Shown: piece after piece, positions 1-64,000 of the stretch
How positions within the stretch are numbered: the stretch's first letter is position 1
Layout of the letters: each line of letters begins with the position of its first letter
From: Acidobacteriaceae bacterium
Lineage (GTDB): Bacteria > Acidobacteriota > Terriglobia > Terriglobales > Acidobacteriaceae
DNA length: 64,000 nt
Assembly: GCA_003139095.1 (NCBI GenBank)
Contig: PLHW01000041.1
Location: 261 to 64,260 of the forward strand
Direction: 5' to 3'
Position numbers and translations under genes: made by a program
Notes under the pieces: model-generated
The model's database searches: none
What the model was told of the DNA's origin: nothing
The model's input: the letters and a program-made list of their open reading frames with translations, nothing else

Positions 1-150
<150 letters not shown>

Positions 151-157
151 AACCTGA

Positions 158-180
158 AATTTGTTCGGAAAGAACAAATT
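158..180 (-). promoter_or_regulatory. leader hairpin just upstream of 16S rRNA
   Basis: A perfect 9-bp inverted repeat (AATTTGTTC, 5-nt loop, GAACAAATT) lies 8 nt before the inferred 16S 5' end. It would fold in the pre-rRNA leader and may guide processing. A second small hairpin (TCAGCC-TCCG-GGCTGA on the minus strand) lies just upstream. The processing role is inferred from position. Confidence 0.5.
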
Positions 181-340
181 CGCCATCAGCCCGGAGGCTG
201 ACAGCATATTTTGTGAGTACGTTCAGACTTTTGGCCCGAACATTTCCATCACGCCCGCACGGAAACCGAAGTCCCCGACGGACGTTTTCGCGCGGACACA
301 AAGTGCCCACGCGACATCACAACTGGCTCGTTCAACCTTT

Positions 341-352
341 TTGTCAAAGACC
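341..352 (-). promoter_or_regulatory. boxA-like rRNA antitermination element
   Basis: The minus strand reads GGTCTTTGACAA. This closely matches the boxA core (TGCTCTTTAACA type) bound by NusB/NusE in rRNA leaders. It lies about 190 nt upstream of the 16S 5' end, a normal place for it. Confidence 0.55.
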
Positions 353-454
353 GAAACGCATGTTTTGCGGACTAGCCGCGCCACACTTTTCCCGCCTGAG
401 CGGTGCGTATTCAGTCCGTACGGACATAATCCGTACGTCCTCGAAACTTGTTCA

Positions 455-483
455 AGCTATCGCGTCGCCCGAAGCGCTGTCAA
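455..483 (-). promoter_or_regulatory. candidate rrn promoter
   Basis: On the minus strand a perfect -35 hexamer TTGACA (483-478) is followed after 16-18 nt by only a weak -10 region (GATAGCTT). It lies upstream of the boxA-like element and faces the 16S gene. The -35 is convincing and the -10 is not, so the transcription start is uncertain. Confidence 0.35.
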
Positions 484-958
484 CCCGCTGATTGCACAGG
501 ATTTTCACCTGTTTTCAACAGCCCGGGGAGCTTCGATCCAAAGGCGCATCTCGCTCGTTTTGCAAGCGTTGCGGCTGGGAGAACTCATTCGTAGCGCGAC
601 GGAAAACCCTCTTCCACTCCGTATCGCCGAAAACTCGGCGCATGCCGAAACGGAAGATAGCCCGTTAATACAAAGATCGCTTGGAGGCTCTGCTATGCGC
701 GGAAACCCTTCAGGGAACTCTGTCCCCGAATGCGAACCCCGGAACCGGGGTCATCTGAGGCTTTCTGTATTGGATGTCACAAACCGCCGCGTGGATTCAG
801 CAGGCAGCCCTAGACACTCAGTCACTGTCCTCGATCTCATTGGTTATACCAAAACTCCCGGCGCGATGCAAGCGGAGAATCAAAAAAGTTATTTGATCTG
901 CACCACACGATAGTTTTTGGGTGGTCATCTCGATGATTTTCCAGCCCCAATCGCGCTC

Positions 959-1516
959 CTAGCGCGGCCAGAGCCAGCCAAATGTTCCCGCCACCAGAAG
1001 GCCGTAAATCAACCCGTCGACGACCTCTTTGATCGTCATACCCCAGGGTTGGCCTTTCCAAATGCTGTTGGCGAGCGGTCCAAGGCCGAACGCCATAAAG
1101 GCCGCGGCGCCTGCGACGCGAAAGACCACGGGATAGGGCGCGCCCTGCGGAACCGTGTGCCAAGTGAGGTAGGCAGTGAAAAAGCCGATGACCAGACAAT
1201 ACCCGAACCACGAGCCGAGATACTTGCCGAGCGCAGGCGGGCCGCTCGGAAGCACGGTCATGAAGCCGACCGGTCCGCGCTTGAACTTCTCCATGATCGC
1301 GGGCGACTTCATTTCCTGGTGCGTGGTGTATGGGAAATGATAGTAGCCGGGTTTCACTCCAGCGCTTCGCAGGGCAGCGAGAGCCTGCTCCTCGTTGGCG
1401 AGTTGATGGCAGTCGCTCTGGTGATACTTCAGCACCATGTGCAGGATGGAACTGGCGATGAAGACGATCACCGCCGAGAGCAGGGTGGGGAGCCAGAGAG
1501 CAGCCAGAAAAGCCAT
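959..1516 (-). CDS. small integral membrane protein, unknown function
   Basis: A 185-residue protein with four likely membrane segments: one at the N-terminus right after MAFLAALWLPT, then around residues 95-115, 125-145 and 165-182. The part between segments 1 and 2 is soluble and contains a possible metal- or heme-relevant stretch (HQSDCHQLANEE), but I see no known motif. The ATG at 1516 was chosen over an upstream in-frame start because a perfect AGGAGG lies 6-7 nt before it. It stands alone between the rRNA leader and the RND operon. I do not recognise the family. Confidence 0.8.
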   Translation of the reverse strand: MAFLAALWLPTLLSAVIVFIASSILHMVLKYHQSDCHQLANEEQALAALRSAGVKPGYYHFPYTTHQEMKSPAIMEKFKRGPVGFMTVLPSGPPALGKYLGSWFGYCLVIGFFTAYLTWHTVPQGAPYPVVFRVAGAAAFMAFGLGPLANSIWKGQPWGMTIKEVVDGLIYGLLVAGTFGWLWPR

Positions 1517-1726
1517 GCACAACCTCCTTGAGATTTCGACAGATATATCCGGCAAAGATATCGCCTGGAACGCGCCCACGGAGCGAACTTAGCTGGGGAA
1601 TTTACGCCGTCAGTGTGGTTGAGGTCAAGACGAAATATTCACTGCGAATGCGATTTTGCCGAAGGCTCGGACCCTTTCGAGACCTGAAAACAAGTGCATC
1701 ATCAGCAACCGGGGCGACCACCCCTC

Positions 1727-4700
1727 TTACGCCTCGGTGGGTTTGGGGCGGCGGCGGCGTTCTCGGAAACCTTCTATCAACAGATATAGGACTGGGATGA
1801 AGAACAGGTTCAGGATTGTGCTCATGATCATGCCGCCGAAGACTGTGGTGCCGACCGAGTGACGGCCGTTCTCTCCGGCGCCGCTGGCCGTCACCAAGGG
1901 GACAACTCCTAAGATGAAGGCGAAGGAGGTCATTAGAATGGGGCGGAGACGGATGCGGGCGGCTTCGACGGCGGAGTCGAGGATGGTCATGCCGCGCTCG
2001 CGGAGTTGCTCGGCGAATTCTACGATTAAAATTGCGTTTTTTGAGGCCAAGCCGACCAACATGACGAGTCCGACCTGGCAGTAGACATCGTTCTGCTGGC
2101 CGCGGAGCCATTGCGCCGCTAGCGCGCCTAGTAGTGCCATGGGGACGGCTAATAAGATGATGAAGGGCAACACGAAACTTTCGTATTGCGCGGAGAGCGT
2201 TAAATAGACTACCAGGACGCCTAGGCTGAAGAGGATTAGAGTTGTTGATCCGGATTGCAGTTCTTCCAGCGAGATACCTGACCACTCATAGGTGTAGCCT
2301 TGCGGCATTTTTGACGCCAGCGTTTGCATGGCTTCGATGGCCTGGCCGGAGCTGAAGCCGGGCGCGGCGGAGCCGTCGATTTCAGCCGCGCGGAAAAGGT
2401 TGTAGTGGCTGATGACCTGGGGCGCAGCGCTCTCTGTAATGCTCAGCAAATTTTGCAGCGGGACCATAGCGCCGGAATCGGAGCGGACATAGTACTGCTG
2501 GATGTCCTGCGGGCGGGCGCGGAACTGTTTGTCGGCCTGCACGTAGACGCGATACGAACGATTGTTGAAATCGAAATCGTTAATGTAGGCCGACCCCATG
2601 TAGATGCTGAGGGTGTCGATGATTTGGCTGAGCGGGACGTGCAGGCTCTTGGCCTTTTCGCGGTCGATGGTGACGACCAGTTGCGGATCGCTGGCGGTGT
2701 AGGTGGAGAAGAGGCCGGCGAGATCTTTGCGCTGGTTCCCTGCGCGCATTAAGTCGTGCGTGGTTTTGTCGATGTCCTGGAGGGTGTGGTTGCCCTGATC
2801 TTGCAATTGGAACTGAAAGCCGCCAAACTCGCCGAGGCCTTGTACGGCGGGCGGTTCGAAGGCGATGACGAGGGCGCCGGAGATTCCGAAGAGTTGCGGG
2901 CGCAGGCGACCGATAAGGTTGGCGGCGGTGTGCTCTTTGCCTTTGCGCTGCGCGTAGGGGCGGAGCGGGAGAAAGACGAGACCGGCGTTGGGGGCGTCGC
3001 CTCCGAAGCTGAAGCCGGCGACGGAGAACGTGCCTTCGATCTCGGAGAAATTCTTGGTGATGGCCTCGACTTGACGGCCAATGTTGCGGGTGTACTCGAG
3101 TGAAGCGCCGGTGGGAGCCTGGATGGCGACGATGAGATAACCCTGATCTTCGGTGGGGACAAAGCCCTTGGGAACGCGCTGGAAGACGAGATAGGCGCAG
3201 ACGAGTCCGGCGGCAAAAAGGATGAGGGCGGGAATTTCGAAACGAAGAAAAGTGCGCAAGGCGCGAACGTAGCCGTTGGTGAGGGCGGAAAGGAAACGAT
3301 CGACACGCTTGAAGAACCAGTTTTTCTCTCCGTGCTCGCGGCCGAGGAGGAGCGCGGAGAGAGCGGGCGTGAGCGTGAGGGCGTTGAAGGCGGAGATGGA
3401 GATGGAGAAGGCGATGGTGAGAGCGAACTGACGGAAGAGAATTCCGGTGGTGCCGGGGAAGAACGCAACGGGGACGAAGACGGCGACGAGGACGAGAGAA
3501 GTGGCGATGACGGCGCCGGTGACTTCTTTCATGGCGTCGGACGCGGCTTTGAGCGGGCTGAGTTCGCCTTCTTGCAGGTGCCGCTGAATGTTTTCGATGA
3601 CCACAATGGCGTCGTCGACGACGAGGCCGGTGGCCAAAGTGATGCCGAAGAGGGTGAGCGTGTTGATGGAGAAGCCGAGCAATTTGACGAAGGCGAAGGT
3701 GCCGATAAGCGAGACAGGGATGGTGACAGCGGGAATGATGGTGGAGCGCCAGTCTTCGAGGAAGACGAAGATGACGAGGATGACGAGGAGGATGGCTTCG
3801 CCGAGAGTGGTGACGACGTCGCGAATGGATTCGCCGACGGCATCGGTGGTGTCGAAGGCGAGTTCGTACTTCATGCCGGGGGGGAAGCGTTTGGCGAGGC
3901 GGGCGAGTTCGGCAATGCAGCGGCGGTCGACGTCGATGGCGTTGGCGGTGGAGAGCTGGGTGATGCCGAGGCCGACGGAATCGTTGCCGTTGTAGTCGAG
4001 GCTGGAGCTGTAGTCTTCGGCACCGAGTTCGGCGCGGCCGACGTCGCGGAGGCGCACGAGGGTGCCGTCGGAATTGCTTTTGAGGATGATGTCGTCGAAC
4101 TGGCTGGCCTCAGAGAGACGGCCAATGGCGCGGACGCTGATTTGAAATTGCTGGCCGGGGATGGAGGGCTGGGCACCGACCTGGCCGGCGGCGACTTCGA
4201 CGTTCTGCTCCTGAAGGGCGTTGACGACGTCGTCGGCGGTGAGGCCGCGGCCCGCCATGCGCCCGGGGTCGAGCCAGAGGCGCATGGAATATTTGCGCTC
4301 GCCGAAGATGATGACGTCGGCGACGCCGGGGACGCGCTTGAGGCTGTCGCGCACGTAGACGTCGAGGTAATTGCTCATGAAGAGCGTGGAGTAGCGCTGA
4401 TCGGGAGAGAATACGGCGGCGCCGAAGACGAAGTTCTCCGAAGTTTTGGCGACCGTGATTCCGACTTGCTTGACCGCGTTGGGGAGGCGGCCCTGGGCAG
4501 TGTTGACGCGGTTTTGTATGTCGACGGAGGCGAGGTCGGGGTCGCGAGTGATATCGAAGGTGGCGGTGATGCTGCTGATGCCGTTGTTGGTGCTGGAAGA
4601 GGTGATGTACTTCATGCCCTCGGCGCCGTTGATCTGCTGCTCGAGGGGAGTGGTGACAGCGGCTTCAACGGTCTGGGCGCTGGCTCCGGTGTAGGCGGCG

Positions 4701-4837
4701 GTGACGGCGACCTGGGGCGGAGCGAGATTGGGAAACTGCGCGACGGGGAGCGTAGGAATACAGACCGCGCCGGCAAGAATGATGAGCAGCGCGCAAACGG
4801 TGGAGAAAACCGGGCGATGAATGAAGAAGTCAACCAT
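1727..4837 (-). CDS. RND multidrug efflux permease (HAE1/AcrB-MexB type)
   Basis: A 1036-residue inner-membrane proton-drug antiporter, the usual length of the HAE1 family. It starts with the typical MVDFFIHRPVF segment and has two repeats of one N-terminal helix, a large periplasmic loop and five or six further helices. The proton-relay motif GLVVDDAIVVIENI is intact, with the Asp pair at 408-409. It would pump hydrophobic drugs, dyes or solvents together with the adaptor encoded just upstream (4995-6089). No TolC-like outer-membrane factor is in the window, so the third component must be elsewhere. The 157-bp gap to the adaptor gene contains a copy of the CTGAGAGCT repeat family ending directly before the start codon, and this copy supplies the only SD-like GAGAG. 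Confidence 0.95.
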   Translation of the reverse strand: MVDFFIHRPVFSTVCALLIILAGAVCIPTLPVAQFPNLAPPQVAVTAAYTGASAQTVEAAVTTPLEQQINGAEGMKYITSSSTNNGISSITATFDITRDPDLASVDIQNRVNTAQGRLPNAVKQVGITVAKTSENFVFGAAVFSPDQRYSTLFMSNYLDVYVRDSLKRVPGVADVIIFGERKYSMRLWLDPGRMAGRGLTADDVVNALQEQNVEVAAGQVGAQPSIPGQQFQISVRAIGRLSEASQFDDIILKSNSDGTLVRLRDVGRAELGAEDYSSSLDYNGNDSVGLGITQLSTANAIDVDRRCIAELARLAKRFPPGMKYELAFDTTDAVGESIRDVVTTLGEAILLVILVIFVFLEDWRSTIIPAVTIPVSLIGTFAFVKLLGFSINTLTLFGITLATGLVVDDAIVVIENIQRHLQEGELSPLKAASDAMKEVTGAVIATSLVLVAVFVPVAFFPGTTGILFRQFALTIAFSISISAFNALTLTPALSALLLGREHGEKNWFFKRVDRFLSALTNGYVRALRTFLRFEIPALILFAAGLVCAYLVFQRVPKGFVPTEDQGYLIVAIQAPTGASLEYTRNIGRQVEAITKNFSEIEGTFSVAGFSFGGDAPNAGLVFLPLRPYAQRKGKEHTAANLIGRLRPQLFGISGALVIAFEPPAVQGLGEFGGFQFQLQDQGNHTLQDIDKTTHDLMRAGNQRKDLAGLFSTYTASDPQLVVTIDREKAKSLHVPLSQIIDTLSIYMGSAYINDFDFNNRSYRVYVQADKQFRARPQDIQQYYVRSDSGAMVPLQNLLSITESAAPQVISHYNLFRAAEIDGSAAPGFSSGQAIEAMQTLASKMPQGYTYEWSGISLEELQSGSTTLILFSLGVLVVYLTLSAQYESFVLPFIILLAVPMALLGALAAQWLRGQQNDVYCQVGLVMLVGLASKNAILIVEFAEQLRERGMTILDSAVEAARIRLRPILMTSFAFILGVVPLVTASGAGENGRHSVGTTVFGGMIMSTILNLFFIPVLYLLIEGFRERRRRPKPTEA

Positions 4838-4839
4838 TT

Positions 4840-4871
4840 AGCTCTCAGCTCTCAGTTATCAGCTATCAGTT
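4840..4871. repeat. dispersed CTGAGAGCT/GTTCTCA-type repeat
   Basis: Tandem, slightly diverged heptamer-like units (agctctcag, ctctcagtt, atcagct, atcag) lie immediately upstream of the RND permease start. Related copies occur near 19.3, 19.5, 35.7, 37.15, 39.77, 40.14, 46.3, 46.4 and 52.2 kb. Confidence 0.75.
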
Positions 4872-4994
4872 TGGACCGGCTGGGGTGAAAATTCTTGAAT
4901 GGCTTTCGCCATGCGAAAACAAAACATTGTTCGAGATCGCTTTCCTAGAGGACATTGGAGATTGCAAATTCCGCTGCGAAACTTTAGCGCTCAT

Positions 4995-6089
4995 TTAGCT
5001 GCTGGATTCTTGCGGGATGACTGGCATGCCGTCGATTAGAAATTGGGTGCCGGTGACGATGACCTTATCGCCCGGCTTGATGCCGTCGAGGACGACGTAA
5101 TCGTTGGAAACAATCTGGCCGATCTGGAGCGGCTTCTGGTGGACGACATATCCTCCCTTTTGATCGGGCTCGGCAACGAATACGAAATAGAGGCCGCCAA
5201 TGCGGGAAACGGCGATGACGGGCACGACGGGCTTGTCGTCAATGCCCCAGATAATTCGTGCGCGAATGAACTGCGCGTTACGCAGAGCGTCATTTGAGTT
5301 TGGGATCTCGGCTTTGGCGAGGACGGTCTGCGTCGAGTTATCCACTTGCGGGGAGATGAAGGTGATATGGCTGGAGGCGAGAGTGTTGCCCGAGCCGTCG
5401 ACGATTTGAACGGGAAGGTTCATCTTCAACTGCGTGGACTTTTCGATGGGGACATAAATGTAGGCTTCGAGGCTGCCGGGGCGATCGACGGTGGTGAGTT
5501 GCGTGGTGGTGACGACGCGGTCGCCGACGCGGACGGGGACGTCGCCGACGATGCCGGAGCGGGGCGCGACGACTTGAAAGTAATGCAACTGGACCTGCTG
5601 CTCATTGACCTGAGCATCGAGGGAGTGAAGCTGGGCCTGAGCCTGATCGAGAGTCGCGCGCGCCTGATCGAGATCCTGCTTGCTGACGACTCCGGCGGCG
5701 GCGAGGCCGCTGATGCGATCGAAATTCTGCTGCGCCCATTTGACCTGAGCAAGTTGAGCGTTGCGGGCGTCCTCCTGGCTTTTGACGGTTGCCTGCTGCT
5801 TGGCGGGATCGATTTGCATAAGGGGTGCGCCGCCGGTGACGCGGTCTCCGGAGTGAACGAAGATGTGCGTGATGATGCCTTCGACTTGCGGCATGACGAC
5901 GGCGGAGTCGCGAGACTTGAGAGAGGCGACGTATTCGGTGGTTTCGTCGACCTTTTGCAGGGCGGCCGTTTTGACCTGCACCGGCATCGCTTGTGGAGCC
6001 GCCGCTTTGGCAGACTTGTCATTGCCGCAAGACGTCAAAAAAAATGGTACGACAATAATCGGAATCAGCAGAATTGGAGATAATCTCAT
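4995..6089 (-). CDS. RND efflux membrane-fusion lipoprotein (AcrA/MexA type)
   Basis: A 364-residue periplasmic adaptor. The N-terminus is a lipoprotein signal (MRLSPILLIPIIVVPFF) ending in the lipobox LTSC, with Cys21 as lipidation site. Then follow a biotinyl-lipoyl-like half (around SRDSAVVMPQVEGII), a Gln/Ala-rich alpha-helical hairpin (residues ~95-170), the second lipoyl half (VVAPRSGIVGDVPV), and beta-barrel and membrane-proximal domains. It would link the permease encoded downstream to an outer-membrane channel. The ATG at 6089 was chosen because it makes a complete lipoprotein signal; an upstream in-frame extension lacks one. No strong SD is visible. The gene is divergent from the threonine aldolase. 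Confidence 0.93.
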   Translation of the reverse strand: MRLSPILLIPIIVVPFFLTSCGNDKSAKAAAPQAMPVQVKTAALQKVDETTEYVASLKSRDSAVVMPQVEGIITHIFVHSGDRVTGGAPLMQIDPAKQQATVKSQEDARNAQLAQVKWAQQNFDRISGLAAAGVVSKQDLDQARATLDQAQAQLHSLDAQVNEQQVQLHYFQVVAPRSGIVGDVPVRVGDRVVTTTQLTTVDRPGSLEAYIYVPIEKSTQLKMNLPVQIVDGSGNTLASSHITFISPQVDNSTQTVLAKAEIPNSNDALRNAQFIRARIIWGIDDKPVVPVIAVSRIGGLYFVFVAEPDQKGGYVVHQKPLQIGQIVSNDYVVLDGIKPGDKVIVTGTQFLIDGMPVIPQESSS

Positions 6090-6264
6090 AAGAAACCGGT
6101 CACGATGGCCTGACTGCGGCGTGGACTTCACCCGCGCGAAGCTCACATTCCGTTCGGCATCCAGCTTTGCGATCGCATCCATCCCAATATATCAATTGAT
6201 AGATTACGCCGAGGCGCAGAAGGCTGCTAAGAATTACGGGCGGGGGTCTGCTAGATTGCTCAAT

Positions 6265-7308
6265 ATGAGACCAAGCCGAAGTTTTGCCAGCGATAACAAT
6301 GCGGTGGTGCATCCGGAGGTGGTGGAGGCGATCACGCGCGCCAACGAGGGGCACGTGGTGGGATATGGCGACGATCCCTACACGGAATCGGCGGTGCGAA
6401 AATTTCGGGAGCACTTCGGCGAGGATGTTGAGGTGTTTTTTGTTTTTAACGGGACGGCCGCGAATGTCCTGAGTCTGCAGGCGCTGGCGCGGGCCTATCA
6501 GGCGGTGCTGTGTCCGGAGTTGTCGCACATTTATACGGATGAGTGCGGGGCGCCGGAAAAGGCGACAGGGTGCAAGCTGATTCCGCTGCCCGCGCCGCAG
6601 GGGAAGCTGACGGTGGAGACGGTGGCGCATGCGTATCACGGGATTGGTGACCAGCATCACGTACAGCCGCGCGTGATTTCGATCACGCAGTCTACGGAGA
6701 TGGGGACGGTGTATAAAACCGAGGAAGTGGAGGCACTGGCGAGGTTCGCGCAGGAGCGGGGAATGTTTCTGCACATGGATGGAGCGCGGATTTCGAATGC
6801 CGCGGCGGCGCAGGGGATGACGCTAAGGCAGGCGACGCGCGACCTGGGAGTGGATGTGCTGTCGTTTGGCGGGACGAAGAATGGATTGATGGGAGCCGAG
6901 GCGGTGGTGTTTTTTCGTGCGGAACTGGCGCGGGATTTTTTGTTTATGCGCAAGCAGGGAATGCAACTGGCGTCGAAGATGCGGTATTTGGCGGCGCAGA
7001 TGGACGCATTGCTGACCAATGAGCTTTGGAAGCGAAATGCGTCGCATGCGAATGCGATGGCAAGGTTATTAGAGCGGGAGATAAGGAGGATTGAGCGGGC
7101 GCGGATCGTGTATCCAGTGGATGCGAACGGAGTGTTCGCGCAGATTCCGCGAGATGCTATTCGGAAGATTCAGGAACGGTATTTCTTCTACGTTTGGAGC
7201 GAAGAAGAGTCCGTGGTGCGCTGGATGTGCTCATTCGACACTACGGAAGAAGACGTGCGCCGGTTTGCGGAGTTTGTGCGGGGAATCGTTGAACAGACTC
7301 CCCGTTAA
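6265..7308 (+). CDS. ltaE: L-threonine aldolase, low-specificity type
   Basis: A 347-residue PLP enzyme of the beta-eliminating lyase / threonine aldolase family that cleaves L-threonine (and allo-threonine) to glycine and acetaldehyde in the cytoplasm. Visible signatures are the N-terminal SDNNAVVHPEV (usually SDTxTxP), the LHMDGARISNAA segment containing the PLP-binding Asp, and SFGGTKNG with the Schiff-base lysine. Length is normal. The start at 6265 is where family similarity begins; a long in-frame extension upstream runs through the promoter region and the divergent lipoprotein gene and was rejected. No good SD is seen. It is a single-gene unit. Confidence 0.9.
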   Translation: MRPSRSFASDNNAVVHPEVVEAITRANEGHVVGYGDDPYTESAVRKFREHFGEDVEVFFVFNGTAANVLSLQALARAYQAVLCPELSHIYTDECGAPEKATGCKLIPLPAPQGKLTVETVAHAYHGIGDQHHVQPRVISITQSTEMGTVYKTEEVEALARFAQERGMFLHMDGARISNAAAAQGMTLRQATRDLGVDVLSFGGTKNGLMGAEAVVFFRAELARDFLFMRKQGMQLASKMRYLAAQMDALLTNELWKRNASHANAMARLLEREIRRIERARIVYPVDANGVFAQIPRDAIRKIQERYFFYVWSEEESVVRWMCSFDTTEEDVRRFAEFVRGIVEQTPR

Positions 7309-7577
7309 GCCCCACGGTCGGAGTTGAGCCGGCCTATAAGTGTGAGCCTCGGAGCTCAGTGGTGCGTACGAGTTCGGTAGTGCCGCGAATTCAGTCTTCC
7401 CTCCGGGACTTAGCCGACGCAGTCGCTGAATCCCGGCGCTGAAGTGCCGGCCTATTACTGGTCGCGATCGGTCGCGCCTCCGGGGCGCGGAGCGCCTGAA
7501 GCCGTTCCGTAAAGAGTCCGGTTTTGCACACACTCATAGCGTCGCCCACACGCTATAAGAACAGACGACAAAGCGAC
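7309..7577. other. intergenic region with repeats
   Basis: This region between convergent genes holds no supported gene. It contains two direct copies of GCCGGCCTAT (near 7329 and 7450), a hairpin CGCGCC-TCCGG-GGCGCG near 7478-7494, and related fragments (GAATTCAGTC, GCTGAATCC). It looks like decayed repeat DNA. Confidence 0.45.
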
Positions 7578-7826
7578 CTAAGCTTTGGCCTTCTTAGCCG
7601 CCCGAATCTTGGCCCAGCGCGCCCGTTGCGCGGCGGCAATACGCTTCCGGCCGGCGGCGGAAATAACGCGACTCTTGCGGGGAGCCGCAGGCTGCGACTT
7701 AGCTCCTTTCGCGTAGGCCTGTCCAAAAGCAGTTAGAGCAGCACTTACGCGACGGAGTTCATGTTCAAGTCTTGCACGTTCGGTTTGAAGTTGGTTGACT
7801 ACGGTGTCGACAATCGTGTTTGCCAT
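7578..7826 (-). CDS. small basic Ala/Lys/Arg-rich protein, possible nucleic-acid binder
   Basis: An 82-residue protein in two parts. Residues ~1-40 look like an amphipathic coiled coil (NQLQTERARLEHELRRVSAA). The C-terminal ~35 residues are strongly basic and end in ISAAGRKRIAAAQRARWAK and a Lys/Ala tail. Such AGRKRIAAAQRxRW tails occur in small bacterial proteins and suggest DNA or RNA binding by charge, but I cannot name a family. The ATG at 7826 was preferred to the TTG six bases upstream. The gene is monocistronic, convergent with ltaE and upstream of repeat-rich intergenic DNA. Confidence 0.75.
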   Translation of the reverse strand: MANTIVDTVVNQLQTERARLEHELRRVSAALTAFGQAYAKGAKSQPAAPRKSRVISAAGRKRIAAAQRARWAKIRAAKKAKA

Positions 7827-7834
7827 TGGCAAAT

Positions 7835-8075
7835 TCTACCACTCATATTGGGTGGGCTGCATGGGAGTAGGGCGAAAATAAATATATGTCACGGAATTAA
7901 GGGTCGGTCGGCCTGGCAAAACACTGGGCTCAGATAGGACGAAAACATTTGCCTAAGGCAGCCGGCGAGCCCTGTCCGGGCCTGGGAATAAGTCGGCTTG
8001 GGCTGACCTAAGACGCTGACATGACCGCAAGGCAAGCGGAGCAGGGCCCTATCCGGGCCGCCTTATTCGGGCCGT
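7835..8075. repeat. intergenic DNA with GCCCTrTCCGGGCC direct repeats
   Basis: No gene is supported here. Two direct copies of GCCCTrTCCGGGCC, one near 7969 and one near 8045, are each followed by GAATAA or TTATTC. This lies after the stop of the S1 gene and could include its terminator, but no clear stem followed by a T-run was found. Confidence 0.4.
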
Positions 8076-9830
8076 TTATTCCAATTCCAATTCAATCTTC
8101 TTAGCAGTGCGATCGAGCTTCGCGATGCGGAAGGAGCGGACCTGGCCGGTGCTCAGGCTTTCGAGTTCGGCAGCGGGGGATTGTGCGCCAGTCTTCCAGC
8201 GGGCCTGAAGCATGTTGCCGAGGGAAGAGAGATCGAGTTTGGCCGGCGATGACACGGGCGCGTCGTCCTCTTTTTTCGACTGCTTATCGGCGCCGGGCTT
8301 CGGAATGCGGCAGTGGGCCTGGATTCCCTGACCGAGTTCTACGCGGGCATCGGCGCCCGAGGCGTCGAGAATGCGGCCGGTGACGATGTCGCCCTCTTTG
8401 TGCTCTTCGAGATACTCGTCGAGACCGGTGGGAACCAATTGCTTCATGCTGAGACGAATGATGCGCTTCTCGGTGTCGATGGCGAGCACCTGCGCCTGAA
8501 CCACTTGTCCTGACTTAAGTACGTCCTGCGGGTGATTGATGCGTTTTTCGGCGCTGATTTCGCTCACGTGGACCATGCCTTCGATGCCTTCGGCCAGTTG
8601 CACAAATGCGCCGAACTTGGTGATGTTGGTGACCGGCCCCTGAATGACGGTGCCGGGAGCAAATTTTTCTCCGGCGCCGGTCCACGGATCGCCGAGCGCC
8701 TGCTTGAGGCCGAGAGACATACGCCGCTCGGCGGGACTGATGCCGAGAATTACGGCTTCGACCGTTTCACCGACCTTGACGAGATCGCCGGGGTTGCGGA
8801 CTTTCTTCGCCCACGACATTTCGGAGATATGAATCAAGCCTTCGACGCCGGGTTCGATTTCCGCAAACGCCCCGAAATCGGCAATGCGAGTGATGGTGCC
8901 GCGCACGCGGTCGCCGGCTTTGTGCTTTTCGACGACGGAATCCCACGGATGAGGCTGAATCTGCTTGACGCTGATGGCGACGCGGCGCTTGTCAGGCTCG
9001 ATGCGAATGATTTTCGCTTCGATCTGCTGGCCGGTAGAAAGCACGTCGGACGGCTTGTTGACGCGATGCCAGGAAATTTCGCCGACATGAAGCAGGGCAT
9101 CAGTGCCGCCGATATCGACGAAAGCGCCGTAGTCGGTCAGGCTGCGGACTTCGCCCTGGACGATGTCGCCTTCTTTGAGTTCTTCGAAACGGCGCTGCTT
9201 GGCGGCGGCCTGCTCGTCTTCGGCGATGGCGCGGCGATCGACGACTACATCTTCGTCGTCGATATCGAGCTTGATAATGCGGCAGCGAATTTCCTGCTCG
9301 ACGAGCTTTTCCATTTCGGCGGCATCGCGCGTACCGGTGCGGGAGGCGGGCATGAAGGCGCGTACGCCGACGTCGACGCTGAGGCCGCCTTTGACCACGC
9401 CGGTGACGACGCCGACGATGGTGGATTTTTCGTCGAAGGCCTTTTGGAGGGAATCCCAGTCGGTGACGCGCTGCACTTTGCCGCGGGTGAGCGAGTAGTA
9501 GCCCTCGGGATCGCGGCCTTTGATGGTGACCTGGAGCTTATCGCCGGGCTGGATGGGCGCGCCGTGCAGTTCCGCGAGCGGGAGCAGGCCCTCGCTCTTG
9601 AAGCCGATGTCGAGGATGACGGCGTCGGCGGTGACCGAGACCACGGTGCCTTCGCGGCCCTCGACGCCGGGTTCGGGCTTGCGGGAGTGGGACTTTTCAT
9701 AGGCGGAGAAAAGTTCCTGAAAAGATTCTGTGGGCTCGTCTTTCGGGGCATGGGCCGGCGAGGCGGACGGAGTGGACTCGGGGACGTTGGGATCTGGGAT
9801 CGGTGGATTCGGGATCGTGGGATCGGACAT
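8076..9830 (-). CDS. rpsA: 30S ribosomal protein S1
   Basis: A 584-residue protein with a disordered Pro/Ser-rich N-terminus (residues 1-50) followed by six S1 RNA-binding repeats. Repeats 3-5 are best conserved (DYGAFVDIGGTDALLHVGEI, DFGAFAEIEPGVEGLIHISE, KFGAFVQLAEGIEGMVHVSE); the sixth is degenerate. It binds mRNA on the small subunit and helps translation initiation. Length is close to the usual 550-580. The ATG at 9830 (MSDPTIP) was chosen because the longer frame upstream lacks family character. It is downstream of, and co-directional with, the aconitase gene but separated by 177 bp. Confidence 0.94.
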   Translation of the reverse strand: MSDPTIPNPPIPDPNVPESTPSASPAHAPKDEPTESFQELFSAYEKSHSRKPEPGVEGREGTVVSVTADAVILDIGFKSEGLLPLAELHGAPIQPGDKLQVTIKGRDPEGYYSLTRGKVQRVTDWDSLQKAFDEKSTIVGVVTGVVKGGLSVDVGVRAFMPASRTGTRDAAEMEKLVEQEIRCRIIKLDIDDEDVVVDRRAIAEDEQAAAKQRRFEELKEGDIVQGEVRSLTDYGAFVDIGGTDALLHVGEISWHRVNKPSDVLSTGQQIEAKIIRIEPDKRRVAISVKQIQPHPWDSVVEKHKAGDRVRGTITRIADFGAFAEIEPGVEGLIHISEMSWAKKVRNPGDLVKVGETVEAVILGISPAERRMSLGLKQALGDPWTGAGEKFAPGTVIQGPVTNITKFGAFVQLAEGIEGMVHVSEISAEKRINHPQDVLKSGQVVQAQVLAIDTEKRIIRLSMKQLVPTGLDEYLEEHKEGDIVTGRILDASGADARVELGQGIQAHCRIPKPGADKQSKKEDDAPVSSPAKLDLSSLGNMLQARWKTGAQSPAAELESLSTGQVRSFRIAKLDRTAKKIELELE

Positions 9831-9935
9831 GATGGATTTGGCGGTGCACGGCTCGGGCTTTGAAGGCGCGAGCTTTTCTAGGATAACAGGGGGGACGGCG
9901 CGCAACTTTGATTTCGCGCCGGTTAGAAGCGTAAA

Positions 9936-9965
9936 CCACAGGGGACACGGAGGGACACGGGGGAA
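9936..9965. repeat. dispersed repeat, ACCACAGGGGACAC type
   Basis: The segment aaccacaggggacacgg plus a second ggacacgg unit recurs in diverged form at 15698-15724 (aaccacggggtacacgggg). Both copies are intergenic. They form a second small repeat family distinct from the GTTCTCA one. Confidence 0.5.
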
Positions 9966-10007
9966 GTCAACCCCCCCGAGCCCTCGGAAACCGAATCAGA
10001 GAATTGC

Positions 10008-12815
<2,808 letters not shown>

Positions 12816-12927
12816 GAGTGCCTTCCTGAATTATGGATGATGGAGCAATTCTTACCGATGCAGCACGTCTTGAGCGAAAACGGGGACGGCGATGCGGGAC
12901 GCGATGCCGGCCGCATCGCAACCTATT

Positions 12928-12956
12928 AGTTTATTACTTTGGGCGGGATTGTGTAA
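12928..12956 (-). promoter_or_regulatory. candidate sigma-70 promoter for acnA
   Basis: The minus strand has TTACAC, 17 nt, TAAACT, each hexamer matching four of six consensus positions, about 115 nt upstream of the aconitase start. A 7-bp inverted repeat (GCAGAGA/TCTCTGC, 12958-12980) just upstream may end transcription of the preceding stress-protein gene. Confidence 0.35.
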
Positions 12957-13010
12957 GGCAGAGATCTCAGTTCTCTGCGTGAAGATCAGGCGAAAGCAAA
13001 ATGTTCCGCT

Positions 13011-13427
13011 TCACTTCGCTTTGAGCAGCAGCAACGGGGTGTTGATGCTATGGCGGACGCGCGTGGCGGTTGAGCCGAGGAATAGATCGGCGAGCAAGCG
13101 GTGGCCGTGGGTGCTCATGGCAACCAAGTCGCACCTTTTTTGTCGAACCCACTTGATGATTTCGCTCGCCGGCTCGCCATAGGCAAGTTCGGCCTGAGTA
13201 GGAATGCCTGCCGACTCAAACTCGGCGCGAACTTTTTCGAGGTACTCGGTGTCCTCGGAAATTTCGGGGCTCACGGCGTCTTGGCCGTAGGTTCTGGCGG
13301 CCCAGCCATCCGCGACGTGCAGCAAAACGAGACGGCTATGCGCGAGTTTGGCGAGGTCTTTGATATGACCGATGATGGCGCGATCGGTCGGCGTGCCGTC
13401 CAGAGTTACGAGAATGGTGTCGTACAT
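13011..13427 (-). CDS. universal stress protein, UspA family
   Basis: A 138-residue single-domain Usp with the typical start (YDTILVTLDGTPTDRAI), the LLHVADG strand, and the C-terminal ATP-binding region THGH..LGSTATRVRHSINTPLLLL. The usual nucleotide-binding spacing G-x2-G-x9-G-S/T is modified to GHRLLADLFLGS, so ATP binding is likely but not certain. It starts 24 nt after the stop of the NRAMP transporter gene and probably shares its transcript. The role would be tolerance to metal, oxidative or other stress. Confidence 0.9.
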   Translation of the reverse strand: MYDTILVTLDGTPTDRAIIGHIKDLAKLAHSRLVLLHVADGWAARTYGQDAVSPEISEDTEYLEKVRAEFESAGIPTQAELAYGEPASEIIKWVRQKRCDLVAMSTHGHRLLADLFLGSTATRVRHSINTPLLLLKAK

Positions 13428-13451
13428 GGAGATTTCGCTTTCATTCGCCGA

Positions 13452-14891
13452 TTATCCGCCAACAACCACTTGCCACGCCGTTTTGATGGCGTCGGGCAGG
13501 CCGTAAACGTCCATCGCGGTGATCAGGATAGCACTCGCCCATCCGGTCATCAGTAAGAACCAGCCATTTCGCCACCGCCCCATGCGCTTGCGCGAACTGG
13601 TGAATTGCAACAGAGGGAACATGGCGAAGGGCAATTGCAGGGCGAGCACGACCTGGCTCAAGGTGAGCAAATCCGTGACGCTGCTGTCTCCCCGCAGGCC
13701 AATGATGATGACCGCCGGCAGAATCGCCAGAGAGCGAGTAATGAGACGCCGCACCCAGGGCCTGATTCTCCAGTGCATGAAGCCTTCCATGACGACCTGG
13801 CCGGCGAGCGTGCCGGTGATGGTGCTGCTCTGACCGCTGGCCAGAAGCGCCACCGCAAACAGAGTGCTGGCCGCCGTCGTACCCAGCAAAGGGGCGAGCG
13901 TCAGATATGCAACTCGAATCCAGTCACTGTTGCCGGTGAATGTGACCACGTGGCCGCCGGGCACGATGACGCTTTGCTTTCCGAAAAAAACTGTGGCCGC
14001 CAAAACCAAAATCGCGGCATTCACAAAGAACGCGACGGTAAGGGCCACGACGGAATCGAGCGTGTTGAACTGAATGGCGCGGCGGATGGATCTGTCGTCT
14101 TTTTGCAACTGGCGGCTCTGTACGAGCGCGGAGTGCAGGTACAGATTGTGCGGCATGACAGTTGCGCCAATAATGCCGATGGCGACGTACATCATCCCGA
14201 ATTGACGAAAACGCGGCATGATCAGCGCGCGACCCATTTCGAGGAAGCTCGGCTGGGTTTCGGGCAGGACAAAAATTTCGATGAAGTAGCAGATGCCAAT
14301 GGTGGCAATCAGCAGAAGCACGATGGCCTCGATGGTGCGCATGCCAAAATTCTGCAAGGCCAGCAGTAGAAGCACATCGACGCCCGTAATAATGACGGCC
14401 CAAAGCAAGGGGATGTGAAACAGCAGGTTGAGCGCGACCGCGCTGCCGAGCACCTCGGCGAGATCGCACGCGGCAATGGCCGATTCACTGAAAAACCAAT
14501 TGGGCCAGCGCATCCAGTTGGGATACCAGTCGCGAGAGCACTGGGCGAGGTCTTTGCCGGTCACCACGCCGAGGCGGGCGGCGATCACCTGCATGAAAAT
14601 TGCGATCAGGCTGGCGAGGGCAACAATGCACAGAAGTCCATACTTGAACTGCGCGCCCGCCTGAAGGTCGGTGCCCCAGTTGCCCGGGTCCATGTAGCCA
14701 ACACTGACAAGAATCGCCGGCCCGACGAAGGCGCGCCATTGGCGCCAGAAACCGGCCTGGTGGTGCGGGACCTTGATGGTATTGTGAACGCCTTCCAGCG
14801 AGACGTGGCTGGCGGGGGCGGGCGCAGGGGCAGCGGCGGTCGTGCCGGCGGGGGCCTGGAATGAGTCCGGTGCTTTTAGATCGTCAGCCAT
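13452..14891 (-). CDS. mntH: NRAMP-family divalent metal (Mn2+/Fe2+) transporter
   Basis: A 479-residue inner-membrane proton-coupled metal importer with about 11 membrane segments. The two diagnostic metal-site motifs are present: DPGN in helix 1 (GYMDPGNWGTDLQAG) and MPHNLYLHS in helix 6. The first ~45 residues are a cytoplasmic Ala/Pro-rich extension not needed for transport. The DtxR/MntR-type regulator gene ends 68 bp upstream, and a perfect 7-bp inverted repeat at 14945-14960 lies in the promoter position. This makes manganese the most likely substrate, with iron as the alternative. Confidence 0.94.
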   Translation of the reverse strand: MADDLKAPDSFQAPAGTTAAAPAPAPASHVSLEGVHNTIKVPHHQAGFWRQWRAFVGPAILVSVGYMDPGNWGTDLQAGAQFKYGLLCIVALASLIAIFMQVIAARLGVVTGKDLAQCSRDWYPNWMRWPNWFFSESAIAACDLAEVLGSAVALNLLFHIPLLWAVIITGVDVLLLLALQNFGMRTIEAIVLLLIATIGICYFIEIFVLPETQPSFLEMGRALIMPRFRQFGMMYVAIGIIGATVMPHNLYLHSALVQSRQLQKDDRSIRRAIQFNTLDSVVALTVAFFVNAAILVLAATVFFGKQSVIVPGGHVVTFTGNSDWIRVAYLTLAPLLGTTAASTLFAVALLASGQSSTITGTLAGQVVMEGFMHWRIRPWVRRLITRSLAILPAVIIIGLRGDSSVTDLLTLSQVVLALQLPFAMFPLLQFTSSRKRMGRWRNGWFLLMTGWASAILITAMDVYGLPDAIKTAWQVVVGG

Positions 14892-14944
14892 CCTCGTCGG
14901 CGATGCCGAAGACTCCCCAAGTCAACTGGCATACATGATTCTAC

Positions 14945-14960
14945 ATTAACTGTAGTTAAT
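14945..14960 (-). promoter_or_regulatory. candidate MntR/DtxR operator before mntH
   Basis: ATTAACT-2 nt-AGTTAAT is a perfect inverted repeat that overlaps the last base of the regulator's stop codon and lies 54 bp before the mntH start. Directly downstream on the minus strand is TAGAAT, a good -10 candidate. A repressor bound here would block that promoter. The assignment rests on symmetry and position; the sequence is not the classical E. coli or B. subtilis MntR box. Confidence 0.5.
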
Positions 14961-15628
14961 TATACCGAGCGGCTGGGCAGGCGAGAAACCCAAATTCTTT
15001 CCGCGGCGGAACGGCCGATGACCATTGCGCCGGCAGCCGTGCGGATGGAAAGAGTCTTGTCGTAGTTGCGTTCGGCGAGCCCGAGCTTGGCGCCGGGGCG
15101 AATGCCGCGCGCTTCCAGGAACTCGAGCAGTTTGCGGTCGCGCTCGTAGATGCCGCTGACGGCGTAGGTTTCGCCGGCTTCGGCTTCCGAAAGCAGCACG
15201 AGACCGCGGCGGCGGCGGCTGTCGGGACTTTCGATTTCGCTGAGATTACCGTGCGGGCAGGGGCGTCCGCGGCCTAGTTTAGCAACCAGTTTCGCCTCAA
15301 ATGCGGGAGAGACGGCATGCTCCAGACGTTCCGCCTCGTCGTGCACCTGGTACCACTCCATGCCGAAAACCTCGCTCAACATACGCTCAATCAAGTGATG
15401 ACGTTCGGTGAGTTTGCGCGCGATCTTTCGTCCGGCCGCGGTCAGGCGCACACGGCCGTCGGCGGCCACGCGGACGAGCCGATCTTTTTTAAGGCGGCGA
15501 ATCGCCATGGTCACTGCAGGCGGCGAGACCTTGAGCCAGTGGGCGAGAGTCGCCGAGATGACCGTTTCGCCTTCGCCTTCGGCTTCCAGAATCGCCTTGA
15601 GGTAATCCTCTTTGGAGACGGTGATCAT
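14960..15628 (-). CDS. DtxR/MntR-family metal-dependent regulator
   Basis: A 222-residue cytoplasmic repressor. It has an N-terminal winged helix (residues 1-60, VSKEDYLKAIL, then LKVSPPAVTMAIRRLKKDRLV), a dimerisation and metal-binding domain with EHAVSP-like and CPHGN segments (residues ~65-140), and a C-terminal SH3-like FeoA domain (residues ~145-220). The full three-domain form is typical of DtxR/IdeR and long MntR proteins. It precedes mntH and very likely controls it with Mn2+ or Fe2+ as co-repressor. Confidence 0.92.
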   Translation of the reverse strand: MITVSKEDYLKAILEAEGEGETVISATLAHWLKVSPPAVTMAIRRLKKDRLVRVAADGRVRLTAAGRKIARKLTERHHLIERMLSEVFGMEWYQVHDEAERLEHAVSPAFEAKLVAKLGRGRPCPHGNLSEIESPDSRRRRGLVLLSEAEAGETYAVSGIYERDRKLLEFLEARGIRPGAKLGLAERNYDKTLSIRTAAGAMVIGRSAAERIWVSRLPSRSV

Positions 15629-15697
15629 TGCAACGAATTATACGGCGGGTGCGGAGCGTACCCCGGAGTGAGTTGTAGACGCGGGCGAGAGGCTCAA

Positions 15698-15724
15698 CCA
15701 CGGGGTACACGGGGTCGCACGGGA
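15698..15724. repeat. second copy of the ACCACAGGGGACAC-type repeat
   Basis: aaccacggggtacacggggtcgcacggg is a diverged copy of the repeat at 9936-9965, located between the regulator gene and the small membrane-protein gene. Confidence 0.45.
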
Positions 15725-15764
15725 AAATCGTTTGGACGGTCAAAGTCGCGGCAGGCTTTTGTGG

Positions 15765-15983
15765 TTATCCGGACGGCCGACGGAAGGCCAGTTTGATCAC
15801 CACGAAGAGGACCGTGCAGATGACGAAGTCGACGAGCAGACCCCAGTCTTCCGCGAACAGCGAGTGGCGCATGCTCTGCGGCAGGTGGGGCATGAGCAGG
15901 TAATAAATTGCGTTGCCGGCCAGAACGGCGGCCAGCGCGTCGAGGAAATTTCTGAGCGTGTTCAACTTTTGGCTGCGCGCCAA
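15765..15983 (-). CDS. small two-helix membrane protein
   Basis: A 72-residue protein with two membrane segments (LDALAAVLAGNAIYYLLM and LLVDFVICTVLFVVIKLAF). The TTG at 15983 was chosen because AGGAGA lies 7 nt upstream. It is divergent from recG with about 100 bp between starts. The family is not recognised; similar short proteins are common in this phylum, so a real gene is likely. Confidence 0.65.
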   Translation of the reverse strand: MARSQKLNTLRNFLDALAAVLAGNAIYYLLMPHLPQSMRHSLFAEDWGLLVDFVICTVLFVVIKLAFRRPSG

Positions 15984-16082
15984 AATTGTCTCCTGTTTGT
16001 CCAGTCCGCGGGCGCTTCAGACTTCGCCGCCGAAACGCGGGAATTGCCGTCAGAAACCCCGAGGCTGCTAACATCCCTTGAG

Positions 16083-18311
16083 ATGCTGGAACTGTCTACT
16101 CCTGTGCAGTACGTCAAAGGAATCGGGCCGCGGCTGGCGGAGATTCTCCGCGCCAAAGGCCTCGAGACCGTGGACGATCTCCTCCATTATCTGCCCTTTC
16201 GCTATGAAGACCGGCTGAATCCGCGGTCGGTAGCGGAGTTACGCGCCGGGGAGATGGCGACGGTGGTTGCAGAGGTCCGTAACTCGGGGCTGTTTAAGAC
16301 GCGGCGCATGCCAATTTTCCAGCTAACCGTGGGACAAGGCCGCAACCGTTTGAAGTGTCTCTGGTTCAATGCCACTTACCTGCAAGGCAAGTTTCAGCCG
16401 GGGCAGATGATCGCGCTCTATGGCAAGGTCGAGGAAGACCGCGATGGTCAGCTCCAGATTATTCAGCCGCAGTTTGAGGTGCTGGGGGACATTAATGAGG
16501 AGGGCGGCGCGGACGAGGCGGAGAAAAAAACCGCGGCGTCTTTGGAGATTGGACGCATCGTTCCGATTTACGAATCGACGGGACAGGGAAAGCTTACACC
16601 GCGGTGGTTTCGGCGGATTATCCGGTCGGCGCTGGAGAATCTGAATCCGGATTTGCCGGACGCGATTCCGGCGGCGGTTCGCGCGCACCTCAGCCTGCTT
16701 TCACCGCGCGAAGCATTGTGGAGAGTGCACTGGCCCGAAGCGGGCGAGAGCTTTGGCGATTTGCAGTCGTCGCGAACGGCCGCGCACATTCGGCTGATTT
16801 TCGACGAACTGTTCTTCATCGAGCTGGGGCTGGAACTGAAGCGGCGGGAGCAGAAGGCACAAACGGGAATCGCATTCCAGATCAACGATGCGGCGCGGCA
16901 GGCAATCAAGAAAATATTGCCGTTTCATCCGACGGCGGCGCAGAAGCGGGTTTTGAAGGAGATTGCGACCGACATGCAAACGCCTTATCCGATGCGGCGT
17001 TTGCTGCAAGGCGATGTGGGATCGGGCAAGACGATTGTGGCCTTTGAGGCGGCGATCATTGCGATTGAGAACGGGTACCAGGTCGCGTTTATGGCGCCGA
17101 CGGAGATTCTGGCGCAGCAGCATTATTTTTCGGCGCGCCGGATTCTGGAGAAAGCGGGATATCGGATCGTTCTGCTCACAGGGTCTCTGGAGCAGGACCG
17201 CAAACGCGACATTCGGCGGCATATCGCGCAGGGAAACGCGCAACTCGTGATCGGCACGCATGCGCTGATTCAGGATCGCGTGGAGTTCGAGAAATTGGGG
17301 CTTGTGATTGTGGATGAACAGCATCGCTTTGGCGTAATGCAGCGATTGAAACTGATGAGGAAGGAAGGCGGCGGCGAACAAGGCGGAGTTCGCTCTGCGC
17401 GAGCCGTTTCCGGGCAGTCGCAAACCGTGTCTCCACAATCTTCTTCTACGCAATCGGCGGAGCCCGATGTGCTGGTCATGACGGCGACTCCAATTCCCCG
17501 CACGTTGGCGCTTACTCTTTACGGCGACCTCGATTTGTCGGTGCTCGACGAACTTCCTCCAGGTCGAACGCCGGTGATTACGCGCGCTTTGCCGGACGAG
17601 CGCGCGGCGGAAGTTTGGGATTTTGTGCGGCGCGAAGTTGCCGCAAAACACCAGGTTTATGTCGTGTATCCGGTCATTGAAGAAAACGAAGAACGCGAAC
17701 TGAAAGCGGCGGAGCAGATGTACCGGCAATTGCGGGAGAAAATTTTCCCGAGCCTGCACGTTGGACTGCTGCACGGGCGGCTGGATCCGGACGCGAAAGA
17801 GCGCATCATGCGCGAGTTTCAGCGGGGCGAAATCGAAATACTCGTCGCGACCACGGTGATTGAAGTGGGCGTCGATGTGCCGAATGCGACGGTTATGGTT
17901 ATCGAGCACGCCGATCGATTCGGGCTGGCGCAACTGCATCAACTGCGCGGGCGAATCGGGCGGGGGGCGGCAAAATCGTTTTGCGTGCTGATGCACGGCG
18001 GAAAAGTTTCCGAAGAAGGGCAGCGCAGGCTGGACGCCATGGTTCGTACAAACGATGGATTTCAGATTGCAGAGTTGGATCTCGAACTGCGCGGGCCGGG
18101 AGATTTCTTTGGGACCAAGCAGGCGGGCATTCCGAGCTTTCGCGTCGCAAACTTAATTCGGGATCGCGAGCTCCTGGAAGCCGCGAAACACGAAGCAGCC
18201 TTCGTGGTCGCCGGGCCGAACGCGGAAATTTCCAGAGAGGAAGTTGCGCGCGCATTGAAGGCCATGCGGGGGCGGTGGGCGTCGAGCTATGGGCTGGCAG
18301 AAGTGGGGTAG
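16083..18311 (+). CDS. recG: ATP-dependent DNA helicase RecG
   Basis: A 742-residue superfamily 2 helicase that regresses stalled forks and branch-migrates Holliday junctions. In order it has the N-terminal wedge/OB domain (YVKGIGPRLAEIL, then LPFRYEDR), Walker A GDVGSGKT, DEQH (the RecG form of motif II), TATPIPRT (motif III) and QLRGRIGRG (motif VI). The start at 16083 is where family similarity begins; the frame is open for another 117 codons upstream but that part covers the divergent promoter region. There is an atypical Gly/Ser/Gln-rich insertion of about 35 residues between DEQHRFGVMQR and the TATPIPRT motif, so the protein is slightly longer than usual. Confidence 0.95.
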   Translation: MLELSTPVQYVKGIGPRLAEILRAKGLETVDDLLHYLPFRYEDRLNPRSVAELRAGEMATVVAEVRNSGLFKTRRMPIFQLTVGQGRNRLKCLWFNATYLQGKFQPGQMIALYGKVEEDRDGQLQIIQPQFEVLGDINEEGGADEAEKKTAASLEIGRIVPIYESTGQGKLTPRWFRRIIRSALENLNPDLPDAIPAAVRAHLSLLSPREALWRVHWPEAGESFGDLQSSRTAAHIRLIFDELFFIELGLELKRREQKAQTGIAFQINDAARQAIKKILPFHPTAAQKRVLKEIATDMQTPYPMRRLLQGDVGSGKTIVAFEAAIIAIENGYQVAFMAPTEILAQQHYFSARRILEKAGYRIVLLTGSLEQDRKRDIRRHIAQGNAQLVIGTHALIQDRVEFEKLGLVIVDEQHRFGVMQRLKLMRKEGGGEQGGVRSARAVSGQSQTVSPQSSSTQSAEPDVLVMTATPIPRTLALTLYGDLDLSVLDELPPGRTPVITRALPDERAAEVWDFVRREVAAKHQVYVVYPVIEENEERELKAAEQMYRQLREKIFPSLHVGLLHGRLDPDAKERIMREFQRGEIEILVATTVIEVGVDVPNATVMVIEHADRFGLAQLHQLRGRIGRGAAKSFCVLMHGGKVSEEGQRRLDAMVRTNDGFQIAELDLELRGPGDFFGTKQAGIPSFRVANLIRDRELLEAAKHEAAFVVAGPNAEISREEVARALKAMRGRWASSYGLAEVG

Positions 18312-18381
18312 AGAGGTTAGAGGTGATCCCTCAGGACAGACGAATTTTTTATGATTGCGTTCTTGTGTGCCGCTAGTGGCG

Positions 18382-18810
18382 TCAGCGGCCGGCGGCGACG
18401 GGTTGGCTGACGGGATGCTCCTTCATGTACTGGATCAGAGAGAAGTCTTCCTCCTTAATGTGGTGGAACAGCCAGTTGCCGAGGAAGGAGGACAGCGACA
18501 TGGAAAGAACGAGTTTGCCATCGCGGAACTTGGCGAGGAGTTCTTCGACCTGGCGGGTGAGGGCGTCGTGCTTGTTTTTATGGACGACGTAGTCGGGATA
18601 CCTCATCGAGGCCATGAGTTTTTCCTCGGTGGCAAAGTGCTCGCTGGTGTGCTTGGCCAACTCCATGAGAGCGGGGCCGAGGACATGCGCTCCCTTGCCA
18701 GTCGCGATGGCGTCGTGCAGATTGTTGACCATACTAAAAAGCTTCTGGTGCTCGTCGTCGACCGGCTTGAAGCCGGTTTTGTACTTGTCATCCCATATCG
18801 CGATAGACAT
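18382..18810 (-). CDS. bacteriohemerythrin
   Basis: A 142-residue four-helix diiron O2-binding protein. Ligand motifs are visible: HDAI and the preceding DEHQKLF region, HFATEEKLM, HKNKHD and WLFHHIKEED, which together give the five His and two acidic ligands. Single-domain forms bind oxygen in the cytoplasm and are thought to serve storage, sensing or delivery. The gene is monocistronic and convergent with recG. Confidence 0.93.
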   Translation of the reverse strand: MSIAIWDDKYKTGFKPVDDEHQKLFSMVNNLHDAIATGKGAHVLGPALMELAKHTSEHFATEEKLMASMRYPDYVVHKNKHDALTRQVEELLAKFRDGKLVLSMSLSSFLGNWLFHHIKEEDFSLIQYMKEHPVSQPVAAGR

Positions 18811-19077
18811 ATTTGAGACTCCAAATTTGCGCGCATAGGCCGAGGCTGGCGCAGGGCTTATTTACCTAGAATCGGCAGCGCGGAACGGTTCTTTAGCGAG
18901 GCGGACGGTGAGGGGCAGGGTTTGATTCGCGGCGGGGCAGTTCTGCTATGATCGCGCCATGGCGTCATCTAAACTTTGGTTCATGGCCGATCGCGTGAAC
19001 GTTGCGAGCCGTGAGGGGAAGTCTCTCCCGCGCCCCCATTATTTTTCGTGAGACTACAATTTTGAGGAGTTCGGATT

Positions 19078-19293
19078 ATGGAAATGCCAGGTTTTTCTCT
19101 CGGCAATCGCCGGAATGAAGACATCGCGCTGGATCTGATGAAGTTTATCGCGATGACGACGAGTTACGGCAAACCCGGCTCGACGGCTGGGGTGGGCTTC
19201 CAGGGCGGAGGTGGGGCCTTGAAGCCCGAGGAGTACGCTGACCATCTGCTGGAACTGTATGGGAAGTGTTTGAAGGCGCTGGAGGGGAAGTAG
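19078..19293 (+). CDS. 71-residue conserved-looking orphan
   Basis: A small protein, MEMPGFSLGNRRNEDIALD at the N-terminus, with a central Gly-rich loop (VGFQGGGGALKPEEY) and a C-terminal helix. A GAGGAG SD 8 nt before the ATG and a preceding ~240-bp non-coding region support expression. No signal peptide or membrane segment is seen. The family is not recognised. Confidence 0.65.
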   Translation: MEMPGFSLGNRRNEDIALDLMKFIAMTTSYGKPGSTAGVGFQGGGGALKPEEYADHLLELYGKCLKALEGK

Positions 19294-19518
19294 AAGAACA
19301 GCTCGCAGCTGTCAGCTCTCAGTAAAATCTTGTCCGACTCGGCTGCGGGATAACTTGCCGCGGAAGAAGTTAAGCCGTGTTTCCGCACGCTCTGGAACTC
19401 GTGCGTTTCCCAGTTGCTTCAGCCACAAGCTTTTCCGCCGCCTTAAGGCGATACCCCGATACAGCACCGCCTAATTCCTGAGAGCTGACGGCTGACGGCT
19501 GAGAGCTGAGAGCTCTTT
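19294..19518. repeat. intergenic fold-back built from CTGAGAGCT repeats
   Basis: The left arm (19299-19323, cagctgtcagctctcagt) and the right arm (19478-19514, ctgagagctgacggctgacgg and more) are inverted copies of one repeat family and flank about 155 bp of unique DNA. It sits between the convergent 71-residue gene and the sigma-54 activator gene and could act as a bidirectional terminator. Confidence 0.6.
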
Positions 19519-21291
19519 TCAGGAGGGGATTTCCCAGCCTTCATCCTTCATTTTCTGATTGGTCCAATGCTGTAATTCCTGGAAGAGGGCTGGCTCGATA
19601 ACGACGAAGCGCAAGCCGGCGCGGCCGCCGACATCGGCCCAGACCAGGCGTCCCTTGGCCTGAACCACCGTCTCGCTTTCGGGCAGAAGAAAGCTAACGT
19701 CGAGCATTCCAGCAAAGCCAACAGTATCGGTGACCGAATCGAGTCCCATCCCGCCGGTACTCAGATTCACTCCCTGAACCTGACGCTCCATGCCGTTCGC
19801 GTTGCGGAGGGTAACGGGCAAAGAGACTTTGGCGCGAAAGAATTTTTGCTGCTCCTGGCTGATCGTGCCGAGGGTGGGAGTTCCATCTCCGGTGGGCGAG
19901 TCGATGCCGTACTCGCGGAGCTTGCGGCTCAAGGTGCGGCGCGAGATGCCGAGTTGCTCAGCCGCCTGCGAGCGATGACCGCCGGTCTGTTCAAGCGCGC
20001 GGATAATCATCTGCTCTTCCATGTTTTCGAGATTGCCCTGCGGCAGGGCCGCTCTGACGACCGGCGTCGCGACACCCTCCTCCTGGAATTCGGCCGTCAC
20101 ATCGCCGGCGCCAATTTCGGAGTCGAGCGCGGCCATGGCGAGTTTCGCGACGAGGTTGCGAAGTTCGCGGATGTTGCCGGGCCAGAGATGAGACTGGAGC
20201 GCGGCGACTGCGTCGGCGGTGAAGGTTTTTTCCGGGGCTTTAAGGGAAAGAAAGTAACTGGCTAAGGCGGCGATATCTTCCGGGCGCTCGCGCAGGGGCG
20301 GGACGCGCAACTGAAACTGGCTGAGGCGGTGGAAGAGATCCTTGCGGAAGCGGCCTTCCTTGACCGCCAGATCGAGATCCTGATTGGTGGCGGCGACAAC
20401 GCGGACGTCGACCGTAATTTTGTTGTGACCGCCGAGGCGGTAGTAGGGCGCGCCGTCGAGCACGCGCAGCAACTTCACCTGGATCTGGGGCTGCAACTCT
20501 CCAATTTCGTCAAGGAAGATTGTGCTCTTGTCGGCGAGTTCGAATAATCCGGGCTTGGAGCAGTCGGCGCCGCTGAAGGCGCCTTTTTCGTAGCCAAACA
20601 GTTCGCTCTCGACCAGATGCTCGGGGAGCGCGGCGCAGTTGATATCGACGAGCGATTTTTTGCAGCGGTAGGAAGATTCGTGAATGGTGCGGGCGACCAA
20701 CTCCTTGCCGGTTCCAGTTTCTCCGGTGACGAGGACGGTTTCGGTGTGGCCGGCGACGCGGTCGACCATGCCCATGAACTTGTGCATCACGGGACTGGCG
20801 ATGAGGAACTCGGCGCCCTCGATGACCCGGCGAGCGATGGGAAAGGCGGCAACGCCGGCGCGTGCGGCACTGTGCGCGGGAATGCCGGGCTTGGGCGTTA
20901 TCTCGACGACAACCGCGGCCATGGCGGCGGGAATTGATGTGGCATCGCGCAGCAGCGAGAGACAAAGACGAAGCGGAAATTCCCCGCCCTGTTTCTTGCG
21001 GCCATGCAGGTTGGCTTCGCATCGGCCCTTGTCGCGAACGGCGGGCATGACCAGATTAGCGAGCACGGAACGATCTTCAAAGGAGAGCAATTCGGCGAGA
21101 CTCTTGCCGACCAGATCCTTCGCCTCGTAGCCGTAGCGGCTTACGCCGCCGTTGCAGCCAGTGATGAGGCCATCGAGGCTGAGGGTAAGAACGCACTCCT
21201 GCGCGGGCAGGGCAGGTTCGGGGTCGAGAACGCCGGTGCGATCGGGAGATTGAGAAGAGTTGCCACTGCTCGCTTTATAGCTTTTTTGCAT
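19519..21291 (-). CDS. sigma-54 transcriptional activator with PAS and C-terminal PilZ domains
   Basis: A 590-residue enhancer-binding protein. Domains are: PAS-like sensor (~30-135); AAA+ domain with Walker A GETGTGKE (~190), a variant sigma-54 loop GAFSGA (~237, normally GAFTGA), Walker B STIFLDEIGEL and the arginine-finger region; Fis-type helix-turn-helix (GGHRSQAAEQLGISRRTLSRK, ~425-450); and a PilZ-like c-di-GMP domain at the C-terminus (~475-580), whose RxxxR part is not obvious but whose NLSTGGMGL matches the family's D/NxSxxG motif. It would activate sigma-54 promoters in response to a PAS ligand or c-di-GMP. It is divergent from subtilase 1, whose upstream region contains a GG-N10-GC element. 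The ATG at 21291 was preferred to a GTG 30 nt upstream. Confidence 0.9.
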   Translation of the reverse strand: MQKSYKASSGNSSQSPDRTGVLDPEPALPAQECVLTLSLDGLITGCNGGVSRYGYEAKDLVGKSLAELLSFEDRSVLANLVMPAVRDKGRCEANLHGRKKQGGEFPLRLCLSLLRDATSIPAAMAAVVVEITPKPGIPAHSAARAGVAAFPIARRVIEGAEFLIASPVMHKFMGMVDRVAGHTETVLVTGETGTGKELVARTIHESSYRCKKSLVDINCAALPEHLVESELFGYEKGAFSGADCSKPGLFELADKSTIFLDEIGELQPQIQVKLLRVLDGAPYYRLGGHNKITVDVRVVAATNQDLDLAVKEGRFRKDLFHRLSQFQLRVPPLRERPEDIAALASYFLSLKAPEKTFTADAVAALQSHLWPGNIRELRNLVAKLAMAALDSEIGAGDVTAEFQEEGVATPVVRAALPQGNLENMEEQMIIRALEQTGGHRSQAAEQLGISRRTLSRKLREYGIDSPTGDGTPTLGTISQEQQKFFRAKVSLPVTLRNANGMERQVQGVNLSTGGMGLDSVTDTVGFAGMLDVSFLLPESETVVQAKGRLVWADVGGRAGLRFVVIEPALFQELQHWTNQKMKDEGWEIPS

Positions 21292-21545
21292 GGGCGGAAG
21301 CACGTCGAAGCTGAAGCGCACCGGTCATATCGAGGTCATGCAATGTTGCAACGCGAAGTAAAACGTTTGATTCACTTTATGAAGCGGCCGACGAGCCTAC
21401 AAGGTCCTTCGGCAATTTACGTACTAGCGGTAGCTTACTGATGCTGCCACAGGCTGGCCCGATGGTGAACCTATCGGGCAGGTGATGACCAAACCAAAGT
21501 AATGTCACGTGCGACGCGGGCCAAAATGTCGCGGCACGCCAAGTT

Positions 21546-21559
21546 GGCTCGATTTCCGC
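21546..21559 (+). promoter_or_regulatory. candidate sigma-54 promoter of subtilase 1
   Basis: TTGGCTC, then CCGCTT, with GG (21546-21547) and GC (21558-21559) exactly 10 nt apart, as -24/-12 promoters require. The -24 half fits YTGGC well; the -12 half is weaker. The predicted start near 21571 leaves a ~90-nt leader before the ATG at 21663. A small palindrome TGCAA-TG-TTGCA at 21339-21350 could be an activator site. The remaining bases of this 371-bp gap show no gene. Confidence 0.4.
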
Positions 21560-21662
21560 TTGTGCAAGACTTTTCTGTCTGTTTCGATTCAAGCATTTCA
21601 GTGCGTGTCACTTTGGTGGGGGAGTTGCAGGAAGGAAGGCAGCAATTGGAGATGTGCGCTTT

Positions 21663-23441
21663 ATGAAAGCTAAGTCCTCGGTTGTTTTAGTTGTGTTCGC
21701 ATTGGCCGCGATGGCGGCCGCCAGCAATAACAAGCTTGCGCCGGAACTCCAGCAGTTGAAAGGCAGCGAGAGGCGAGACGTAATCGTGCAGTTCAAGACC
21801 CCCTTGACCGCAAAGCACCATCAGAGTGTGGTCAGGCGAGGCGGTGAACTGAGACAGGAATTGAAGGTAATTAGGGGCGCTGTGTATTCGGTGCCCAGTG
21901 CCATGCTGACTCGCTTGGCCGAGGATCCGGCTGTGGCGTACATCTCGCCTGATCGGCCTTTGAAAGGAGCCGGCATTTCCGCGGCAAGCACTCCCACGGC
22001 AACTACTTCTGCGGCAATCACTGCCGCGGCAACCCTGGATTACCACACCGATACGATAAACGCACCGTACGCCTGGGAATTGGGGTTGGATGGGACAGGA
22101 GTCGGAGTGGCCGTTCTAGACAGCGGGATTACCGATCTTGAAGACTTGCGCGGGAATGGCTACCGGGTTGTTTATAACCAGGACTTTGTGGGAGATGGCG
22201 ACCAAAGCGCTACTGACCTGTATGGTCATGGCAGCCATGTGGCGGGAATCATCGGAGGAGATGGCAAGAAGTCATCCGGTCCGCATGCGTTCTACACATT
22301 CGAGGGCATAGCGCCGAATGTAAATCTGATTAACCTGCGGGTTCTGGACCAAAACGGCGAAGGCACGGACAGCGGCGTGATTAGCGCGATCGAGGCCGCG
22401 ATCAGCCTGAAGGCCAAGTACAACATTCTGGTGGTGAACCTCTCGCTGGGGCGGCCAATTTATGAAAGCTATCTCTTAGACCCGCTTTGTCAGGCCGTGG
22501 AAGCCGCATATCAAGCCGGCATTGTGGTGGTCGTTTCGGCGGGCAACAACGGGCGGGACAACTCTTGGAATAACGACGGCTACGGGACAATTACAGCTCC
22601 GGGAAACGATCCATATGTGATCACGGTGGGCGCGATGAAGACCATGGGGACGCCGAGCCGCACCGACGACCTGATTGCCACCTACAGCTCGAAAGGCCCG
22701 ACGGCGATCGACCATATCGCTAAACCCGATCTGGTCGCGCCGGGAAACCTCATTATCTCTTTGTATAGCCCAGGGTCGCAGCTGGATCAGATGTACCCGA
22801 ACAATGAGATTCCGACGTCGCTGTACAAGACGAATGGCAACAACGCCCGATCGAACACGTATTACCTGCTGAGCGGCACCAGCATGGCGGCGCCGATGGT
22901 GAGCGGGACGGCGGCGTTGATGTTGCAACAGAATCCGGCGCTGTCGCCGGACCAAGTCAAGGCCGCGCTGATGAGAAGCGCGTCCAAGACTTTCCCGCTT
23001 TACAGCAGCTATACCGACCCAGCGACCGGAATTACCTACACCGATCAGTACGACGTGTTTACGGTTGGGGCGGGATACCTGGACATTGAAGCTGCTCTGG
23101 CGAATCAAGGCGTATTCAGCGGGGTGGCAACTTCGCCGATGGTTGCCTATGACCCGGTAACTCAAGGCGTGTACTTCGTGAACAACAGCTTTGCGGTATG
23201 GGGCGGTTCTGCGGACTGGAGCAGCTTTGCGGTATGGGGCGGGAACGCTTTTGTGGGCAGCGATTTTGCGGTGTGGGGAGGGTCGAGCGCGTGGGCCAGT
23301 TTTGCGGTGTGGGGCGGATCGGCGCCGTGGGGGGACAGCACCGACAACGGATTCTTCGCGGTGTGGGGCGGGAGCACGGTGGGGAGCGACAGTACCTCGA
23401 ACACCGAAAGCCTCGGCCTTCTGATTAACGGGGATAACTAA
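21663..23441 (+). CDS. secreted subtilisin-like S8 peptidase with FAVWGG repeats (subtilase 1)
   Basis: A 592-residue exported serine protease. It has a signal peptide (MKAKSSVVLVVFALAAMAA), an I9-like propeptide (~35-95, VIVQFKTPLT to YISPDRPL), and a catalytic domain with Asp ~153 (VAVLDSGITD), His ~189 (GHGSHVAG) and Ser in LSGTSMAAP. After the catalytic domain, the last ~95 residues carry five copies of FAVWGG separated by 6-12 Ser/Ala/Trp-rich residues. Such a tail could form a beta structure, or anchor or export the enzyme; its function is unknown to me. It is clearly paralogous to the subtilase at 30653-32392. The ATG at 21663 follows GGAG by ~11 nt. A strong hairpin follows the stop. 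Confidence 0.92.
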   Translation: MKAKSSVVLVVFALAAMAAASNNKLAPELQQLKGSERRDVIVQFKTPLTAKHHQSVVRRGGELRQELKVIRGAVYSVPSAMLTRLAEDPAVAYISPDRPLKGAGISAASTPTATTSAAITAAATLDYHTDTINAPYAWELGLDGTGVGVAVLDSGITDLEDLRGNGYRVVYNQDFVGDGDQSATDLYGHGSHVAGIIGGDGKKSSGPHAFYTFEGIAPNVNLINLRVLDQNGEGTDSGVISAIEAAISLKAKYNILVVNLSLGRPIYESYLLDPLCQAVEAAYQAGIVVVVSAGNNGRDNSWNNDGYGTITAPGNDPYVITVGAMKTMGTPSRTDDLIATYSSKGPTAIDHIAKPDLVAPGNLIISLYSPGSQLDQMYPNNEIPTSLYKTNGNNARSNTYYLLSGTSMAAPMVSGTAALMLQQNPALSPDQVKAALMRSASKTFPLYSSYTDPATGITYTDQYDVFTVGAGYLDIEAALANQGVFSGVATSPMVAYDPVTQGVYFVNNSFAVWGGSADWSSFAVWGGNAFVGSDFAVWGGSSAWASFAVWGGSAPWGDSTDNGFFAVWGGSTVGSDSTSNTESLGLLINGDN

Positions 23442-23450
23442 CGGGGAGCG

Positions 23451-23492
23451 AATCGGGCTGTCATCGCGGGTGATGGCAGCCCGATTTGGTTT
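23451..23492 (+). terminator. rho-independent-like terminator after subtilase 1
   Basis: A 15-bp stem (AATCGGGCTGTCATC / GATGGCAGCCCGATT, one G-T pair) with a 6-nt loop lies 10 nt after the stop codon and is followed by TGGTTT. The T-run is poor, but the stem is strong. It would separate subtilase 1 from the sensor operon. Confidence 0.65.
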
Positions 23493-23785
23493 CTGGCCGG
23501 AGCGCAGACTGACGACGGGCCGCGCGATTACTTCAGTAAGTACCGGAACTGATTTTTATTGCACTACCATGCGATATACGGGGAGAAGAGGCCTTTGGGC
23601 AGTCGCGGAAGGGACCGAGTTTGTCCCCGCGGATCGACTGAAGGACAAGTCAGAAGCATGGAGAAGGACGATTGAAGAGGTGGAAGTAGACAGAGGCAAC
23701 TGCGCACGCAAGCGAAGGTGAGCAAGCGATTCGCGGTGGGTTCAGACGGTTGCAGGGAGCAAGCGCAGAAGGCAAAGCACGATCT
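23493..23785. other. region upstream of the sensor/peptide-transport operon
   Basis: No gene is supported. The stretch should contain the promoter of the 23786-30422 operon. A TGGG-N11-GTTGCA resembles a -24/-12 element but has the wrong spacing. Nothing else was recognised. Confidence 0.4.
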
Positions 23786-26239
23786 ATGACCAGGCGGGCC
23801 ACGTTGTTCATCGGCGTAACAGCTGCCCTCGGTGTGTGGGTGCTGGGTCATGCCATGCTGCACTGGCAGAGCGCAAGCCTGCCGCGGTTTTTCTGTTATC
23901 TCCTGATCGCGGTTCTCGCCTCGTCACTCAAGATTCAATTACCGGGCATCGACGGGACGATGTCGGTAAATTTCCTGTTTATCCTGCTGGGCGTGCTCGA
24001 GATGAGTTTGCCCGAGACGCTCCTGATCGGGTGCACGGCGAGCCTGACGCAGTGCGTCTGGTCGGCGCGGAAAAGGCCGGATCCAGCCAAGGTTTTTTTC
24101 AATGTCTTTAGCATGATGGCGAATGCCATCGCGCTTTCCTATTTTGTCTTTCACCGGCTGGAAAGAGTGCTGGCTGCGAGCACGCCGTTACTGCTGGTGA
24201 TCACGGCGCTGATATTTTTCCTGGCCAATACACTGCCGGTTTCCGTCATCATTTCTTTGACCGAGGGCAAATCGCCGCGCAAGGTCTGGTCGGAATGCTA
24301 CTTCTGGTCCTTTCCGTATTACCTGGTGGGCGCGGCGGTGGTCTTCCTCGTCGACTTCGTCAATAAGCACACCGGATGGCAGACGACATTGCTCGTGCTG
24401 CCGGTGATCTATTGGGTCTACCGCTCCTACCGGCTTTACCTGGGACGCTTAGAAGCGGAAAAGATACACGTGGAGACGGAGAAGCGGCACGTGGAAGATG
24501 TTGCCAAACTCCACTTGCGAACGATTGAGGCGCTGGCGCTGGCGATCGAAGCGAAAGACCACACGACGCATAAGCATCTTCAGCGAGTGAGGGTGTACGC
24601 GTTGGCCATCGCGAGAGATCTGGATTTTTCGCCAGAGCAGATCGAGGCGCTGCGCGCGGCCGCGCTGCTGCACGACATCGGCAAGCTGGCCGTGCCGGAA
24701 CACATCATTAACAAGCCCGGACGGCTGACGCCGGAAGAATTCGAGAAGATGAAGATCCACCCGGTAGTGGGCTCCGAAATTCTGGAGCGCGTGGCGTTTC
24801 CGTATCCGGTTGCGCCCATTGTGCGATCGCACCACGAGCGGTGGGATGGCAGCGGCTATCCCGACGGGCTGAAGGGGGAACAGATTCCCCACGGGGCGCG
24901 GGTTTTGGCGGCAGTCGATTGCCTGGACGCGCTGGCTTCGCATCGCCAATATCGGCCGGCGCTGCCGCTCGACGACGCCATGAAAGAGGTCGCAAAATTA
25001 TCGGGCAAGTCATTCGATCCGGCGGTGGTCGCGATTCTGGAGCGCCGATATCGCGAACTGGAAGCGATGGCCCATTCTTCGGAAGGTACAGTGGAGCCCG
25101 GATTGTCGGTGCAGGTTCGGGTCGACCGGGGCGAAAGGCCAGCCGCCGGGTTCGAGCAAGGCTTGGCGGCGCCGACAACGAACGAGTCGGACTTTTTGTC
25201 GTCGATCGCATCCGCGCGCCAGGAAGCGCAGACAATGTTCGAGCTCAGCCAGGACTTGGGAAATTCGCTCAGCCTGGGCGAGACGCTTTCGGTGCTCTCG
25301 ATGCGGCTGCGCAAGCTCGTGCCTTACGATTCGATGGCCGTCTTTGTGTTGCGGGACGGTTTCCTGGTGCCGGAGCTGGTAAGCGGCGACAACTTCCGCC
25401 TCCTCTCTTCGCTGAAAATCGGGCCGGGAGAGGGAATCTGCGGGTGGGTCGCGGAGAACCGCAAGCCGATTGTGAACGGCGATCCGGCGATGGAGGCCGG
25501 GTACGCTCCCGATCCCGCTAAGATCACCACGCAGCGCTCCGTGCTGGCGGTGCCGCTCGATGGCCTGAACGGGGTGGTTGGAGTGCTGGCCATGTATCGC
25601 GCGGAACGGGACGCGTTTAACGCCGACCATTTGCGTATCCTGCTGGCCATCAGTTCGAAGATCGCGCTTTCCATGGAGAACGCTCTGAAGTATCAGCAGG
25701 CGGAGAATTCGGCGACCACCGATTACCTGACGGGTCTGCCGAATGCGCGGTCGTTGTTTGTGCATCTTTCGCGCGAATTGACGCGCTGCCGGCGTACGGG
25801 CACGTCGCTGGCGGTGATGGTGTGCGATGTCGACAATTTCAAACAGGTGAACGATCTTTACGGCCACCTGGAGGGCGACAACCTGCTGAAGGATTTTTCC
25901 GCGCAGCTGAAAGAATGCTGCCGCGGCTACGACTATGTTGCGCGCATGGGTGGCGACGAATTTGTGGTGGTCGCGCCGGGTCTGAACCCGGAGGCGAGCG
26001 GGGAAAAGGCCAGCCGTCTGAACGAACTGGCGATCGAAGCGGGGCGCAAGATTGCGGGCCGCAACCTGGTCTCTTTGAGCGTGGGCACCGCGTTCTGTCC
26101 GCAGGACGGTTTCGACGTGGAGCGCCTGCTGGCGGAAGCGGATCGCCGCATGTATTCGATGAAGCAGTTACACCATACCGAACCCGCTCCCGAGCCCGAG
26201 CTTCCCATTTCGCGCGCGCGCGGAGCGACCGTCAACTAG
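23786..26239 (+). CDS. polytopic sensor with HD-GYP, GAF and GGDEF domains
   Basis: An 817-residue inner-membrane c-di-GMP protein. Residues 1-220 form 7-8 membrane helices with the signature LPGIDGTMSVN, NTLPVS and FPYYLVG, shared with the protein at 32434-33162. An HD-GYP phosphodiesterase domain follows (~240-425) with HDIGK (~297) and HHERWDGSGYP (~349), both intact. Next is a GAF domain (~480-635) and a diguanylate cyclase domain (~645-800) with DYLTGLPN, intact GGDEF (~722) and an RxxD inhibitory site (RGYD, ~713). It can therefore be expected both to make and to degrade c-di-GMP. The ATG at 23786 was taken; a TTG 36 nt upstream is possible. Its stop is 10 nt from the permease gene, so it is the first gene of the peptide-transporter operon. 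Confidence 0.92.
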   Translation: MTRRATLFIGVTAALGVWVLGHAMLHWQSASLPRFFCYLLIAVLASSLKIQLPGIDGTMSVNFLFILLGVLEMSLPETLLIGCTASLTQCVWSARKRPDPAKVFFNVFSMMANAIALSYFVFHRLERVLAASTPLLLVITALIFFLANTLPVSVIISLTEGKSPRKVWSECYFWSFPYYLVGAAVVFLVDFVNKHTGWQTTLLVLPVIYWVYRSYRLYLGRLEAEKIHVETEKRHVEDVAKLHLRTIEALALAIEAKDHTTHKHLQRVRVYALAIARDLDFSPEQIEALRAAALLHDIGKLAVPEHIINKPGRLTPEEFEKMKIHPVVGSEILERVAFPYPVAPIVRSHHERWDGSGYPDGLKGEQIPHGARVLAAVDCLDALASHRQYRPALPLDDAMKEVAKLSGKSFDPAVVAILERRYRELEAMAHSSEGTVEPGLSVQVRVDRGERPAAGFEQGLAAPTTNESDFLSSIASARQEAQTMFELSQDLGNSLSLGETLSVLSMRLRKLVPYDSMAVFVLRDGFLVPELVSGDNFRLLSSLKIGPGEGICGWVAENRKPIVNGDPAMEAGYAPDPAKITTQRSVLAVPLDGLNGVVGVLAMYRAERDAFNADHLRILLAISSKIALSMENALKYQQAENSATTDYLTGLPNARSLFVHLSRELTRCRRTGTSLAVMVCDVDNFKQVNDLYGHLEGDNLLKDFSAQLKECCRGYDYVARMGGDEFVVVAPGLNPEASGEKASRLNELAIEAGRKIAGRNLVSLSVGTAFCPQDGFDVERLLAEADRRMYSMKQLHHTEPAPEPELPISRARGATVN

Positions 26240-26249
26240 GAATTTCCCG

Positions 26250-27113
26250 ATGCTGGGCAGAATCGCGCGTCACATTGCCTCGATTGCGGCACTGGTGCTG
26301 ATTGGCGGGCTGCTCTCGGCCACGCTCGTGCGGATGGCGCCCGGCTTCGATTCCGATGAGCGCGAACTCGATCCCAGCCTGAATGCGGAGAGCGTGCACG
26401 CGTTGCGGGCAGAGCACGCGGGGGAAAACAACATTCTCGCCTTTTACTCGGCTTACCTGCGTGGAGCGATGCACGGTGAGCTGGGCGTGTCGCATTCGCT
26501 GGGGCAACCCGTGAGCCGGCTGCTTGGCGAACGCTGGCCGGTGACGGTGCGTGTGGCGGGGATTGGACTCTTGCTGGGATGGGTCGCGGCGGCGCTTCTG
26601 GCCTTCGTCGGCTGCTTGTGGCAGCGGCCGCTCTACCACATTTTTGGCGGCGCCTTGAGCGGCGCATTCCTTTGCATTCCCGCGGCGGTCCTGGCGCTTG
26701 CGTCGGTGATTCTGAATGCGCCGGGTTATCTGGCCATCGCGTTCATCGTGTTTCCAAAGATCTACCGCTATTCCCGCAACCTGCTCGGCAAGTCGTATGC
26801 CCTGCCGCACATCACGGCGGCGCGCGCGCGGGGAGTCGGCGAAATGCGCATCCTGATCTGCCATGTCCTGCCGATCGCCGGACCGCAACTGATCGCGCTG
26901 GCGGGTATTACGGTGAGCCTGGCGCTGGGGGCGAGCATTCCAGTCGAGAGCCTGTGCGGATTGCCGGGAATCGGCCAACTGGCGTGGCAAGCTGCGCTTT
27001 CAAGAGACCTGCCGCTGCTGGTGAACCTGACGGTTCTGGTTACGCTTGTAACCTTGCTCGCGAACTCAGGGGCCGATGTAATGATCTGTATGACGAGGCC
27101 CCGGCAGGGATGA
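26250..27113 (+). CDS. oligopeptide ABC transporter permease, DppB type
   Basis: A 287-residue inner-membrane subunit with a first helix followed by a periplasmic loop, then five more helices. The EAA-type coupling loop is present (ITAARARGVGEMRIL). The segment SLALGASIPVESLCGLPGIG matches the family's EtvFxxPGlG region. It is slightly shorter than typical DppB (306-340 residues). It forms a heterodimer with the next gene product, whose ATG overlaps its TGA. Confidence 0.9.
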   Translation: MLGRIARHIASIAALVLIGGLLSATLVRMAPGFDSDERELDPSLNAESVHALRAEHAGENNILAFYSAYLRGAMHGELGVSHSLGQPVSRLLGERWPVTVRVAGIGLLLGWVAAALLAFVGCLWQRPLYHIFGGALSGAFLCIPAAVLALASVILNAPGYLAIAFIVFPKIYRYSRNLLGKSYALPHITAARARGVGEMRILICHVLPIAGPQLIALAGITVSLALGASIPVESLCGLPGIGQLAWQAALSRDLPLLVNLTVLVTLVTLLANSGADVMICMTRPRQG

Positions 27114-27916
27114 AAGCCGCGCGCGTGCTGGCGTGTGTGATCGTGGTCGCGGTGTGCGCGCTCTCGCTCTGCGCCAACTGGCTTGCGCCCGGGGGATACG
27201 CGAAGCAATTTCGTGAGGCGCCGGGCGCGCCGCCTTCGCGCGAACATCTTTTAGGAACCGACGAAGTAGGGCGCGATCGCTTTGCGCGCGTGCTGTATGG
27301 AACGCGCATCTCGCTTCTGCTCGCGCCAGCGGCCGCCCTGGTCTCAACGGCTTTGGCGGCACTGGTGGGAGGGCTCGCTGGGTACCTGGGGGGAATCTGG
27401 CTGAAGGTAGCGCGCGCTTTTACCGACTTGTTTCTTTCCCTGCCGTGGCTGTTTCTGCTGATCACGGTGCGCGCGCTTTTGCCGCTGAACGTTTCCCCGC
27501 TGAGCTCCGTGCTGATTACGTTTCTGATTCTTGGGTTGCTGGGTTGGGCCGCGTCGGCACGGGTGCTCTCGACGAGCGCCAATACGTTGCGGAATTCGGA
27601 CTTTGTTTTACAGGCGCGCGCGTCGGGAGCGCATGGGCCACGGCTATTTCTGATTCACGTTCTGCCTAACCTGAAGCCGGTTCTCTACGCCCAGTTCTGG
27701 ATTTCGATTCCCGTGTTCATTCTGAGCGAGGCGAATCTGGGCGTGCTTGGACTGGGCGTGGCGGAGCCCCTGCCGTCGTGGGGAAGCCTGTTGCGCGAAC
27801 TGGAAGGAATGCTTTCCTTCCGGGAAGAGCCGTGGCGGCTGGTGCCGCTGGGTTTGCTCATCGTCGTGCTTACGTCATTTCAACTTTTGCTAGAGAAAGA
27901 GGAGGTCACCGCATGA
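27110..27916 (+). CDS. oligopeptide ABC transporter permease, DppC type
   Basis: A 268-residue inner-membrane subunit with the DppC N-terminal signature HLLGTDEVGRDRFARVLYGTR and the coupling loop VLQARASGAHGPRLFLIH followed by LPNLKPVL. The C-terminal part has EANLGVLGLGVAEPLPSWG, typical of DppC/OppC. The start overlaps the dppB stop (ATGA), so translation is coupled, and its own stop overlaps the start of the binding-protein gene in the same way. Confidence 0.92.
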   Translation: MKAARVLACVIVVAVCALSLCANWLAPGGYAKQFREAPGAPPSREHLLGTDEVGRDRFARVLYGTRISLLLAPAAALVSTALAALVGGLAGYLGGIWLKVARAFTDLFLSLPWLFLLITVRALLPLNVSPLSSVLITFLILGLLGWAASARVLSTSANTLRNSDFVLQARASGAHGPRLFLIHVLPNLKPVLYAQFWISIPVFILSEANLGVLGLGVAEPLPSWGSLLRELEGMLSFREEPWRLVPLGLLIVVLTSFQLLLEKEEVTA

Positions 27917-29562
27917 TCGGCCGCCGAACGAAATTCCACTTTGTAATGTGCTTTGCACTTTTGTGCTGCGTTGGATCGATTGCGACGAACGCATGGGCGC
28001 AGAACGGCGGCGATCTGCGCTTCTGCGTACGCTCCGAACCGAAGACGTTCGATCCGCTGCTGGTGGATGACGACTCTTCGCTCTCCATCCGGTATCTGAC
28101 GGGCGGAGTCCTGGCGCGGGTCAACCGGCACACGCAGGAACTGGAGCCGGAACTTGCGGAATCGTGGAAGGTTTCGCCCGACAGCAAACAGATCACGTTC
28201 AAGCTGCGGCACGGGGTGCATTTCTCCGACGGCACGCCGTTTGCGGCCGACGATGTCGCTTTCACGGTACAACGTCTGATGGATCCGGCATTGCACTCGA
28301 ACACGGGAGACGCGTTCCGGTCGGGCAGCGGGGCGGTTACGACGAAGGTGATTGCGCCCGATCAGATTGCCATCACTTTTCCGGCGCCAGTAGTGGGGCT
28401 GGATCGGATGTTTGACGAGGTCGCGATCATGTCGGCGCACTCGGCGAAGAAGGAGGGCGCCGTGCTCGGCCCGTTTATGGTGGCCGAATACAAGCCGGGA
28501 TCAAGCGTGCGCCTGGAGCGCAATCCGTATTACTGGAAGAAAGACGCGCAGGGACGCCGCCTGCCGTACCTCGATTCCATTCATATCGATATTCAGGGAA
28601 ATCGCGATGTCGAGATGCTGCGCTTCAAACGCGGGGAAATCGATCTGATCAATGTGATCGATACCGATTATTTCGATCGGCTCGCGTCGAGTTCGCCACA
28701 ACTGGTGCACGATGCCGGACCTTCGCTCGATTCCGACTTTATGTGGTTCAACGAGGTGGGGAACGCGCCGATTCCGGAGTACAAGCGGGCATGGTTCGGG
28801 TCGGTAAATTTCCGGCGCGCGATTTCCGAGGCGATCAACCGCGACGATCTGGCGCGCATCGTTTACAACGGTCATGCGCAGCCCGCGGTCGGTCCGATTT
28901 CGCCGGCGAACAAATTCTGGTTCAACAGCCATCTGAAAGCCGAAGCGCACAACCCGCAGGGCGCGCTCGAACGATTGAAGGCGGACGGGTTCCACATGCA
29001 GAACGGAACACTCGTCGACAAGAGCGGCAACCAGGTTGAGTTTTCGATTGTCACGAATGCCGGTAGCAAGGCGCGGGAACGGATGAGCGTACTGATCCAG
29101 GAAGACCTCGGCAAAATCGGCATCAAGGTCAACCTGGTGCCGCTCGATTTTCCGTCGCTGATCGAGCGCATCACGCACACTTTCAATTACGAGGCCGCGA
29201 TGCTCGGCTTCCGCAACATCGATCTCGATCCGAATGGACAGATGAACATCTGGCTCAGTTCGGCATCGAATCACGCGTGGAACCCGGAGCAGAAATCTCC
29301 GGCAACCGCGTGGGAAGCGGAGATCGACAAATTGATGCGGGAACAGGCGTCGACGGCCGACCTGAAGAAACGCAAGCAGGCTTTCGATCGCGTGCAGGAG
29401 ATTGTCTACGAACAGGCGCCTCTTATTTACCTGATCAACCAGAATGCGTTGTCGGCGGTGTCGACCTCGGTTGCGGGCGCGAGTCCTGGAATCCTGTATC
29501 CACAGACGTTCTGGAACGCGGAGCGGCTGACGCTCAACGGGACGACGACGGCGAAACGCTGA
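27913..29562 (+). CDS. peptide-binding protein, SBP family 5 (DppA/OppA type)
   Basis: A 549-residue periplasmic solute-binding protein. The signal peptide (residues 1-29) ends in NAWA-Q and lacks a lipobox. Family features are FCVRSEPKTFDPLLVDD, LAESWKVSPDSKQITFKLR with GVHFSDGTPFAADDV, and NFRRAISEAINRDDLA. It would capture di- or oligopeptides and hand them to the permease pair. An AGGAGGT lies 7 nt before the ATG, the best SD of the operon, consistent with the high level needed for a binding protein. Gene order B-C-A is unusual, because the binding protein usually comes first. Confidence 0.93.
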   Translation: MIGRRTKFHFVMCFALLCCVGSIATNAWAQNGGDLRFCVRSEPKTFDPLLVDDDSSLSIRYLTGGVLARVNRHTQELEPELAESWKVSPDSKQITFKLRHGVHFSDGTPFAADDVAFTVQRLMDPALHSNTGDAFRSGSGAVTTKVIAPDQIAITFPAPVVGLDRMFDEVAIMSAHSAKKEGAVLGPFMVAEYKPGSSVRLERNPYYWKKDAQGRRLPYLDSIHIDIQGNRDVEMLRFKRGEIDLINVIDTDYFDRLASSSPQLVHDAGPSLDSDFMWFNEVGNAPIPEYKRAWFGSVNFRRAISEAINRDDLARIVYNGHAQPAVGPISPANKFWFNSHLKAEAHNPQGALERLKADGFHMQNGTLVDKSGNQVEFSIVTNAGSKARERMSVLIQEDLGKIGIKVNLVPLDFPSLIERITHTFNYEAAMLGFRNIDLDPNGQMNIWLSSASNHAWNPEQKSPATAWEAEIDKLMREQASTADLKKRKQAFDRVQEIVYEQAPLIYLINQNALSAVSTSVAGASPGILYPQTFWNAERLTLNGTTTAKR

Positions 29563-29570
29563 GAGCGGCG

Positions 29571-30422
29571 ATGACGGCGCATGCTCCTATTCCCGATGAC
29601 GCACCGAGCGTGCTGTCCGCTACGGTGACGGTGCGTTATCCGGACAAAGCGCCGGTGTTGCGCGGCTGCTCGATCGAGATTGGGCGCGGCGAGATCGTTG
29701 GCCTGGTGGGCCAGAGCGGCTCGGGCAAAAGCACTCTGGCGCTGGCCATCCTGGGATTGCTGGGGCGGCAACGCGCGACCATTGAGGGGAACGTTCAGTT
29801 TCAAGGGGCGGACCTGCTTAGGATGAGCGAGCGGGAGTTGCGCAAACTGCGCGGGCGCGCGCTCAGCCTGGTGCTGCAAAGCCCACTGGCATCGCTCAAT
29901 CCAGCTCTTAAGATTCGGACGCAACTGCGGGAGGCGTGGCGAATCCACCGTGACTCGGCCGCGGCCGACTGCCAGCTTGCCATTGAGCAGGCGCTCAGAA
30001 GCGTCAGCCTGCCGGCCGACGGCGATTTTCTTCAAAAGCACGCTTCGCAACTGAGCGTGGGGCAGGCGCAGCGCGTGCTGATTGCGATGGCTGTAATGCA
30101 CAGGCCCGCGCTCCTGATTGCCGACGAGGCGACGAGCGCGCTCGATGTCATCACGCAGTCGGAAATACTGCAACTGTTCGCGCAACTGAATCGCGACACC
30201 GGGATGTCGATCCTATACATCTCGCACGACCTGCCGTCGGTCGCGGGAATCTGCCAGCGGATTGCCATTTTGAACGAGGGCGAAATCGTGGAGAGCGGCT
30301 CGACCGAGCAAATCTTCGAGGCTCCGGTCCATCCTTACACACGCCGTTTGATGGCATCGCTACCTGCCATCCCAACTCGCTTCGAAGAGTCGCAAGCCAA
30401 GGCGCAAGCCGCCGCCCGCTGA
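29571..30422 (+). CDS. peptide ABC transporter ATPase, DppD/OppD type
   Basis: A 283-residue ATPase with Walker A GQSGSGKST, Q-loop LVLQSPLASLNP, Walker B LLIADEATSALD, the switch His in SHDLPSV, and the peptide-family C-terminus (PVHPYTRRLMASLP). The signature is LSVGQAQR in place of LSGGQxQR. Typical peptide importers have two ATPases (D and F); only one is encoded here, so it would work as a homodimer or borrow a partner. It starts 8 nt after the binding-protein stop and closes the operon. A 7-bp hairpin (CGGGACA-ACT-TGTCCCG, 30506-30522) follows. Confidence 0.9.
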   Translation: MTAHAPIPDDAPSVLSATVTVRYPDKAPVLRGCSIEIGRGEIVGLVGQSGSGKSTLALAILGLLGRQRATIEGNVQFQGADLLRMSERELRKLRGRALSLVLQSPLASLNPALKIRTQLREAWRIHRDSAAADCQLAIEQALRSVSLPADGDFLQKHASQLSVGQAQRVLIAMAVMHRPALLIADEATSALDVITQSEILQLFAQLNRDTGMSILYISHDLPSVAGICQRIAILNEGEIVESGSTEQIFEAPVHPYTRRLMASLPAIPTRFEESQAKAQAAAR

Positions 30423-30583
30423 CGAGTCCTTCCTCCTTTCGGACCCTCGGAAACAGCTGGTTCATTCACCTGAGAAATGGGCGGATTGGCCCAACCCATG
30501 GGCAACGGGACAACTTGTCCCGGCCCTCCACGAATTGTGAGCGGCGCCCCCTGAAATAAAAGGAGTTAATGGCGGGCTAGGAA

Positions 30584-30597
30584 GGAACTGCGCTTGC
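30584..30597 (+). promoter_or_regulatory. candidate sigma-54 promoter of subtilase 2
   Basis: AGGAAC then TTGCA, with GG (30584-30585) and GC (30596-30597) separated by exactly 10 nt. The -12 half TTGCA is a perfect match; the -24 half keeps GG and AC. The predicted start near 30609 gives a ~45-nt leader with GGAG before the ATG at 30653. Confidence 0.45.
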
Positions 30598-30652
30598 AAT
30601 GTTTAGCGCAGGTGCACCTCTATCGACATCGAGGTGTGCGGAGAATGAAATT

Positions 30653-32392
30653 ATGAAGCAAATGACCAAAGTAACCGCCGTGTTTCGGTGCTTGGCCTTA
30701 GCCGGGATGATGCTCGCAGCGGCGACGGCATGGGGATCAGGCGGGAGCAAGGGAACATCCAGCAAGCTCTCCCCCGACTTGGCAGCAGTGCCACAGGGCA
30801 AGACGGTGAATGTGATCGTTCAGTACTCGGCATTGACTCAACACGATATTTCCCAGGCTCAGAGTGTGGCGCTGCGGGGAACGGCGCCGAAGACTTTCCC
30901 GCTGATCCAGGCGGTCGCGCTCACGATGAACTCCAGCAAACTGGCGAGCCTGGTGAGCGATCCTCACGTCAAGCACATTTCGCTTGACCATCAGGTTTTC
31001 AACACGTCGACGACAACCGATTTCTACGATCAGGCCGTGAACGCGCCGTACGCGTGGTCGGCTGGCCTGGACGGGAGCGGGATCGGCGTAGCGATCATCG
31101 ACAGCGGTGTTGCCGACCAAGGCGACTTTACGGGGACGAATGCATCACGCATCGTTTATAGCGCGAACTACAACAACGACGGAATCAACAATGCCTTTGG
31201 CCACGGGACGCACGTGGCGGGCATTCTGGCCGGCGACGGAGAGAACTCGACAGGGCCGAACTATACGAAGACCTTCAAAGGAATTGCGCCAAACGCAAAT
31301 TTGCTCAGCTTCCGGGTGCTGGATGGAATCGGCGTCGGCACGGACAGCAGCGTGATTGCGGGCATTCAGGCGGCGGTGAGCCTGAAGTCCACTTACAACA
31401 TTCGCGTCATGAACATCTCTCTGGGGCGGCCGGTATTCGAAAGCTATACGGTCGATCCGCTATGCCAGGCGGTGGAAGCGGCGTGGAAAGCGGGGATCGT
31501 GGTCGTTGCCGCGGCGGGCAATGACGGACGCGACAATTCTTTTGGCACGAATGGATATGAAACGATTGCGGCGCCCGGGAACGATCCCTATGTCATCACG
31601 GTCGGCGCCATGAAACCGATGGGGACCGCGACCCGCGCGGACGATCTGATTGCGAGTTATAGCTCGAAGGGGCCAACAGCGGTCGACCACATCGCGAAAC
31701 CGGATCTGGTCGCTCCCGGCAACCTGATTGTATCGACCTTGGCATCGACGAGCGCTGCGATTTTCTCGATGTTTCCGCAGGATCAGGTTCCGATGAATTA
31801 CTACAGCACGTCGGGGGGCAGTGCGCCTTCGTCGACTTACTTCATTCTGAGTGGCACGAGCATGGCGACGCCGGTGGTTAGCGGAGCGGCGGCGCTCTTA
31901 CTCCAGCAAAACCCAAAGCTGACACCGGATCAGGTGAAGGCACGGCTGATGCTAACTGCATATAAGACTTTTCCGAAATCGAGCACGGCGGTCGATCCGG
32001 TGACGGGCATTTCGTACACGGATTATTACGACATGTTCACGGTTGGGGCTGGGTACGTCGACATTCAGGCGGCGCTCTCCAACACACAACTCGCCTCGTC
32101 CAAGGTTACCGCTCAGTCGCCAGCAGTCGCAGTCGACAAGAGTAAGAATGTATACGTAGTGACTAACTCCTCCGTGGTTTGGGGCACCTCGGGTACTTGG
32201 GCTACCTCGGTGGTCTGGGGCACTTCGGTGGTTTCGCTGAGTCAGCAGGAAACGGTCGTATTAGGATCCTCGGTGGTCTGGGGAACACCCTCCGATACTG
32301 GATACAGCGTGGTGTGGGGAACGTCCGCACCGCAGTCCAACCTGGTGGCACAAGCCGATGCGGCAACCGTCACCTATTTTGGAGAGAACTAG
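30653..32392 (+). CDS. secreted subtilisin-like S8 peptidase with SVVWGT repeats (subtilase 2)
   Basis: A 579-residue paralogue of subtilase 1. It has a signal peptide (residues 1-~28), a propeptide, and a catalytic triad in VAIIDSGVAD, GHGTHVAG and LSGTSMATP. Long identical stretches with subtilase 1, such as KPDLVAPGNLI and GNDPYVITVGAMK, show recent duplication. The C-terminal ~80 residues contain four SVVWGT units. In subtilase 1 the same position has FAVWGG, so the two tails diverged within their repeats while keeping V-W-G. The ATG at 30653 was chosen over a start 54 nt upstream because GGAG precedes it by ~9 nt and the signal peptide begins there. The sensor-domain gene follows after 41 bp without a terminator. 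Confidence 0.92.
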   Translation: MKQMTKVTAVFRCLALAGMMLAAATAWGSGGSKGTSSKLSPDLAAVPQGKTVNVIVQYSALTQHDISQAQSVALRGTAPKTFPLIQAVALTMNSSKLASLVSDPHVKHISLDHQVFNTSTTTDFYDQAVNAPYAWSAGLDGSGIGVAIIDSGVADQGDFTGTNASRIVYSANYNNDGINNAFGHGTHVAGILAGDGENSTGPNYTKTFKGIAPNANLLSFRVLDGIGVGTDSSVIAGIQAAVSLKSTYNIRVMNISLGRPVFESYTVDPLCQAVEAAWKAGIVVVAAAGNDGRDNSFGTNGYETIAAPGNDPYVITVGAMKPMGTATRADDLIASYSSKGPTAVDHIAKPDLVAPGNLIVSTLASTSAAIFSMFPQDQVPMNYYSTSGGSAPSSTYFILSGTSMATPVVSGAAALLLQQNPKLTPDQVKARLMLTAYKTFPKSSTAVDPVTGISYTDYYDMFTVGAGYVDIQAALSNTQLASSKVTAQSPAVAVDKSKNVYVVTNSSVVWGTSGTWATSVVWGTSVVSLSQQETVVLGSSVVWGTPSDTGYSVVWGTSAPQSNLVAQADAATVTYFGEN

Positions 32393-32433
32393 TATCCAGC
32401 ATCGACCGGACATCGATACGAGGATCACTGCAT

Positions 32434-33162
32434 ATGAAAAACTCACGCCTCGCAACCGCATTCATAACCACGATCACGATGGGCGGGCTTGCAATGCTGG
32501 GGGGCAGCGTACTGAAGATGAATGCCCTGCATGGACACGAGTTCGTGGCCCTGCTGATTCTGGGCGCCATTACGTCGCGCACCAAGGTCAAGTTGCCCGG
32601 CCTGGACGGCACAATGTCGGTGAATCTGCCGTTCATGCTGATTGCAGCCGCTCAATTGAGCCTGTTTGAAACCGTAACCGTGGCGCTGGTTTCCGCAACG
32701 TTGCAGAGCATTCCGAAACGCGGCGGCCAGTTGCAGCCTGTGAAAATGTTGTTTAACGCCAGCACCGTCGTGCTGGCGGCGGGAGTGGCAGCCCTGCTGT
32801 TGCATAGTGAAAAGTTGATTGGCCTTCACTCCGGATCAATGGCGCTGATGGCGGCGTGTAGCATGTTTTTCCTGGTGAATACCTTGCCCGTCGCGACCAT
32901 CATCGCCATTACCGAAGGATCAGGGATGATGAAAATCTGGTCGAGTATCGCGCACCTGTCGTTTCCGTACTATGTGGCGTGTACGGGAGTGACCTCGATG
33001 GTGACGGCGGCCAGTCAACGAGTGGGATGGCAGGCTCCGCTGGCCGTTCTTCCAGTCATGTTGCTGTTGTACCTCTCTTATCAGAAATACTTCCGACAGA
33101 ACACGGAGGAGGGACAACTCGTGCCGGCGACGGCACGGGCACGAGCGGCGGGGGCTCACTAA
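32434..33162 (+). CDS. polytopic membrane protein, stand-alone copy of the HD-GYP protein's sensor domain
   Basis: A 242-residue protein with 7-8 membrane segments. It repeats the landmarks of the N-terminal sensor domain encoded at 23786: LPGLDGTMSVN, FFLVNTLPV, LSFPYY and GWQAPLAVLPV. The cytoplasmic HD-GYP, GAF and GGDEF output is missing and the protein ends in a short polar tail. It probably senses the same signal or pairs with the longer protein, or it regulates or serves the protease encoded 41 bp upstream. I know no named family for this domain. Confidence 0.85.
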   Translation: MKNSRLATAFITTITMGGLAMLGGSVLKMNALHGHEFVALLILGAITSRTKVKLPGLDGTMSVNLPFMLIAAAQLSLFETVTVALVSATLQSIPKRGGQLQPVKMLFNASTVVLAAGVAALLLHSEKLIGLHSGSMALMAACSMFFLVNTLPVATIIAITEGSGMMKIWSSIAHLSFPYYVACTGVTSMVTAASQRVGWQAPLAVLPVMLLLYLSYQKYFRQNTEEGQLVPATARARAAGAH

Positions 33163-33182
33163 ACTTCAACATTCACTCATCG

Positions 33183-33209
33183 TTTGAGGTTGCAATTTGT
33201 GACCTCAAA
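33183..33209 (+). terminator. hairpin after the sensor-domain gene
   Basis: TTTGAGGT and ACCTCAAA form a perfect 8-bp stem with an 11-nt loop, 21 nt after the stop. There is no T-run, so its activity as a terminator is uncertain. Confidence 0.35.
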
Positions 33210-33385
33210 TCTGCACCTTCTGCGCCTCGGTCGTCGATTCGGCGACCGGAGCGCAAACTTTTCCCTTCCCCGCGGGTTTGTATGGTCGAAGCCTCTTACC
33301 ACCGTATGCAGGTGCAGGAACGGGCTGAATTCGCTACCATAGGGAATATTGCCGGTTCAGTGTGCATCCAATTAAATTAAAGATT

Positions 33386-34000
33386 ATGAAGATCCAACAA
33401 CTCTTGCCGCGCCGCGTTTTGCCGATTGCATTCGCCCTTTGCCTTTTGCTTGTCCTGCCTTCCGCTCTGCCGGTTTTGGCGGACGATGTGCCGGATGGGC
33501 TACGGCCTCCCAAGGGGGCGCAGACCGCACTGGTAGTTTTTGAGGACTTGCAGTGTCCGCAATGCGGACGGGTCGCTCCGCTGCTGGTGCAGGCCTCGCA
33601 CACCTACAAGATTCCGCTGGTGCAGCACGATTTCCCTCTGCCAATGCACAACTGGTCGTTTGAGGCGGCCGTGCTCGCGCGCTATTTCGATACGCAGTCA
33701 AAAGAACTTGGGGACCAGTTTCGCGCAACGGTTTTCGAGCACCAGATGGAGATTAGTCCACAGACGCTGCATGGATTTGCCGAGAAGTTTGCCTCGGACC
33801 ACAAGCTGAGTTTGCCGTTTGCCGTCGATAAAGACCCGAAGCTGATTGCGCTGGTGAACGCGGACAAAGATCTGGGCGTGGGCCTGCACATCGACCACAC
33901 GCCGACGATTTGGATTGTGAGCAACAAGAAAGGCGGTAAGCCGTTTGTCGAGGTGAAGGATACGTCGCAGCTTTACGTGATGATCGACGCGATGAAGTAG
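33386..34000 (+). CDS. DsbA-like thioredoxin-fold protein
   Basis: A 204-residue exported oxidoreductase. The signal peptide (residues ~1-35) ends around LPVLAD. The thioredoxin fold follows with the redox motif CPQC (EDLQCPQCGRVAPLL) and a cis-Pro region HTPTIWIV. It resembles the thioredoxin_4/DsbA group that oxidises or isomerises cysteines in exported proteins; CPQC is a less common motif than CPHC. The ATG at 33386 was chosen because the signal peptide begins there. It is convergent with fabF. Confidence 0.88.
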   Translation: MKIQQLLPRRVLPIAFALCLLLVLPSALPVLADDVPDGLRPPKGAQTALVVFEDLQCPQCGRVAPLLVQASHTYKIPLVQHDFPLPMHNWSFEAAVLARYFDTQSKELGDQFRATVFEHQMEISPQTLHGFAEKFASDHKLSLPFAVDKDPKLIALVNADKDLGVGLHIDHTPTIWIVSNKKGGKPFVEVKDTSQLYVMIDAMK

Positions 34001-34003
34001 AGC

Positions 34004-34095
34004 GAGGGCAGAGGGCATTGGTGTCAATTTTCGTTACTTCCGTCCGCACGTCGAGGAGTTCACTTCTGCAATCTGCCCTCTGACCTCTGCAATTT
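34004..34095. repeat. fold-back repeat between convergent genes (TCTGCAATCT type)
   Basis: GCAGAGGGCA (34008-34017) pairs with TGCCCTCTG (34073-34081), and the right side continues with further CTCTGCAATTT units and a T-rich end. The same unit family reappears at 58910-58990. It may terminate both convergent genes. Confidence 0.5.
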
Positions 34096-34098
34096 TTC

Positions 34099-35334
34099 TT
34101 ACTCTGCCCAGCGCTTGAAGAGCAGCGCCCCATTCGTTCCGCCGAAGCCGAAGGAGTTGGACATCGCATAGTCAAAGCTGGCTTTGCGGGCCTGGTTCGG
34201 GACGAAGTCCATGTTGTCGGTTTCGGGGTCCTGATTCTCCAGATTGATGGTGGGCGGAAAGATCTGATCGCGCAACGCCAGCACCGTGACGGCTGCCTCC
34301 AGACCGCCCGCGCCGCCCAGCAAGTGACCGGTCATCGATTTGGTCGAACTCACCGGAACAGTCTTTCCAAATAAATTGCGGATGGCGTGAGCTTCGAGCG
34401 TGTCGCCGATGGGGGTGGAAGTTCCATGCGCATTGACGTAGCCGATGGCCGAGGGCTCGAGCTTGGCGTCGCGGAGAGCGTTGCGCATAACGCGATAGCC
34501 GCCTTCGTGCTCGGGCGCGGGCTGCGTCATGTGGTACGCGTCGGCGCTCATGCCATAGCCAACAATTTCGGCGAGGATGGGCGCCCCACGGCGGCGCGCA
34601 TGTTCGAGCTCTTCCAGAATCATGATGCCTGCGCCTTCGCCCATGACGAAACCGTCGCGGTCTTTATCCCAGGGCCGGCTGGCGCGCGCGGGCTCGTCGT
34701 TGCGTGTGGAGAGCGCACGCATCGCGGCGAATCCGCCGACGCCCATGGGCGTGATGGCAGCTTCCGCGCCACCGGCGATCATGACGTCCGCATCCAGGTG
34801 CTGGATGATGCGGAAGGAATCGCCGATGGAATGCGCGCTGGTGGTGCAGGCCGTGGCCGTCGCTTCGTTCGGCCCCTTGGCGCCGTACTTCATGGACACG
34901 TGGCCGGCGGCGAGATTGATGATGGCGGCGGGAATGAAGAAGGGCGAAATTTTGCGCGGACCGCCTTCGAGCAGCGCCCGATGCTCGCGCTCGATCACGT
35001 CGAATCCGCCAATGCCGGAGCCGATGTGCACGCCCACGCGCTCGGCATTTTCGGGCCCGATGACGAGGCCGGACATTTTGAACGCTTCATCGCTCGCGGC
35101 GAGCGCGAAATGGATGAAGCGCGCCATTTTCTTGACTTCTTTTTTTTCGATGAAATTCAGCGGGTCGAAGTTGCGGACCTCGGCGGCGATCTGGCAGGCA
35201 AAAGCGGACGCGTCGAAGCCGGTGATGCGGCCGACACCGCTCTTGCCCGCAAGCAGACCCTGCCACACATCGGCAGTGGTGTTGCCCAGCCCGCAGATGA
35301 GGCCGAGGCCGGTGACTACGACGCGGCGCGGCAC
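34099..35334 (-). CDS. fabF: 3-oxoacyl-[acyl-carrier-protein] synthase II
   Basis: A 411-residue condensing enzyme that extends acyl-ACP with malonyl-ACP in fatty acid synthesis. The active-site Cys lies in TACTTSAHSIGD and the two His residues in NAHGTSTPIGD and STKSMTGHLLGGAGG. The GTG at 35334 was chosen over the ATG at 35382: it starts one base after the acpP stop, gives the standard length, and puts the canonical RRVVVTGLG at residue 3. The pair acpP-fabF is a classical fatty acid operon. Confidence 0.93.
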   Translation of the reverse strand: MPRRVVVTGLGLICGLGNTTADVWQGLLAGKSGVGRITGFDASAFACQIAAEVRNFDPLNFIEKKEVKKMARFIHFALAASDEAFKMSGLVIGPENAERVGVHIGSGIGGFDVIEREHRALLEGGPRKISPFFIPAAIINLAAGHVSMKYGAKGPNEATATACTTSAHSIGDSFRIIQHLDADVMIAGGAEAAITPMGVGGFAAMRALSTRNDEPARASRPWDKDRDGFVMGEGAGIMILEELEHARRRGAPILAEIVGYGMSADAYHMTQPAPEHEGGYRVMRNALRDAKLEPSAIGYVNAHGTSTPIGDTLEAHAIRNLFGKTVPVSSTKSMTGHLLGGAGGLEAAVTVLALRDQIFPPTINLENQDPETDNMDFVPNQARKASFDYAMSNSFGFGGTNGALLFKRWAE

Positions 35335-35335
35335 A

Positions 35336-35581
35336 CTATTTGCCTGCCTTAGCGTGTTTGCCGATGTAGTCGATGGCGTCATTCACGGTGCGAATCTTCT
35401 CGGCGTCCTCGTCGGGGATTTCTATATCGAAGGCCTCCTCGAAGGCCATCACGAGTTCGACGGTATCGAGCGAATCGGCGCCAAGGTCGTCTACGAACGA
35501 TGCGCTGGGAGTGACTTCGCCCTCGTCCACGCCCAACTGCTCGACGATAATCTGCTTCACTTTTTCATCTACTGCTGCCAT
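35336..35581 (-). CDS. acpP: acyl carrier protein
   Basis: An 81-residue acidic protein that carries acyl chains on a phosphopantetheine arm attached to the Ser of [12 protein letters not shown]. Length and composition are typical. GAGGAGAAC precedes the ATG at a good distance. It is directly upstream of and almost contiguous with fabF. Confidence 0.97.
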
Positions 35582-35726
35582 GTTCTCCTCGCTTCTGAGT
35601 CTGGGGTCGCGCGGCGGATTGGGCCGGCGTTTTACGACTGCGTTTTGATCACACTATTAGATGATGAAATCGAAACCATTAGTCTAAAAGGGAATGCAAA
35701 AGTATGCAAAGGCGGAAAACAGTTCC

Positions 35727-35782
35727 CGGTTCTCAGTTCTCAGTAAAAACCCGTGGCGCTAAGGACGGAAAACTGAGAACCG
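35727..35782. repeat. fold-back of the GTTCTCAGTTCTCA repeat family
   Basis: CGGTTCTCAGTT (35727-35738) and AACTGAGAACCG (35771-35782) are perfectly complementary and flank about 30 bp. This lies between the amidohydrolase operon's end and the acpP promoter side. Confidence 0.7.
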
Positions 35783-35802
35783 TGAATTTCTCAATTTGGA
35801 CT

Positions 35803-37188
35803 TCATTTCGAATACTCGTCTCTCAGCTGCGTTTGGCGGCTGGTCATGGGAATTGCGTTGCCTTCGATGTAGATCTGCTTCACATCGGTTTTGATGTCGA
35901 GCGGATCGCCGTTGGCGACAACGATGTTCGCGGTCTTGCCCGCATCGAGCGATCCGAGTTTATCGGCAACGCCCCACATTTCCGCGGGATTAATGGTGAT
36001 GGCCTTGAGGGCCTCGTCATAGGGCAGGCCAAAGGCGGTGGCGAATCCGGCCTGGTAGGGAAGATTGCGCACATCATGGGCGGAGTAAGAGGCAAAGGCG
36101 ATTTTGACTCCGCGCTTTGAGAGTTGGGCGGGCAGACTGTAGACGGCGTCGTAGCGCTCATCCTCTTTCGGGGCCTGATAGATGGGGCCGACGATGACGG
36201 GCACTTTGAGGCCGGCGACGTAATCGAGCACGGACTGCGAGTGGCTGATGTGATCGAGTACGAATTTGAGTTTGAATTCGTTCGCGAGATTGACGGCGGT
36301 TTCGAGATCGCTCGGGCTTTCGGCGGCGAGGACAATGGTCTTCTTGCCGTCGAGATAGGGCAACAGGGCTTCGAGCTTGAGGTCGCGCTTTGGGGCCATG
36401 GGCGCGGGTTTGCGGTCCTTCGTCTTGTCGACGCTTTTATTCTTGTCGGGATTTTTGTCGGCGGCATCCGCGTCGGATTTCTTGCGCTCGTAGTCGGCCC
36501 ACTTCGCCTGGTAGTCGCGCGCATCGAGAAATGTCTGCCGAAGTTGTGCGATCAGGCCCATGCGGGTGGAGGGGAATTTGCGCTTTTCGAAGCCGCCCTT
36601 ATTCCGGCGCTGGTCGCCAGTGAAATTGAGGGGCATGGCGATGTCACGGATGAGGAGCATCTGATTGGCGTCGCGGCCGGCGAGTTGAATGAAAGAATCC
36701 TGGCCGGGCAGCGTGTCAGCACTCTCGGGAGCAACGATGGCGTTGGTGATTCCATTGAGGCGCGCGACCGGGATGAGCGCGGACTCGGCATGAAAGGCGT
36801 CGTAGACATGCATGTGCGGCATGATCTCGTCGCTCAACTCGACGAGATCGTTGGTCATGGGCTCGGCTGAAATTTCGGTCAGGCCGAGTTGCGTTTCTGA
36901 GTCGATGAGGCCGGGGTAGATGGTCATGCCGGAGGCATCGACGACTTGGGCGTCGGCGGGGATGACGACGTTGGCGCCGACGGCCGTAATTTTTCCGCCT
37001 TGCATGATCAGCACGCCGTTGTCGATTGTGCCATGCGTGATGGTCAGGAGCTTGGCGCCTTTCAAGGCGATGGGCTTATCTTGGGCCTCAAGAGTTACGG
37101 CTCCAAGAAGGATTGTCACTCCGACCGCAGCGAGGAATCCGCGCTTTACTGAGAACTGAAAACTGAGAACTGAGAACATGTTTCTCAT
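35803..37188 (-). CDS. secreted amidohydrolase-fold protein lacking the metal motif
   Basis: A 461-residue exported protein of the imidazolonepropionase-like amidohydrolase superfamily. The fold landmarks are present (ITHGTIDNGVLIMQGGKITAVG, YPGLIDSETQLGLTE, INPAEMWGVADKLGSLDAGK). The usual DxHxH metal site after PGLID is replaced by DSETQLG, so both metal-binding His are gone and hydrolase activity is doubtful. A Lys/Asp-rich insertion lies near residues 235-270. The gene starts inside the stop of the upstream amidohydrolase (ATGA) and has AGGAGG 5 nt before the ATG. Residues 4-14 (MFSVLSFQFSV) are encoded by a dispersed GTTCTCA repeat and form the start of the signal peptide. Confidence 0.87.
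   Translation of the reverse strand: MRNMFSVLSFQFSVKRGFLAAVGVTILLGAVTLEAQDKPIALKGAKLLTITHGTIDNGVLIMQGGKITAVGANVVIPADAQVVDASGMTIYPGLIDSETQLGLTEISAEPMTNDLVELSDEIMPHMHVYDAFHAESALIPVARLNGITNAIVAPESADTLPGQDSFIQLAGRDANQMLLIRDIAMPLNFTGDQRRNKGGFEKRKFPSTRMGLIAQLRQTFLDARDYQAKWADYERKKSDADAADKNPDKNKSVDKTKDRKPAPMAPKRDLKLEALLPYLDGKKTIVLAAESPSDLETAVNLANEFKLKFVLDHISHSQSVLDYVAGLKVPVIVGPIYQAPKEDERYDAVYSLPAQLSKRGVKIAFASYSAHDVRNLPYQAGFATAFGLPYDEALKAITINPAEMWGVADKLGSLDAGKTANIVVANGDPLDIKTDVKQIYIEGNAIPMTSRQTQLRDEYSK
37149..37178. repeat. GTTCTCA repeat inside the amidohydrolase signal-peptide codons
   Basis: Four units (actgagaactgaaaactgag and so on) of the dispersed family lie within the 5' coding end of the gene starting at 37188, in frame. 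Confidence 0.75.
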
Positions 37189-38480
37189 TCGCCCTCCTTA
37201 TAGTGCGTGGTGCCGAGGCCGGGGAGCGAACGGTCGAAGTAAACCTCGCCGTCGATCAGAACTTTCTCGGGCACTCCATAACTGGAGAGCGGATAACCGT
37301 CCCAGATGACGAGGTCGGCGTCTTTGCCCACATCGATTGAACCGACGTGGTCGTCTACACCCACAATCCATGCGGGGTTGAGCGTGATCATCTTCAAGGC
37401 TTCTTCCTCGGTGGCGCCGCCGTAGCGCATGGTCTTGGCGGCTTCCTGATTGAGGCGGCGGGTGAAATCTTCGGAGTCGCTCTTGATGGCAACGCGCACG
37501 CCCTTGCGCATGGCCATCACGGCATTCCACGGAATCGCGTCCCACGCCTCCTGTTTGTACCCCCACCAGTCGGCGAAAGTCGCGATGCCGATGTTGTTGG
37601 CGGCGAGCACGTCGGCGATTTTGTAGGCTTCGAGCGCGTGATGGAAGGCGCGCAGGTTGTAGCCGAACTCTTTGGCCATGGCGATTTCGGTGAGCATCTC
37701 GTCGGAGCGATAGCAGTGAATCTGCACCATGAGCTTGCGGTTTAGGACGTCGGCAAGGGCTTCGAGTTTGAGATCGTGCTTGGGAGGCGTCGCGTCCTTG
37801 TCGCCGCGTTTAATTTTTTCGTTGTAGCTGTCCCACTCCTTCATGTAGTCCTGGGCCTCGACGAACGCGGCGCGCTGGACCTCGAAATTGCCCATGCGGG
37901 TGGAGGGAAGCTGCTCGCGGCCTCCGTAGACGCGCTTGGGATTTTCTCCGCTGGCGAATTTGATGGAGCCGGGCGCGTTGGGGAAAAGCATCGCATCGCG
38001 GGCTGCGCCGAACTTGTGCTTGATGACGACGGCCTGGCCGCCGATCATGTTGGCCGAGCCGTGCAGAAGCAGGCTGGTGGTGACGCCGCCCGCCAGGGCG
38101 CGGTAGATGGCCTTGTCCTGATAATCGAAGGCGTCTTTCATAATCATCTGCGGCGTGATCGGGCTGGTTGCTTCATTCACGTCATCGTCGAGCGCGATGT
38201 GCGAATGCGAGTCGACGATGCCGGGCGTGAGGTATTTTCCCTGCGCGTCGATCACGATCGCATCGGCGGGCGCGTTGACGTTTTCGCCAACCGCGGCAAT
38301 TTTGCCGTCCTTGATATAGACAGAACCGTTCTTGATGTTGCCGTGCGTGACGGTCATCACGATGGCGTTCTTGATGACGACGTCGTGATGCGCGGGCGCG
38401 GATTGCGAGAACCCAGCGGCGGCGCCAAGAATGAACGCCAGCGCGCAGATGAATGCTGTAATTCTGGAGTGAGGTTGCAA
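37185..38480 (-). CDS. secreted amidohydrolase, imidazolonepropionase-like
   Basis: A 431-residue exported metal-dependent hydrolase. It begins with a signal peptide (ITAFICALAFILGAAAGFSQS). The metal motif DSHSH is intact (TPGIVDSHSHIAL), as are IHCY, HHALEA and KSDSED, which supply further ligands and the catalytic Asp. Substrates of this subgroup are poorly known and may be cyclic amides or peptides. The TTG at 38480 was chosen because AGGAG lies 7 nt upstream and the signal peptide follows; no ATG fits. It is co-transcribed and translationally coupled with the metal-less paralogue downstream. The pair may form a hetero-oligomer in which only this one is active. Confidence 0.88.
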   Translation of the reverse strand: MQPHSRITAFICALAFILGAAAGFSQSAPAHHDVVIKNAIVMTVTHGNIKNGSVYIKDGKIAAVGENVNAPADAIVIDAQGKYLTPGIVDSHSHIALDDDVNEATSPITPQMIMKDAFDYQDKAIYRALAGGVTTSLLLHGSANMIGGQAVVIKHKFGAARDAMLFPNAPGSIKFASGENPKRVYGGREQLPSTRMGNFEVQRAAFVEAQDYMKEWDSYNEKIKRGDKDATPPKHDLKLEALADVLNRKLMVQIHCYRSDEMLTEIAMAKEFGYNLRAFHHALEAYKIADVLAANNIGIATFADWWGYKQEAWDAIPWNAVMAMRKGVRVAIKSDSEDFTRRLNQEAAKTMRYGGATEEEALKMITLNPAWIVGVDDHVGSIDVGKDADLVIWDGYPLSSYGVPEKVLIDGEVYFDRSLPGLGTTHYKEGE

Positions 38481-38644
38481 AAGAAAGCTCCTTGCAAAAA
38501 CTTGCCGCAACGATTGAACAGGGATTGTAGGCGCGTTTGCGCGCGATGGTCAACGGTAAGGCCAGTTGAGCGCGAGTCCCGGCCCAGTGCCAGCGCATCT
38601 AAACAAACAAGTCATTACACGGAGTTCAAGCCCTGATCGGACGA

Positions 38645-39943
38645 TTGCTTTTTGTCGCACTTTTGCTGGCGCTGATTTATGCGGTCCAGCGCTACTGGTT
38701 TTTGCGGGCATGGTCGTGGATTCACGCGCTCACGAACACGAACTGGCGCTACGGCTTGCAGATCGCGCTGATTGCTGCGGCTTTAGCGATGTTTGCGGCG
38801 CTGTTTGATTCGCTGCTCGGGCACGTCGTCTCGCGAATTGCGTTCGGCAAGAGCCTGATTACGTTTGCCCGCCTGTGGGTAATCGCTTCGTTCTTTGCGT
38901 TTATCGCGGTCAAATCCGTCGGCGGCATGGAGTGGGTCACGAATGCCGTTGCGCAACTGCGCCGCGGTTCGCCCTATAACGAGACGCACCTCGACGGCTC
39001 GCGGCGCGAATTCTTTCGCTATGCCGCGTATCTGGCGGGCAGCCTTCCCTTCTTTGCTGCGACGTACGGCTTTGCCGCGGGGCGTTTGCGCTACACGGTG
39101 GAGCGCGTGGATGTGCCGATTGCGAATCTTCCGCCGGCGCTCGACGGCCTGCGCATTGCGCAACTCAGCGACATTCATATTGGCGACTACATGCCGCCGC
39201 CCGAGATTGCGCGGGCAGTTGCCATGGCGAACGCGCTGAACCCGGACATTTCTTTTGTTACGGGAGATTTCGTATCGAGCGTGGGCGATCCCCTCGACGC
39301 CTGCATCAACGAGCTGGCCAAACTGCGCGCTCCGCTGGGCGTGTGGGGATGCAACGGCAATCATGAAATTTATGCGGGCGTGGAAGACGCGGCGGAGCGG
39401 CTGTTTCACGAGAAAGGCATGCGGCTTTTGCGCGGTTCGTCGGTGATGGTCGAGCATAATGGCGGGCGATTCAATCTGCTCGGCGTCGACTACCAGCGCG
39501 ACCACATGGTGGAGGGCGAGCGCACCGGGCCGATGCTGGCTGAGATCGAACGTCTGGTGCGGCGCGATGTGCCGAACATTTTGCTTTCGCATAATCCGAA
39601 TTCGTTTCCGCGCGCGGCCGAGCTGGGCATTGAGTTGAGCCTGGCGGGGCACACGCATGGCGGGCAGGTGAAGTTTGAAATTGTGGATCACAGCGTGAGC
39701 CCGGCGCGGCTGATCTCGCCATTCGTGGCGGGGCTGTATCGATTACCGATGCGAAATGAATCGCCATCAGCCATCAGCCGTCAGCCATCCGGAAAGGCTT
39801 TTGTGTCTGACAGCGGACCGCCTACGGCGAACGGTGCGTCGAAAGCTGCGCTGTATGTGAACCGCGGACTGGGAACGTTTGGATTTCCGGTGCGAATTGG
39901 CGTGCCGCCAGAGATCACTTTGCTCACTCTGCGCAGAGCCTGA
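38645..39943 (+). CDS. membrane-anchored calcineurin-like metallophosphoesterase (YkuE type)
   Basis: A 432-residue protein with three or four N-terminal helices (residues 1-115), a segment resembling a twin-Arg region (SRREFFRYAAYLAG), then the phosphoesterase domain facing outward. Metal motifs are SDIHIGDY, TGDFV, GNHEIY and GHTHGGQ. Substrates could be nucleotides or lipid pyrophosphates. Between GLYRLP and LYVNRGLG there is an extra stretch of ~30 residues (NESPSAISRQPSGKAF and onwards) that begins on a CATCAGC repeat of the dispersed family at 39762-39790, inserted in frame. The TTG at 38645 is the only start in frame and has no good SD, so the N-terminus is uncertain. Confidence 0.88.
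   Translation: MLFVALLLALIYAVQRYWFLRAWSWIHALTNTNWRYGLQIALIAAALAMFAALFDSLLGHVVSRIAFGKSLITFARLWVIASFFAFIAVKSVGGMEWVTNAVAQLRRGSPYNETHLDGSRREFFRYAAYLAGSLPFFAATYGFAAGRLRYTVERVDVPIANLPPALDGLRIAQLSDIHIGDYMPPPEIARAVAMANALNPDISFVTGDFVSSVGDPLDACINELAKLRAPLGVWGCNGNHEIYAGVEDAAERLFHEKGMRLLRGSSVMVEHNGGRFNLLGVDYQRDHMVEGERTGPMLAEIERLVRRDVPNILLSHNPNSFPRAAELGIELSLAGHTHGGQVKFEIVDHSVSPARLISPFVAGLYRLPMRNESPSAISRQPSGKAFVSDSGPPTANGASKAALYVNRGLGTFGFPVRIGVPPEITLLTLRRA
39762..39790. repeat. CATCAGC-type repeat inside phosphoesterase gene
   Basis: Three units (gccatcag, ccatcag, ccgtcag) in frame within the gene. They encode part of the extra loop of the phosphoesterase and fit the dispersed repeat family in diverged form. 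Confidence 0.55.
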
Positions 39944-39983
39944 AGCGGCAACGCCAGAGCGCCCCAAAAACCCTCAGACATGG

Positions 39984-39989
39984 TATAAT
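39984..39989 (+). promoter_or_regulatory. extended -10 promoter, candidate for gyrA
   Basis: TGGTATAAT is a perfect -10 with a TGn extension 184 nt before the gyrA start. No good -35 lies 17 nt upstream, which is acceptable for extended -10 promoters. Confidence 0.5.
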
Positions 39990-40135
39990 TCTTACTTGGC
40001 GCGATCCACTTAAACACCTTTAAATGCAAGCAGTTAGAAGAATCTGTGTGTGACGCATCCTGCGGAAGTTTCGCTCCGCCGGACAGCCGAGGGCGGCTGT
40101 CCCCACGTGGGTCTCGCCAGGGTATGGATGGTTTT

Positions 40136-40165
40136 GCTGAGAACTGACGACTGAGAGCTGAGAAC
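40136..40165. repeat. CTGAGAGCT/GAGAACT repeat at the gyrA start
   Basis: Units gagaactga, cgactgagagctga and gagaact end 7 nt before the gyrA ATG, so the repeat supplies the only SD-like purine run (GAGAAC). Confidence 0.7.
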
Positions 40166-40172
40166 TTCTTTC

Positions 40173-42845
40173 ATGGCTGACGATCAAAATCCTGAACTTC
40201 CATTAACTCCTCCTCCGGGAGGCGACGGTCCTACGGGTCCGGGCGCCGCCAACATTCAACCCGTCAATATTGAAGAGGAGATGCGCAAGTCGTATCTCGA
40301 CTATTCGCTCTCCGTCATCATTGGGCGCGCGCTGCCCGATGTGCGCGACGGATTGAAACCGGTGCACCGGCGAATTCTCTACACGATGCAGCAGATGGGG
40401 CTGGCGCCGGGGCGGCCTACGCGCAAATGCGCGCGTATCGTCGGCGAGGTGATGGGCAAATACCATCCGCATGGAAACCTGGCGGTGTATGACGCGTTGG
40501 TGCGACTGGCGCAGCCGTTTGCGATGCGCGCACCGCTGGTGGATGGGCAGGGAAATTTTGGCTCGGTGGACGGCGATCCTCCGGCGGCGGACCGGTACAC
40601 GGAAGCGCGGCTGACGCGGGTTTCGACGGCACTGCTGGAAGATCTGGATAAAGAGGCGGTGGATTTTTATCCGAATTATGACAACTCGGAGACGCAGCCC
40701 ACGGTGCTACCGGCGCGCTTTCCGAATCTGCTGGTGAATGGCTCGGACGGAATTGCGGTCGGCATGGCGACAAAAATTCCGCCGCACAATCTGGCCGAGA
40801 TCGTGGATGCGACGATTACGCTGGTCAATAATCCGAACGCGCAGTTGGCGGAAATTTTGAAGTTTGTGCAGGGACCGGATTTTCCGACTGCCGCGATCAT
40901 TCACGGGCGGGCGGGAATTTTTGAGGCCTACCGCACCGGCCGCGGGCGCTTCATGATGCGGGCGCGGGCGGCGATTGAAAACGTCACCAAGGAAAAGCAG
41001 GCGATCATCGTCACGGAAATTCCGTACCAGGTGAATAAGGCGCGGCTGATCGAGCGCATCGCGGACCTGGTAAACGAGAAGACCATCGACGACATCTCCG
41101 ACGTGCGCGATGAGAGCGACCGCGACGGCATGCGGATCGTGATCGAGTTGAAGCGCGGGAGCGAGCCGCAGATCGTGCTCAACCAGCTTTTCAAACACAC
41201 CCAGATGCAGGAAGGCTTCAGCATGATCCTGCTGGCGGTGGTGAACCAGCAGCCCAAGGAAATGGGGCTGATCCAGGCGATTCAGCACTTCATCGATCAC
41301 CGGGTCGATGTGGTGCGTCGGCGCACGGCATATTTGCTCTCGAAGGCGCGCGACCGCGAGCACATTTTAGAAGGCTATCTGACGGCCCTTGATCATCTGG
41401 ACAACGTGATCACGATTATTCGCGCGAGCGCGAACCGCGCCGATGCGCGCGACAATTTGGTTGCGTTTTTTGGCGGCAGAAAAATTGATATCAATACCAC
41501 CGGCCGCACGCCGAAGCTGCCGCCGGATAAGCCCTTCACGACGAAGCAGGCGGACGCGATTCTCGAATTGCAATTGCACCGGCTCACGCGCCTTTCGATC
41601 GACGAAATTTCGAACGAGTTGAAGCAGGTGCGTGAGAGCATTGCCGAGTTTGAGGCGATTCTCGGTTCGGAAAAAAAGCTGCGCGGCGTGATTATCAAAG
41701 AGCTGGAAGACGTGAAGAAGCTGTACGGCGACGCGCGGCGCACGCAGATCGAGGATGAGGCGGCGGAAATTCTGCTGGAAGATCTGATCGCCGACGAGCA
41801 GGTTGCGGTCACGGTGAGCCATTCGGGCTACGTGAAGCGCACCCCGATTTCCACCTACCGCATGCAGCGGCGCGGCGGAACGGGCCGCACGGGAATGAAG
41901 ACGCGCGACGAGGATTTTGTCGAGCAGCTCTTCATCGCGTCGACCCACGCCTTCATTTTAATTTTTACGAATCTGGGGCGCGTTTACTGGCTGAAAGTTT
42001 ATGAAACGCCCGATGTGGGCGCGGCGGGCAAAGGCAAACACATCGGCAACCTGGTTGGATTGCAGGCGGGAGAAACCGTCCGCACGATGGTCGCGGTGCG
42101 CAACCTGGAAGAAGAAGGACGATTTATTTTCTTTGCCACGCGCAACGGCACGGTGAAAAAGACCGAGCTGAAGGATTTTTCGCACGTAATGTCGCGCGGC
42201 ATTATTGCCATCGGCATCGATCAAGGGGACGAACTGGTGGCCGCTACGCTGACGGACGGCCAGCAGATTGTTTTTCTCGCTTCGCACGATGGGCAGGCGA
42301 TCCGCTTCGACGAGGCCGATGTGCGCTCGATGGGGCGTCCCGCTTACGGTGTGCGCGGCATGAATCTGGACGAAGGCGACTACATCGTCGGCATGGCAAC
42401 GACGGCCAAAGATGCCAAGCAAGCCGAAGCGGCGGCGGAGAGGATCAAGGCAGCGGCGGGAGTGGAAGTGACCGCAACCGACGAGACGCTGCCATTCAAG
42501 GGCTCGCTGATTCTTTCGATCACGGAAAATGGCTACGGCAAGCGCACACCGGCGGACGAATATCGTTTGCAGGGACGCGGCGGATCCGGCGTGATCAACG
42601 TGAAGACGACTGCGCGCAACGGCAAAGTTGTCGGCATCGCGCAGGTCAACGAGGAGTCCGAAGTCATGCTGATCAGTCAGTACGGAAAAATTATCCGCAT
42701 GGATTCGAGCACCATTCGCGAGTCGGGACGCGCGGCGCAGGGCGTGCGGTTGCTGTCACTCGAGCCGGGTGACCGCGTAGCCGCGGCGGTAGTGATTGCG
42801 CCGGAAGCGCCGGCGGAGAACGGAAACGGGATGTTGATCCAGTAG
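40173..42845 (+). CDS. gyrA: DNA gyrase subunit A
   Basis: An 890-residue type II topoisomerase subunit that cuts and rejoins DNA to introduce negative supercoils with GyrB. The N-terminal ~35 residues are a Pro/Gly-rich extension; the core starts at EEEMRKSYLDYSLSVI. The catalytic Tyr is 142 (AADRYTEARL). The GyrA box in the C-terminal domain reads QRRGGTG, supporting gyrA rather than parC. The quinolone-binding helix reads YHPHGNLAVYDALV: the position equal to E. coli Ser83 is Leu103, and Asp82 is Asn102, while Asp87 is kept. gyrB is not in the window. Confidence 0.96.
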   Translation: MADDQNPELPLTPPPGGDGPTGPGAANIQPVNIEEEMRKSYLDYSLSVIIGRALPDVRDGLKPVHRRILYTMQQMGLAPGRPTRKCARIVGEVMGKYHPHGNLAVYDALVRLAQPFAMRAPLVDGQGNFGSVDGDPPAADRYTEARLTRVSTALLEDLDKEAVDFYPNYDNSETQPTVLPARFPNLLVNGSDGIAVGMATKIPPHNLAEIVDATITLVNNPNAQLAEILKFVQGPDFPTAAIIHGRAGIFEAYRTGRGRFMMRARAAIENVTKEKQAIIVTEIPYQVNKARLIERIADLVNEKTIDDISDVRDESDRDGMRIVIELKRGSEPQIVLNQLFKHTQMQEGFSMILLAVVNQQPKEMGLIQAIQHFIDHRVDVVRRRTAYLLSKARDREHILEGYLTALDHLDNVITIIRASANRADARDNLVAFFGGRKIDINTTGRTPKLPPDKPFTTKQADAILELQLHRLTRLSIDEISNELKQVRESIAEFEAILGSEKKLRGVIIKELEDVKKLYGDARRTQIEDEAAEILLEDLIADEQVAVTVSHSGYVKRTPISTYRMQRRGGTGRTGMKTRDEDFVEQLFIASTHAFILIFTNLGRVYWLKVYETPDVGAAGKGKHIGNLVGLQAGETVRTMVAVRNLEEEGRFIFFATRNGTVKKTELKDFSHVMSRGIIAIGIDQGDELVAATLTDGQQIVFLASHDGQAIRFDEADVRSMGRPAYGVRGMNLDEGDYIVGMATTAKDAKQAEAAAERIKAAAGVEVTATDETLPFKGSLILSITENGYGKRTPADEYRLQGRGGSGVINVKTTARNGKVVGIAQVNEESEVMLISQYGKIIRMDSSTIRESGRAAQGVRLLSLEPGDRVAAAVVIAPEAPAENGNGMLIQ

Positions 42846-42926
42846 CGGCGTGGATGGCTATCTGGCGTTTGCATTCCGCGTGACATACGGAGCAATCAGT
42901 GTTGCTTCGCTTCTCGCTGGTTTGAA

Positions 42927-44189
42927 ATGTCGAACCTTTCCCGGCAATTCGGGCTTTTTGCGCGGCCGGCTCGCTTCTTTCGAATCTCTGTATGCGCGCT
43001 GGCGCTAGGTTCCGCGGCGGCGTTGTTTGCACAATCGGCGTTTGCACAGTCAGCGTCTGCGCAGTCGGCGCCACTTCCGCAAGCCCACACTTCGCGCCGG
43101 GCGCAGCTTTCGCGGCCATTCCCGCTGACATCCTTCTATGACACTGCGGCTCCGCTGCCTGCTGGAAAACCGGGGCAGTTGATCCGCTCCGGCCGCTTCG
43201 AAGATTACGTACTGTCTCCAGGAGTTTTGGCCGTGCGAATTTTGTATTACTCGCGCTCGGGTACTGGCGAGACAGTCGCATCGTCGGGTGTCGTTCTGTT
43301 TCCCGAAGGAAACGCGCCCGCGGGAGGCTGGCCGGTGATCGCGTGGGCACACGAGTTGAACGACGTTGCGCGTCCCTGTGCTCCTTCGCTGGCGCAAAAC
43401 CTGGTGCATGGGCCGTTTCTTGCCATGTACGTCAAGCTTGGGTATGCGATCGTCGCGACAGATTACGCGGGGCTGGGAACGAACTTTCGCAATGCGTTTG
43501 CCGACGTCCGCGCGAACGCATTCAATGTAATCGATTCGATTCCCGCGGCGCGCCAGGCAGTGCCGGGTCTTGGCGCGCGCTGGATTGCGATGGGAACCGC
43601 CGAAGGCGGAGCGGCCGCGATCGGAGTGGCAGAATTGGGGCGCGAGATGCGCGATCCGAATTTTCTCGGCAGCATCGCGATCTCTCGCATCATGGACGCG
43701 GAAGGTATCCTGACGCCTCGGCCCGATCAATCGCACGAGTTGCCATTACTGCTGGCATACGGCATCAAAACGATTGACACGCAATTCGAGCCGAAGGACA
43801 TGCTGACCGACGAGGCCCTGCCGCTCTATGAGCAGGTGGGGCAATCGTGCGGGATAGCGGATGCGGCGAAGATTCCAATCGCGGCGATGTTGAAGCTGCA
43901 TTGGGACAGCAACCGCTTCGTCGAAGACTATTTCAAGCGAAACCGTCTTGGCACTTCGCCCGCCGCGGTTCCGATTCTTGTCATCAGCAGCGAAGGCGAG
44001 CTTTCGCTTTTTACGACGACGGAAGTCGTTCGCCGCCTGTGTAAGCAGGGCGATCGCGTGTTATTCAATCGCTACGCGGAATACAATCCGGGCAGCGTGA
44101 TTGGAGATTCGGTGCGCGACCAGATGGCATGGATTCAGGATCGTTTTGCCGGACGCGCGGCGCGCAGCAACTGCACGACTCCGCCGTAA
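42927..44189 (+). CDS. secreted alpha/beta-hydrolase-fold protein, lipase-like, nucleophile missing
   Basis: A 420-residue exported protein. After a signal peptide with a triplicated FAQSA/SAQSA segment (residues ~35-48), it has the fold of secretory lipases (PVIAWAHELNDVARPC, then GYAIVATDYAGLGT). The nucleophile elbow, normally GxSxG, reads GTAEG with Ala225 where Ser is expected (codon GCC). The acid and His positions are not obvious either. It may be an inactive binding protein or use a shifted nucleophile. It follows gyrA by 81 bp on the same strand. Confidence is high for the gene and fold, low for function. Confidence 0.82.
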   Translation: MSNLSRQFGLFARPARFFRISVCALALGSAAALFAQSAFAQSASAQSAPLPQAHTSRRAQLSRPFPLTSFYDTAAPLPAGKPGQLIRSGRFEDYVLSPGVLAVRILYYSRSGTGETVASSGVVLFPEGNAPAGGWPVIAWAHELNDVARPCAPSLAQNLVHGPFLAMYVKLGYAIVATDYAGLGTNFRNAFADVRANAFNVIDSIPAARQAVPGLGARWIAMGTAEGGAAAIGVAELGREMRDPNFLGSIAISRIMDAEGILTPRPDQSHELPLLLAYGIKTIDTQFEPKDMLTDEALPLYEQVGQSCGIADAAKIPIAAMLKLHWDSNRFVEDYFKRNRLGTSPAAVPILVISSEGELSLFTTTEVVRRLCKQGDRVLFNRYAEYNPGSVIGDSVRDQMAWIQDRFAGRAARSNCTTPP

Positions 44190-44211
44190 ATTCCTCACTC
44201 ACGGTTCGGCC

Positions 44212-45576
44212 TTATGGCGCGTGTTGGCGAGTCTGCGGCTTGATTTCGTAAACCGTGCCATTGTTATTGGTGCCGCCGAGCGACGATGTGCCAAACAGGT
44301 TGCCGGATTTGTTGAGAATAAACCCCGACTCGGGAGTTCCCGCGTCGCCTGACTCTGCGCCGAAATCGTGCAGGATGATCTCCGTCCACGTGCCGTTCGA
44401 GGGCGTGAGCTCAAGCGCAGTTCCGCACACGCCGCAGGCGCCGCTGCCTCCTTCGAAAGTGGTCACATAAAGATTGCCGGCCTTGTCCAGAACCGGAGTC
44501 GCCTCGCTTTCAATTCCGTCCGTGCCGGAAAATTTGAGGATCGGCGTTTCCTGCCACTGGCCCTTCGCTCCCGGCGTCATTTGAAAGACGGTACCGCAAC
44601 CATTCCCCAGCCCATCATGCTGAAGGACGCCGATCTGCGTGCCGGCGCTCCGCACAGGTTGAACGGTGCATCCATTACCGCCCGCGTATGTTGTGCCATA
44701 CAGATCGCCTTCAGAGAGCGCCAACCCAGCTAACGGAAGGTATCCGTCGCTGCCGCCCGCGAAGTTATGCAGTATGGTTTCTTTCCATTTTTTCTTGCCG
44801 GGCGTCAGCTTAAAGACGATGCCGCCGCCGAACTTGCCGCCCAGAGAAGCTGTGCCGTAGACGATTCCGGAGCTGTCGATGACGACTCCACCCACCGGCT
44901 CGTAACCATCTTTTCCGCCGGCAAAACTGTGCAGCACGGTTTCGTTCCAGGTTCCGCCGGCGCCGGGTGCCAACTGGAAAACTGTGCCGCAGCCGCCCGA
45001 CTGGCACGATTCCTTGCCTCCGGCCAGCGTGGTGCCATACAGATTGCCCGCCGCGTCGAACACCAGAGCAGCTTCGGGATTGCTGCCGTCCGTTTCGCCG
45101 CGGAAACTGTAGAGCACGCTCTCGGTCCAGGTGCCATTTTGGCCGGGAGTCAATTCAAAAACTGTGCCGCAGCCGCCCTTGCATCCATCGCCGCCGCCCT
45201 GAGTGACGCCATAAAGATTTCCTGCCTGATCGAAGACAAGTCCACCCTGTGGAAACGCGCCATCGCTTCCGCCTGCGAACGTGTAGAGCACGCTTTCTGT
45301 CCATTTGTTTTTCGCCGATGCCAGTTCAAATACCACGCCGTTGTCGTCCCCGGACGCCACGCCATAGAGATTTCCTTTGGCATCGATGGCGAGAATGCTG
45401 ATGGTGGGGTGATCCTGGTTTGGACCGGAAAAACTGTAAAGGACCTTGTCAGTTTGAGCCCACGAGGCCGTGGGCAAAAGTAGTAGACAGGCCAGCAGCA
45501 GCGCAAATCCAACCCTCGCATGTTGAACGCGATTAGCAGTTTTCTGCGACAGAGGCGACGACACGGTTTCGGTCAT
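44212..45576 (-). CDS. secreted GloVer-type tandem-repeat protein (beta-propeller-like)
   Basis: A 454-residue exported protein. After a signal peptide (ARVGFALLLACLLLLP to ASWAQ) there are about eight repeats of ~45-50 residues with the consensus W-x-E-x-V-L-x-S-F-x-G-x-D-G...G-N-L-Y-G-T-x-x-x-G-G...G-T-V-F. This is the choice-of-anchor GloVer repeat, common in Acidobacteriota and thought to form a propeller. Paired Cys residues in the loops (CKGGCG, CQSGGCG, CGVCG) may form disulfides. Function unknown; probably cell-surface binding. The ATG at 45576 was chosen because GGAG precedes it by 8 nt. Confidence 0.88.
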   Translation of the reverse strand: MTETVSSPLSQKTANRVQHARVGFALLLACLLLLPTASWAQTDKVLYSFSGPNQDHPTISILAIDAKGNLYGVASGDDNGVVFELASAKNKWTESVLYTFAGGSDGAFPQGGLVFDQAGNLYGVTQGGGDGCKGGCGTVFELTPGQNGTWTESVLYSFRGETDGSNPEAALVFDAAGNLYGTTLAGGKESCQSGGCGTVFQLAPGAGGTWNETVLHSFAGGKDGYEPVGGVVIDSSGIVYGTASLGGKFGGGIVFKLTPGKKKWKETILHNFAGGSDGYLPLAGLALSEGDLYGTTYAGGNGCTVQPVRSAGTQIGVLQHDGLGNGCGTVFQMTPGAKGQWQETPILKFSGTDGIESEATPVLDKAGNLYVTTFEGGSGACGVCGTALELTPSNGTWTEIILHDFGAESGDAGTPESGFILNKSGNLFGTSSLGGTNNNGTVYEIKPQTRQHAP

Positions 45577-45819
45577 GAGGATGCTCCGCAAAATTCAGAG
45601 TCAGAGGGGACGCTACTTTACCACAGATCGGCGTGCGTTGAAGCGGGATGGCGGCACAAATCGCACGCGGGACGGTCATCACACAAGTGCAACGCCGCTT
45701 GTTGCCTCTTCGCACGGCTCGTGTCAGGATTTGAACGTGAAAATCCCAAGGGCCTTCAACTACGGCAATGTTGCCCGCCCGAAGCTTGTTGAATGGGCTG
45801 CACTCGAGGCTAGCCGCTG

Positions 45820-46269
45820 ATGCGCGCCGCGGTGCAACGCGTCAGCCGCGCCAAGGTGACCGTTAGCGGCGAGGTCACGGGTGAAATCGGGCACGGGTTG
45901 CTGGTTTTGCTCGGCGTGGGAGTGGGCGACACGCGAGGCGACGCGGAATATCTCGCCGAGAAGATCGCCGGCCTGCGCGTCTTTGAAGACGCCGGCGGCA
46001 AGATGAACCTTTCGGTGGCAGAGATTAGCGGCTCGGTTCTGGCCGTTTCTCAATTCACGCTTTATGCCGACGTGCGCCGCGGCAAGCGGCCATCATTTGA
46101 CGCTGCGGCTCCCCCGCAAGAGGCCCGCGAACTCTACGAATATTTTGTGGAAAAAATTCGTGCTACGGGCTTGCGCTGCGAAACCGGCCGTTTTCAGGAG
46201 ATGATGCAGGTCGAACTCGCTAACGAAGGGCCAGTCACGATTTTGCTGGATTCGAAGAAAACGTTTTGA
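45820..46269 (+). CDS. dtd: D-aminoacyl-tRNA deacylase
   Basis: A 149-residue cytoplasmic enzyme that hydrolyses D-aminoacyl-tRNAs and Gly-tRNA(Ala). The two active-site motifs at the dimer interface are present: SQFTLYAD (SQFTL motif) and [10 protein letters not shown] (NxGPVT, here with Glu). Length is typical (145-150). It is divergent from the GloVer gene with ~240 bp between starts, a region with no other gene. Confidence 0.95.
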
Positions 46270-46425
46270 ACCGGTTCTCGGTTCTCAGTTCTCAGTTGCG
46301 GTCCAGTGGCTAACGTCGGATGTGGATTCACACCTCTCAACTCCCAGTTCCCAATCCTCGAGTGAAGGTTTTTCTGACCTTTCCTGAGAACTGAGAACCG
46401 GGAATCGAGATCCGGAACTGAGAAC
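46269..46425. repeat. large fold-back of the GTTCTCA repeat family between convergent genes
   Basis: The left arm CGGTTCTCAGTTCTCAG (within 46269-46298) and the right arm CTGAGAACTGAGAACCG (46384-46400) pair perfectly over 17 bp and flank ~85 bp. A further unit follows (46413-46425). It begins at the dtd stop and ends just before the stop of the BNR-repeat gene. Confidence 0.75.
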
Positions 46426-46431
46426 GACCCG

Positions 46432-47925
46432 TTAATCACGCTCGGAAGGAGGCCGCTGGCCAGAAACGGGGATTCTGTTGTCCTGATCCAGGTACTCTCT
46501 GGGTCCGTGATCCGAATGCGCATTCGGAACGGGCAGATCGCCCTCGGCCGTCAGAGTCTCGTCTTCAGCCTGGGAAACATCCTGACCCGTCGTGGTAGTG
46601 TAAATCGCCTCGTGGAGAAGCGTTCCAGTATTCGCCTGTGCAGCTGCGAAAACGGGGAACGCTTTGCCATTGCCGAAGCCCACCGAAATGTAATCAGCAA
46701 CCATGTAGCCGGAGAAGGTATTGGGCAACCAAGTCAGCTGCATGGGTCCGTCGAGCGTGACCGGCGTAGCCCAGGTTTTGCCGGCAGTGGAGGACTGAAT
46801 AAAGCCCGCGTACAGCTGGCAGTTGGAGTTGCAGTTAGTTTGCGGGTAGTAATAATACGCCAGGGCCAGGTGTGCCTTTGCTCCGGCAGTGCCCGGCGTA
46901 ATGCCGAGGCCTGTAATGAAGTGATCGACGGTGCTCGTAACCGCATCGATCGGCACGCGCTTCACAGCCGTCCACTTTGTACCGTTCTTGGAGGTGCTGT
47001 ACACGATGTCGTTCGCCGCGCAACCAGTGCGATAACGGCAATCGGACCACGCCACGTAAATCTTGCCCTTGGCATCGATCGCCGAAGAGATGAGGCCGGC
47101 GCTGCGCAGATCGCCTCCCTCGTAATGAGTGTCATCGGAGGCCACATTCACTGCCTTGTTCCAGCTCTTGCCTCCATTCGTAGAGGTGAACGCAATCACG
47201 TCGCCGTTGAAACCATTGATTGGCACAACCACGGTTCCATTCGGCAGCACTTGCGGGACGCCGCCAATTCCGTAGTCGCTGGCGGCGGTGTGCATCTCCG
47301 GTCCCCACGTCATTCCGCCATCCGTCGAGGTACTCATCTCAATGAGATCGTCCTGCGAGGTGTCGTCCCATTCCGAATAGCAATGTCCGTAATAGGGACT
47401 GGTGGCCGTGCCATCGCAGACAATCCAATTCTTGTCGGGAGATCCCTGGGTGGTCACGGAAACCGGGTTGTTCCAATTGATGCCATCGGTCGAGCGACTC
47501 ACCGAAACTGCGGTGTTGACCGACCCGATGGGAAGCACCGAAATCAGCCAGACATTGTGGAGCGCGTCGTAGGCGACGGACGCGTCGCTGGCAGCCTCGT
47601 TGAGTCCGTTCCCCTCATAAATCGTGATGCCGGGCAAATAGCCATTGGTCCAGGTCGTGCCACCATTCGTCGAGGTGGCGAACCCAATGTCGGCTCCTCC
47701 TCCACCGTAAATACGCGCGACCTGAAAGGCGGCTACGATGGTCGAGCCATGCGTAAACGTGCTCGGTTCGACCTCGCTGTCATGCTGGCTGGCGCTGTCG
47801 GTAAACGTGTCTTGACTTAGCTGGGTGAGAGAGACCTGGGCGGCAGCCAGTGCTGTAAACAAAAAGCAGGCTGCGACGGCTGCGATAAAAAGACCGCGAA
47901 CGCAGAAGGGCGTGCGAGTGCTCAT
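46432..47925 (-). CDS. secreted sialidase-fold/BNR-repeat protein
   Basis: A 497-residue exported protein with a signal peptide (LFIAAVAACFLFTALAAAQ) and at least three Asp-box (BNR) motifs: STNGGTTW, STDGGMTW and STNGGKSW, in a six-bladed propeller arrangement. The Arg triad of true sialidases is not evident, so it may be another propeller glycoside hydrolase or a binding protein. The end of the protein is an unusual polar tail after EDETLTAEGDLP. The gene is convergent with dtd across the repeat fold-back. Confidence 0.85.
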   Translation of the reverse strand: MSTRTPFCVRGLFIAAVAACFLFTALAAAQVSLTQLSQDTFTDSASQHDSEVEPSTFTHGSTIVAAFQVARIYGGGGADIGFATSTNGGTTWTNGYLPGITIYEGNGLNEAASDASVAYDALHNVWLISVLPIGSVNTAVSVSRSTDGINWNNPVSVTTQGSPDKNWIVCDGTATSPYYGHCYSEWDDTSQDDLIEMSTSTDGGMTWGPEMHTAASDYGIGGVPQVLPNGTVVVPINGFNGDVIAFTSTNGGKSWNKAVNVASDDTHYEGGDLRSAGLISSAIDAKGKIYVAWSDCRYRTGCAANDIVYSTSKNGTKWTAVKRVPIDAVTSTVDHFITGLGITPGTAGAKAHLALAYYYYPQTNCNSNCQLYAGFIQSSTAGKTWATPVTLDGPMQLTWLPNTFSGYMVADYISVGFGNGKAFPVFAAAQANTGTLLHEAIYTTTTGQDVSQAEDETLTAEGDLPVPNAHSDHGPREYLDQDNRIPVSGQRPPSERD

Positions 47926-48122
47926 AACGATTTGACCTCACAGTGTTCTGGAATAACGTTGATGCGGACTAGCCGCACGAAAGAGGCGAGAGTCCCGGGG
48001 AGGAACGGTCCGCCTGTCAGCCAGGCGCTTCCCACCTCAACACGTGAGGGTATCGGGCGGAAAAGATGCTGTCAATGTATTTAGTGCAACGCGGTTAGGC
48101 CTGCGGATGGCGCGCGGAGAGC

Positions 48123-48503
48123 CTAGTCTGAGGCCTGCACCTGCATGTCGTCGCCGATCCAAAGCTGGGCCGGCGCGCCCTTGGTGGTGCGAGTTGCCGT
48201 TACCCGAAAGCTGCCGGGACTGGTTTGCACGTCATAAATATAAGGAGGCCGCTCGCCCTTGATGGTGACGTAATTGCCGGAGACCAGTTCATCGAGCGAG
48301 GCGTAGTGCCCCTCGCTGGCCAGGTATCCGCGTTCGGCGTTGGCGATCGAGATCAGGTCATTTCGGACCGCGATGACCGTCGTCTGCTCTTCCTTATTAC
48401 TGCCGGCGCCGGCCGATGGCTCCAGTGTCTTCACTTGCAGCGCATAAATGTACATGCCGATGGCGACCGTGATGACCAGACCGAGAAAGCTGAACAGGCG
48501 CAT
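48123..48503 (-). CDS. pseudopilin-like membrane-anchored protein
   Basis: A 126-residue protein with an N-terminal membrane helix (LFSFLGLVITVAIGMYIYALQV) and a soluble domain of the type II pseudopilin class (AERGYLASEGHYASLDELV, then YIYDVQTSPGSFRVTA). It lacks a clear prepilin leader (G-F/E), so it may be simply membrane-anchored. No other secretion genes are near. Confidence 0.72.
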   Translation of the reverse strand: MRLFSFLGLVITVAIGMYIYALQVKTLEPSAGAGSNKEEQTTVIAVRNDLISIANAERGYLASEGHYASLDELVSGNYVTIKGERPPYIYDVQTSPGSFRVTATRTTKGAPAQLWIGDDMQVQASD

Positions 48504-48629
48504 AGTTTGCCCCCAGACGCATTTGCATCCTCTATTGCATCGCGGACGAGTCGACGGGGCAAGTAACCGGAGTGATGGGCCTGTCGAAGGCCGCCCGCCG
48601 CCGCTTTCGGGATCAGCCTGAGGCCCGGC

Positions 48630-50012
48630 TCAGAACATGCGCGGCTGGGTCTGCTGCTCAATGTAGCGCCGGCTGTCGAACTTTTTGCCCGTGCTCGCGC
48701 CTGACATATAGCGAATCTGGCCGAAGATGGGGCGCTCGAACCAGGGGCGGTCAAATTTCCCGACGATCGACCACGCGATCCCCGCATAACCGTTTGGATC
48801 CCGCCCGTCGAGAAGGTATTTGTCGTTCAGGTAGACCGCGGTGCGGTGAGCCTCGGCCGGCGTGCGGCTCCATTCTAGAATTTTCTTGGCCCAGTACATG
48901 CGCATGTAGTTGTGCATCCAGCCGGAATTGACCATTTGCGTTTGGGCGGCATTCCAGAGGGGATCGTGGGTTTCAGCATTCTCGAGCTGGCGCTCGGAAT
49001 AAAGATTGGGACGTGGATCATGCGCGTGCGCGGCGAGCGTGCGATGCGCCCAGTTCTCTCCGCTTTCAAAGTTGTCGTAATTCGGATTGTAAGTCACAAA
49101 ATTGACGGCCAGCTCGCGCCAGACGAGCAACTCATTCATGAACGACTCCCGCTCCGCTTTTGGCGCGCCGGATTTCTGGACGGCCAAGGCGACCGTCAGC
49201 GGACTGATTTGCCCGAAATGGAGATAGGGCGAAAGGCGGCTCGTGCCGTCCAGTTCGGGATGATTGCGATCTTTGTCGTAGTGAAAGAGTTTTTTGCCAA
49301 CGAACTCGCGGAGCACACGCAGCGCCTCTTTTGTGCCGCCTTTGAAGCTGTTTACCGGAGCCACGGAACGATCGATTTGCCAACCGTCCGTCACATTGAA
49401 TTCGGGCGGCAGCGAATGCAGTTTGGCCGGCTTTTTCCACGGCAACTTCGCGTGCGGATTTTCCGGCTTAACCAGAAAGCGAGCAAGTTGCGCCTCCAGC
49501 TTTTTGCGGATGTGGAACGCGGCGTACTGCTCTTTTTCGATCAGGCGCGATGGCACGGTCACGTCGGAATCCACCGTCCAGAGCGGGATCCGCAGCTTTT
49601 GCGCGGCCAGGGCGCGCCAGTTCTCGGGCTCGCGCATGGGATTCTCATCGCCGATGACGAGCGCGGCCTTCACTTCGTCGCAGAATTTCAGCAGGCTGTG
49701 ATCGGGGTATCGTCGCAGCACGAAACCGATGTTGCGCTTTTCGAGAGCGGCGGCAATGTCGGGAATTCCCTCGACCAAAAACCGGTACGCCCGCAGGTTG
49801 GCGTGGGGATAAAACGGCACCGGCGCAAAGAATGCGACCGCGGGCTTGCCGAGCGCGTTCGCCGCATCGACGGCCACGTCAAGCGCTGGGTTGTCGATGC
49901 CACGCTGCGAGCGCTGCATCCAGTACACGACGCATGCGCCGTCGCGATCGGGCGCGCCTTTGCGGCGCACCCGGACTCGTGGATTCTCGGCTAATTTGTC
50001 GAGTTCATTCAC
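48630..50012 (-). CDS. class II CPD photolyase
   Basis: A 460-residue FAD enzyme that repairs cyclobutane pyrimidine dimers with blue light. Class II landmarks are WMHNYMRMYWAKKILEW and LNDKYLLDGRDPNGYAGIAW, plus the N-terminal antenna domain (VVYWMQRSQRGIDNPAL). The GTG at 50012 was chosen because it lies 8 nt after the DinB-like gene's stop; the upstream extension overlaps that gene. No strong SD is seen. It closes an operon starting at the M48 protease or thiE. Confidence 0.93.
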   Translation of the reverse strand: MNELDKLAENPRVRVRRKGAPDRDGACVVYWMQRSQRGIDNPALDVAVDAANALGKPAVAFFAPVPFYPHANLRAYRFLVEGIPDIAAALEKRNIGFVLRRYPDHSLLKFCDEVKAALVIGDENPMREPENWRALAAQKLRIPLWTVDSDVTVPSRLIEKEQYAAFHIRKKLEAQLARFLVKPENPHAKLPWKKPAKLHSLPPEFNVTDGWQIDRSVAPVNSFKGGTKEALRVLREFVGKKLFHYDKDRNHPELDGTSRLSPYLHFGQISPLTVALAVQKSGAPKAERESFMNELLVWRELAVNFVTYNPNYDNFESGENWAHRTLAAHAHDPRPNLYSERQLENAETHDPLWNAAQTQMVNSGWMHNYMRMYWAKKILEWSRTPAEAHRTAVYLNDKYLLDGRDPNGYAGIAWSIVGKFDRPWFERPIFGQIRYMSGASTGKKFDSRRYIEQQTQPRMF

Positions 50013-50020
50013 GGTGGTTC

Positions 50021-50593
50021 TTATGTCTTCTTGATTTCGGGATTGTAGATGCCCCGGCTGGCACGGCTTGGACTGGCAGTCTTGAACTCTTCGGACTTGC
50101 CGCGCGGAATGCTCAACGTCTGCCACTCCGCCGACCGCAGATGCTTGGTTAGAAAAACCATCTGCCCGATATGCTGCGCGTAGTGTGCAAGCGCGCGGTT
50201 AAGGGCTTGCATCACAGTGTGCGGCTCCTGCCGGATTGTAACCGTGCGCGTGAGGTCGTCCGGCTTGAGCCCGTCGAGGGTTGCGAAGACGATCGACCAA
50301 CCTTGATCCCACCAGTCGAGGACTTCAGCGCGCGTGGTTGCGGCGGTGAGCTCAAACTCCTGGTCGCGAAAGCGGTCCGGTTTTTCCCCGTCGGTCGTCA
50401 AGAAATCGGTGAAGCGCGAGCGCGCATTGCCGGCAATGTGTTTGACGAGGACTGCGACCGAATTCGATTCCGGATCGAGAGTCGCAAAGAAATCCTGGTC
50501 GGTAAGCTGAGCCATGGCATTTTCCGCCATGCGTTTGTGTCCGCGCAGTTGGCGGCGAACTTCGTCGAGATAATGGGAGGCGAGGTCAGTCAT
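50021..50593 (-). CDS. DinB-superfamily protein, DUF1572 type
   Basis: A 190-residue four-helix metal-binding protein. The three His of the DinB fold are visible (VKHIAGN, and HYAQH near residue 137). The motif NARSRFTDFLTTDGEKP is typical of DUF1572. DinB-fold proteins include bacillithiol-type S-transferases and metal-dependent hydrolases; the function of this subgroup is unknown. It is 8 nt upstream of the photolyase gene. Confidence 0.88.
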   Translation of the reverse strand: MTDLASHYLDEVRRQLRGHKRMAENAMAQLTDQDFFATLDPESNSVAVLVKHIAGNARSRFTDFLTTDGEKPDRFRDQEFELTAATTRAEVLDWWDQGWSIVFATLDGLKPDDLTRTVTIRQEPHTVMQALNRALAHYAQHIGQMVFLTKHLRSAEWQTLSIPRGKSEEFKTASPSRASRGIYNPEIKKT

Positions 50594-50632
50594 GCAGTCT
50601 TTCGTTCGTCTTTGCTCGCGTGTTCATAGTTC

Positions 50633-50962
50633 TCACACCGAGTCGATGCCCGGGGCCACGCGAACGATGCTATTTTCATTTCTTAGTTCGAGGCGAATTC
50701 CACCAACATATTTCGCAGCGATGTTGTAAAGCCACGCGGATAACGCGCCAAGCAAAAATCCCAATAAGCCATAGACAATCGGCGCGAAGACCGCAAGCAA
50801 TACGAGTGCAACTGCCCCGCCTGTGCTGTATGGCTGTGGCGAGCCGGCACTCATCATGATAGCGATAAGAACCATCGGAATCAGAAGCAGACCCAGAAAT
50901 GCATATAGTACGCCAGCAATTTTGGCGCATGACCAGATATCTACAGATTTCAGTAAATACAT
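50633..50962 (-). CDS. small membrane protein with DUF3566-like helices
   Basis: A 109-residue protein with two membrane segments (IAGVLYAFLGLLLIPMVLI and FAPIVYGLLGFLLGALSAW) and a C-terminal polar stretch after YVGGIRLEL. The pattern Y-x(2)-G-x-x-x-G-A, then VGGI, resembles the DUF3566 family. The ATG at 50962 was chosen because AGGGGG lies just upstream and the helices start there. Role unknown. Confidence 0.72.
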   Translation of the reverse strand: MYLLKSVDIWSCAKIAGVLYAFLGLLLIPMVLIAIMMSAGSPQPYSTGGAVALVLLAVFAPIVYGLLGFLLGALSAWLYNIAAKYVGGIRLELRNENSIVRVAPGIDSV

Positions 50963-50994
50963 CGATCCCCCTGCGCGACGCTCACAATTTACAC

Positions 50995-51762
50995 CTAAGA
51001 AATATCGCAGGCGAGTCTGAATCCGTAATCGGCATACTGAAACTCCGGCGGAATGCTCGAGCGCGCGGCGCAACGAGACATTTTAATGTGATGGCGCCAC
51101 GAGCCTCCGCGAGAGGCGCGGCGTTCGCCGGTTCCCTGCCCGCGCGGATTGCGCTCCGGCGACGCCGCATAATAGTCTGGCGAATACCAGTCGCTGCACC
51201 ACTCGTGAACGTTATCGCATATGTTGAAAAGACCATACGCGTTAGGCTCGTCACGTCCCACCGGTTCGGGGCCGGTTTGCCAATATCCTGCGCAACGCTC
51301 GGCATAACCGGGCAGCGATTCCGGCGGCGCATCTCCCCACGGATACAGCGCGCCTTCCTGACCGCCGCGAGCCGCGCGCTCCCACTCCGCTTCGGTGGGC
51401 AGACGAAAATCTCGGCCCGTGCTCGCCCTGAGCCACTCGCAATACCGAACCGCTTCATGCCACGATATGCCGACGACTGGCTGCTGCGGATGATTGAAAT
51501 TCCCGTCGCCCCAGAATGGCGGCGCCGTCGAACCAGTCGCGCGAAGAAAACGCGCGTAGTCGGTGTTGGTCACCTGGTTTGCGCCCAGCAGGAATTCGTC
51601 GACCCAGACGCGATGCACGGGCCGCTCGCTATCCTGACTGTGCGCGTCCTGGCTGCGTTCGCATCCCATGAGGAACCAGCCCGCCGGAATGGTGACGAGC
51701 GCCGGAGCCCGGCCGTCCGCCATCTCGGCATGTGTGTGCCCTGCCAATTTGCGTTCTTCCAT
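50995..51762 (-). CDS. SUMF1/EgtB/PvdO-type protein, formylglycine-generating-enzyme fold
   Basis: A 255-residue protein of the C-type-lectin-related FGE-sulfatase fold (VTIPAGWFLMGC at the start, then LPTEAEWERAARGG and RASRGGSWRHH, ending YGFRLACD). True FGE enzymes have two Cys in the RGGSxxC...C segment; here the first is replaced by His and one Cys remains (SRCAAR), so sulfatase activation is unlikely. No sulfatase is near. The gene begins 14 nt after thiE. It may modify or bind a partner. The ATG at 51762 was preferred to a TTG four codons upstream. Confidence 0.85.
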   Translation of the reverse strand: MEERKLAGHTHAEMADGRAPALVTIPAGWFLMGCERSQDAHSQDSERPVHRVWVDEFLLGANQVTNTDYARFLRATGSTAPPFWGDGNFNHPQQPVVGISWHEAVRYCEWLRASTGRDFRLPTEAEWERAARGGQEGALYPWGDAPPESLPGYAERCAGYWQTGPEPVGRDEPNAYGLFNICDNVHEWCSDWYSPDYYAASPERNPRGQGTGERRASRGGSWRHHIKMSRCAARSSIPPEFQYADYGFRLACDIS

Positions 51763-51776
51763 TTGAATTCGCAACG

Positions 51777-52454
51777 TCAGAGTCCCCGCAGGGCGCGTAC
51801 AACCGCTTCGATTTTATTCTCCTGAAAAAGCCGGATGGCGGCGATGCCCGCCGCGCCGGCTTCCACGCAGGACGCGGCATTCTGTAGTGTGATTCCGCCG
51901 AGAGCGAGAACGGGAATTTTCGCCTCGCAAGCGCCGCGCAGAGCGGAAAGCCCCTGCGGGTGGACTTGGGGCGCATCCTTCTTTTCAAAAACCGGCGCGA
52001 AAACCGCGAAGTCGGCGCCGCCTTTTTCCGCGCGCTGCACATCAGCCGCGCTGTGGCAAGAGACGCCAATTACCGGCTCGCGAGCCCTGAGTTGCGAATC
52101 ATGAGCACGCGCCTGCTCCCAGACTGAGCGCGCGATGGAAGGTGTGGTATCGTCGGAGCGCAGATGAACGCCGTCTGCGCCCACCGCCAGCGCGATATCG
52201 ATACGGGAGTTGATGAGAAGCCGGGTTCTCAGTCCTTGGTTCTCGGCTCGTAGTTCGTTAATCAGATTCGCGGATTCCCGGGCGAGATCTTCCAGTTGAC
52301 GAGTCGTCAGATCTTTTTCCCGCAGCTGAATGAAGTCAATCCCCGCGCGCACAGCCTCGGCGACCTTTGCCAGCAACGCGCGCCGCCGCGAACTTTCGTC
52401 GCCCGCAAACTGGCTGCGATCCGTTATGTAATAGAGCAGGCAGCGCCCGGCCAT
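51777..52454 (-). CDS. thiE: thiamine-phosphate synthase
   Basis: A 225-residue TIM-barrel enzyme that joins HMP-PP and the thiazole phosphate to form thiamine monophosphate. Landmarks are YYITDR, IDFIQLREKDL, NSRIDIALAVGADGVHL, VIGVSCHSAADV and PVLALGGI. A short extra stretch, ELRAENQGLRTR before LLINSRID, is encoded by a diverged GTTCTCA repeat (52221-52256). No TPP riboswitch was seen. The ATG at 52454 was preferred to the TTG 6 nt upstream. Confidence 0.92.
   Translation of the reverse strand: MAGRCLLYYITDRSQFAGDESSRRRALLAKVAEAVRAGIDFIQLREKDLTTRQLEDLARESANLINELRAENQGLRTRLLINSRIDIALAVGADGVHLRSDDTTPSIARSVWEQARAHDSQLRAREPVIGVSCHSAADVQRAEKGGADFAVFAPVFEKKDAPQVHPQGLSALRGACEAKIPVLALGGITLQNAASCVEAGAAGIAAIRLFQENKIEAVVRALRGL
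52221..52256. repeat. GTTCTCA repeat inside thiE
   Basis: Units ccgggttctcagtcc and ttggttctcggctcg lie in frame inside thiE and encode RAENQGLRTR. The copy is in the same family as those near 46.3 kb and 35.7 kb. Confidence 0.65.
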
Positions 52455-52502
52455 CGACAATCAACCTATCTCAATCGCACTCTTGCTTTCGGCCCGCGCT
52501 CG

Positions 52503-53882
52503 TTATTTATTAGAGCCAGCAGATCGCGCCACCCCGTATGCATTCGAGCACGGCGGAACACAGATGTTCAGGTTTTCCGCTTTCCAGCGCATCGCAGCAT
52601 AAATGCGGTTGCGGCCGCTCGGATGATCGAAGAAAATCCACTCTTCCACCGGCCCCGGATTCATCTTTCGATATTCGCCCAGGTGAATCGCCGCTTGGGC
52701 AAAGCCATCCGGCTGCCGTGAGGTGTTCAGTCCATACATGTCCGCCTCGTATTCCTGCGTGCGCACATAAGTATTCATGATGGGCGTGATCACAAATCCA
52801 AAGATCGAACCCAAAAGGAGCACGAGCGGGAGCACGGCGGTGTCGCCAACGCCGCGGATCTGCCACTTCTCGCCCCAGCGCTGCAGCGCCCAATCGAGCG
52901 CCCAGCGCAGATAGGCAAATGCGATCACAATCACAATCAGGCCGAACGTGAGCGCCTTTGGAATATGGTTCAGAACGTAGTGCCCCATCTCGTGTCCCAG
53001 GACCGCCTGGATTTCCTCGGGAGAAGCCCGACGCAGCAGATTGTCATTCACAGTAATACGCATGGTGTTGGCAAAGCCGCTCACGTTGGCGCTCATGCGC
53101 GTGGTCTGGCGCGAGGCGTCGATCTGGTACACATCCTTCGCGGGAATGCCGTTCGCGCGCGCCATGCTCAGAATCGGATTGAGAACCTTCGCGTCCGTCA
53201 GCGGCGTGACTTTATTGAAGATCGGCACCAGGTACACGGGCCCGATGAGGACCACGAAAATTAGGAATACATAGCTCACCACCGCGCCCCAGATCCACCA
53301 GGTGCGCGTTAACCGCCGCACAATACCGAAGAGCAACATCGCGAGAATTCCGCCCAGCACCACGCCCACGCCCAGATTCTTGAGCTGATCGCCCATCCAG
53401 GGTCCAAAGGTTTGCGTCGCCAGTCCGTATTTGTGCTCGCGAAAGTAGTCTTCATACACGCCTAGCGGAAACGTCAAAACGCAGACCACGATCAGATATT
53501 CCACCCAGTAGAGAAAAGTTTGCAGCGGCTTGAAGCGCGTGACGCGCTCCGCCAGATCACGCATGCGCGCCGACCAGCGCAGGTTCAGCAGCAACAGCGC
53601 CACGACCGCTCCATAGACGAAATCCCACAGAATCATCCAGTATCCGCCCTCGAAATACGCGTTGGAGCGCGCAATTTTGTCCGGCGGAATCTGGGCGAGA
53701 TACGCGTTGGTGGCGGCCGTTGCATCGAAGTTCGGACCGGCCTGCGCGGCCGCCGGAACTTCGACGACCGAGGGCATCTCGTTCGCTCCCGGTGGTTGCG
53801 CAAGGGCTGCTCCCGAGCAGAAAACGATCGCGCAGAGAAACCAAAAAATAAAAGTTGCTATCCTCGTCTTGCGTAGGTTCAT
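52503..53882 (-). CDS. M48-family zinc metallopeptidase, CAAX protease Ste24-like
   Basis: A 459-residue membrane protein with an N-terminal signal or helix, at least six membrane segments, and the zinc motif HEMGH (VLGHEMGHYVLNH) with the third ligand in EYEADMYGL. Architecture matches Ste24-type CAAX proteases with a large intramembrane chamber. In bacteria such enzymes take part in membrane-protein quality control. It is the first gene of the operon continuing into thiE (48-nt gap). Confidence 0.93.
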   Translation of the reverse strand: MNLRKTRIATFIFWFLCAIVFCSGAALAQPPGANEMPSVVEVPAAAQAGPNFDATAATNAYLAQIPPDKIARSNAYFEGGYWMILWDFVYGAVVALLLLNLRWSARMRDLAERVTRFKPLQTFLYWVEYLIVVCVLTFPLGVYEDYFREHKYGLATQTFGPWMGDQLKNLGVGVVLGGILAMLLFGIVRRLTRTWWIWGAVVSYVFLIFVVLIGPVYLVPIFNKVTPLTDAKVLNPILSMARANGIPAKDVYQIDASRQTTRMSANVSGFANTMRITVNDNLLRRASPEEIQAVLGHEMGHYVLNHIPKALTFGLIVIVIAFAYLRWALDWALQRWGEKWQIRGVGDTAVLPLVLLLGSIFGFVITPIMNTYVRTQEYEADMYGLNTSRQPDGFAQAAIHLGEYRKMNPGPVEEWIFFDHPSGRNRIYAAMRWKAENLNICVPPCSNAYGVARSAGSNK

Positions 53883-54079
53883 TCGCCCGTGCCTCCGATA
53901 GTTCGCGCGCAGTTCCGCGCACTGCAGTCTGCATGGATTGCGCTACACACGCAGGAGTGTATACGCGCGCACGGCGGGATATGTTTCATTTTCCGGTGAA
54001 ATCTCGCGCTCGGGCGGTGAGTTTTCTGACCAATTCGCCCGGCCAATGACGAACCTGAAAACATCCGCCGCCGCGAACC

Positions 54080-54967
54080 CTATGGCCGCGTCTTCGCGAT
54101 CTCCGGGGTTGCCGCCTCGCCCGTGCGCTTCGGCTGCTGTGGGCCAAGGTGGTGGCGGGTCAGATTCTCTTTGAGGAATTCAAAGCTTTCCTCTGGCGAA
54201 TCGGCGATCTTGAATAGTTCCAGATCCTGGGGCGAGATCGTGCCCGCATCCGCCATGGCCTCGAAATTCAAAATCTTCTTCCAGTACTCGCTGCCGTAAA
54301 TCACGACCACAATCTTCTTGGCAAGTTTCTCAGTCTGCGCCAGCGTCAGAATTTCAAACAGTTCGTCCAGCGTGCCAAATCCGCCTGGGAAGATCACGAG
54401 CGCCTTGGCCAGATACGCGAACCAGAATTTGCGCATGAAGAAGTAATGGAATTCGAAATTCAGAGAAGGCGAGATGTAAGGATTTGGACTCTGCTCGAAG
54501 GGCAGATTGATGTTCAGGCCGATGGTTTTGCCGCCCGCCTCATGCGCGCCCAGGTTAGCCGCTTCCATGATTCCGGGCCCGCCGCCGGTAGTGACCACAA
54601 ACCGGTGGCGCCGCGCGGGAATGTGGGCGGACCACTTAGTGAGCAAGTAGGCGAGGCGCCGCGCGTCCTCGTAGTAGCGCGCCATGTCGACGGCAGCCTC
54701 CGCGCGCTTCATGTGGATGGCTTGTTGGGCGGCCGCGAGACTGGCTCCGTTGCCGCGCACGCCGTTTAAACGGCTGTCGGCGGAGTTGCGGCTCTCGATC
54801 CGCGCCGAGCCGAAGAACACGACTGTATCCTGAATCTGCTCGCGTCGGAAGCGCGCGAGCGGTTCGATGTACTCCGACAGCAGCCGCAGAATTCTTCCGT
54901 CGGGACTGTTGAGGAACGGTTCATTCTTGTATGCCAGCTGGGCGGGCTTCGGCTTCAGGTCAGTCAT
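54080..54967 (-). CDS. LOG-family (TIGR00730) Rossmann-fold nucleotide hydrolase
   Basis: A 295-residue cytoplasmic protein with the two LOG motifs: GGGPGIMEAAN and PGGFGTLDELFE. Members hydrolyse nucleotide 5'-monophosphates or cytokinin-type phosphoribosides. The N-terminal ~45 residues are an extension with positively charged segments. It begins 19 nt after the stop of the small membrane protein gene. Confidence 0.9.
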   Translation of the reverse strand: MTDLKPKPAQLAYKNEPFLNSPDGRILRLLSEYIEPLARFRREQIQDTVVFFGSARIESRNSADSRLNGVRGNGASLAAAQQAIHMKRAEAAVDMARYYEDARRLAYLLTKWSAHIPARRHRFVVTTGGGPGIMEAANLGAHEAGGKTIGLNINLPFEQSPNPYISPSLNFEFHYFFMRKFWFAYLAKALVIFPGGFGTLDELFEILTLAQTEKLAKKIVVVIYGSEYWKKILNFEAMADAGTISPQDLELFKIADSPEESFEFLKENLTRHHLGPQQPKRTGEAATPEIAKTRP

Positions 54968-54986
54968 AGTGAAAATCCGTCATTGT

Positions 54987-55445
54987 TCAATCTTCCCGGT
55001 ATTGCAGCGCTTCCCAGAAACCGATCCAGACGTTCAACAGGCCCAGTCCCGTCACGACTCCGCGCGTGAAGCCGCTGGCGATCAGGTCGTGCAGCATCGG
55101 AGAACGGAGTAGCAACGGATTCTCGGACCACTCCGGCCGCCATGGCAAAAGCATCAGCATCACTCCCACTGTCGCGCACAGAAAGACAAATACCAGCACG
55201 CCCAGCCGTCGCAGCCAGAGTTGCCCGCGCGAAACACTCTCAGGCGAGGCTGGTTTCCGTTGCTCCGTGGCGGGCGATCCCTTCAACGGCGTCCCTGGCG
55301 GCGAAGTTTCCGCAAACATTTCGGGCGCGGGTTTGTCGGATGATGGATTCGGCGATGCACTGGAGGGAGCGTCCGGCGAGACGGTGGAGCGGGCTCCAAC
55401 GCCGGCGGCCGCGCTGTCAAAAGGGAGTTTGGATTCGGAACTCAT
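54987..55445 (-). CDS. small membrane protein with Pro/Ser-rich N-terminus
   Basis: A 152-residue protein. The first ~70 residues are disordered and Pro/Ser/Ala-rich; two membrane helices follow (WLRRLGVLVFVFLCATVGVM and FTRGVVTGLGLLNVWIGFW). The second has a Gly-rich face. The ATG at 55445 was chosen because the protein character begins there. It resembles short PH- or YrhK-like helper membrane proteins, but I cannot name the family. Directly upstream of the LOG gene. Confidence 0.62.
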   Translation of the reverse strand: MSSESKLPFDSAAAGVGARSTVSPDAPSSASPNPSSDKPAPEMFAETSPPGTPLKGSPATEQRKPASPESVSRGQLWLRRLGVLVFVFLCATVGVMLMLLPWRPEWSENPLLLRSPMLHDLIASGFTRGVVTGLGLLNVWIGFWEALQYRED

Positions 55446-55608
55446 TGCACGCTTCGTGGGGTGCTCGTCCTGGATAACCGCGTCCGGCCTGTCTTTCTCG
55501 TGAGTTCGAAACGACCGTTCTATCGGTTCATCCCCTGGTGCTCCACCCCGGGATGAGCGCGGGATTCGCTCCATCCCCTGCGCACGCCGCCAGTCCCACT
55601 CTTCGATT

Positions 55609-58600
55609 CTACGACGACAGAGCCTGTATGCGCTCGGCCACATCGCGATAATCGATGTTCGCGCCAAAGACGTAGGTGAAATGATGCAGCGCGGAAGTCT
55701 TGTCCTGCGCCTGTTCGCACGCCGAGCCCAGTTCGTAATGCAGGGCGAGCCGCGTTTCGCTATCGAGCCCGGGAAGATTCAGCGCCTTCTCATACCAGCG
55801 GATGGCCGCCTCGGGCACCCCTTTCTCAAGGAAGCATTGCGCCAGCCAGGTATAGGTTTGGATCTTCTGCGCGAAGGGCTGCCCGCGCTCGATCGCGCCT
55901 CCCACCTTTTGCAGTTCGGCGATCGCCTCGTCGAGCAGGCCCATCTCGCGGAACGCGACGCCCATGCTGTAATGCGTCTCCGGGTCGTCGTCGACCGCTT
56001 CCTCTTCCAGTTCCTGCTTCACCGCGCTGAACATCTCTGAGAGATCGACGCCCGTTGCGGCATCGGCCGGCGGGACCTCCTGAATTGTGATTGGAACGGG
56101 AACCGCCCTCGCGCTGAATGCGGGAGCGGCAGCCGCCCCTCCCCCGACAGACGTAGCCTGAGGCATGAGCTGCGCTGTCGAGGGGGGTGGAGTTTGTGCG
56201 ACCGGCTCGGCCGGAAGCTCGACCGGCGCCGGCGTTTCCGCAGTCGCCGCCACGGGCCAGCCGGGCAACGTATCGTGCGGAGATTTCGTTTCAGAGCAAG
56301 CCTGGGATCCCTGTGCAGCGACTGTGCTCGGCGCCACTGCCGCGGTTCCGACTTCGGTCTCTGCGGTTTCGGCAATTGCCGGAGCCGCAACCGTGAAGGC
56401 AGGTCCGATCGAAGCTTCGAGGTCGGCGACCAACGCCGTCAATTCGCCCGGCGCAGCGTGCTCGGCGTCAGCGTGCACTGGCTCGGCGAGATCCGCCGGT
56501 TCGGCGATGTCTACGGATTCAGCGTCATGCTCGGATAGCGCATAGGCTGGCTCTATGGAGAACGTCTCCGCGTCTCCCGGCCGATTGACACTCTCCCCCG
56601 CGAGCGCCGGTTCAAGATGCGCAGCCGGCCAGGCCGCCGCCTGTCCAGTGCCTTGTTCGCTTATCTTTTCGTGCAAGAAGTCATGGTGCGAAATCAGTGT
56701 CGGCTCGGGCGCAATCTCGGCCGCGGAAGGTTGCGGCTCGTCCTCTTCGATGACAGGTTCGAGCGCTTCGAGCTCCGCGATCTCCACTTCGGGCTCGTCC
56801 GTCGGCGGGACGCCGGCTTCGATGGCAGTCCGCAACGGATCGAGAATCGCGCCGCTGTGCGTCAATATCTCAAGCTTTTCGAACGCCGAGCGCGCCTGGT
56901 CGGTCATGAAATGCTCAAGATAAAACTTGATCTCATCGACCGTTTCGGCAATCTCGGGATTCTGCGCCAAGCTGTCTTCGAGTTCTGTCTGGCTTGTTTC
57001 CTGAACCCCGGCGTGGAATGCGGCGTGTTCTTCCGCCACTTCCGGCTCGTCGATGGTCAGCGTCTCCTCCCACTCCGTCGAAAGATCGTCCGCGCTCATC
57101 GGCGCATGCACGGCCATTTCGTGGATCGGGGCCGACGCGATGGCGGCGTTTTTTTCGACATGTGAATCGGGTGACTCGGCAGCAAATTGGGAACCGTGGG
57201 CCGCCTGATGCTGTCCCATAGGCGCCCCCGGCCACGCGGCAACAGCCGCAGCCACAGCCGCAGCTTTCGCCGGCGCTGGCTCTGCCGCCGCCAGCATGGG
57301 CACTCCCGCCGCCTCGGCATTCTTCTCGTAACGTTCCGCCAGTTCGCCGTAGCGTAAAGCGTCATCGGGATGGCCCGCATCATGGTAGGCCGTTTCCAGC
57401 GTCCGGCAGCAGACCGCGGCTTCGCGGAAGCGGCGCGCCCGTGTATGCAGCGCGGCCAGCCGCTGGTTCAAACGCACGTCGTGCGGCGCATCCGGCAGCG
57501 CGCCGAGCAGCGGCGCCAGCGCCTTCTCGGGCAAATTGTAGGAGAGGAACAGATCCGCCTCGGTCACCGCCGAACGCACCGCGACCGCAACATGATCCGG
57601 ATAAGGCTGGTCGATCACCGGCGCCGTCGTTTCCAGTTCCTCGACGATCAGCGCTCCCTCTTCCGCGGTGATGGTGCCGGGCGCCCCGGTCGAAGGTCCC
57701 TTCAGGCGCTCCACCATCTGCTGATAATTCTGCAAGTGCAGCGAATTCTGCGGCTCGCTCTCCGCCAGCGTCTGATACAGGTCGCGCGCCCGCTCCAGAT
57801 TTCCATTTTTCACCGAGGCATGCGCCAGCAACTCGGCCACCTCGTTGGCGTGCGTGCTCTCCCCGGACTTCTTCAGCAACTCCATCAGCTTTTCGAGCGC
57901 GGGTCCGTCCTCGCGCACGTGCGCGATCATGGTGTGCAGGCTGGCCAGGAGCTTGGGCGTATCTGTCGCCAGCAACCGGTCGGCATGGCGCGCGTAAATC
58001 TCCAATGCCTGGTCGTAATGGCCCAGCTTGGATGCCCCCTCCGCCAGCAGAAACAGCCCTTCGGGATCGTTGTGCACCGTCACCAGCTTTTCCGCGATCG
58101 GCGCGCCCTTCGCCAGATCCCCCGTCTCCAGGTAAGCCTTGAGCAAGTCCCGCAGACCATCGGCGTGCGAGTCGATGTCCGACGCCTTCTCCAGATATTC
58201 GATCGCCTGCTTCGCATGGCCGCCGTCGAGCGCCGCCCGTCCCCGCATCAGCAGCACATAGCTATTCCCTGGGTCCAGCGTCAGCATGCGCTGCAAAATG
58301 TCTTCCGCCGCCGCCAGCGAACCGCGCGAACGCAGCGATTCCGCTGCCGCGCTGAAAATCTCCCAGGCTTCTTTTTTCTTGCCCCGCCGCACATACACCT
58401 CGGCCAGTTTGACCCGCATGGCGACATTTTCCGGGTCCATCTCCAGCACCTTCTGGAAGAGCCGGATCGCCTGGTCGAGTTCGCCGCCTTTCAGAAAATC
58501 CTCGGCCACCTGCAAATACTGCGCGCGCGCGTCGTTAAACAGTCCCTGCTGGGTATAGAGTTCGGCGAGCTTCAGCGATCCATCCACGCTCGGCTGGAGC

Positions 58601-58872
58601 TTGGTGATCTTCTTGTACATGGCAATGCCCTTGACCGTGAAACCCTGCGCGGCATAGGCATCGCCCACCGTTTTGAAGCACTCGATGGCATTGGCGCTGT
58701 CGCCCAGGCGGGCGTAGAGATCGCCAATCGTGTTCGCGACCGTAAGGTCCTTGTCGTCGTACTTGCGGATCTTCTCGTATTCAGCAATGGCATTTTGCAG
58801 CTTGCCTTGCTGGACGAACTTCTCCGCGGCGCTAAGAACCTTCTGCTTGTTGAACCCAAAACCGAACGCCAT
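55609..58872 (-). CDS. large TPR-repeat protein
   Basis: A 1087-residue cytoplasmic protein. Residues 1-~400 and ~430-530 consist of tetratricopeptide repeats (AIAEYEKIRKYDDKDLTVAN, AIRLFQKVLEMDPENVAMRV, AQYLQVAEDFL). A long Ala/Pro/Glu-rich disordered part (~545-970) follows, then further TPRs near the end (VGGAIERGQPFAQKIQTY, AIRWYEKALNLPGLDSET). No signal peptide and no enzyme domain is seen. It is probably a scaffold for protein complexes. The ATG at 58872 begins MAFGFGFNKQKVL, a start common in such proteins. Confidence 0.88.
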   Translation of the reverse strand: MAFGFGFNKQKVLSAAEKFVQQGKLQNAIAEYEKIRKYDDKDLTVANTIGDLYARLGDSANAIECFKTVGDAYAAQGFTVKGIAMYKKITKLQPSVDGSLKLAELYTQQGLFNDARAQYLQVAEDFLKGGELDQAIRLFQKVLEMDPENVAMRVKLAEVYVRRGKKKEAWEIFSAAAESLRSRGSLAAAEDILQRMLTLDPGNSYVLLMRGRAALDGGHAKQAIEYLEKASDIDSHADGLRDLLKAYLETGDLAKGAPIAEKLVTVHNDPEGLFLLAEGASKLGHYDQALEIYARHADRLLATDTPKLLASLHTMIAHVREDGPALEKLMELLKKSGESTHANEVAELLAHASVKNGNLERARDLYQTLAESEPQNSLHLQNYQQMVERLKGPSTGAPGTITAEEGALIVEELETTAPVIDQPYPDHVAVAVRSAVTEADLFLSYNLPEKALAPLLGALPDAPHDVRLNQRLAALHTRARRFREAAVCCRTLETAYHDAGHPDDALRYGELAERYEKNAEAAGVPMLAAAEPAPAKAAAVAAAVAAWPGAPMGQHQAAHGSQFAAESPDSHVEKNAAIASAPIHEMAVHAPMSADDLSTEWEETLTIDEPEVAEEHAAFHAGVQETSQTELEDSLAQNPEIAETVDEIKFYLEHFMTDQARSAFEKLEILTHSGAILDPLRTAIEAGVPPTDEPEVEIAELEALEPVIEEDEPQPSAAEIAPEPTLISHHDFLHEKISEQGTGQAAAWPAAHLEPALAGESVNRPGDAETFSIEPAYALSEHDAESVDIAEPADLAEPVHADAEHAAPGELTALVADLEASIGPAFTVAAPAIAETAETEVGTAAVAPSTVAAQGSQACSETKSPHDTLPGWPVAATAETPAPVELPAEPVAQTPPPSTAQLMPQATSVGGGAAAAPAFSARAVPVPITIQEVPPADAATGVDLSEMFSAVKQELEEEAVDDDPETHYSMGVAFREMGLLDEAIAELQKVGGAIERGQPFAQKIQTYTWLAQCFLEKGVPEAAIRWYEKALNLPGLDSETRLALHYELGSACEQAQDKTSALHHFTYVFGANIDYRDVAERIQALSS

Positions 58873-58909
58873 AGGATTGAACCGACTCCGGAAATTGCAA
58901 AAGTGAGAA

Positions 58910-58990
58910 GCCTGATTGCAGAGCTGAGAAGTCAGATTGCCGAAGTGACGGGTTCTTCACCTCTGCAATCTAACCTCTGCAATCTGCAAT
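58910..58990. repeat. TCTGCAATCT/GATTGCAGAG fold-back
   Basis: GATTGCAGAG (58914-58923) and CTCTGCAATC (58961-58970) are complementary, with further units on both sides. It lies between the TPR gene's start and the downstream hydrolase gene's end, so it is in the TPR promoter region. Confidence 0.6.
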
Positions 58991-59092
58991 CGCATCTACT
59001 TCTGCGGTCATGGTCATTGTAAGTCGCCCTGCCTCCCGTCCTAAGGTTACCGACGATTACCAGGGTTTCCGAAAGGGAGTGTACGTCCGGTT

Positions 59093-59956
59093 TCAGGACG
59101 CTCGGTTCGAAGTCGGAATCCTGCCCCGCCCCTGGCCCGATCCTGCACTCGAAGCCGCTTCCTCCCCAACCAGCCCGGACTCAAAGAATCTGCGAATCTC
59201 CCGCCAATACTTCCGCACCACCATCTCCGTGCTCAAGTGGCCGCCGCGCCGAAAGAGCTTCAGCTTCGCTCCCGTGCGCCGGGCAAACTTCTCCACCGTG
59301 CGGTACGGCACATAGGGATCGTCCTTCGCGTGGAACATCATGATCTTCGCGCCCGTTATTTCCCCCGCACGGTGGACCGGGCTGTAAAATCTGCCGCCGC
59401 TCAGTTTCTTCCAGTTTCTATCCGATAACCGGAACCCGCGCCCGAACGCCTGGCGAATGTACGCCGCATAACTTGGATTCGAAGTCTCTTTCCTCTGCTC
59501 CCACCCAAGAATCGCCCAGTCGACAACCGGACAATTGGCGATCACCTTCTTCACGCGCTCGTCGAGCGAGCACAAAATCGCCGCCGTTCCCCCGAAACTG
59601 CCCCCAATGACGAAAATCTCATCGGCGTTGACCCGAAATCGCTGTCCAAACGCCGCCTCGCGAATCTCGCGCCGCAATCCGTCGATCACATCCAGCAAAT
59701 CCTCATGTGGCGAGCGCTCCAGAAACTCCCCATCGCTCTCCCATGACCCGCGATACCGCGGATAGAAGACCCAATACCCCCGCTCCGCCAGGAACTTCGC
59801 CAGCCCCTGCTTGTGCGGCATCGACGGCATCCCATCGCACAGCACAATGACTCTCTGCTTCTTCCCCTCGCGCGCCGGAGGCAGGAACTCCGCCACGATC
59901 TCCCGCGCGAAGCGCGTTCGAAACATCACTCCCGGCAACTTTCTAGTTTTGCCCAC
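59093..59956 (-). CDS. alpha/beta hydrolase, dienelactone-hydrolase/peptidase S9 type
   Basis: A 287-residue cytoplasmic hydrolase. The nucleophile elbow is GGSFGG (Ser intact), the acid is in KDDPYVP and the His in GGHLST. It therefore has a complete Ser-Asp-His triad, unlike the paralogous-fold protein at 42927. The GTG at 59956 was chosen because GGGGAG lies 5-6 nt upstream. Substrate unknown; perhaps an ester or short peptide. Confidence 0.85.
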   Translation of the reverse strand: MGKTRKLPGVMFRTRFAREIVAEFLPPAREGKKQRVIVLCDGMPSMPHKQGLAKFLAERGYWVFYPRYRGSWESDGEFLERSPHEDLLDVIDGLRREIREAAFGQRFRVNADEIFVIGGSFGGTAAILCSLDERVKKVIANCPVVDWAILGWEQRKETSNPSYAAYIRQAFGRGFRLSDRNWKKLSGGRFYSPVHRAGEITGAKIMMFHAKDDPYVPYRTVEKFARRTGAKLKLFRRGGHLSTEMVVRKYWREIRRFFESGLVGEEAASSAGSGQGRGRIPTSNRAS

Positions 59957-60177
59957 AGCTCTCCCCGTTCAAGCGAAATCGTTCTGCTTCTCCAATCTGC
60001 CAATTCCGCCTCTTCAACCGCCCTTAGACCTGCTCTCTCCCGTCTCCGCCCGTCACCCCCGCCCGTCCCTTGACGCCCATATCCCGCAACGGCTAAACTC
60101 CTTTGCCACAGCGGGTTTTCGCCGCGAACTGCTCCCTAAACCAGCGTCTGTTTTCACTCAATTCCTTGGAGGCTTCC

Positions 60178-61857
60178 ATGACCATCTCCCGGTTCTCAAA
60201 ATTCGCATCCCTCATTTCGCTTCTTGCGCTTTCGTCTCTCGCCTTCGCTGGCGTTGGCTCTTCCAACACCGCGATCGCCGATCCTCCCGTTCCCCATCCC
60301 CATACCGCCCCCTGCAAGGTCGTTCTCTTCAACCACTATCGCTTCGCCGATTTCAATCCCAAAAGCTTCACCTACACTCCGCCTGCGAATTGCGCTGCCC
60401 CGTGGGCCAAGGTCATTCTGGTTTCCGATTTCTCGGTGACCGCGGGCATTCAGTATGATCGCACCGCCAACATCTGGATCGGTCCCACCAACATTTACTT
60501 TGGCACCACTTCCGAGCCCGATCCGAGCGACGCCCGCCACTGGCAGGTGCAGCGTGATCTCACCGACTACAGCTCGATCTTCACCACATCCCAGCAGGGC
60601 ACCGTCGACCTCGGCAACGTCGTCAACAAAACCTATACCGGCGTGATCTACGGAACCTCCACTCTTTATTTCTATCCCGTCCCGCCCAAGAAATCCGCGC
60701 CCGTCACCGCCGATCAGGTCATCGCCTACTCCGCGGGTTCGACCGGCGGCACCGTTGCCCTCGACACCACCGGAGCCTGCTGCCAGCCCACTCTCTCCCA
60801 AACCCTCACTCTGCCCACCAACATGCAGCGCATTTACTTCGACGTCTTCGCGCAAAGCCAGCATGATGACGAATTCTGGTATACCTGCGTGCCCAACGAT
60901 GTTTCGAGCGAACTGGAAAGTTGCCCCAACACCGCGTTCCGCGAATCCGAAATTACCATCGACGGCGTTCCTGCTGGTGTCGCTCCCGTCTATCCCTGGA
61001 TCTTCACCGGCGGCATCGATCCTTATTTATGGTTCCCCATTCCCGGCGTCCAGACTCTCAACTTCGTTCCCTACCGCGTCGACCTCACGCCATTCGCCGG
61101 CGCGCTCGACGACGGCAACCCTCATACCATCGCCTTCGGCGTCTATAACGCCGCTAATTATTTTTCGGTGACCGCCTCGCTTCTCCTCTATCTCGACCAC
61201 GGCTCGGCCCAGGACAGCGGCGCCGTCACCACGAACACGCTCACCGCTCCTTCGCCCGTCATCAACGAAAATATCGTGGTCTCGAAAAACGGCATCAGCG
61301 GAACGGTCAATACCTCTTCCGCTCACAACTTCCAGATCTCCGGCTACGTCAACACCTCCGCCGGCCCGGTCACTACCACCATCGCGCAGGATATCAACTT
61401 CTCCAACGTGCAAAAGTTCACCATCAACGACACCTCTTACATCCAGGACATCACGCAGGACACCACCATCCAATCGACCTCGACGGTCACAAACGCGAAC
61501 GGCACGTACGTGGACGAGGTAAGCTTCGGCTGGCCTCTCACCATGGACATCGTCCTCGCTTTCAATCCCGACGGTTCCGGAAGCCAGACCACCACGGTCA
61601 GTCAGAGTTACGGGCAGAACGAGCAGGCTACGCTCAACGGCAAGACGGTTTTATTCAGCGTGCTCGGCAACAGCGTGACGCCCACTGACGACTTGCTCTT
61701 CGATTCCAGCGGCTACATCACCGGAAACCAGAACCAGTCCAGCGCGCAGAATTACTACGCGTACGAGGCAAGCGGCTACTGTTACAGCAAGTCGCTGACC
61801 GCGGCCAACAACATCCTCACTGGCATCACCATCGGCCAGGGTTGCCACAAAAAGTAG
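60178..61857 (+). CDS. secreted peptide-N-glycosidase A-like protein (PNGase A family)
   Basis: A 559-residue exported protein. It has a signal peptide (SLISLLALSSLAFAG), an N-terminal jelly-roll (residues ~45-240) with DDEFWY (230-235) and a second beta-rich half. DDEFWYTxxPN is the diagnostic segment of the PNGase A family, which removes N-glycans from glycopeptides and is best known from plants and fungi, with some acid-active bacterial members. Substrates could be plant or fungal glycoproteins in soil. GGAGG lies 6 nt before the ATG at 60178. A strong terminator follows. Activity is not proven. Confidence 0.85.
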   Translation: MTISRFSKFASLISLLALSSLAFAGVGSSNTAIADPPVPHPHTAPCKVVLFNHYRFADFNPKSFTYTPPANCAAPWAKVILVSDFSVTAGIQYDRTANIWIGPTNIYFGTTSEPDPSDARHWQVQRDLTDYSSIFTTSQQGTVDLGNVVNKTYTGVIYGTSTLYFYPVPPKKSAPVTADQVIAYSAGSTGGTVALDTTGACCQPTLSQTLTLPTNMQRIYFDVFAQSQHDDEFWYTCVPNDVSSELESCPNTAFRESEITIDGVPAGVAPVYPWIFTGGIDPYLWFPIPGVQTLNFVPYRVDLTPFAGALDDGNPHTIAFGVYNAANYFSVTASLLLYLDHGSAQDSGAVTTNTLTAPSPVINENIVVSKNGISGTVNTSSAHNFQISGYVNTSAGPVTTTIAQDINFSNVQKFTINDTSYIQDITQDTTIQSTSTVTNANGTYVDEVSFGWPLTMDIVLAFNPDGSGSQTTTVSQSYGQNEQATLNGKTVLFSVLGNSVTPTDDLLFDSSGYITGNQNQSSAQNYYAYEASGYCYSKSLTAANNILTGITIGQGCHKK

Positions 61858-61897
61858 GAAACAATTCAGAGCAATTTAGACAGCGGCACATCGCGGA

Positions 61898-61940
61898 AAG
61901 CTCCCGGTCCAGGCAGCATGCGGCCGGGAGCTTTTTTCTT
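61898..61940 (+). terminator. rho-independent terminator after the PNGase A-like gene
   Basis: A perfect 10-bp stem (AAGCTCCCGG / CCGGGAGCTT) with a 16-nt loop is followed by a run of T (TTTTTTCTT). It starts 41 nt after the stop codon and is the clearest terminator in the window. Confidence 0.85.
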
Positions 61941-62119
61941 ACTGTCGTAGCGTGACCTATCCTCTTACATAACCGCACTTTCTTGCATAAAAACTGCGTT
62001 CTTTTTGCCGGGGATTTGCCCGCGTTCCCCATTGACAAACGCTCGCCGCTAAAACATACTTGCCAACCCAAAGCGCTTTCGGGGAATCCGTAAGCGTCCA
62101 TCTTTTCGGGAGGTATTCC

Positions 62120-62809
62120 ATGAAGTTATGTTTGCTTCCGCTTTTCGTGTGGCTCGCCGTGGTCGCGTTGCTGGTGTGCAGCCAACCAGCGATGGCGCAG
62201 AGTCCTCACCACTTGCAGTTTCGGCTCATGCCCGGAAACGGGCATGTTGCCCTGAAGGGTGCCAAGGAGAAGAAGGCTCTTGAGCAGTTGATGTCAGGTT
62301 TTGGCGTTCTGCCGCCCGTGGATGGTGGCGGCAACGACGAGTGGCCTTGCTTCCCCGGTTCCAGCAATCCCAATGCGCCCGACTGCGCCAGCATCGCAAC
62401 CGGTGGACTGGTTGTAGGTCAGACCGCTTACACTCAATCGCTCTCCGCTTGCGACGGGAATTCCGGTTCCAGTCCGAATTGCGGTCAGGTATTCTGGTTC
62501 TACGAAGACGATACCGGCGATACGACCGACGACCTCGTCGTTTCGATTGTGGTGAAGCAAGGAAAGAACTACATCCTGGATACGGGTCCTTTCAACTTCG
62601 GTCCCAACCCCTTCGCCGCCGGTTCGGTGGTCGTTATTTATGACGACACCGCTTTCGGCACTCTGGGCCAAACCGGAGTCGGCAACGGATTCTGCGCCGG
62701 TAGCACCGAAACCTGCGTGAACCCGGTGGCCGGTGTTGCTTCTGTGACGGTTACCACAACGGTCGGCACCTCCTCCATCAAAAGCTCTTTCAACATGTTC
62801 CTCGAGTAG
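62120..62809 (+). CDS. secreted Cys-containing orphan
   Basis: A 229-residue exported protein. The signal peptide (MKLCLLPLFVWLAVVALLVCSQPAMAQ) is clear, and GGGAGG lies 7 nt before the ATG. The mature part has six Cys, probably forming disulfides, and a beta-rich sequence with VFWFYEDDTGDTTDD and NFGPNPFAAGSVVVIYDD. No known family is recognised. It is followed by a long perfect hairpin. Confidence 0.82.
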   Translation: MKLCLLPLFVWLAVVALLVCSQPAMAQSPHHLQFRLMPGNGHVALKGAKEKKALEQLMSGFGVLPPVDGGGNDEWPCFPGSSNPNAPDCASIATGGLVVGQTAYTQSLSACDGNSGSSPNCGQVFWFYEDDTGDTTDDLVVSIVVKQGKNYILDTGPFNFGPNPFAAGSVVVIYDDTAFGTLGQTGVGNGFCAGSTETCVNPVAGVASVTVTTTVGTSSIKSSFNMFLE

Positions 62810-62816
62810 CAGGGTC

Positions 62817-62857
62817 GTCCCACTCATCGCAGACCTCGCGATGAGTGGGACCTTCTT
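62817..62857 (+). terminator. strong hairpin after the secreted orphan gene
   Basis: A perfect 14-bp stem (GTCCCACTCATCGC / GCGATGAGTGGGAC) with a 7-nt loop starts 8 nt after the stop. The following CTTCTT is a poor T-run, so it may be a terminator or an RNA-stabilising 3' structure. Confidence 0.65.
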
Positions 62858-63236
62858 GCCAAACTGGATCGGCGTGGCCGCTCTTCATCGCCCGCTCCCC
62901 ATGCCCCTCTGACCTCGAACCTCCGCCCTCTTTCTGATTTTCCTGTGCGCTTCATGTGGAAAATTGCCCGCGCACGGGCATCACGAATGCTTTGCACATT
63001 TTCGAGCCGACCAAACCCGCGCCCAGGGCGCAATTGCACCTCACTGGCATACAGAGTTCGCCGCGCCCTGCTGCTTCCACTTCGATCCACGAATTCCACC
63101 GTTGCACCAATCATGTGGAATTGACCTCGCCTACTTCTGGGCGTACAGTCGCTCCACCTCAGCAACAATTTGGAACCTCAACCGGCTTCGAATACAGCAA
63201 GACTGCAATCGCAATCTTAGAAATGGTGTGAAAGTC
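62858..63236. other. intergenic region, no clear gene
   Basis: About 380 bp upstream of the small orphan. Open frames on both strands lack SD sites and protein character. Short runs such as cctctgacctcgaacctccg resemble the TCTGCAATCT repeat family weakly. Nothing else was identified. Confidence 0.4.
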
Positions 63237-63548
63237 ATGAGCAGCAAGACCAGTTGGAACGTCTACCGTACGCGCTTCCTGGTGCGCGCCCGGCAACTCA
63301 CCGAACCGCTCTCATTCACCGACCCGTTTGGCCGCGATCACTTCGGAAGGCCCGGCGATTACCTCATCGAAACTTCCGACGGCATTCGCCGCATCGCAAC
63401 CCGGGCTTTTTTCGAAGACATCTACGTGCCGCTGGCACCCGTGCAGTTCGTACAGCAGAACGCGAATAGCCAGGAACGCCGCGTTTCCGTTTCCGTGACC
63501 GCGCCCGCATCCCATCCCACCGGCGAGCGGCGTCAAGCCATCGCATGA
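63237..63548 (+). CDS. small protein with PGDYG-like segment
   Basis: A 103-residue protein with the segment RPGDYLIETSDGIRRIATR and FFEDIYVPL. This resembles the PGDYG protein family (short beta-rich proteins with PGDYxxxxxDG...F...Y), of unknown function. No signal peptide. The ATG at 63237 lacks a clear SD, and the frame is open well upstream, so the start is uncertain. Confidence 0.55.
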   Translation: MSSKTSWNVYRTRFLVRARQLTEPLSFTDPFGRDHFGRPGDYLIETSDGIRRIATRAFFEDIYVPLAPVQFVQQNANSQERRVSVSVTAPASHPTGERRQAIA

Positions 63549-64000
63549 AGTTCCTTGCCAGAATTCGCAGGACAGAAGTTCGGGATTCCCCCCTGGGTTT
63601 GCCGAGCACGGAGTACAACCTTGGCGCTGCTTTGCGGAACTCGTTGTATTCAAAATGTGTTTCGAGCCGCCGGTCGCCAAGGCGCGATCCTCGACCGGCA
63701 GGCTGATTCTTATTTCGGTACCCTTAGCACACGCGGGCCACAATATATTGCGATTTTCCCTTGACAGACACTACCGGTGGTTGTACGTTAAGCATCCCAA
63801 GGGTAGTTTTCATCCGCCTCGACGCGAGGCTGGAACCCAGAACTTCGGAAGCGCTCCGAGTTGAGGTGACTTTGAGTCTGCTTCTTTTTACGGGAAGCCG
63901 TCCCCCGGCGAGTGGATGGTATTTTGCGGTGGCTCCCTCCCCCCGGGGAGTTCATCAACCAAGTTCGAACGTACCAGGTTCGAATGCTCACGTTCGAATG
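63549..64000. other. right-end region, upstream of an out-of-window gene
   Basis: No supported gene. It holds the promoter candidate at 63761-63789 and, at the very end, three TTCGAA palindromes (63964-63969, 63979-63984, 63993-63998) spaced 15 and 14 bp apart. Confidence 0.4.
63761..63789 (+). promoter_or_regulatory. candidate sigma-70 promoter
   Basis: A perfect -35 TTGACA (63761-63766) followed after 17 nt by TACGTT (63784-63789). It points rightward out of the window, so its gene lies beyond the edge. Confidence 0.4.

Follow-up and report, generated by a model that had tools for sequence, protein, structure and literature searches.

The window analysed here is a stretch of 64,000 nucleotides from contig PLHW01000041.1 of an Acidobacteriaceae bacterium, and contains a block of genes in which two subtilases, two copies of a membrane domain and a peptide importer lie on the same strand, with a regulator gene divergent from them. 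The genes are:

19519..21321, minus strand: regulator, PAS, sigma-54 AAA+ activator, Fis-type HTH and C-terminal PilZ (Pfam), divergent from the block
21654..23441, plus strand: S8a, predicted exported subtilase with a propeptide region and C-terminal FAVWGG-type repeats, last residues GDN (Pfam and reading); the start is GTG at 21654 or ATG at 21663
23786..26239, plus strand, ATG start: unit 1 sensor, MASE9-like helices, HD-GYP, GAF and GGDEF (Pfam)
26250..27113, plus strand: oppB-type permease (Pfam BPD_transp_1, 5.2e-13)
27110..27916, plus strand: oppC-type permease (Pfam BPD_transp_1, 2.2e-14; start codon by reading)
27913..29562, plus strand: oppA-type peptide-binding protein (Pfam SBP_bac_5, 5.3e-75; start codon by reading)
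29571..30422, plus strand: oppD/F-type ATPase, one only (Pfam ABC_tran, 3.7e-26; oligo_HPY, 2.1e-7; start by reading)
30653..32392, plus strand: S8b, predicted exported subtilase with a propeptide region and C-terminal SVVWGT-type repeats, last residues GEN (Pfam and reading)
32434..33162, plus strand, ATG start: unit 2, stand-alone MASE9 membrane protein with an S-component-like predicted fold (Pfam and AlphaFold)

S8a and S8b belong to Peptidase S8 by family score (Pfam E 2e-54 and 1e-51, respectively) and by their catalytic D, H and S motifs, which are complete by eye in both, and are predicted to be active. The unit 1 sensor, which heads the Opp-type importer (oppB, oppC, oppA and a single oppD/F-type gene), matches HD_5 (3.5e-39), GAF_2 (1.8e-14) and GGDEF (1.2e-39); its HD/GYP, GGDEF and RxxD motifs are complete by eye, so that it has c-di-GMP turnover domains with active-site motifs and predicted activity. 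The divergent regulator matches Sigma54_activat (E 2.5e-63), HTH_8 (4e-17), PilZ (6.4e-9) and PAS_9 (3.9e-7). A longer frame for unit 2, from 32179, gains only an overlap with S8b, which ends 42 nt ahead of the ATG at 32434.

The original prediction, made from the letters of this stretch, was that two S8 peptidases are each followed by the same membrane domain, fused to HD-GYP, GAF and GGDEF at the head of a peptide importer in unit 1 and standing alone in unit 2, and this gene-by-gene description was borne out. The membrane domains of the two units are homologous, sharing 33% identity over the domain (E 1.5e-36), and they are related to Pfam MASE9 (PF20972), which unit 2 matches above the cut-off of 24.3 bits (32.6 bits, 9.6e-8) and unit 1, by itself, below it (16.9 bits, 0.0062). 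The hexapeptide arrays, the S-component-like fold, the varied outputs and the sigma-54/PilZ activator had been missed.

We know of no ligand for MASE9, and a literature search for the name gave one paper, on colorectal cancer. The AlphaFold model of unit 2 (pLDDT 90.6, pTM 0.86) resembles ECF S-components: the best ten Foldseek matches were all of this kind, nine with a probability of 1.00 and one of 0.97, including 4huq, which we take to be an ECF S-component structure. These matches are weak by E-value (best 0.013), with TM-scores of 0.39–0.51 by query and 0.50–0.67 by target. S-components have a known receptor fold that binds ligands, as described in the main text of PMC11109136. The predicted likeness of fold is set against the absence of a sequence-family link, as the MASE9 profile found no match among PDB sequences up to E 10. 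In favour of a receptor, AXXXA, the motif by which S-components dock to the ECF module, is absent from the presumed helix 1 in 28 of 34 sequences and present in six (helix 1 being the helix before the LPG motif, assigned by reading). Against this, it occurs within the first 30 residues in 15 of the 34; neither window copy has it in either place.

A close likeness is to the 5TMR-LYT kinases, such as YpdA, BtsS and KinB, which according to PMC11109136 have the S-component fold with an extra N-terminal helix and carry GGDEF, PAS, GAF or kinase outputs. The unit 2 model likewise has one helix ahead of its S-component-like core. Unlike 5TMR-LYT proteins, neither window sensor matches PF07694 at E 1 (Pfam), the stand-alone form is tied to a subtilase gene, and the output in the window includes HD-GYP; neither 'MASE' nor 'HD-GYP' occurs in the main text of PMC11109136.

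The association of MASE9 with S8 is reported from this survey. Among 150 genomes of the window's family, every one of the 36 intact stand-alone MASE9 genes has such a subtilase immediately upstream (kinship ignored), and in a second, partly overlapping genome collection the same was found for 54 of 57 matched proteins. Stand-alone was defined as an open frame of less than 360 aa; this gave 42 genes in the family, six of which were set aside: two cut by contig edges, two fragments below 75 aa, one with internal stops, and G093:C35, which is cut at its 3' end and has importer genes rather than an S8 before it. Two of the 36 were scored positive because the contig, where it breaks off, still shows an S8 tail. 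The three non-positive cases among the 57 are L185 and L204, at contig edges (the L204 match being a multi-domain protein), and L201, a multi-domain match 1.8 kb from a divergent S8, with a stand-alone pair at the same locus. The median distance from S8 stop to stand-alone start is 32 nt (37 pairs). Assuming about four such subtilases per 5.5 Mb, chance would place a same-strand S8 in the 2 kb upstream of well below 1% of genes. Chance adjacency was rejected, given the 36 of 36 and 54 of 57 pairs and recurrence outside the family: other families of the class and phylum have the pair too, with adjacency persisting as orientation varies. The proposed check, a tabulation of neighbours in other genomes that might have refuted an S8 association, thus found one.

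The suggestion that an exported protease and a membrane sensor form a module stands in part: the pair is conserved and often near a peptide importer and c-di-GMP domains, but is strict only for the stand-alone form, since 48 of 85 multi-domain MASE9 matches in the family have no S8 within 12 kb among the 150 S8 matches listed. Outside the family, 68 of the 117 MASE9 matches listed have no S8 within 2.5 kb among the matches listed, and these two counts together indicate that the protease is not needed for the domain to work. Where a protease gene does adjoin it, the domain occurs alone or fused to HD-GYP/GGDEF, GGDEF, PAS-kinase or PAS-kinase-receiver (histidine kinase) outputs. Many S8 and stand-alone pairs (e.g. 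L087, L091–L106) lack importer genes within the region inspected. The arrangement of S8a before an HD-GYP gene is missing from the two loci read in the window's own genus, L075 and L088, and recurs in L121, L122, L128 and L301–L303. In the set that holds L300–L303, every locus except L300 was chosen for S8–MASE9 proximity, as were 11 of 20 phylum loci, and such loci describe the arrangement rather than measure its frequency.

The most distinctive part of the system is the hexapeptide tail. Subtilase C-termini carry arrays of S-V/A-V/I/L-W-G-S/T/N, in which the peptide sequence is mostly kept and synonymous codons are scrambled. Synonymous differences between repeats are close to saturation (0.65 observed against 0.66 expected; medians of 157 arrays), indicating that the tail is selected as a peptide. 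Arrays vary by lineage, with GIIWSD, VFWTD, ILWGD, TATWGD, GYLWAD and GIMLSD forms. Seven phylum loci with the pair (L362–L364, L373–L376) have looser WG tails without hexamer arrays, and four of nine phylum loci selected by S8 have no adjoining MASE9, regular TATWGD, GYLWAD and GIMLSD arrays being among them. The S8b tail is rich in tryptophan and valine; a structured tail found no support, residues 507–579 falling below pLDDT 50 (38-sequence alignment, mean pLDDT 70.5). A WG motif also lies near the N-terminus of 46 of 140 distinct subtilases, as RHSAAWGK in 31 of these.

Co-variation between tail and membrane domain was dropped as support for a cognate ligand, the signal being unspecific. 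With the S8 catalytic domain controlled for, tail repeats correlate with MASE9 (partial Mantel r 0.32, p 0.001, 108 pairs), and the S8 propeptide gives 0.28 in the same test; in 98 pairs, MASE9 given the propeptide yields 0.26 and the propeptide given MASE9 0.21. For 24 multi-domain pairs the values are 0.15 for MASE9 given HD-GYP (p 0.028) and 0.10 for HD-GYP given MASE9 (p 0.12).

Homologues of the sigma-54 activator adjoin the block at other loci too. PilZ is present in six of ten scanned, five above the Pfam cut-off and that of L121 just below, and absent by Pfam from the other four, which are from outside the family. Sigma-54-like sites matching 9 of 12 positions lie at -49 of S8a and -70 of S8b. 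A first scan of stop-to-stop frames found sites of at least 10 in 15 of 76 S8 regions (up to 830 nt), against about five expected from background, and in one of 39 sensor regions; the scan was repeated with start codons set by rule. Sites, mostly 9–10 of 12, were then found in 30 of 71 S8 upstream regions (17 of the 30 at -100 to -50) compared with 28 of 261 other ORFs, six of the 71 S8 regions when reverse-complemented, and two of 38 stand-alone MASE9 genes; multi-domain sensor genes have some (8/39). A second set gave 14 of 33 S8 against 28 of 262 others. The comparison with plain shuffles (28 of 69 S8, shuffled mean 5.5) is less stringent than those with the reverse complement and other ORFs.

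Taken together, the gene pair, which in the window and many relatives has a fused second copy of the domain, an Opp-type importer and a sigma-54 activator nearby, looks like an undescribed extracellular sensing system of soil Acidobacteriota. The block is proposed, at about even chances, to combine an exported protease with a cognate receptor and a c-di-GMP readout, and we infer that the system is coupled through products of proteolysis. The sigma-54 activator would drive the subtilase operon from a sigma-54 promoter, and the exported subtilase would act outside the cytoplasm, where its own tail or other proteins would yield peptides that MASE9 domains may bind. Binding would alter c-di-GMP synthesis or breakdown by GGDEF and HD-GYP, or kinase output; c-di-GMP may feed back onto the PilZ activator, and uptake by the Opp importer would serve nutrition or switch the signal off. 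The most likely role of the stand-alone MASE9 is that of a co-produced partner, binding either the protease tail or this same ligand and so tuning or localising the signal. A bolder and rather doubtful version makes the subtilase its own pheromone precursor, trimming its disordered tail to lineage-specific hexapeptides that would be read by receptors of S-component fold setting c-di-GMP, with the PilZ sigma-54 activator raising protease levels and Opp clearing the peptides.

Scavenging is a possible but somewhat unlikely alternative, in which the subtilases digest outside protein, the importer takes up the peptides, MASE9 senses amino acids or peptides and c-di-GMP switches a regulon, the tail being a tether to surface or substrate that carries no message. 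The importer is of the ordinary Opp type, a disordered tail rich in tryptophan and valine suits a tether, and receptors of this fold include pyruvate sensors, according to the main text of PMC11109136; however, the explanation accounts neither for the placement, 36 times out of 36, of a receptor-like stand-alone domain next after the protease nor for lineage differences between arrays. It is less probable that the stand-alone MASE9, rather than being a receptor, binds the WG repeats as a dedicated membrane anchor, export helper or immunity factor for the subtilase, with fused versions sensing anchor occupancy. The tight gene order, S8 first, and the N-terminal WG motif, which hints at a partner protein able to recognise it, would fit this, but S-component folds are ligand binders (main text of PMC11109136), and an anchor encoded in cis seems unneeded because 46 of 97 S8 matches outside the family have no MASE9 on their contig among the matches listed, the contigs being short; the same count also tells against the favoured reading. 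Inherited gene order with no functional coupling is very improbable: all loci read come from one phylum, Acidobacteriota, and related genomes are not independent, yet orientation varies with adjacency kept, output domains change and many families are involved.

The sensing system favoured here has partial parallels elsewhere. Peptide quorum sensing by Phr and Opp in Bacillus combines an exported protease with Opp import, and the likeness lies in an exported subtilase, a peptide importer and a regulator in one circuit; here, by contrast, the candidate peptide is a tandem array within the protease and the receptor is a membrane protein of S-component-like predicted fold. Yeast alpha-factor-like precursors hold several copies of one short peptide per secreted precursor and so share the repeated short peptide in one secreted protein, whereas the present case is bacterial, with protease and putative precursor in one protein. 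In soil, Acidobacteriota rank among the most common bacteria, and a literature search found no peptide signalling system for them; the pheromone reading, if true, would give the phylum a cell-to-cell signalling system throughout. For MASE9 the block would supply a candidate ligand accessible to synthesis and testing, and a second family, tied to c-di-GMP, would join the receptors linked with vitamin-transporter folds. The system also presents a protease whose tandem hexapeptides are selected at the peptide level.

Further copies occur in the genome from which the window comes. A search for WG-repeat proteins gave clear matches to S8b and to subtilases on contigs C50 and C9, with S8a at only E 0.7 and one more match at E 0.96. 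Four such membrane domains were found at E 1 or better, two of them in the window; contig C5 carries the domain as an HD-GYP-GAF-GGDEF fusion with no S8 adjoining, and contig C9 holds a third pair of S8 and stand-alone MASE9.

The frames of the window's two exported subtilases, S8a and S8b, and of the membrane proteins that follow them were re-read, which returned all four at the positions of the original prediction.

19519-21321, opposite strand, left of S8a: regulator with PAS, sigma-54 AAA+, Fis-type HTH and C-terminal PilZ domains (Pfam)
21654 or 21663 to 23441: S8a subtilase (Pfam Peptidase_S8, E 2e-54), catalytic motifs kept
23786-26239: unit 1 sensor, a MASE9 membrane domain fused to HD-GYP, GAF and GGDEF (these three by Pfam)
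30653-32392: S8b subtilase (Pfam Peptidase_S8, E 1e-51), catalytic motifs kept
from ATG at 32434, 42 nt past the S8b stop: unit 2 sensor, a stand-alone MASE9

The HD/GYP, GGDEF and RxxD motifs of the unit 1 sensor are intact by eye, and the gene is followed by oppB, oppC, oppA and one single oppD/F-type ATPase (Pfam). A longer unit 2 sensor frame, from 32179, does no more than overlap S8b. The stand-alone unit 2 protein matches Pfam MASE9 with 32.6 bits (cut-off 24.3) and the fused unit 1 copy with 16.9 bits, under that cut-off; the two membrane domains are homologous (33% identity, E 1.5e-36).

The window's own genome has four MASE9 domains, of which three immediately follow a subtilase (S8) gene and one, on contig C5, does not. 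The domain occurs in 66 of 150 genomes of the window's family, where 127 MASE9 rows were joined with the S8 matches listed (150 rows). Forty-two of these rows were stand-alone, 36 of them intact, and each of these 36 is immediately preceded by a co-oriented subtilase gene, as coordinates show for 34 and, for the other two, an S8 tail still readable where the contig breaks off. Among the 85 multi-domain rows, 22 have an S8 gene within 2 kb (17 divergent, five upstream on the same strand), 15 more have one within 12 kb, and 48 have none among the S8 matches listed. The genome_contigs set, which partly overlaps the family set, yielded 57 MASE9 loci, all Acidobacteriota by title; a same-strand subtilase stands directly upstream of 54 of the 57 matched proteins, the exceptions are L185 and L204, which run into the end of their contigs, and L201, where the match is a multi-domain protein and S8 is divergent at 1.8 kb. 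The median distance from S8 stop to stand-alone MASE9 start is 32 nt (37 pairs; starts picked by rule). The pairing is real, and the protease and membrane-sensor pair first proposed from sequence alone is upheld by both the family and the genome_contigs counts.

The output fused to MASE9 beside a subtilase is HD-GYP-GAF-GGDEF in the window and L123, HD-GYP-GAF in L133 and L369, GGDEF in L365, a PAS-histidine kinase in L284 and L366, and a PAS-kinase-receiver in L290 and L371; MASE9 also occurs there without a fused output. In L133, L290 and L366 the domain call comes from a profile built in this analysis, Pfam giving none at E 0.001. A sensor and the source of its signal would be expected to give such a pattern of fixed input domain, fixed partner and swapped outputs. 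A single 495-aa open frame directly downstream of a tailed subtilase (L286 2194-3681, minus strand) carries two tandem MASE9 matches.

Inspection by eye of 84 sequences, from part of the window, three loci of its own genome and 80 loci of the family, showed a larger block in 20: the regulator and MASE9-HD-GYP together with S8 and one or more opp genes. Many of the 84 are short stretches or had been picked solely for S8 or for the stand-alone gene. The 20 often include a stand-alone MASE9, in varying orientation, and at many stand-alone pairs, such as L087 and L091-L106, there is no importer gene in the stretch read. At the contig-edge locus L108 (G093:C35) the order differs, a MASE9 gene being immediately preceded by OppA and OppD genes on its strand. 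Among 20 loci from families elsewhere in the class, 19 of them picked for S8/MASE9 proximity, 19 have S8 with MASE9 and 12 have opp genes; one such family, f10 (L301-L303), shows the gene order of unit 1, S8 followed immediately by MASE9-HD-GYP-oppB-oppC. Across 299 genomes of the class, tailed S8 occurs in 68 (E 1e-120), MASE9 in 102 (E 1e-10) and both in 62 (Fisher P 1e-29, a statistic that ignores kinship). With 2.5 kb as the limit, and among the matches listed, at least 44 of the 97 S8 rows outside the window's family have a MASE9 neighbour and 49 of the 117 MASE9 rows there have an S8 neighbour. In the phylum outside the family, 11 of 42 Pfam MASE9 rows lie at most 2.5 kb from S8 among the S8 matches listed (joined by eye, all 11 loci being read); of nine more loci chosen by S8 score, five (L366, L373-L376) have MASE9 alongside and four (L372, L377-L379) have none beside S8.

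An AlphaFold model of the stand-alone MASE9 (29-sequence alignment; pLDDT 90.6, pTM 0.86) was compared with the PDB by Foldseek. Nine of the top ten matches are, by PDB title, ECF vitamin transporter chains or S-components (RibU, FolT, BioY, ThiT), and we take the tenth, 4huq, to be another; they span E 0.013-0.22, prob 0.97-1.00 and TM 0.50-0.67 by target and 0.39-0.51 by query, the eleventh dropping to prob 0.18. Since these E-values are weak and the MASE9 sequence profile found no match among PDB sequences, the modelled domain is one that resembles S-components in fold, without assignment to their family. According to the main text of Partipilo and Slotboom (PMC11109136), in which the terms MASE and HD-GYP were not found, 5TMR-LYT-type receptors share the S-component fold, have an additional N-terminal helix and lack AXXXA, the motif by which S-components dock to the ECF module. 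The MASE9 model likewise has a helix, residues 4-27, ahead of its core. AXXXA is absent from the presumed helix 1 of 28 of 34 MASE9 sequences and present within the first 30 residues in 15 of 34; both window copies lack it at both positions. Given the pre-core helix and the motif mostly missing from presumed helix 1, we read the modelled domain as a receptor and not a transporter subunit.

The C-terminus of class subtilases is an array of tandem hexapeptides with the consensus S-(V/A)-(V/I/L)-W-G-(S/T/N) (153 proteins, 1030 WG repeats), with WG spacings that include 6 (507 cases), 12 (182) and 18 (44). Several lineages beyond the class have arrays of their own (GIIWSD, VFWTD, ALWSD, ILWGD, TATWGD, GYLWAD, and the tryptophan-free GIMLSD), and the tails of L362-L364 and L373-L376 are looser, containing WG without forming hexamer arrays. 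GIMLSD repeats (L379 4072-6354, minus strand; no MASE9 in the stretch read) and the likewise tryptophan-free GPTAS repeats (L369 4728-6686; MASE9-HD-GYP directly downstream of the subtilase) show the extent of possible repeat drift. Over 157 arrays, units have a median amino acid identity of 0.68, and median synonymous codon differences of 0.65 against 0.66 expected by random choice; 29 arrays above 0.8 identity give 0.63 against 0.67. As amino acids are mostly kept and synonymous codons are nearly random, the codon pattern indicates that the peptide sequence is selected in most arrays, and not just a product of recent slippage. Counter to this, some arrays are young (synonymous differences 0.11 against 0.52 expected in L366, 0.19 against 0.63 in L367), and those of the window are intermediate (S8a 0.40 against 0.67; S8b 0.53 against 0.70). 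Residues 507-579 of S8b are disordered in its AlphaFold model. Among 140 distinct subtilases, 78 end in G-E/D-N/Q/K or DEQ, and 46 have a WG motif near the N-terminus, in 31 of these as RHSAAWGK, right in front of the signal peptide's hydrophobic stretch; in S8b the match falls instead at the signal peptide end.

The 300 nt preceding each gene were scanned for sigma-54-like sites, defined as a -24/-12 pattern with invariant GG and GC and 9 or more of 12 positions matching. S8 genes have one in 30 of 71 cases and other ORFs of the same loci in 28 of 261; the controls gave 12.6% of random windows and 6 of the 71 S8 regions read on the reverse complement. Seventeen of the 30 fall at -100 to -50, and at 10 of 12 positions the counts are 10 of 71 against 7 of 261. 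Genes outside this first set gave 14 of 33 against 28 of 262 (P 2e-5; reverse complement 4 of 33), three of the 14 sites being identical and so from near relatives. In the window, S8a has its site at -49 and S8b at -70, both scoring 9. Stand-alone MASE9 genes have such sites in 2 of 38 cases and multi-domain genes in 8 of 39. The overall distribution of sites fits a putative operon of subtilase and stand-alone MASE9 started by a sigma-54 activator. PilZ was found in six of ten homologous activators scanned, all six from the window's family (that of L121, slightly under the Pfam cut-off, is counted); the other four, from outside that family, showed none. c-di-GMP feedback may thus be a feature of the window's family.

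We give an even chance to a peptide-sensing loop in which the exported protease and MASE9 receptor would act as a pair: extracytoplasmic proteolysis would yield peptides from other proteins or from the subtilase tail, the receptor would read and the importer remove them, and c-di-GMP and the sigma-54 activator would close the loop. Its ligand, cleavage and direction of regulation we infer beside the observed gene linkage, predicted fold, tail conservation and promoter-site enrichment. The boldest version, with the tail hexapeptides as a pheromone, we consider unlikely; a computational test of repeat against receptor co-variation was positive, yet not specific. No description of this system was found in searches of open-licence papers on MASE9/MASE domains, the repeat motifs, S-components with sensors, and, for Acidobacteria, subtilases or HD-GYP, peptide pheromones, and secreted proteases with c-di-GMP.

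At two own-genome loci one element of the pair was found. The C5 domain belongs to a unit 1 sensor paralogue with HD-GYP, GAF and GGDEF-like sequence (L013, G000:C5 58529-59227) that had no subtilase found nearby, and several family rows of ~940 aa, without S8 among the matches listed, may be its orthologues. A fourth tailed subtilase (L015, G000:C50 269760-270656) had no MASE9 in the stretch read and has a sigma-54 activator homologue ~2 kb away. The f10 loci have an additional gene separating the sigma-54 activator from the subtilase (L301 2482-4956; L302 2909-5347; L303 7995-10433, minus strand); Pfam assigns M50 peptidase and HlyD domains to its L301 and L302 frames, and its product is a possible export or processing partner.
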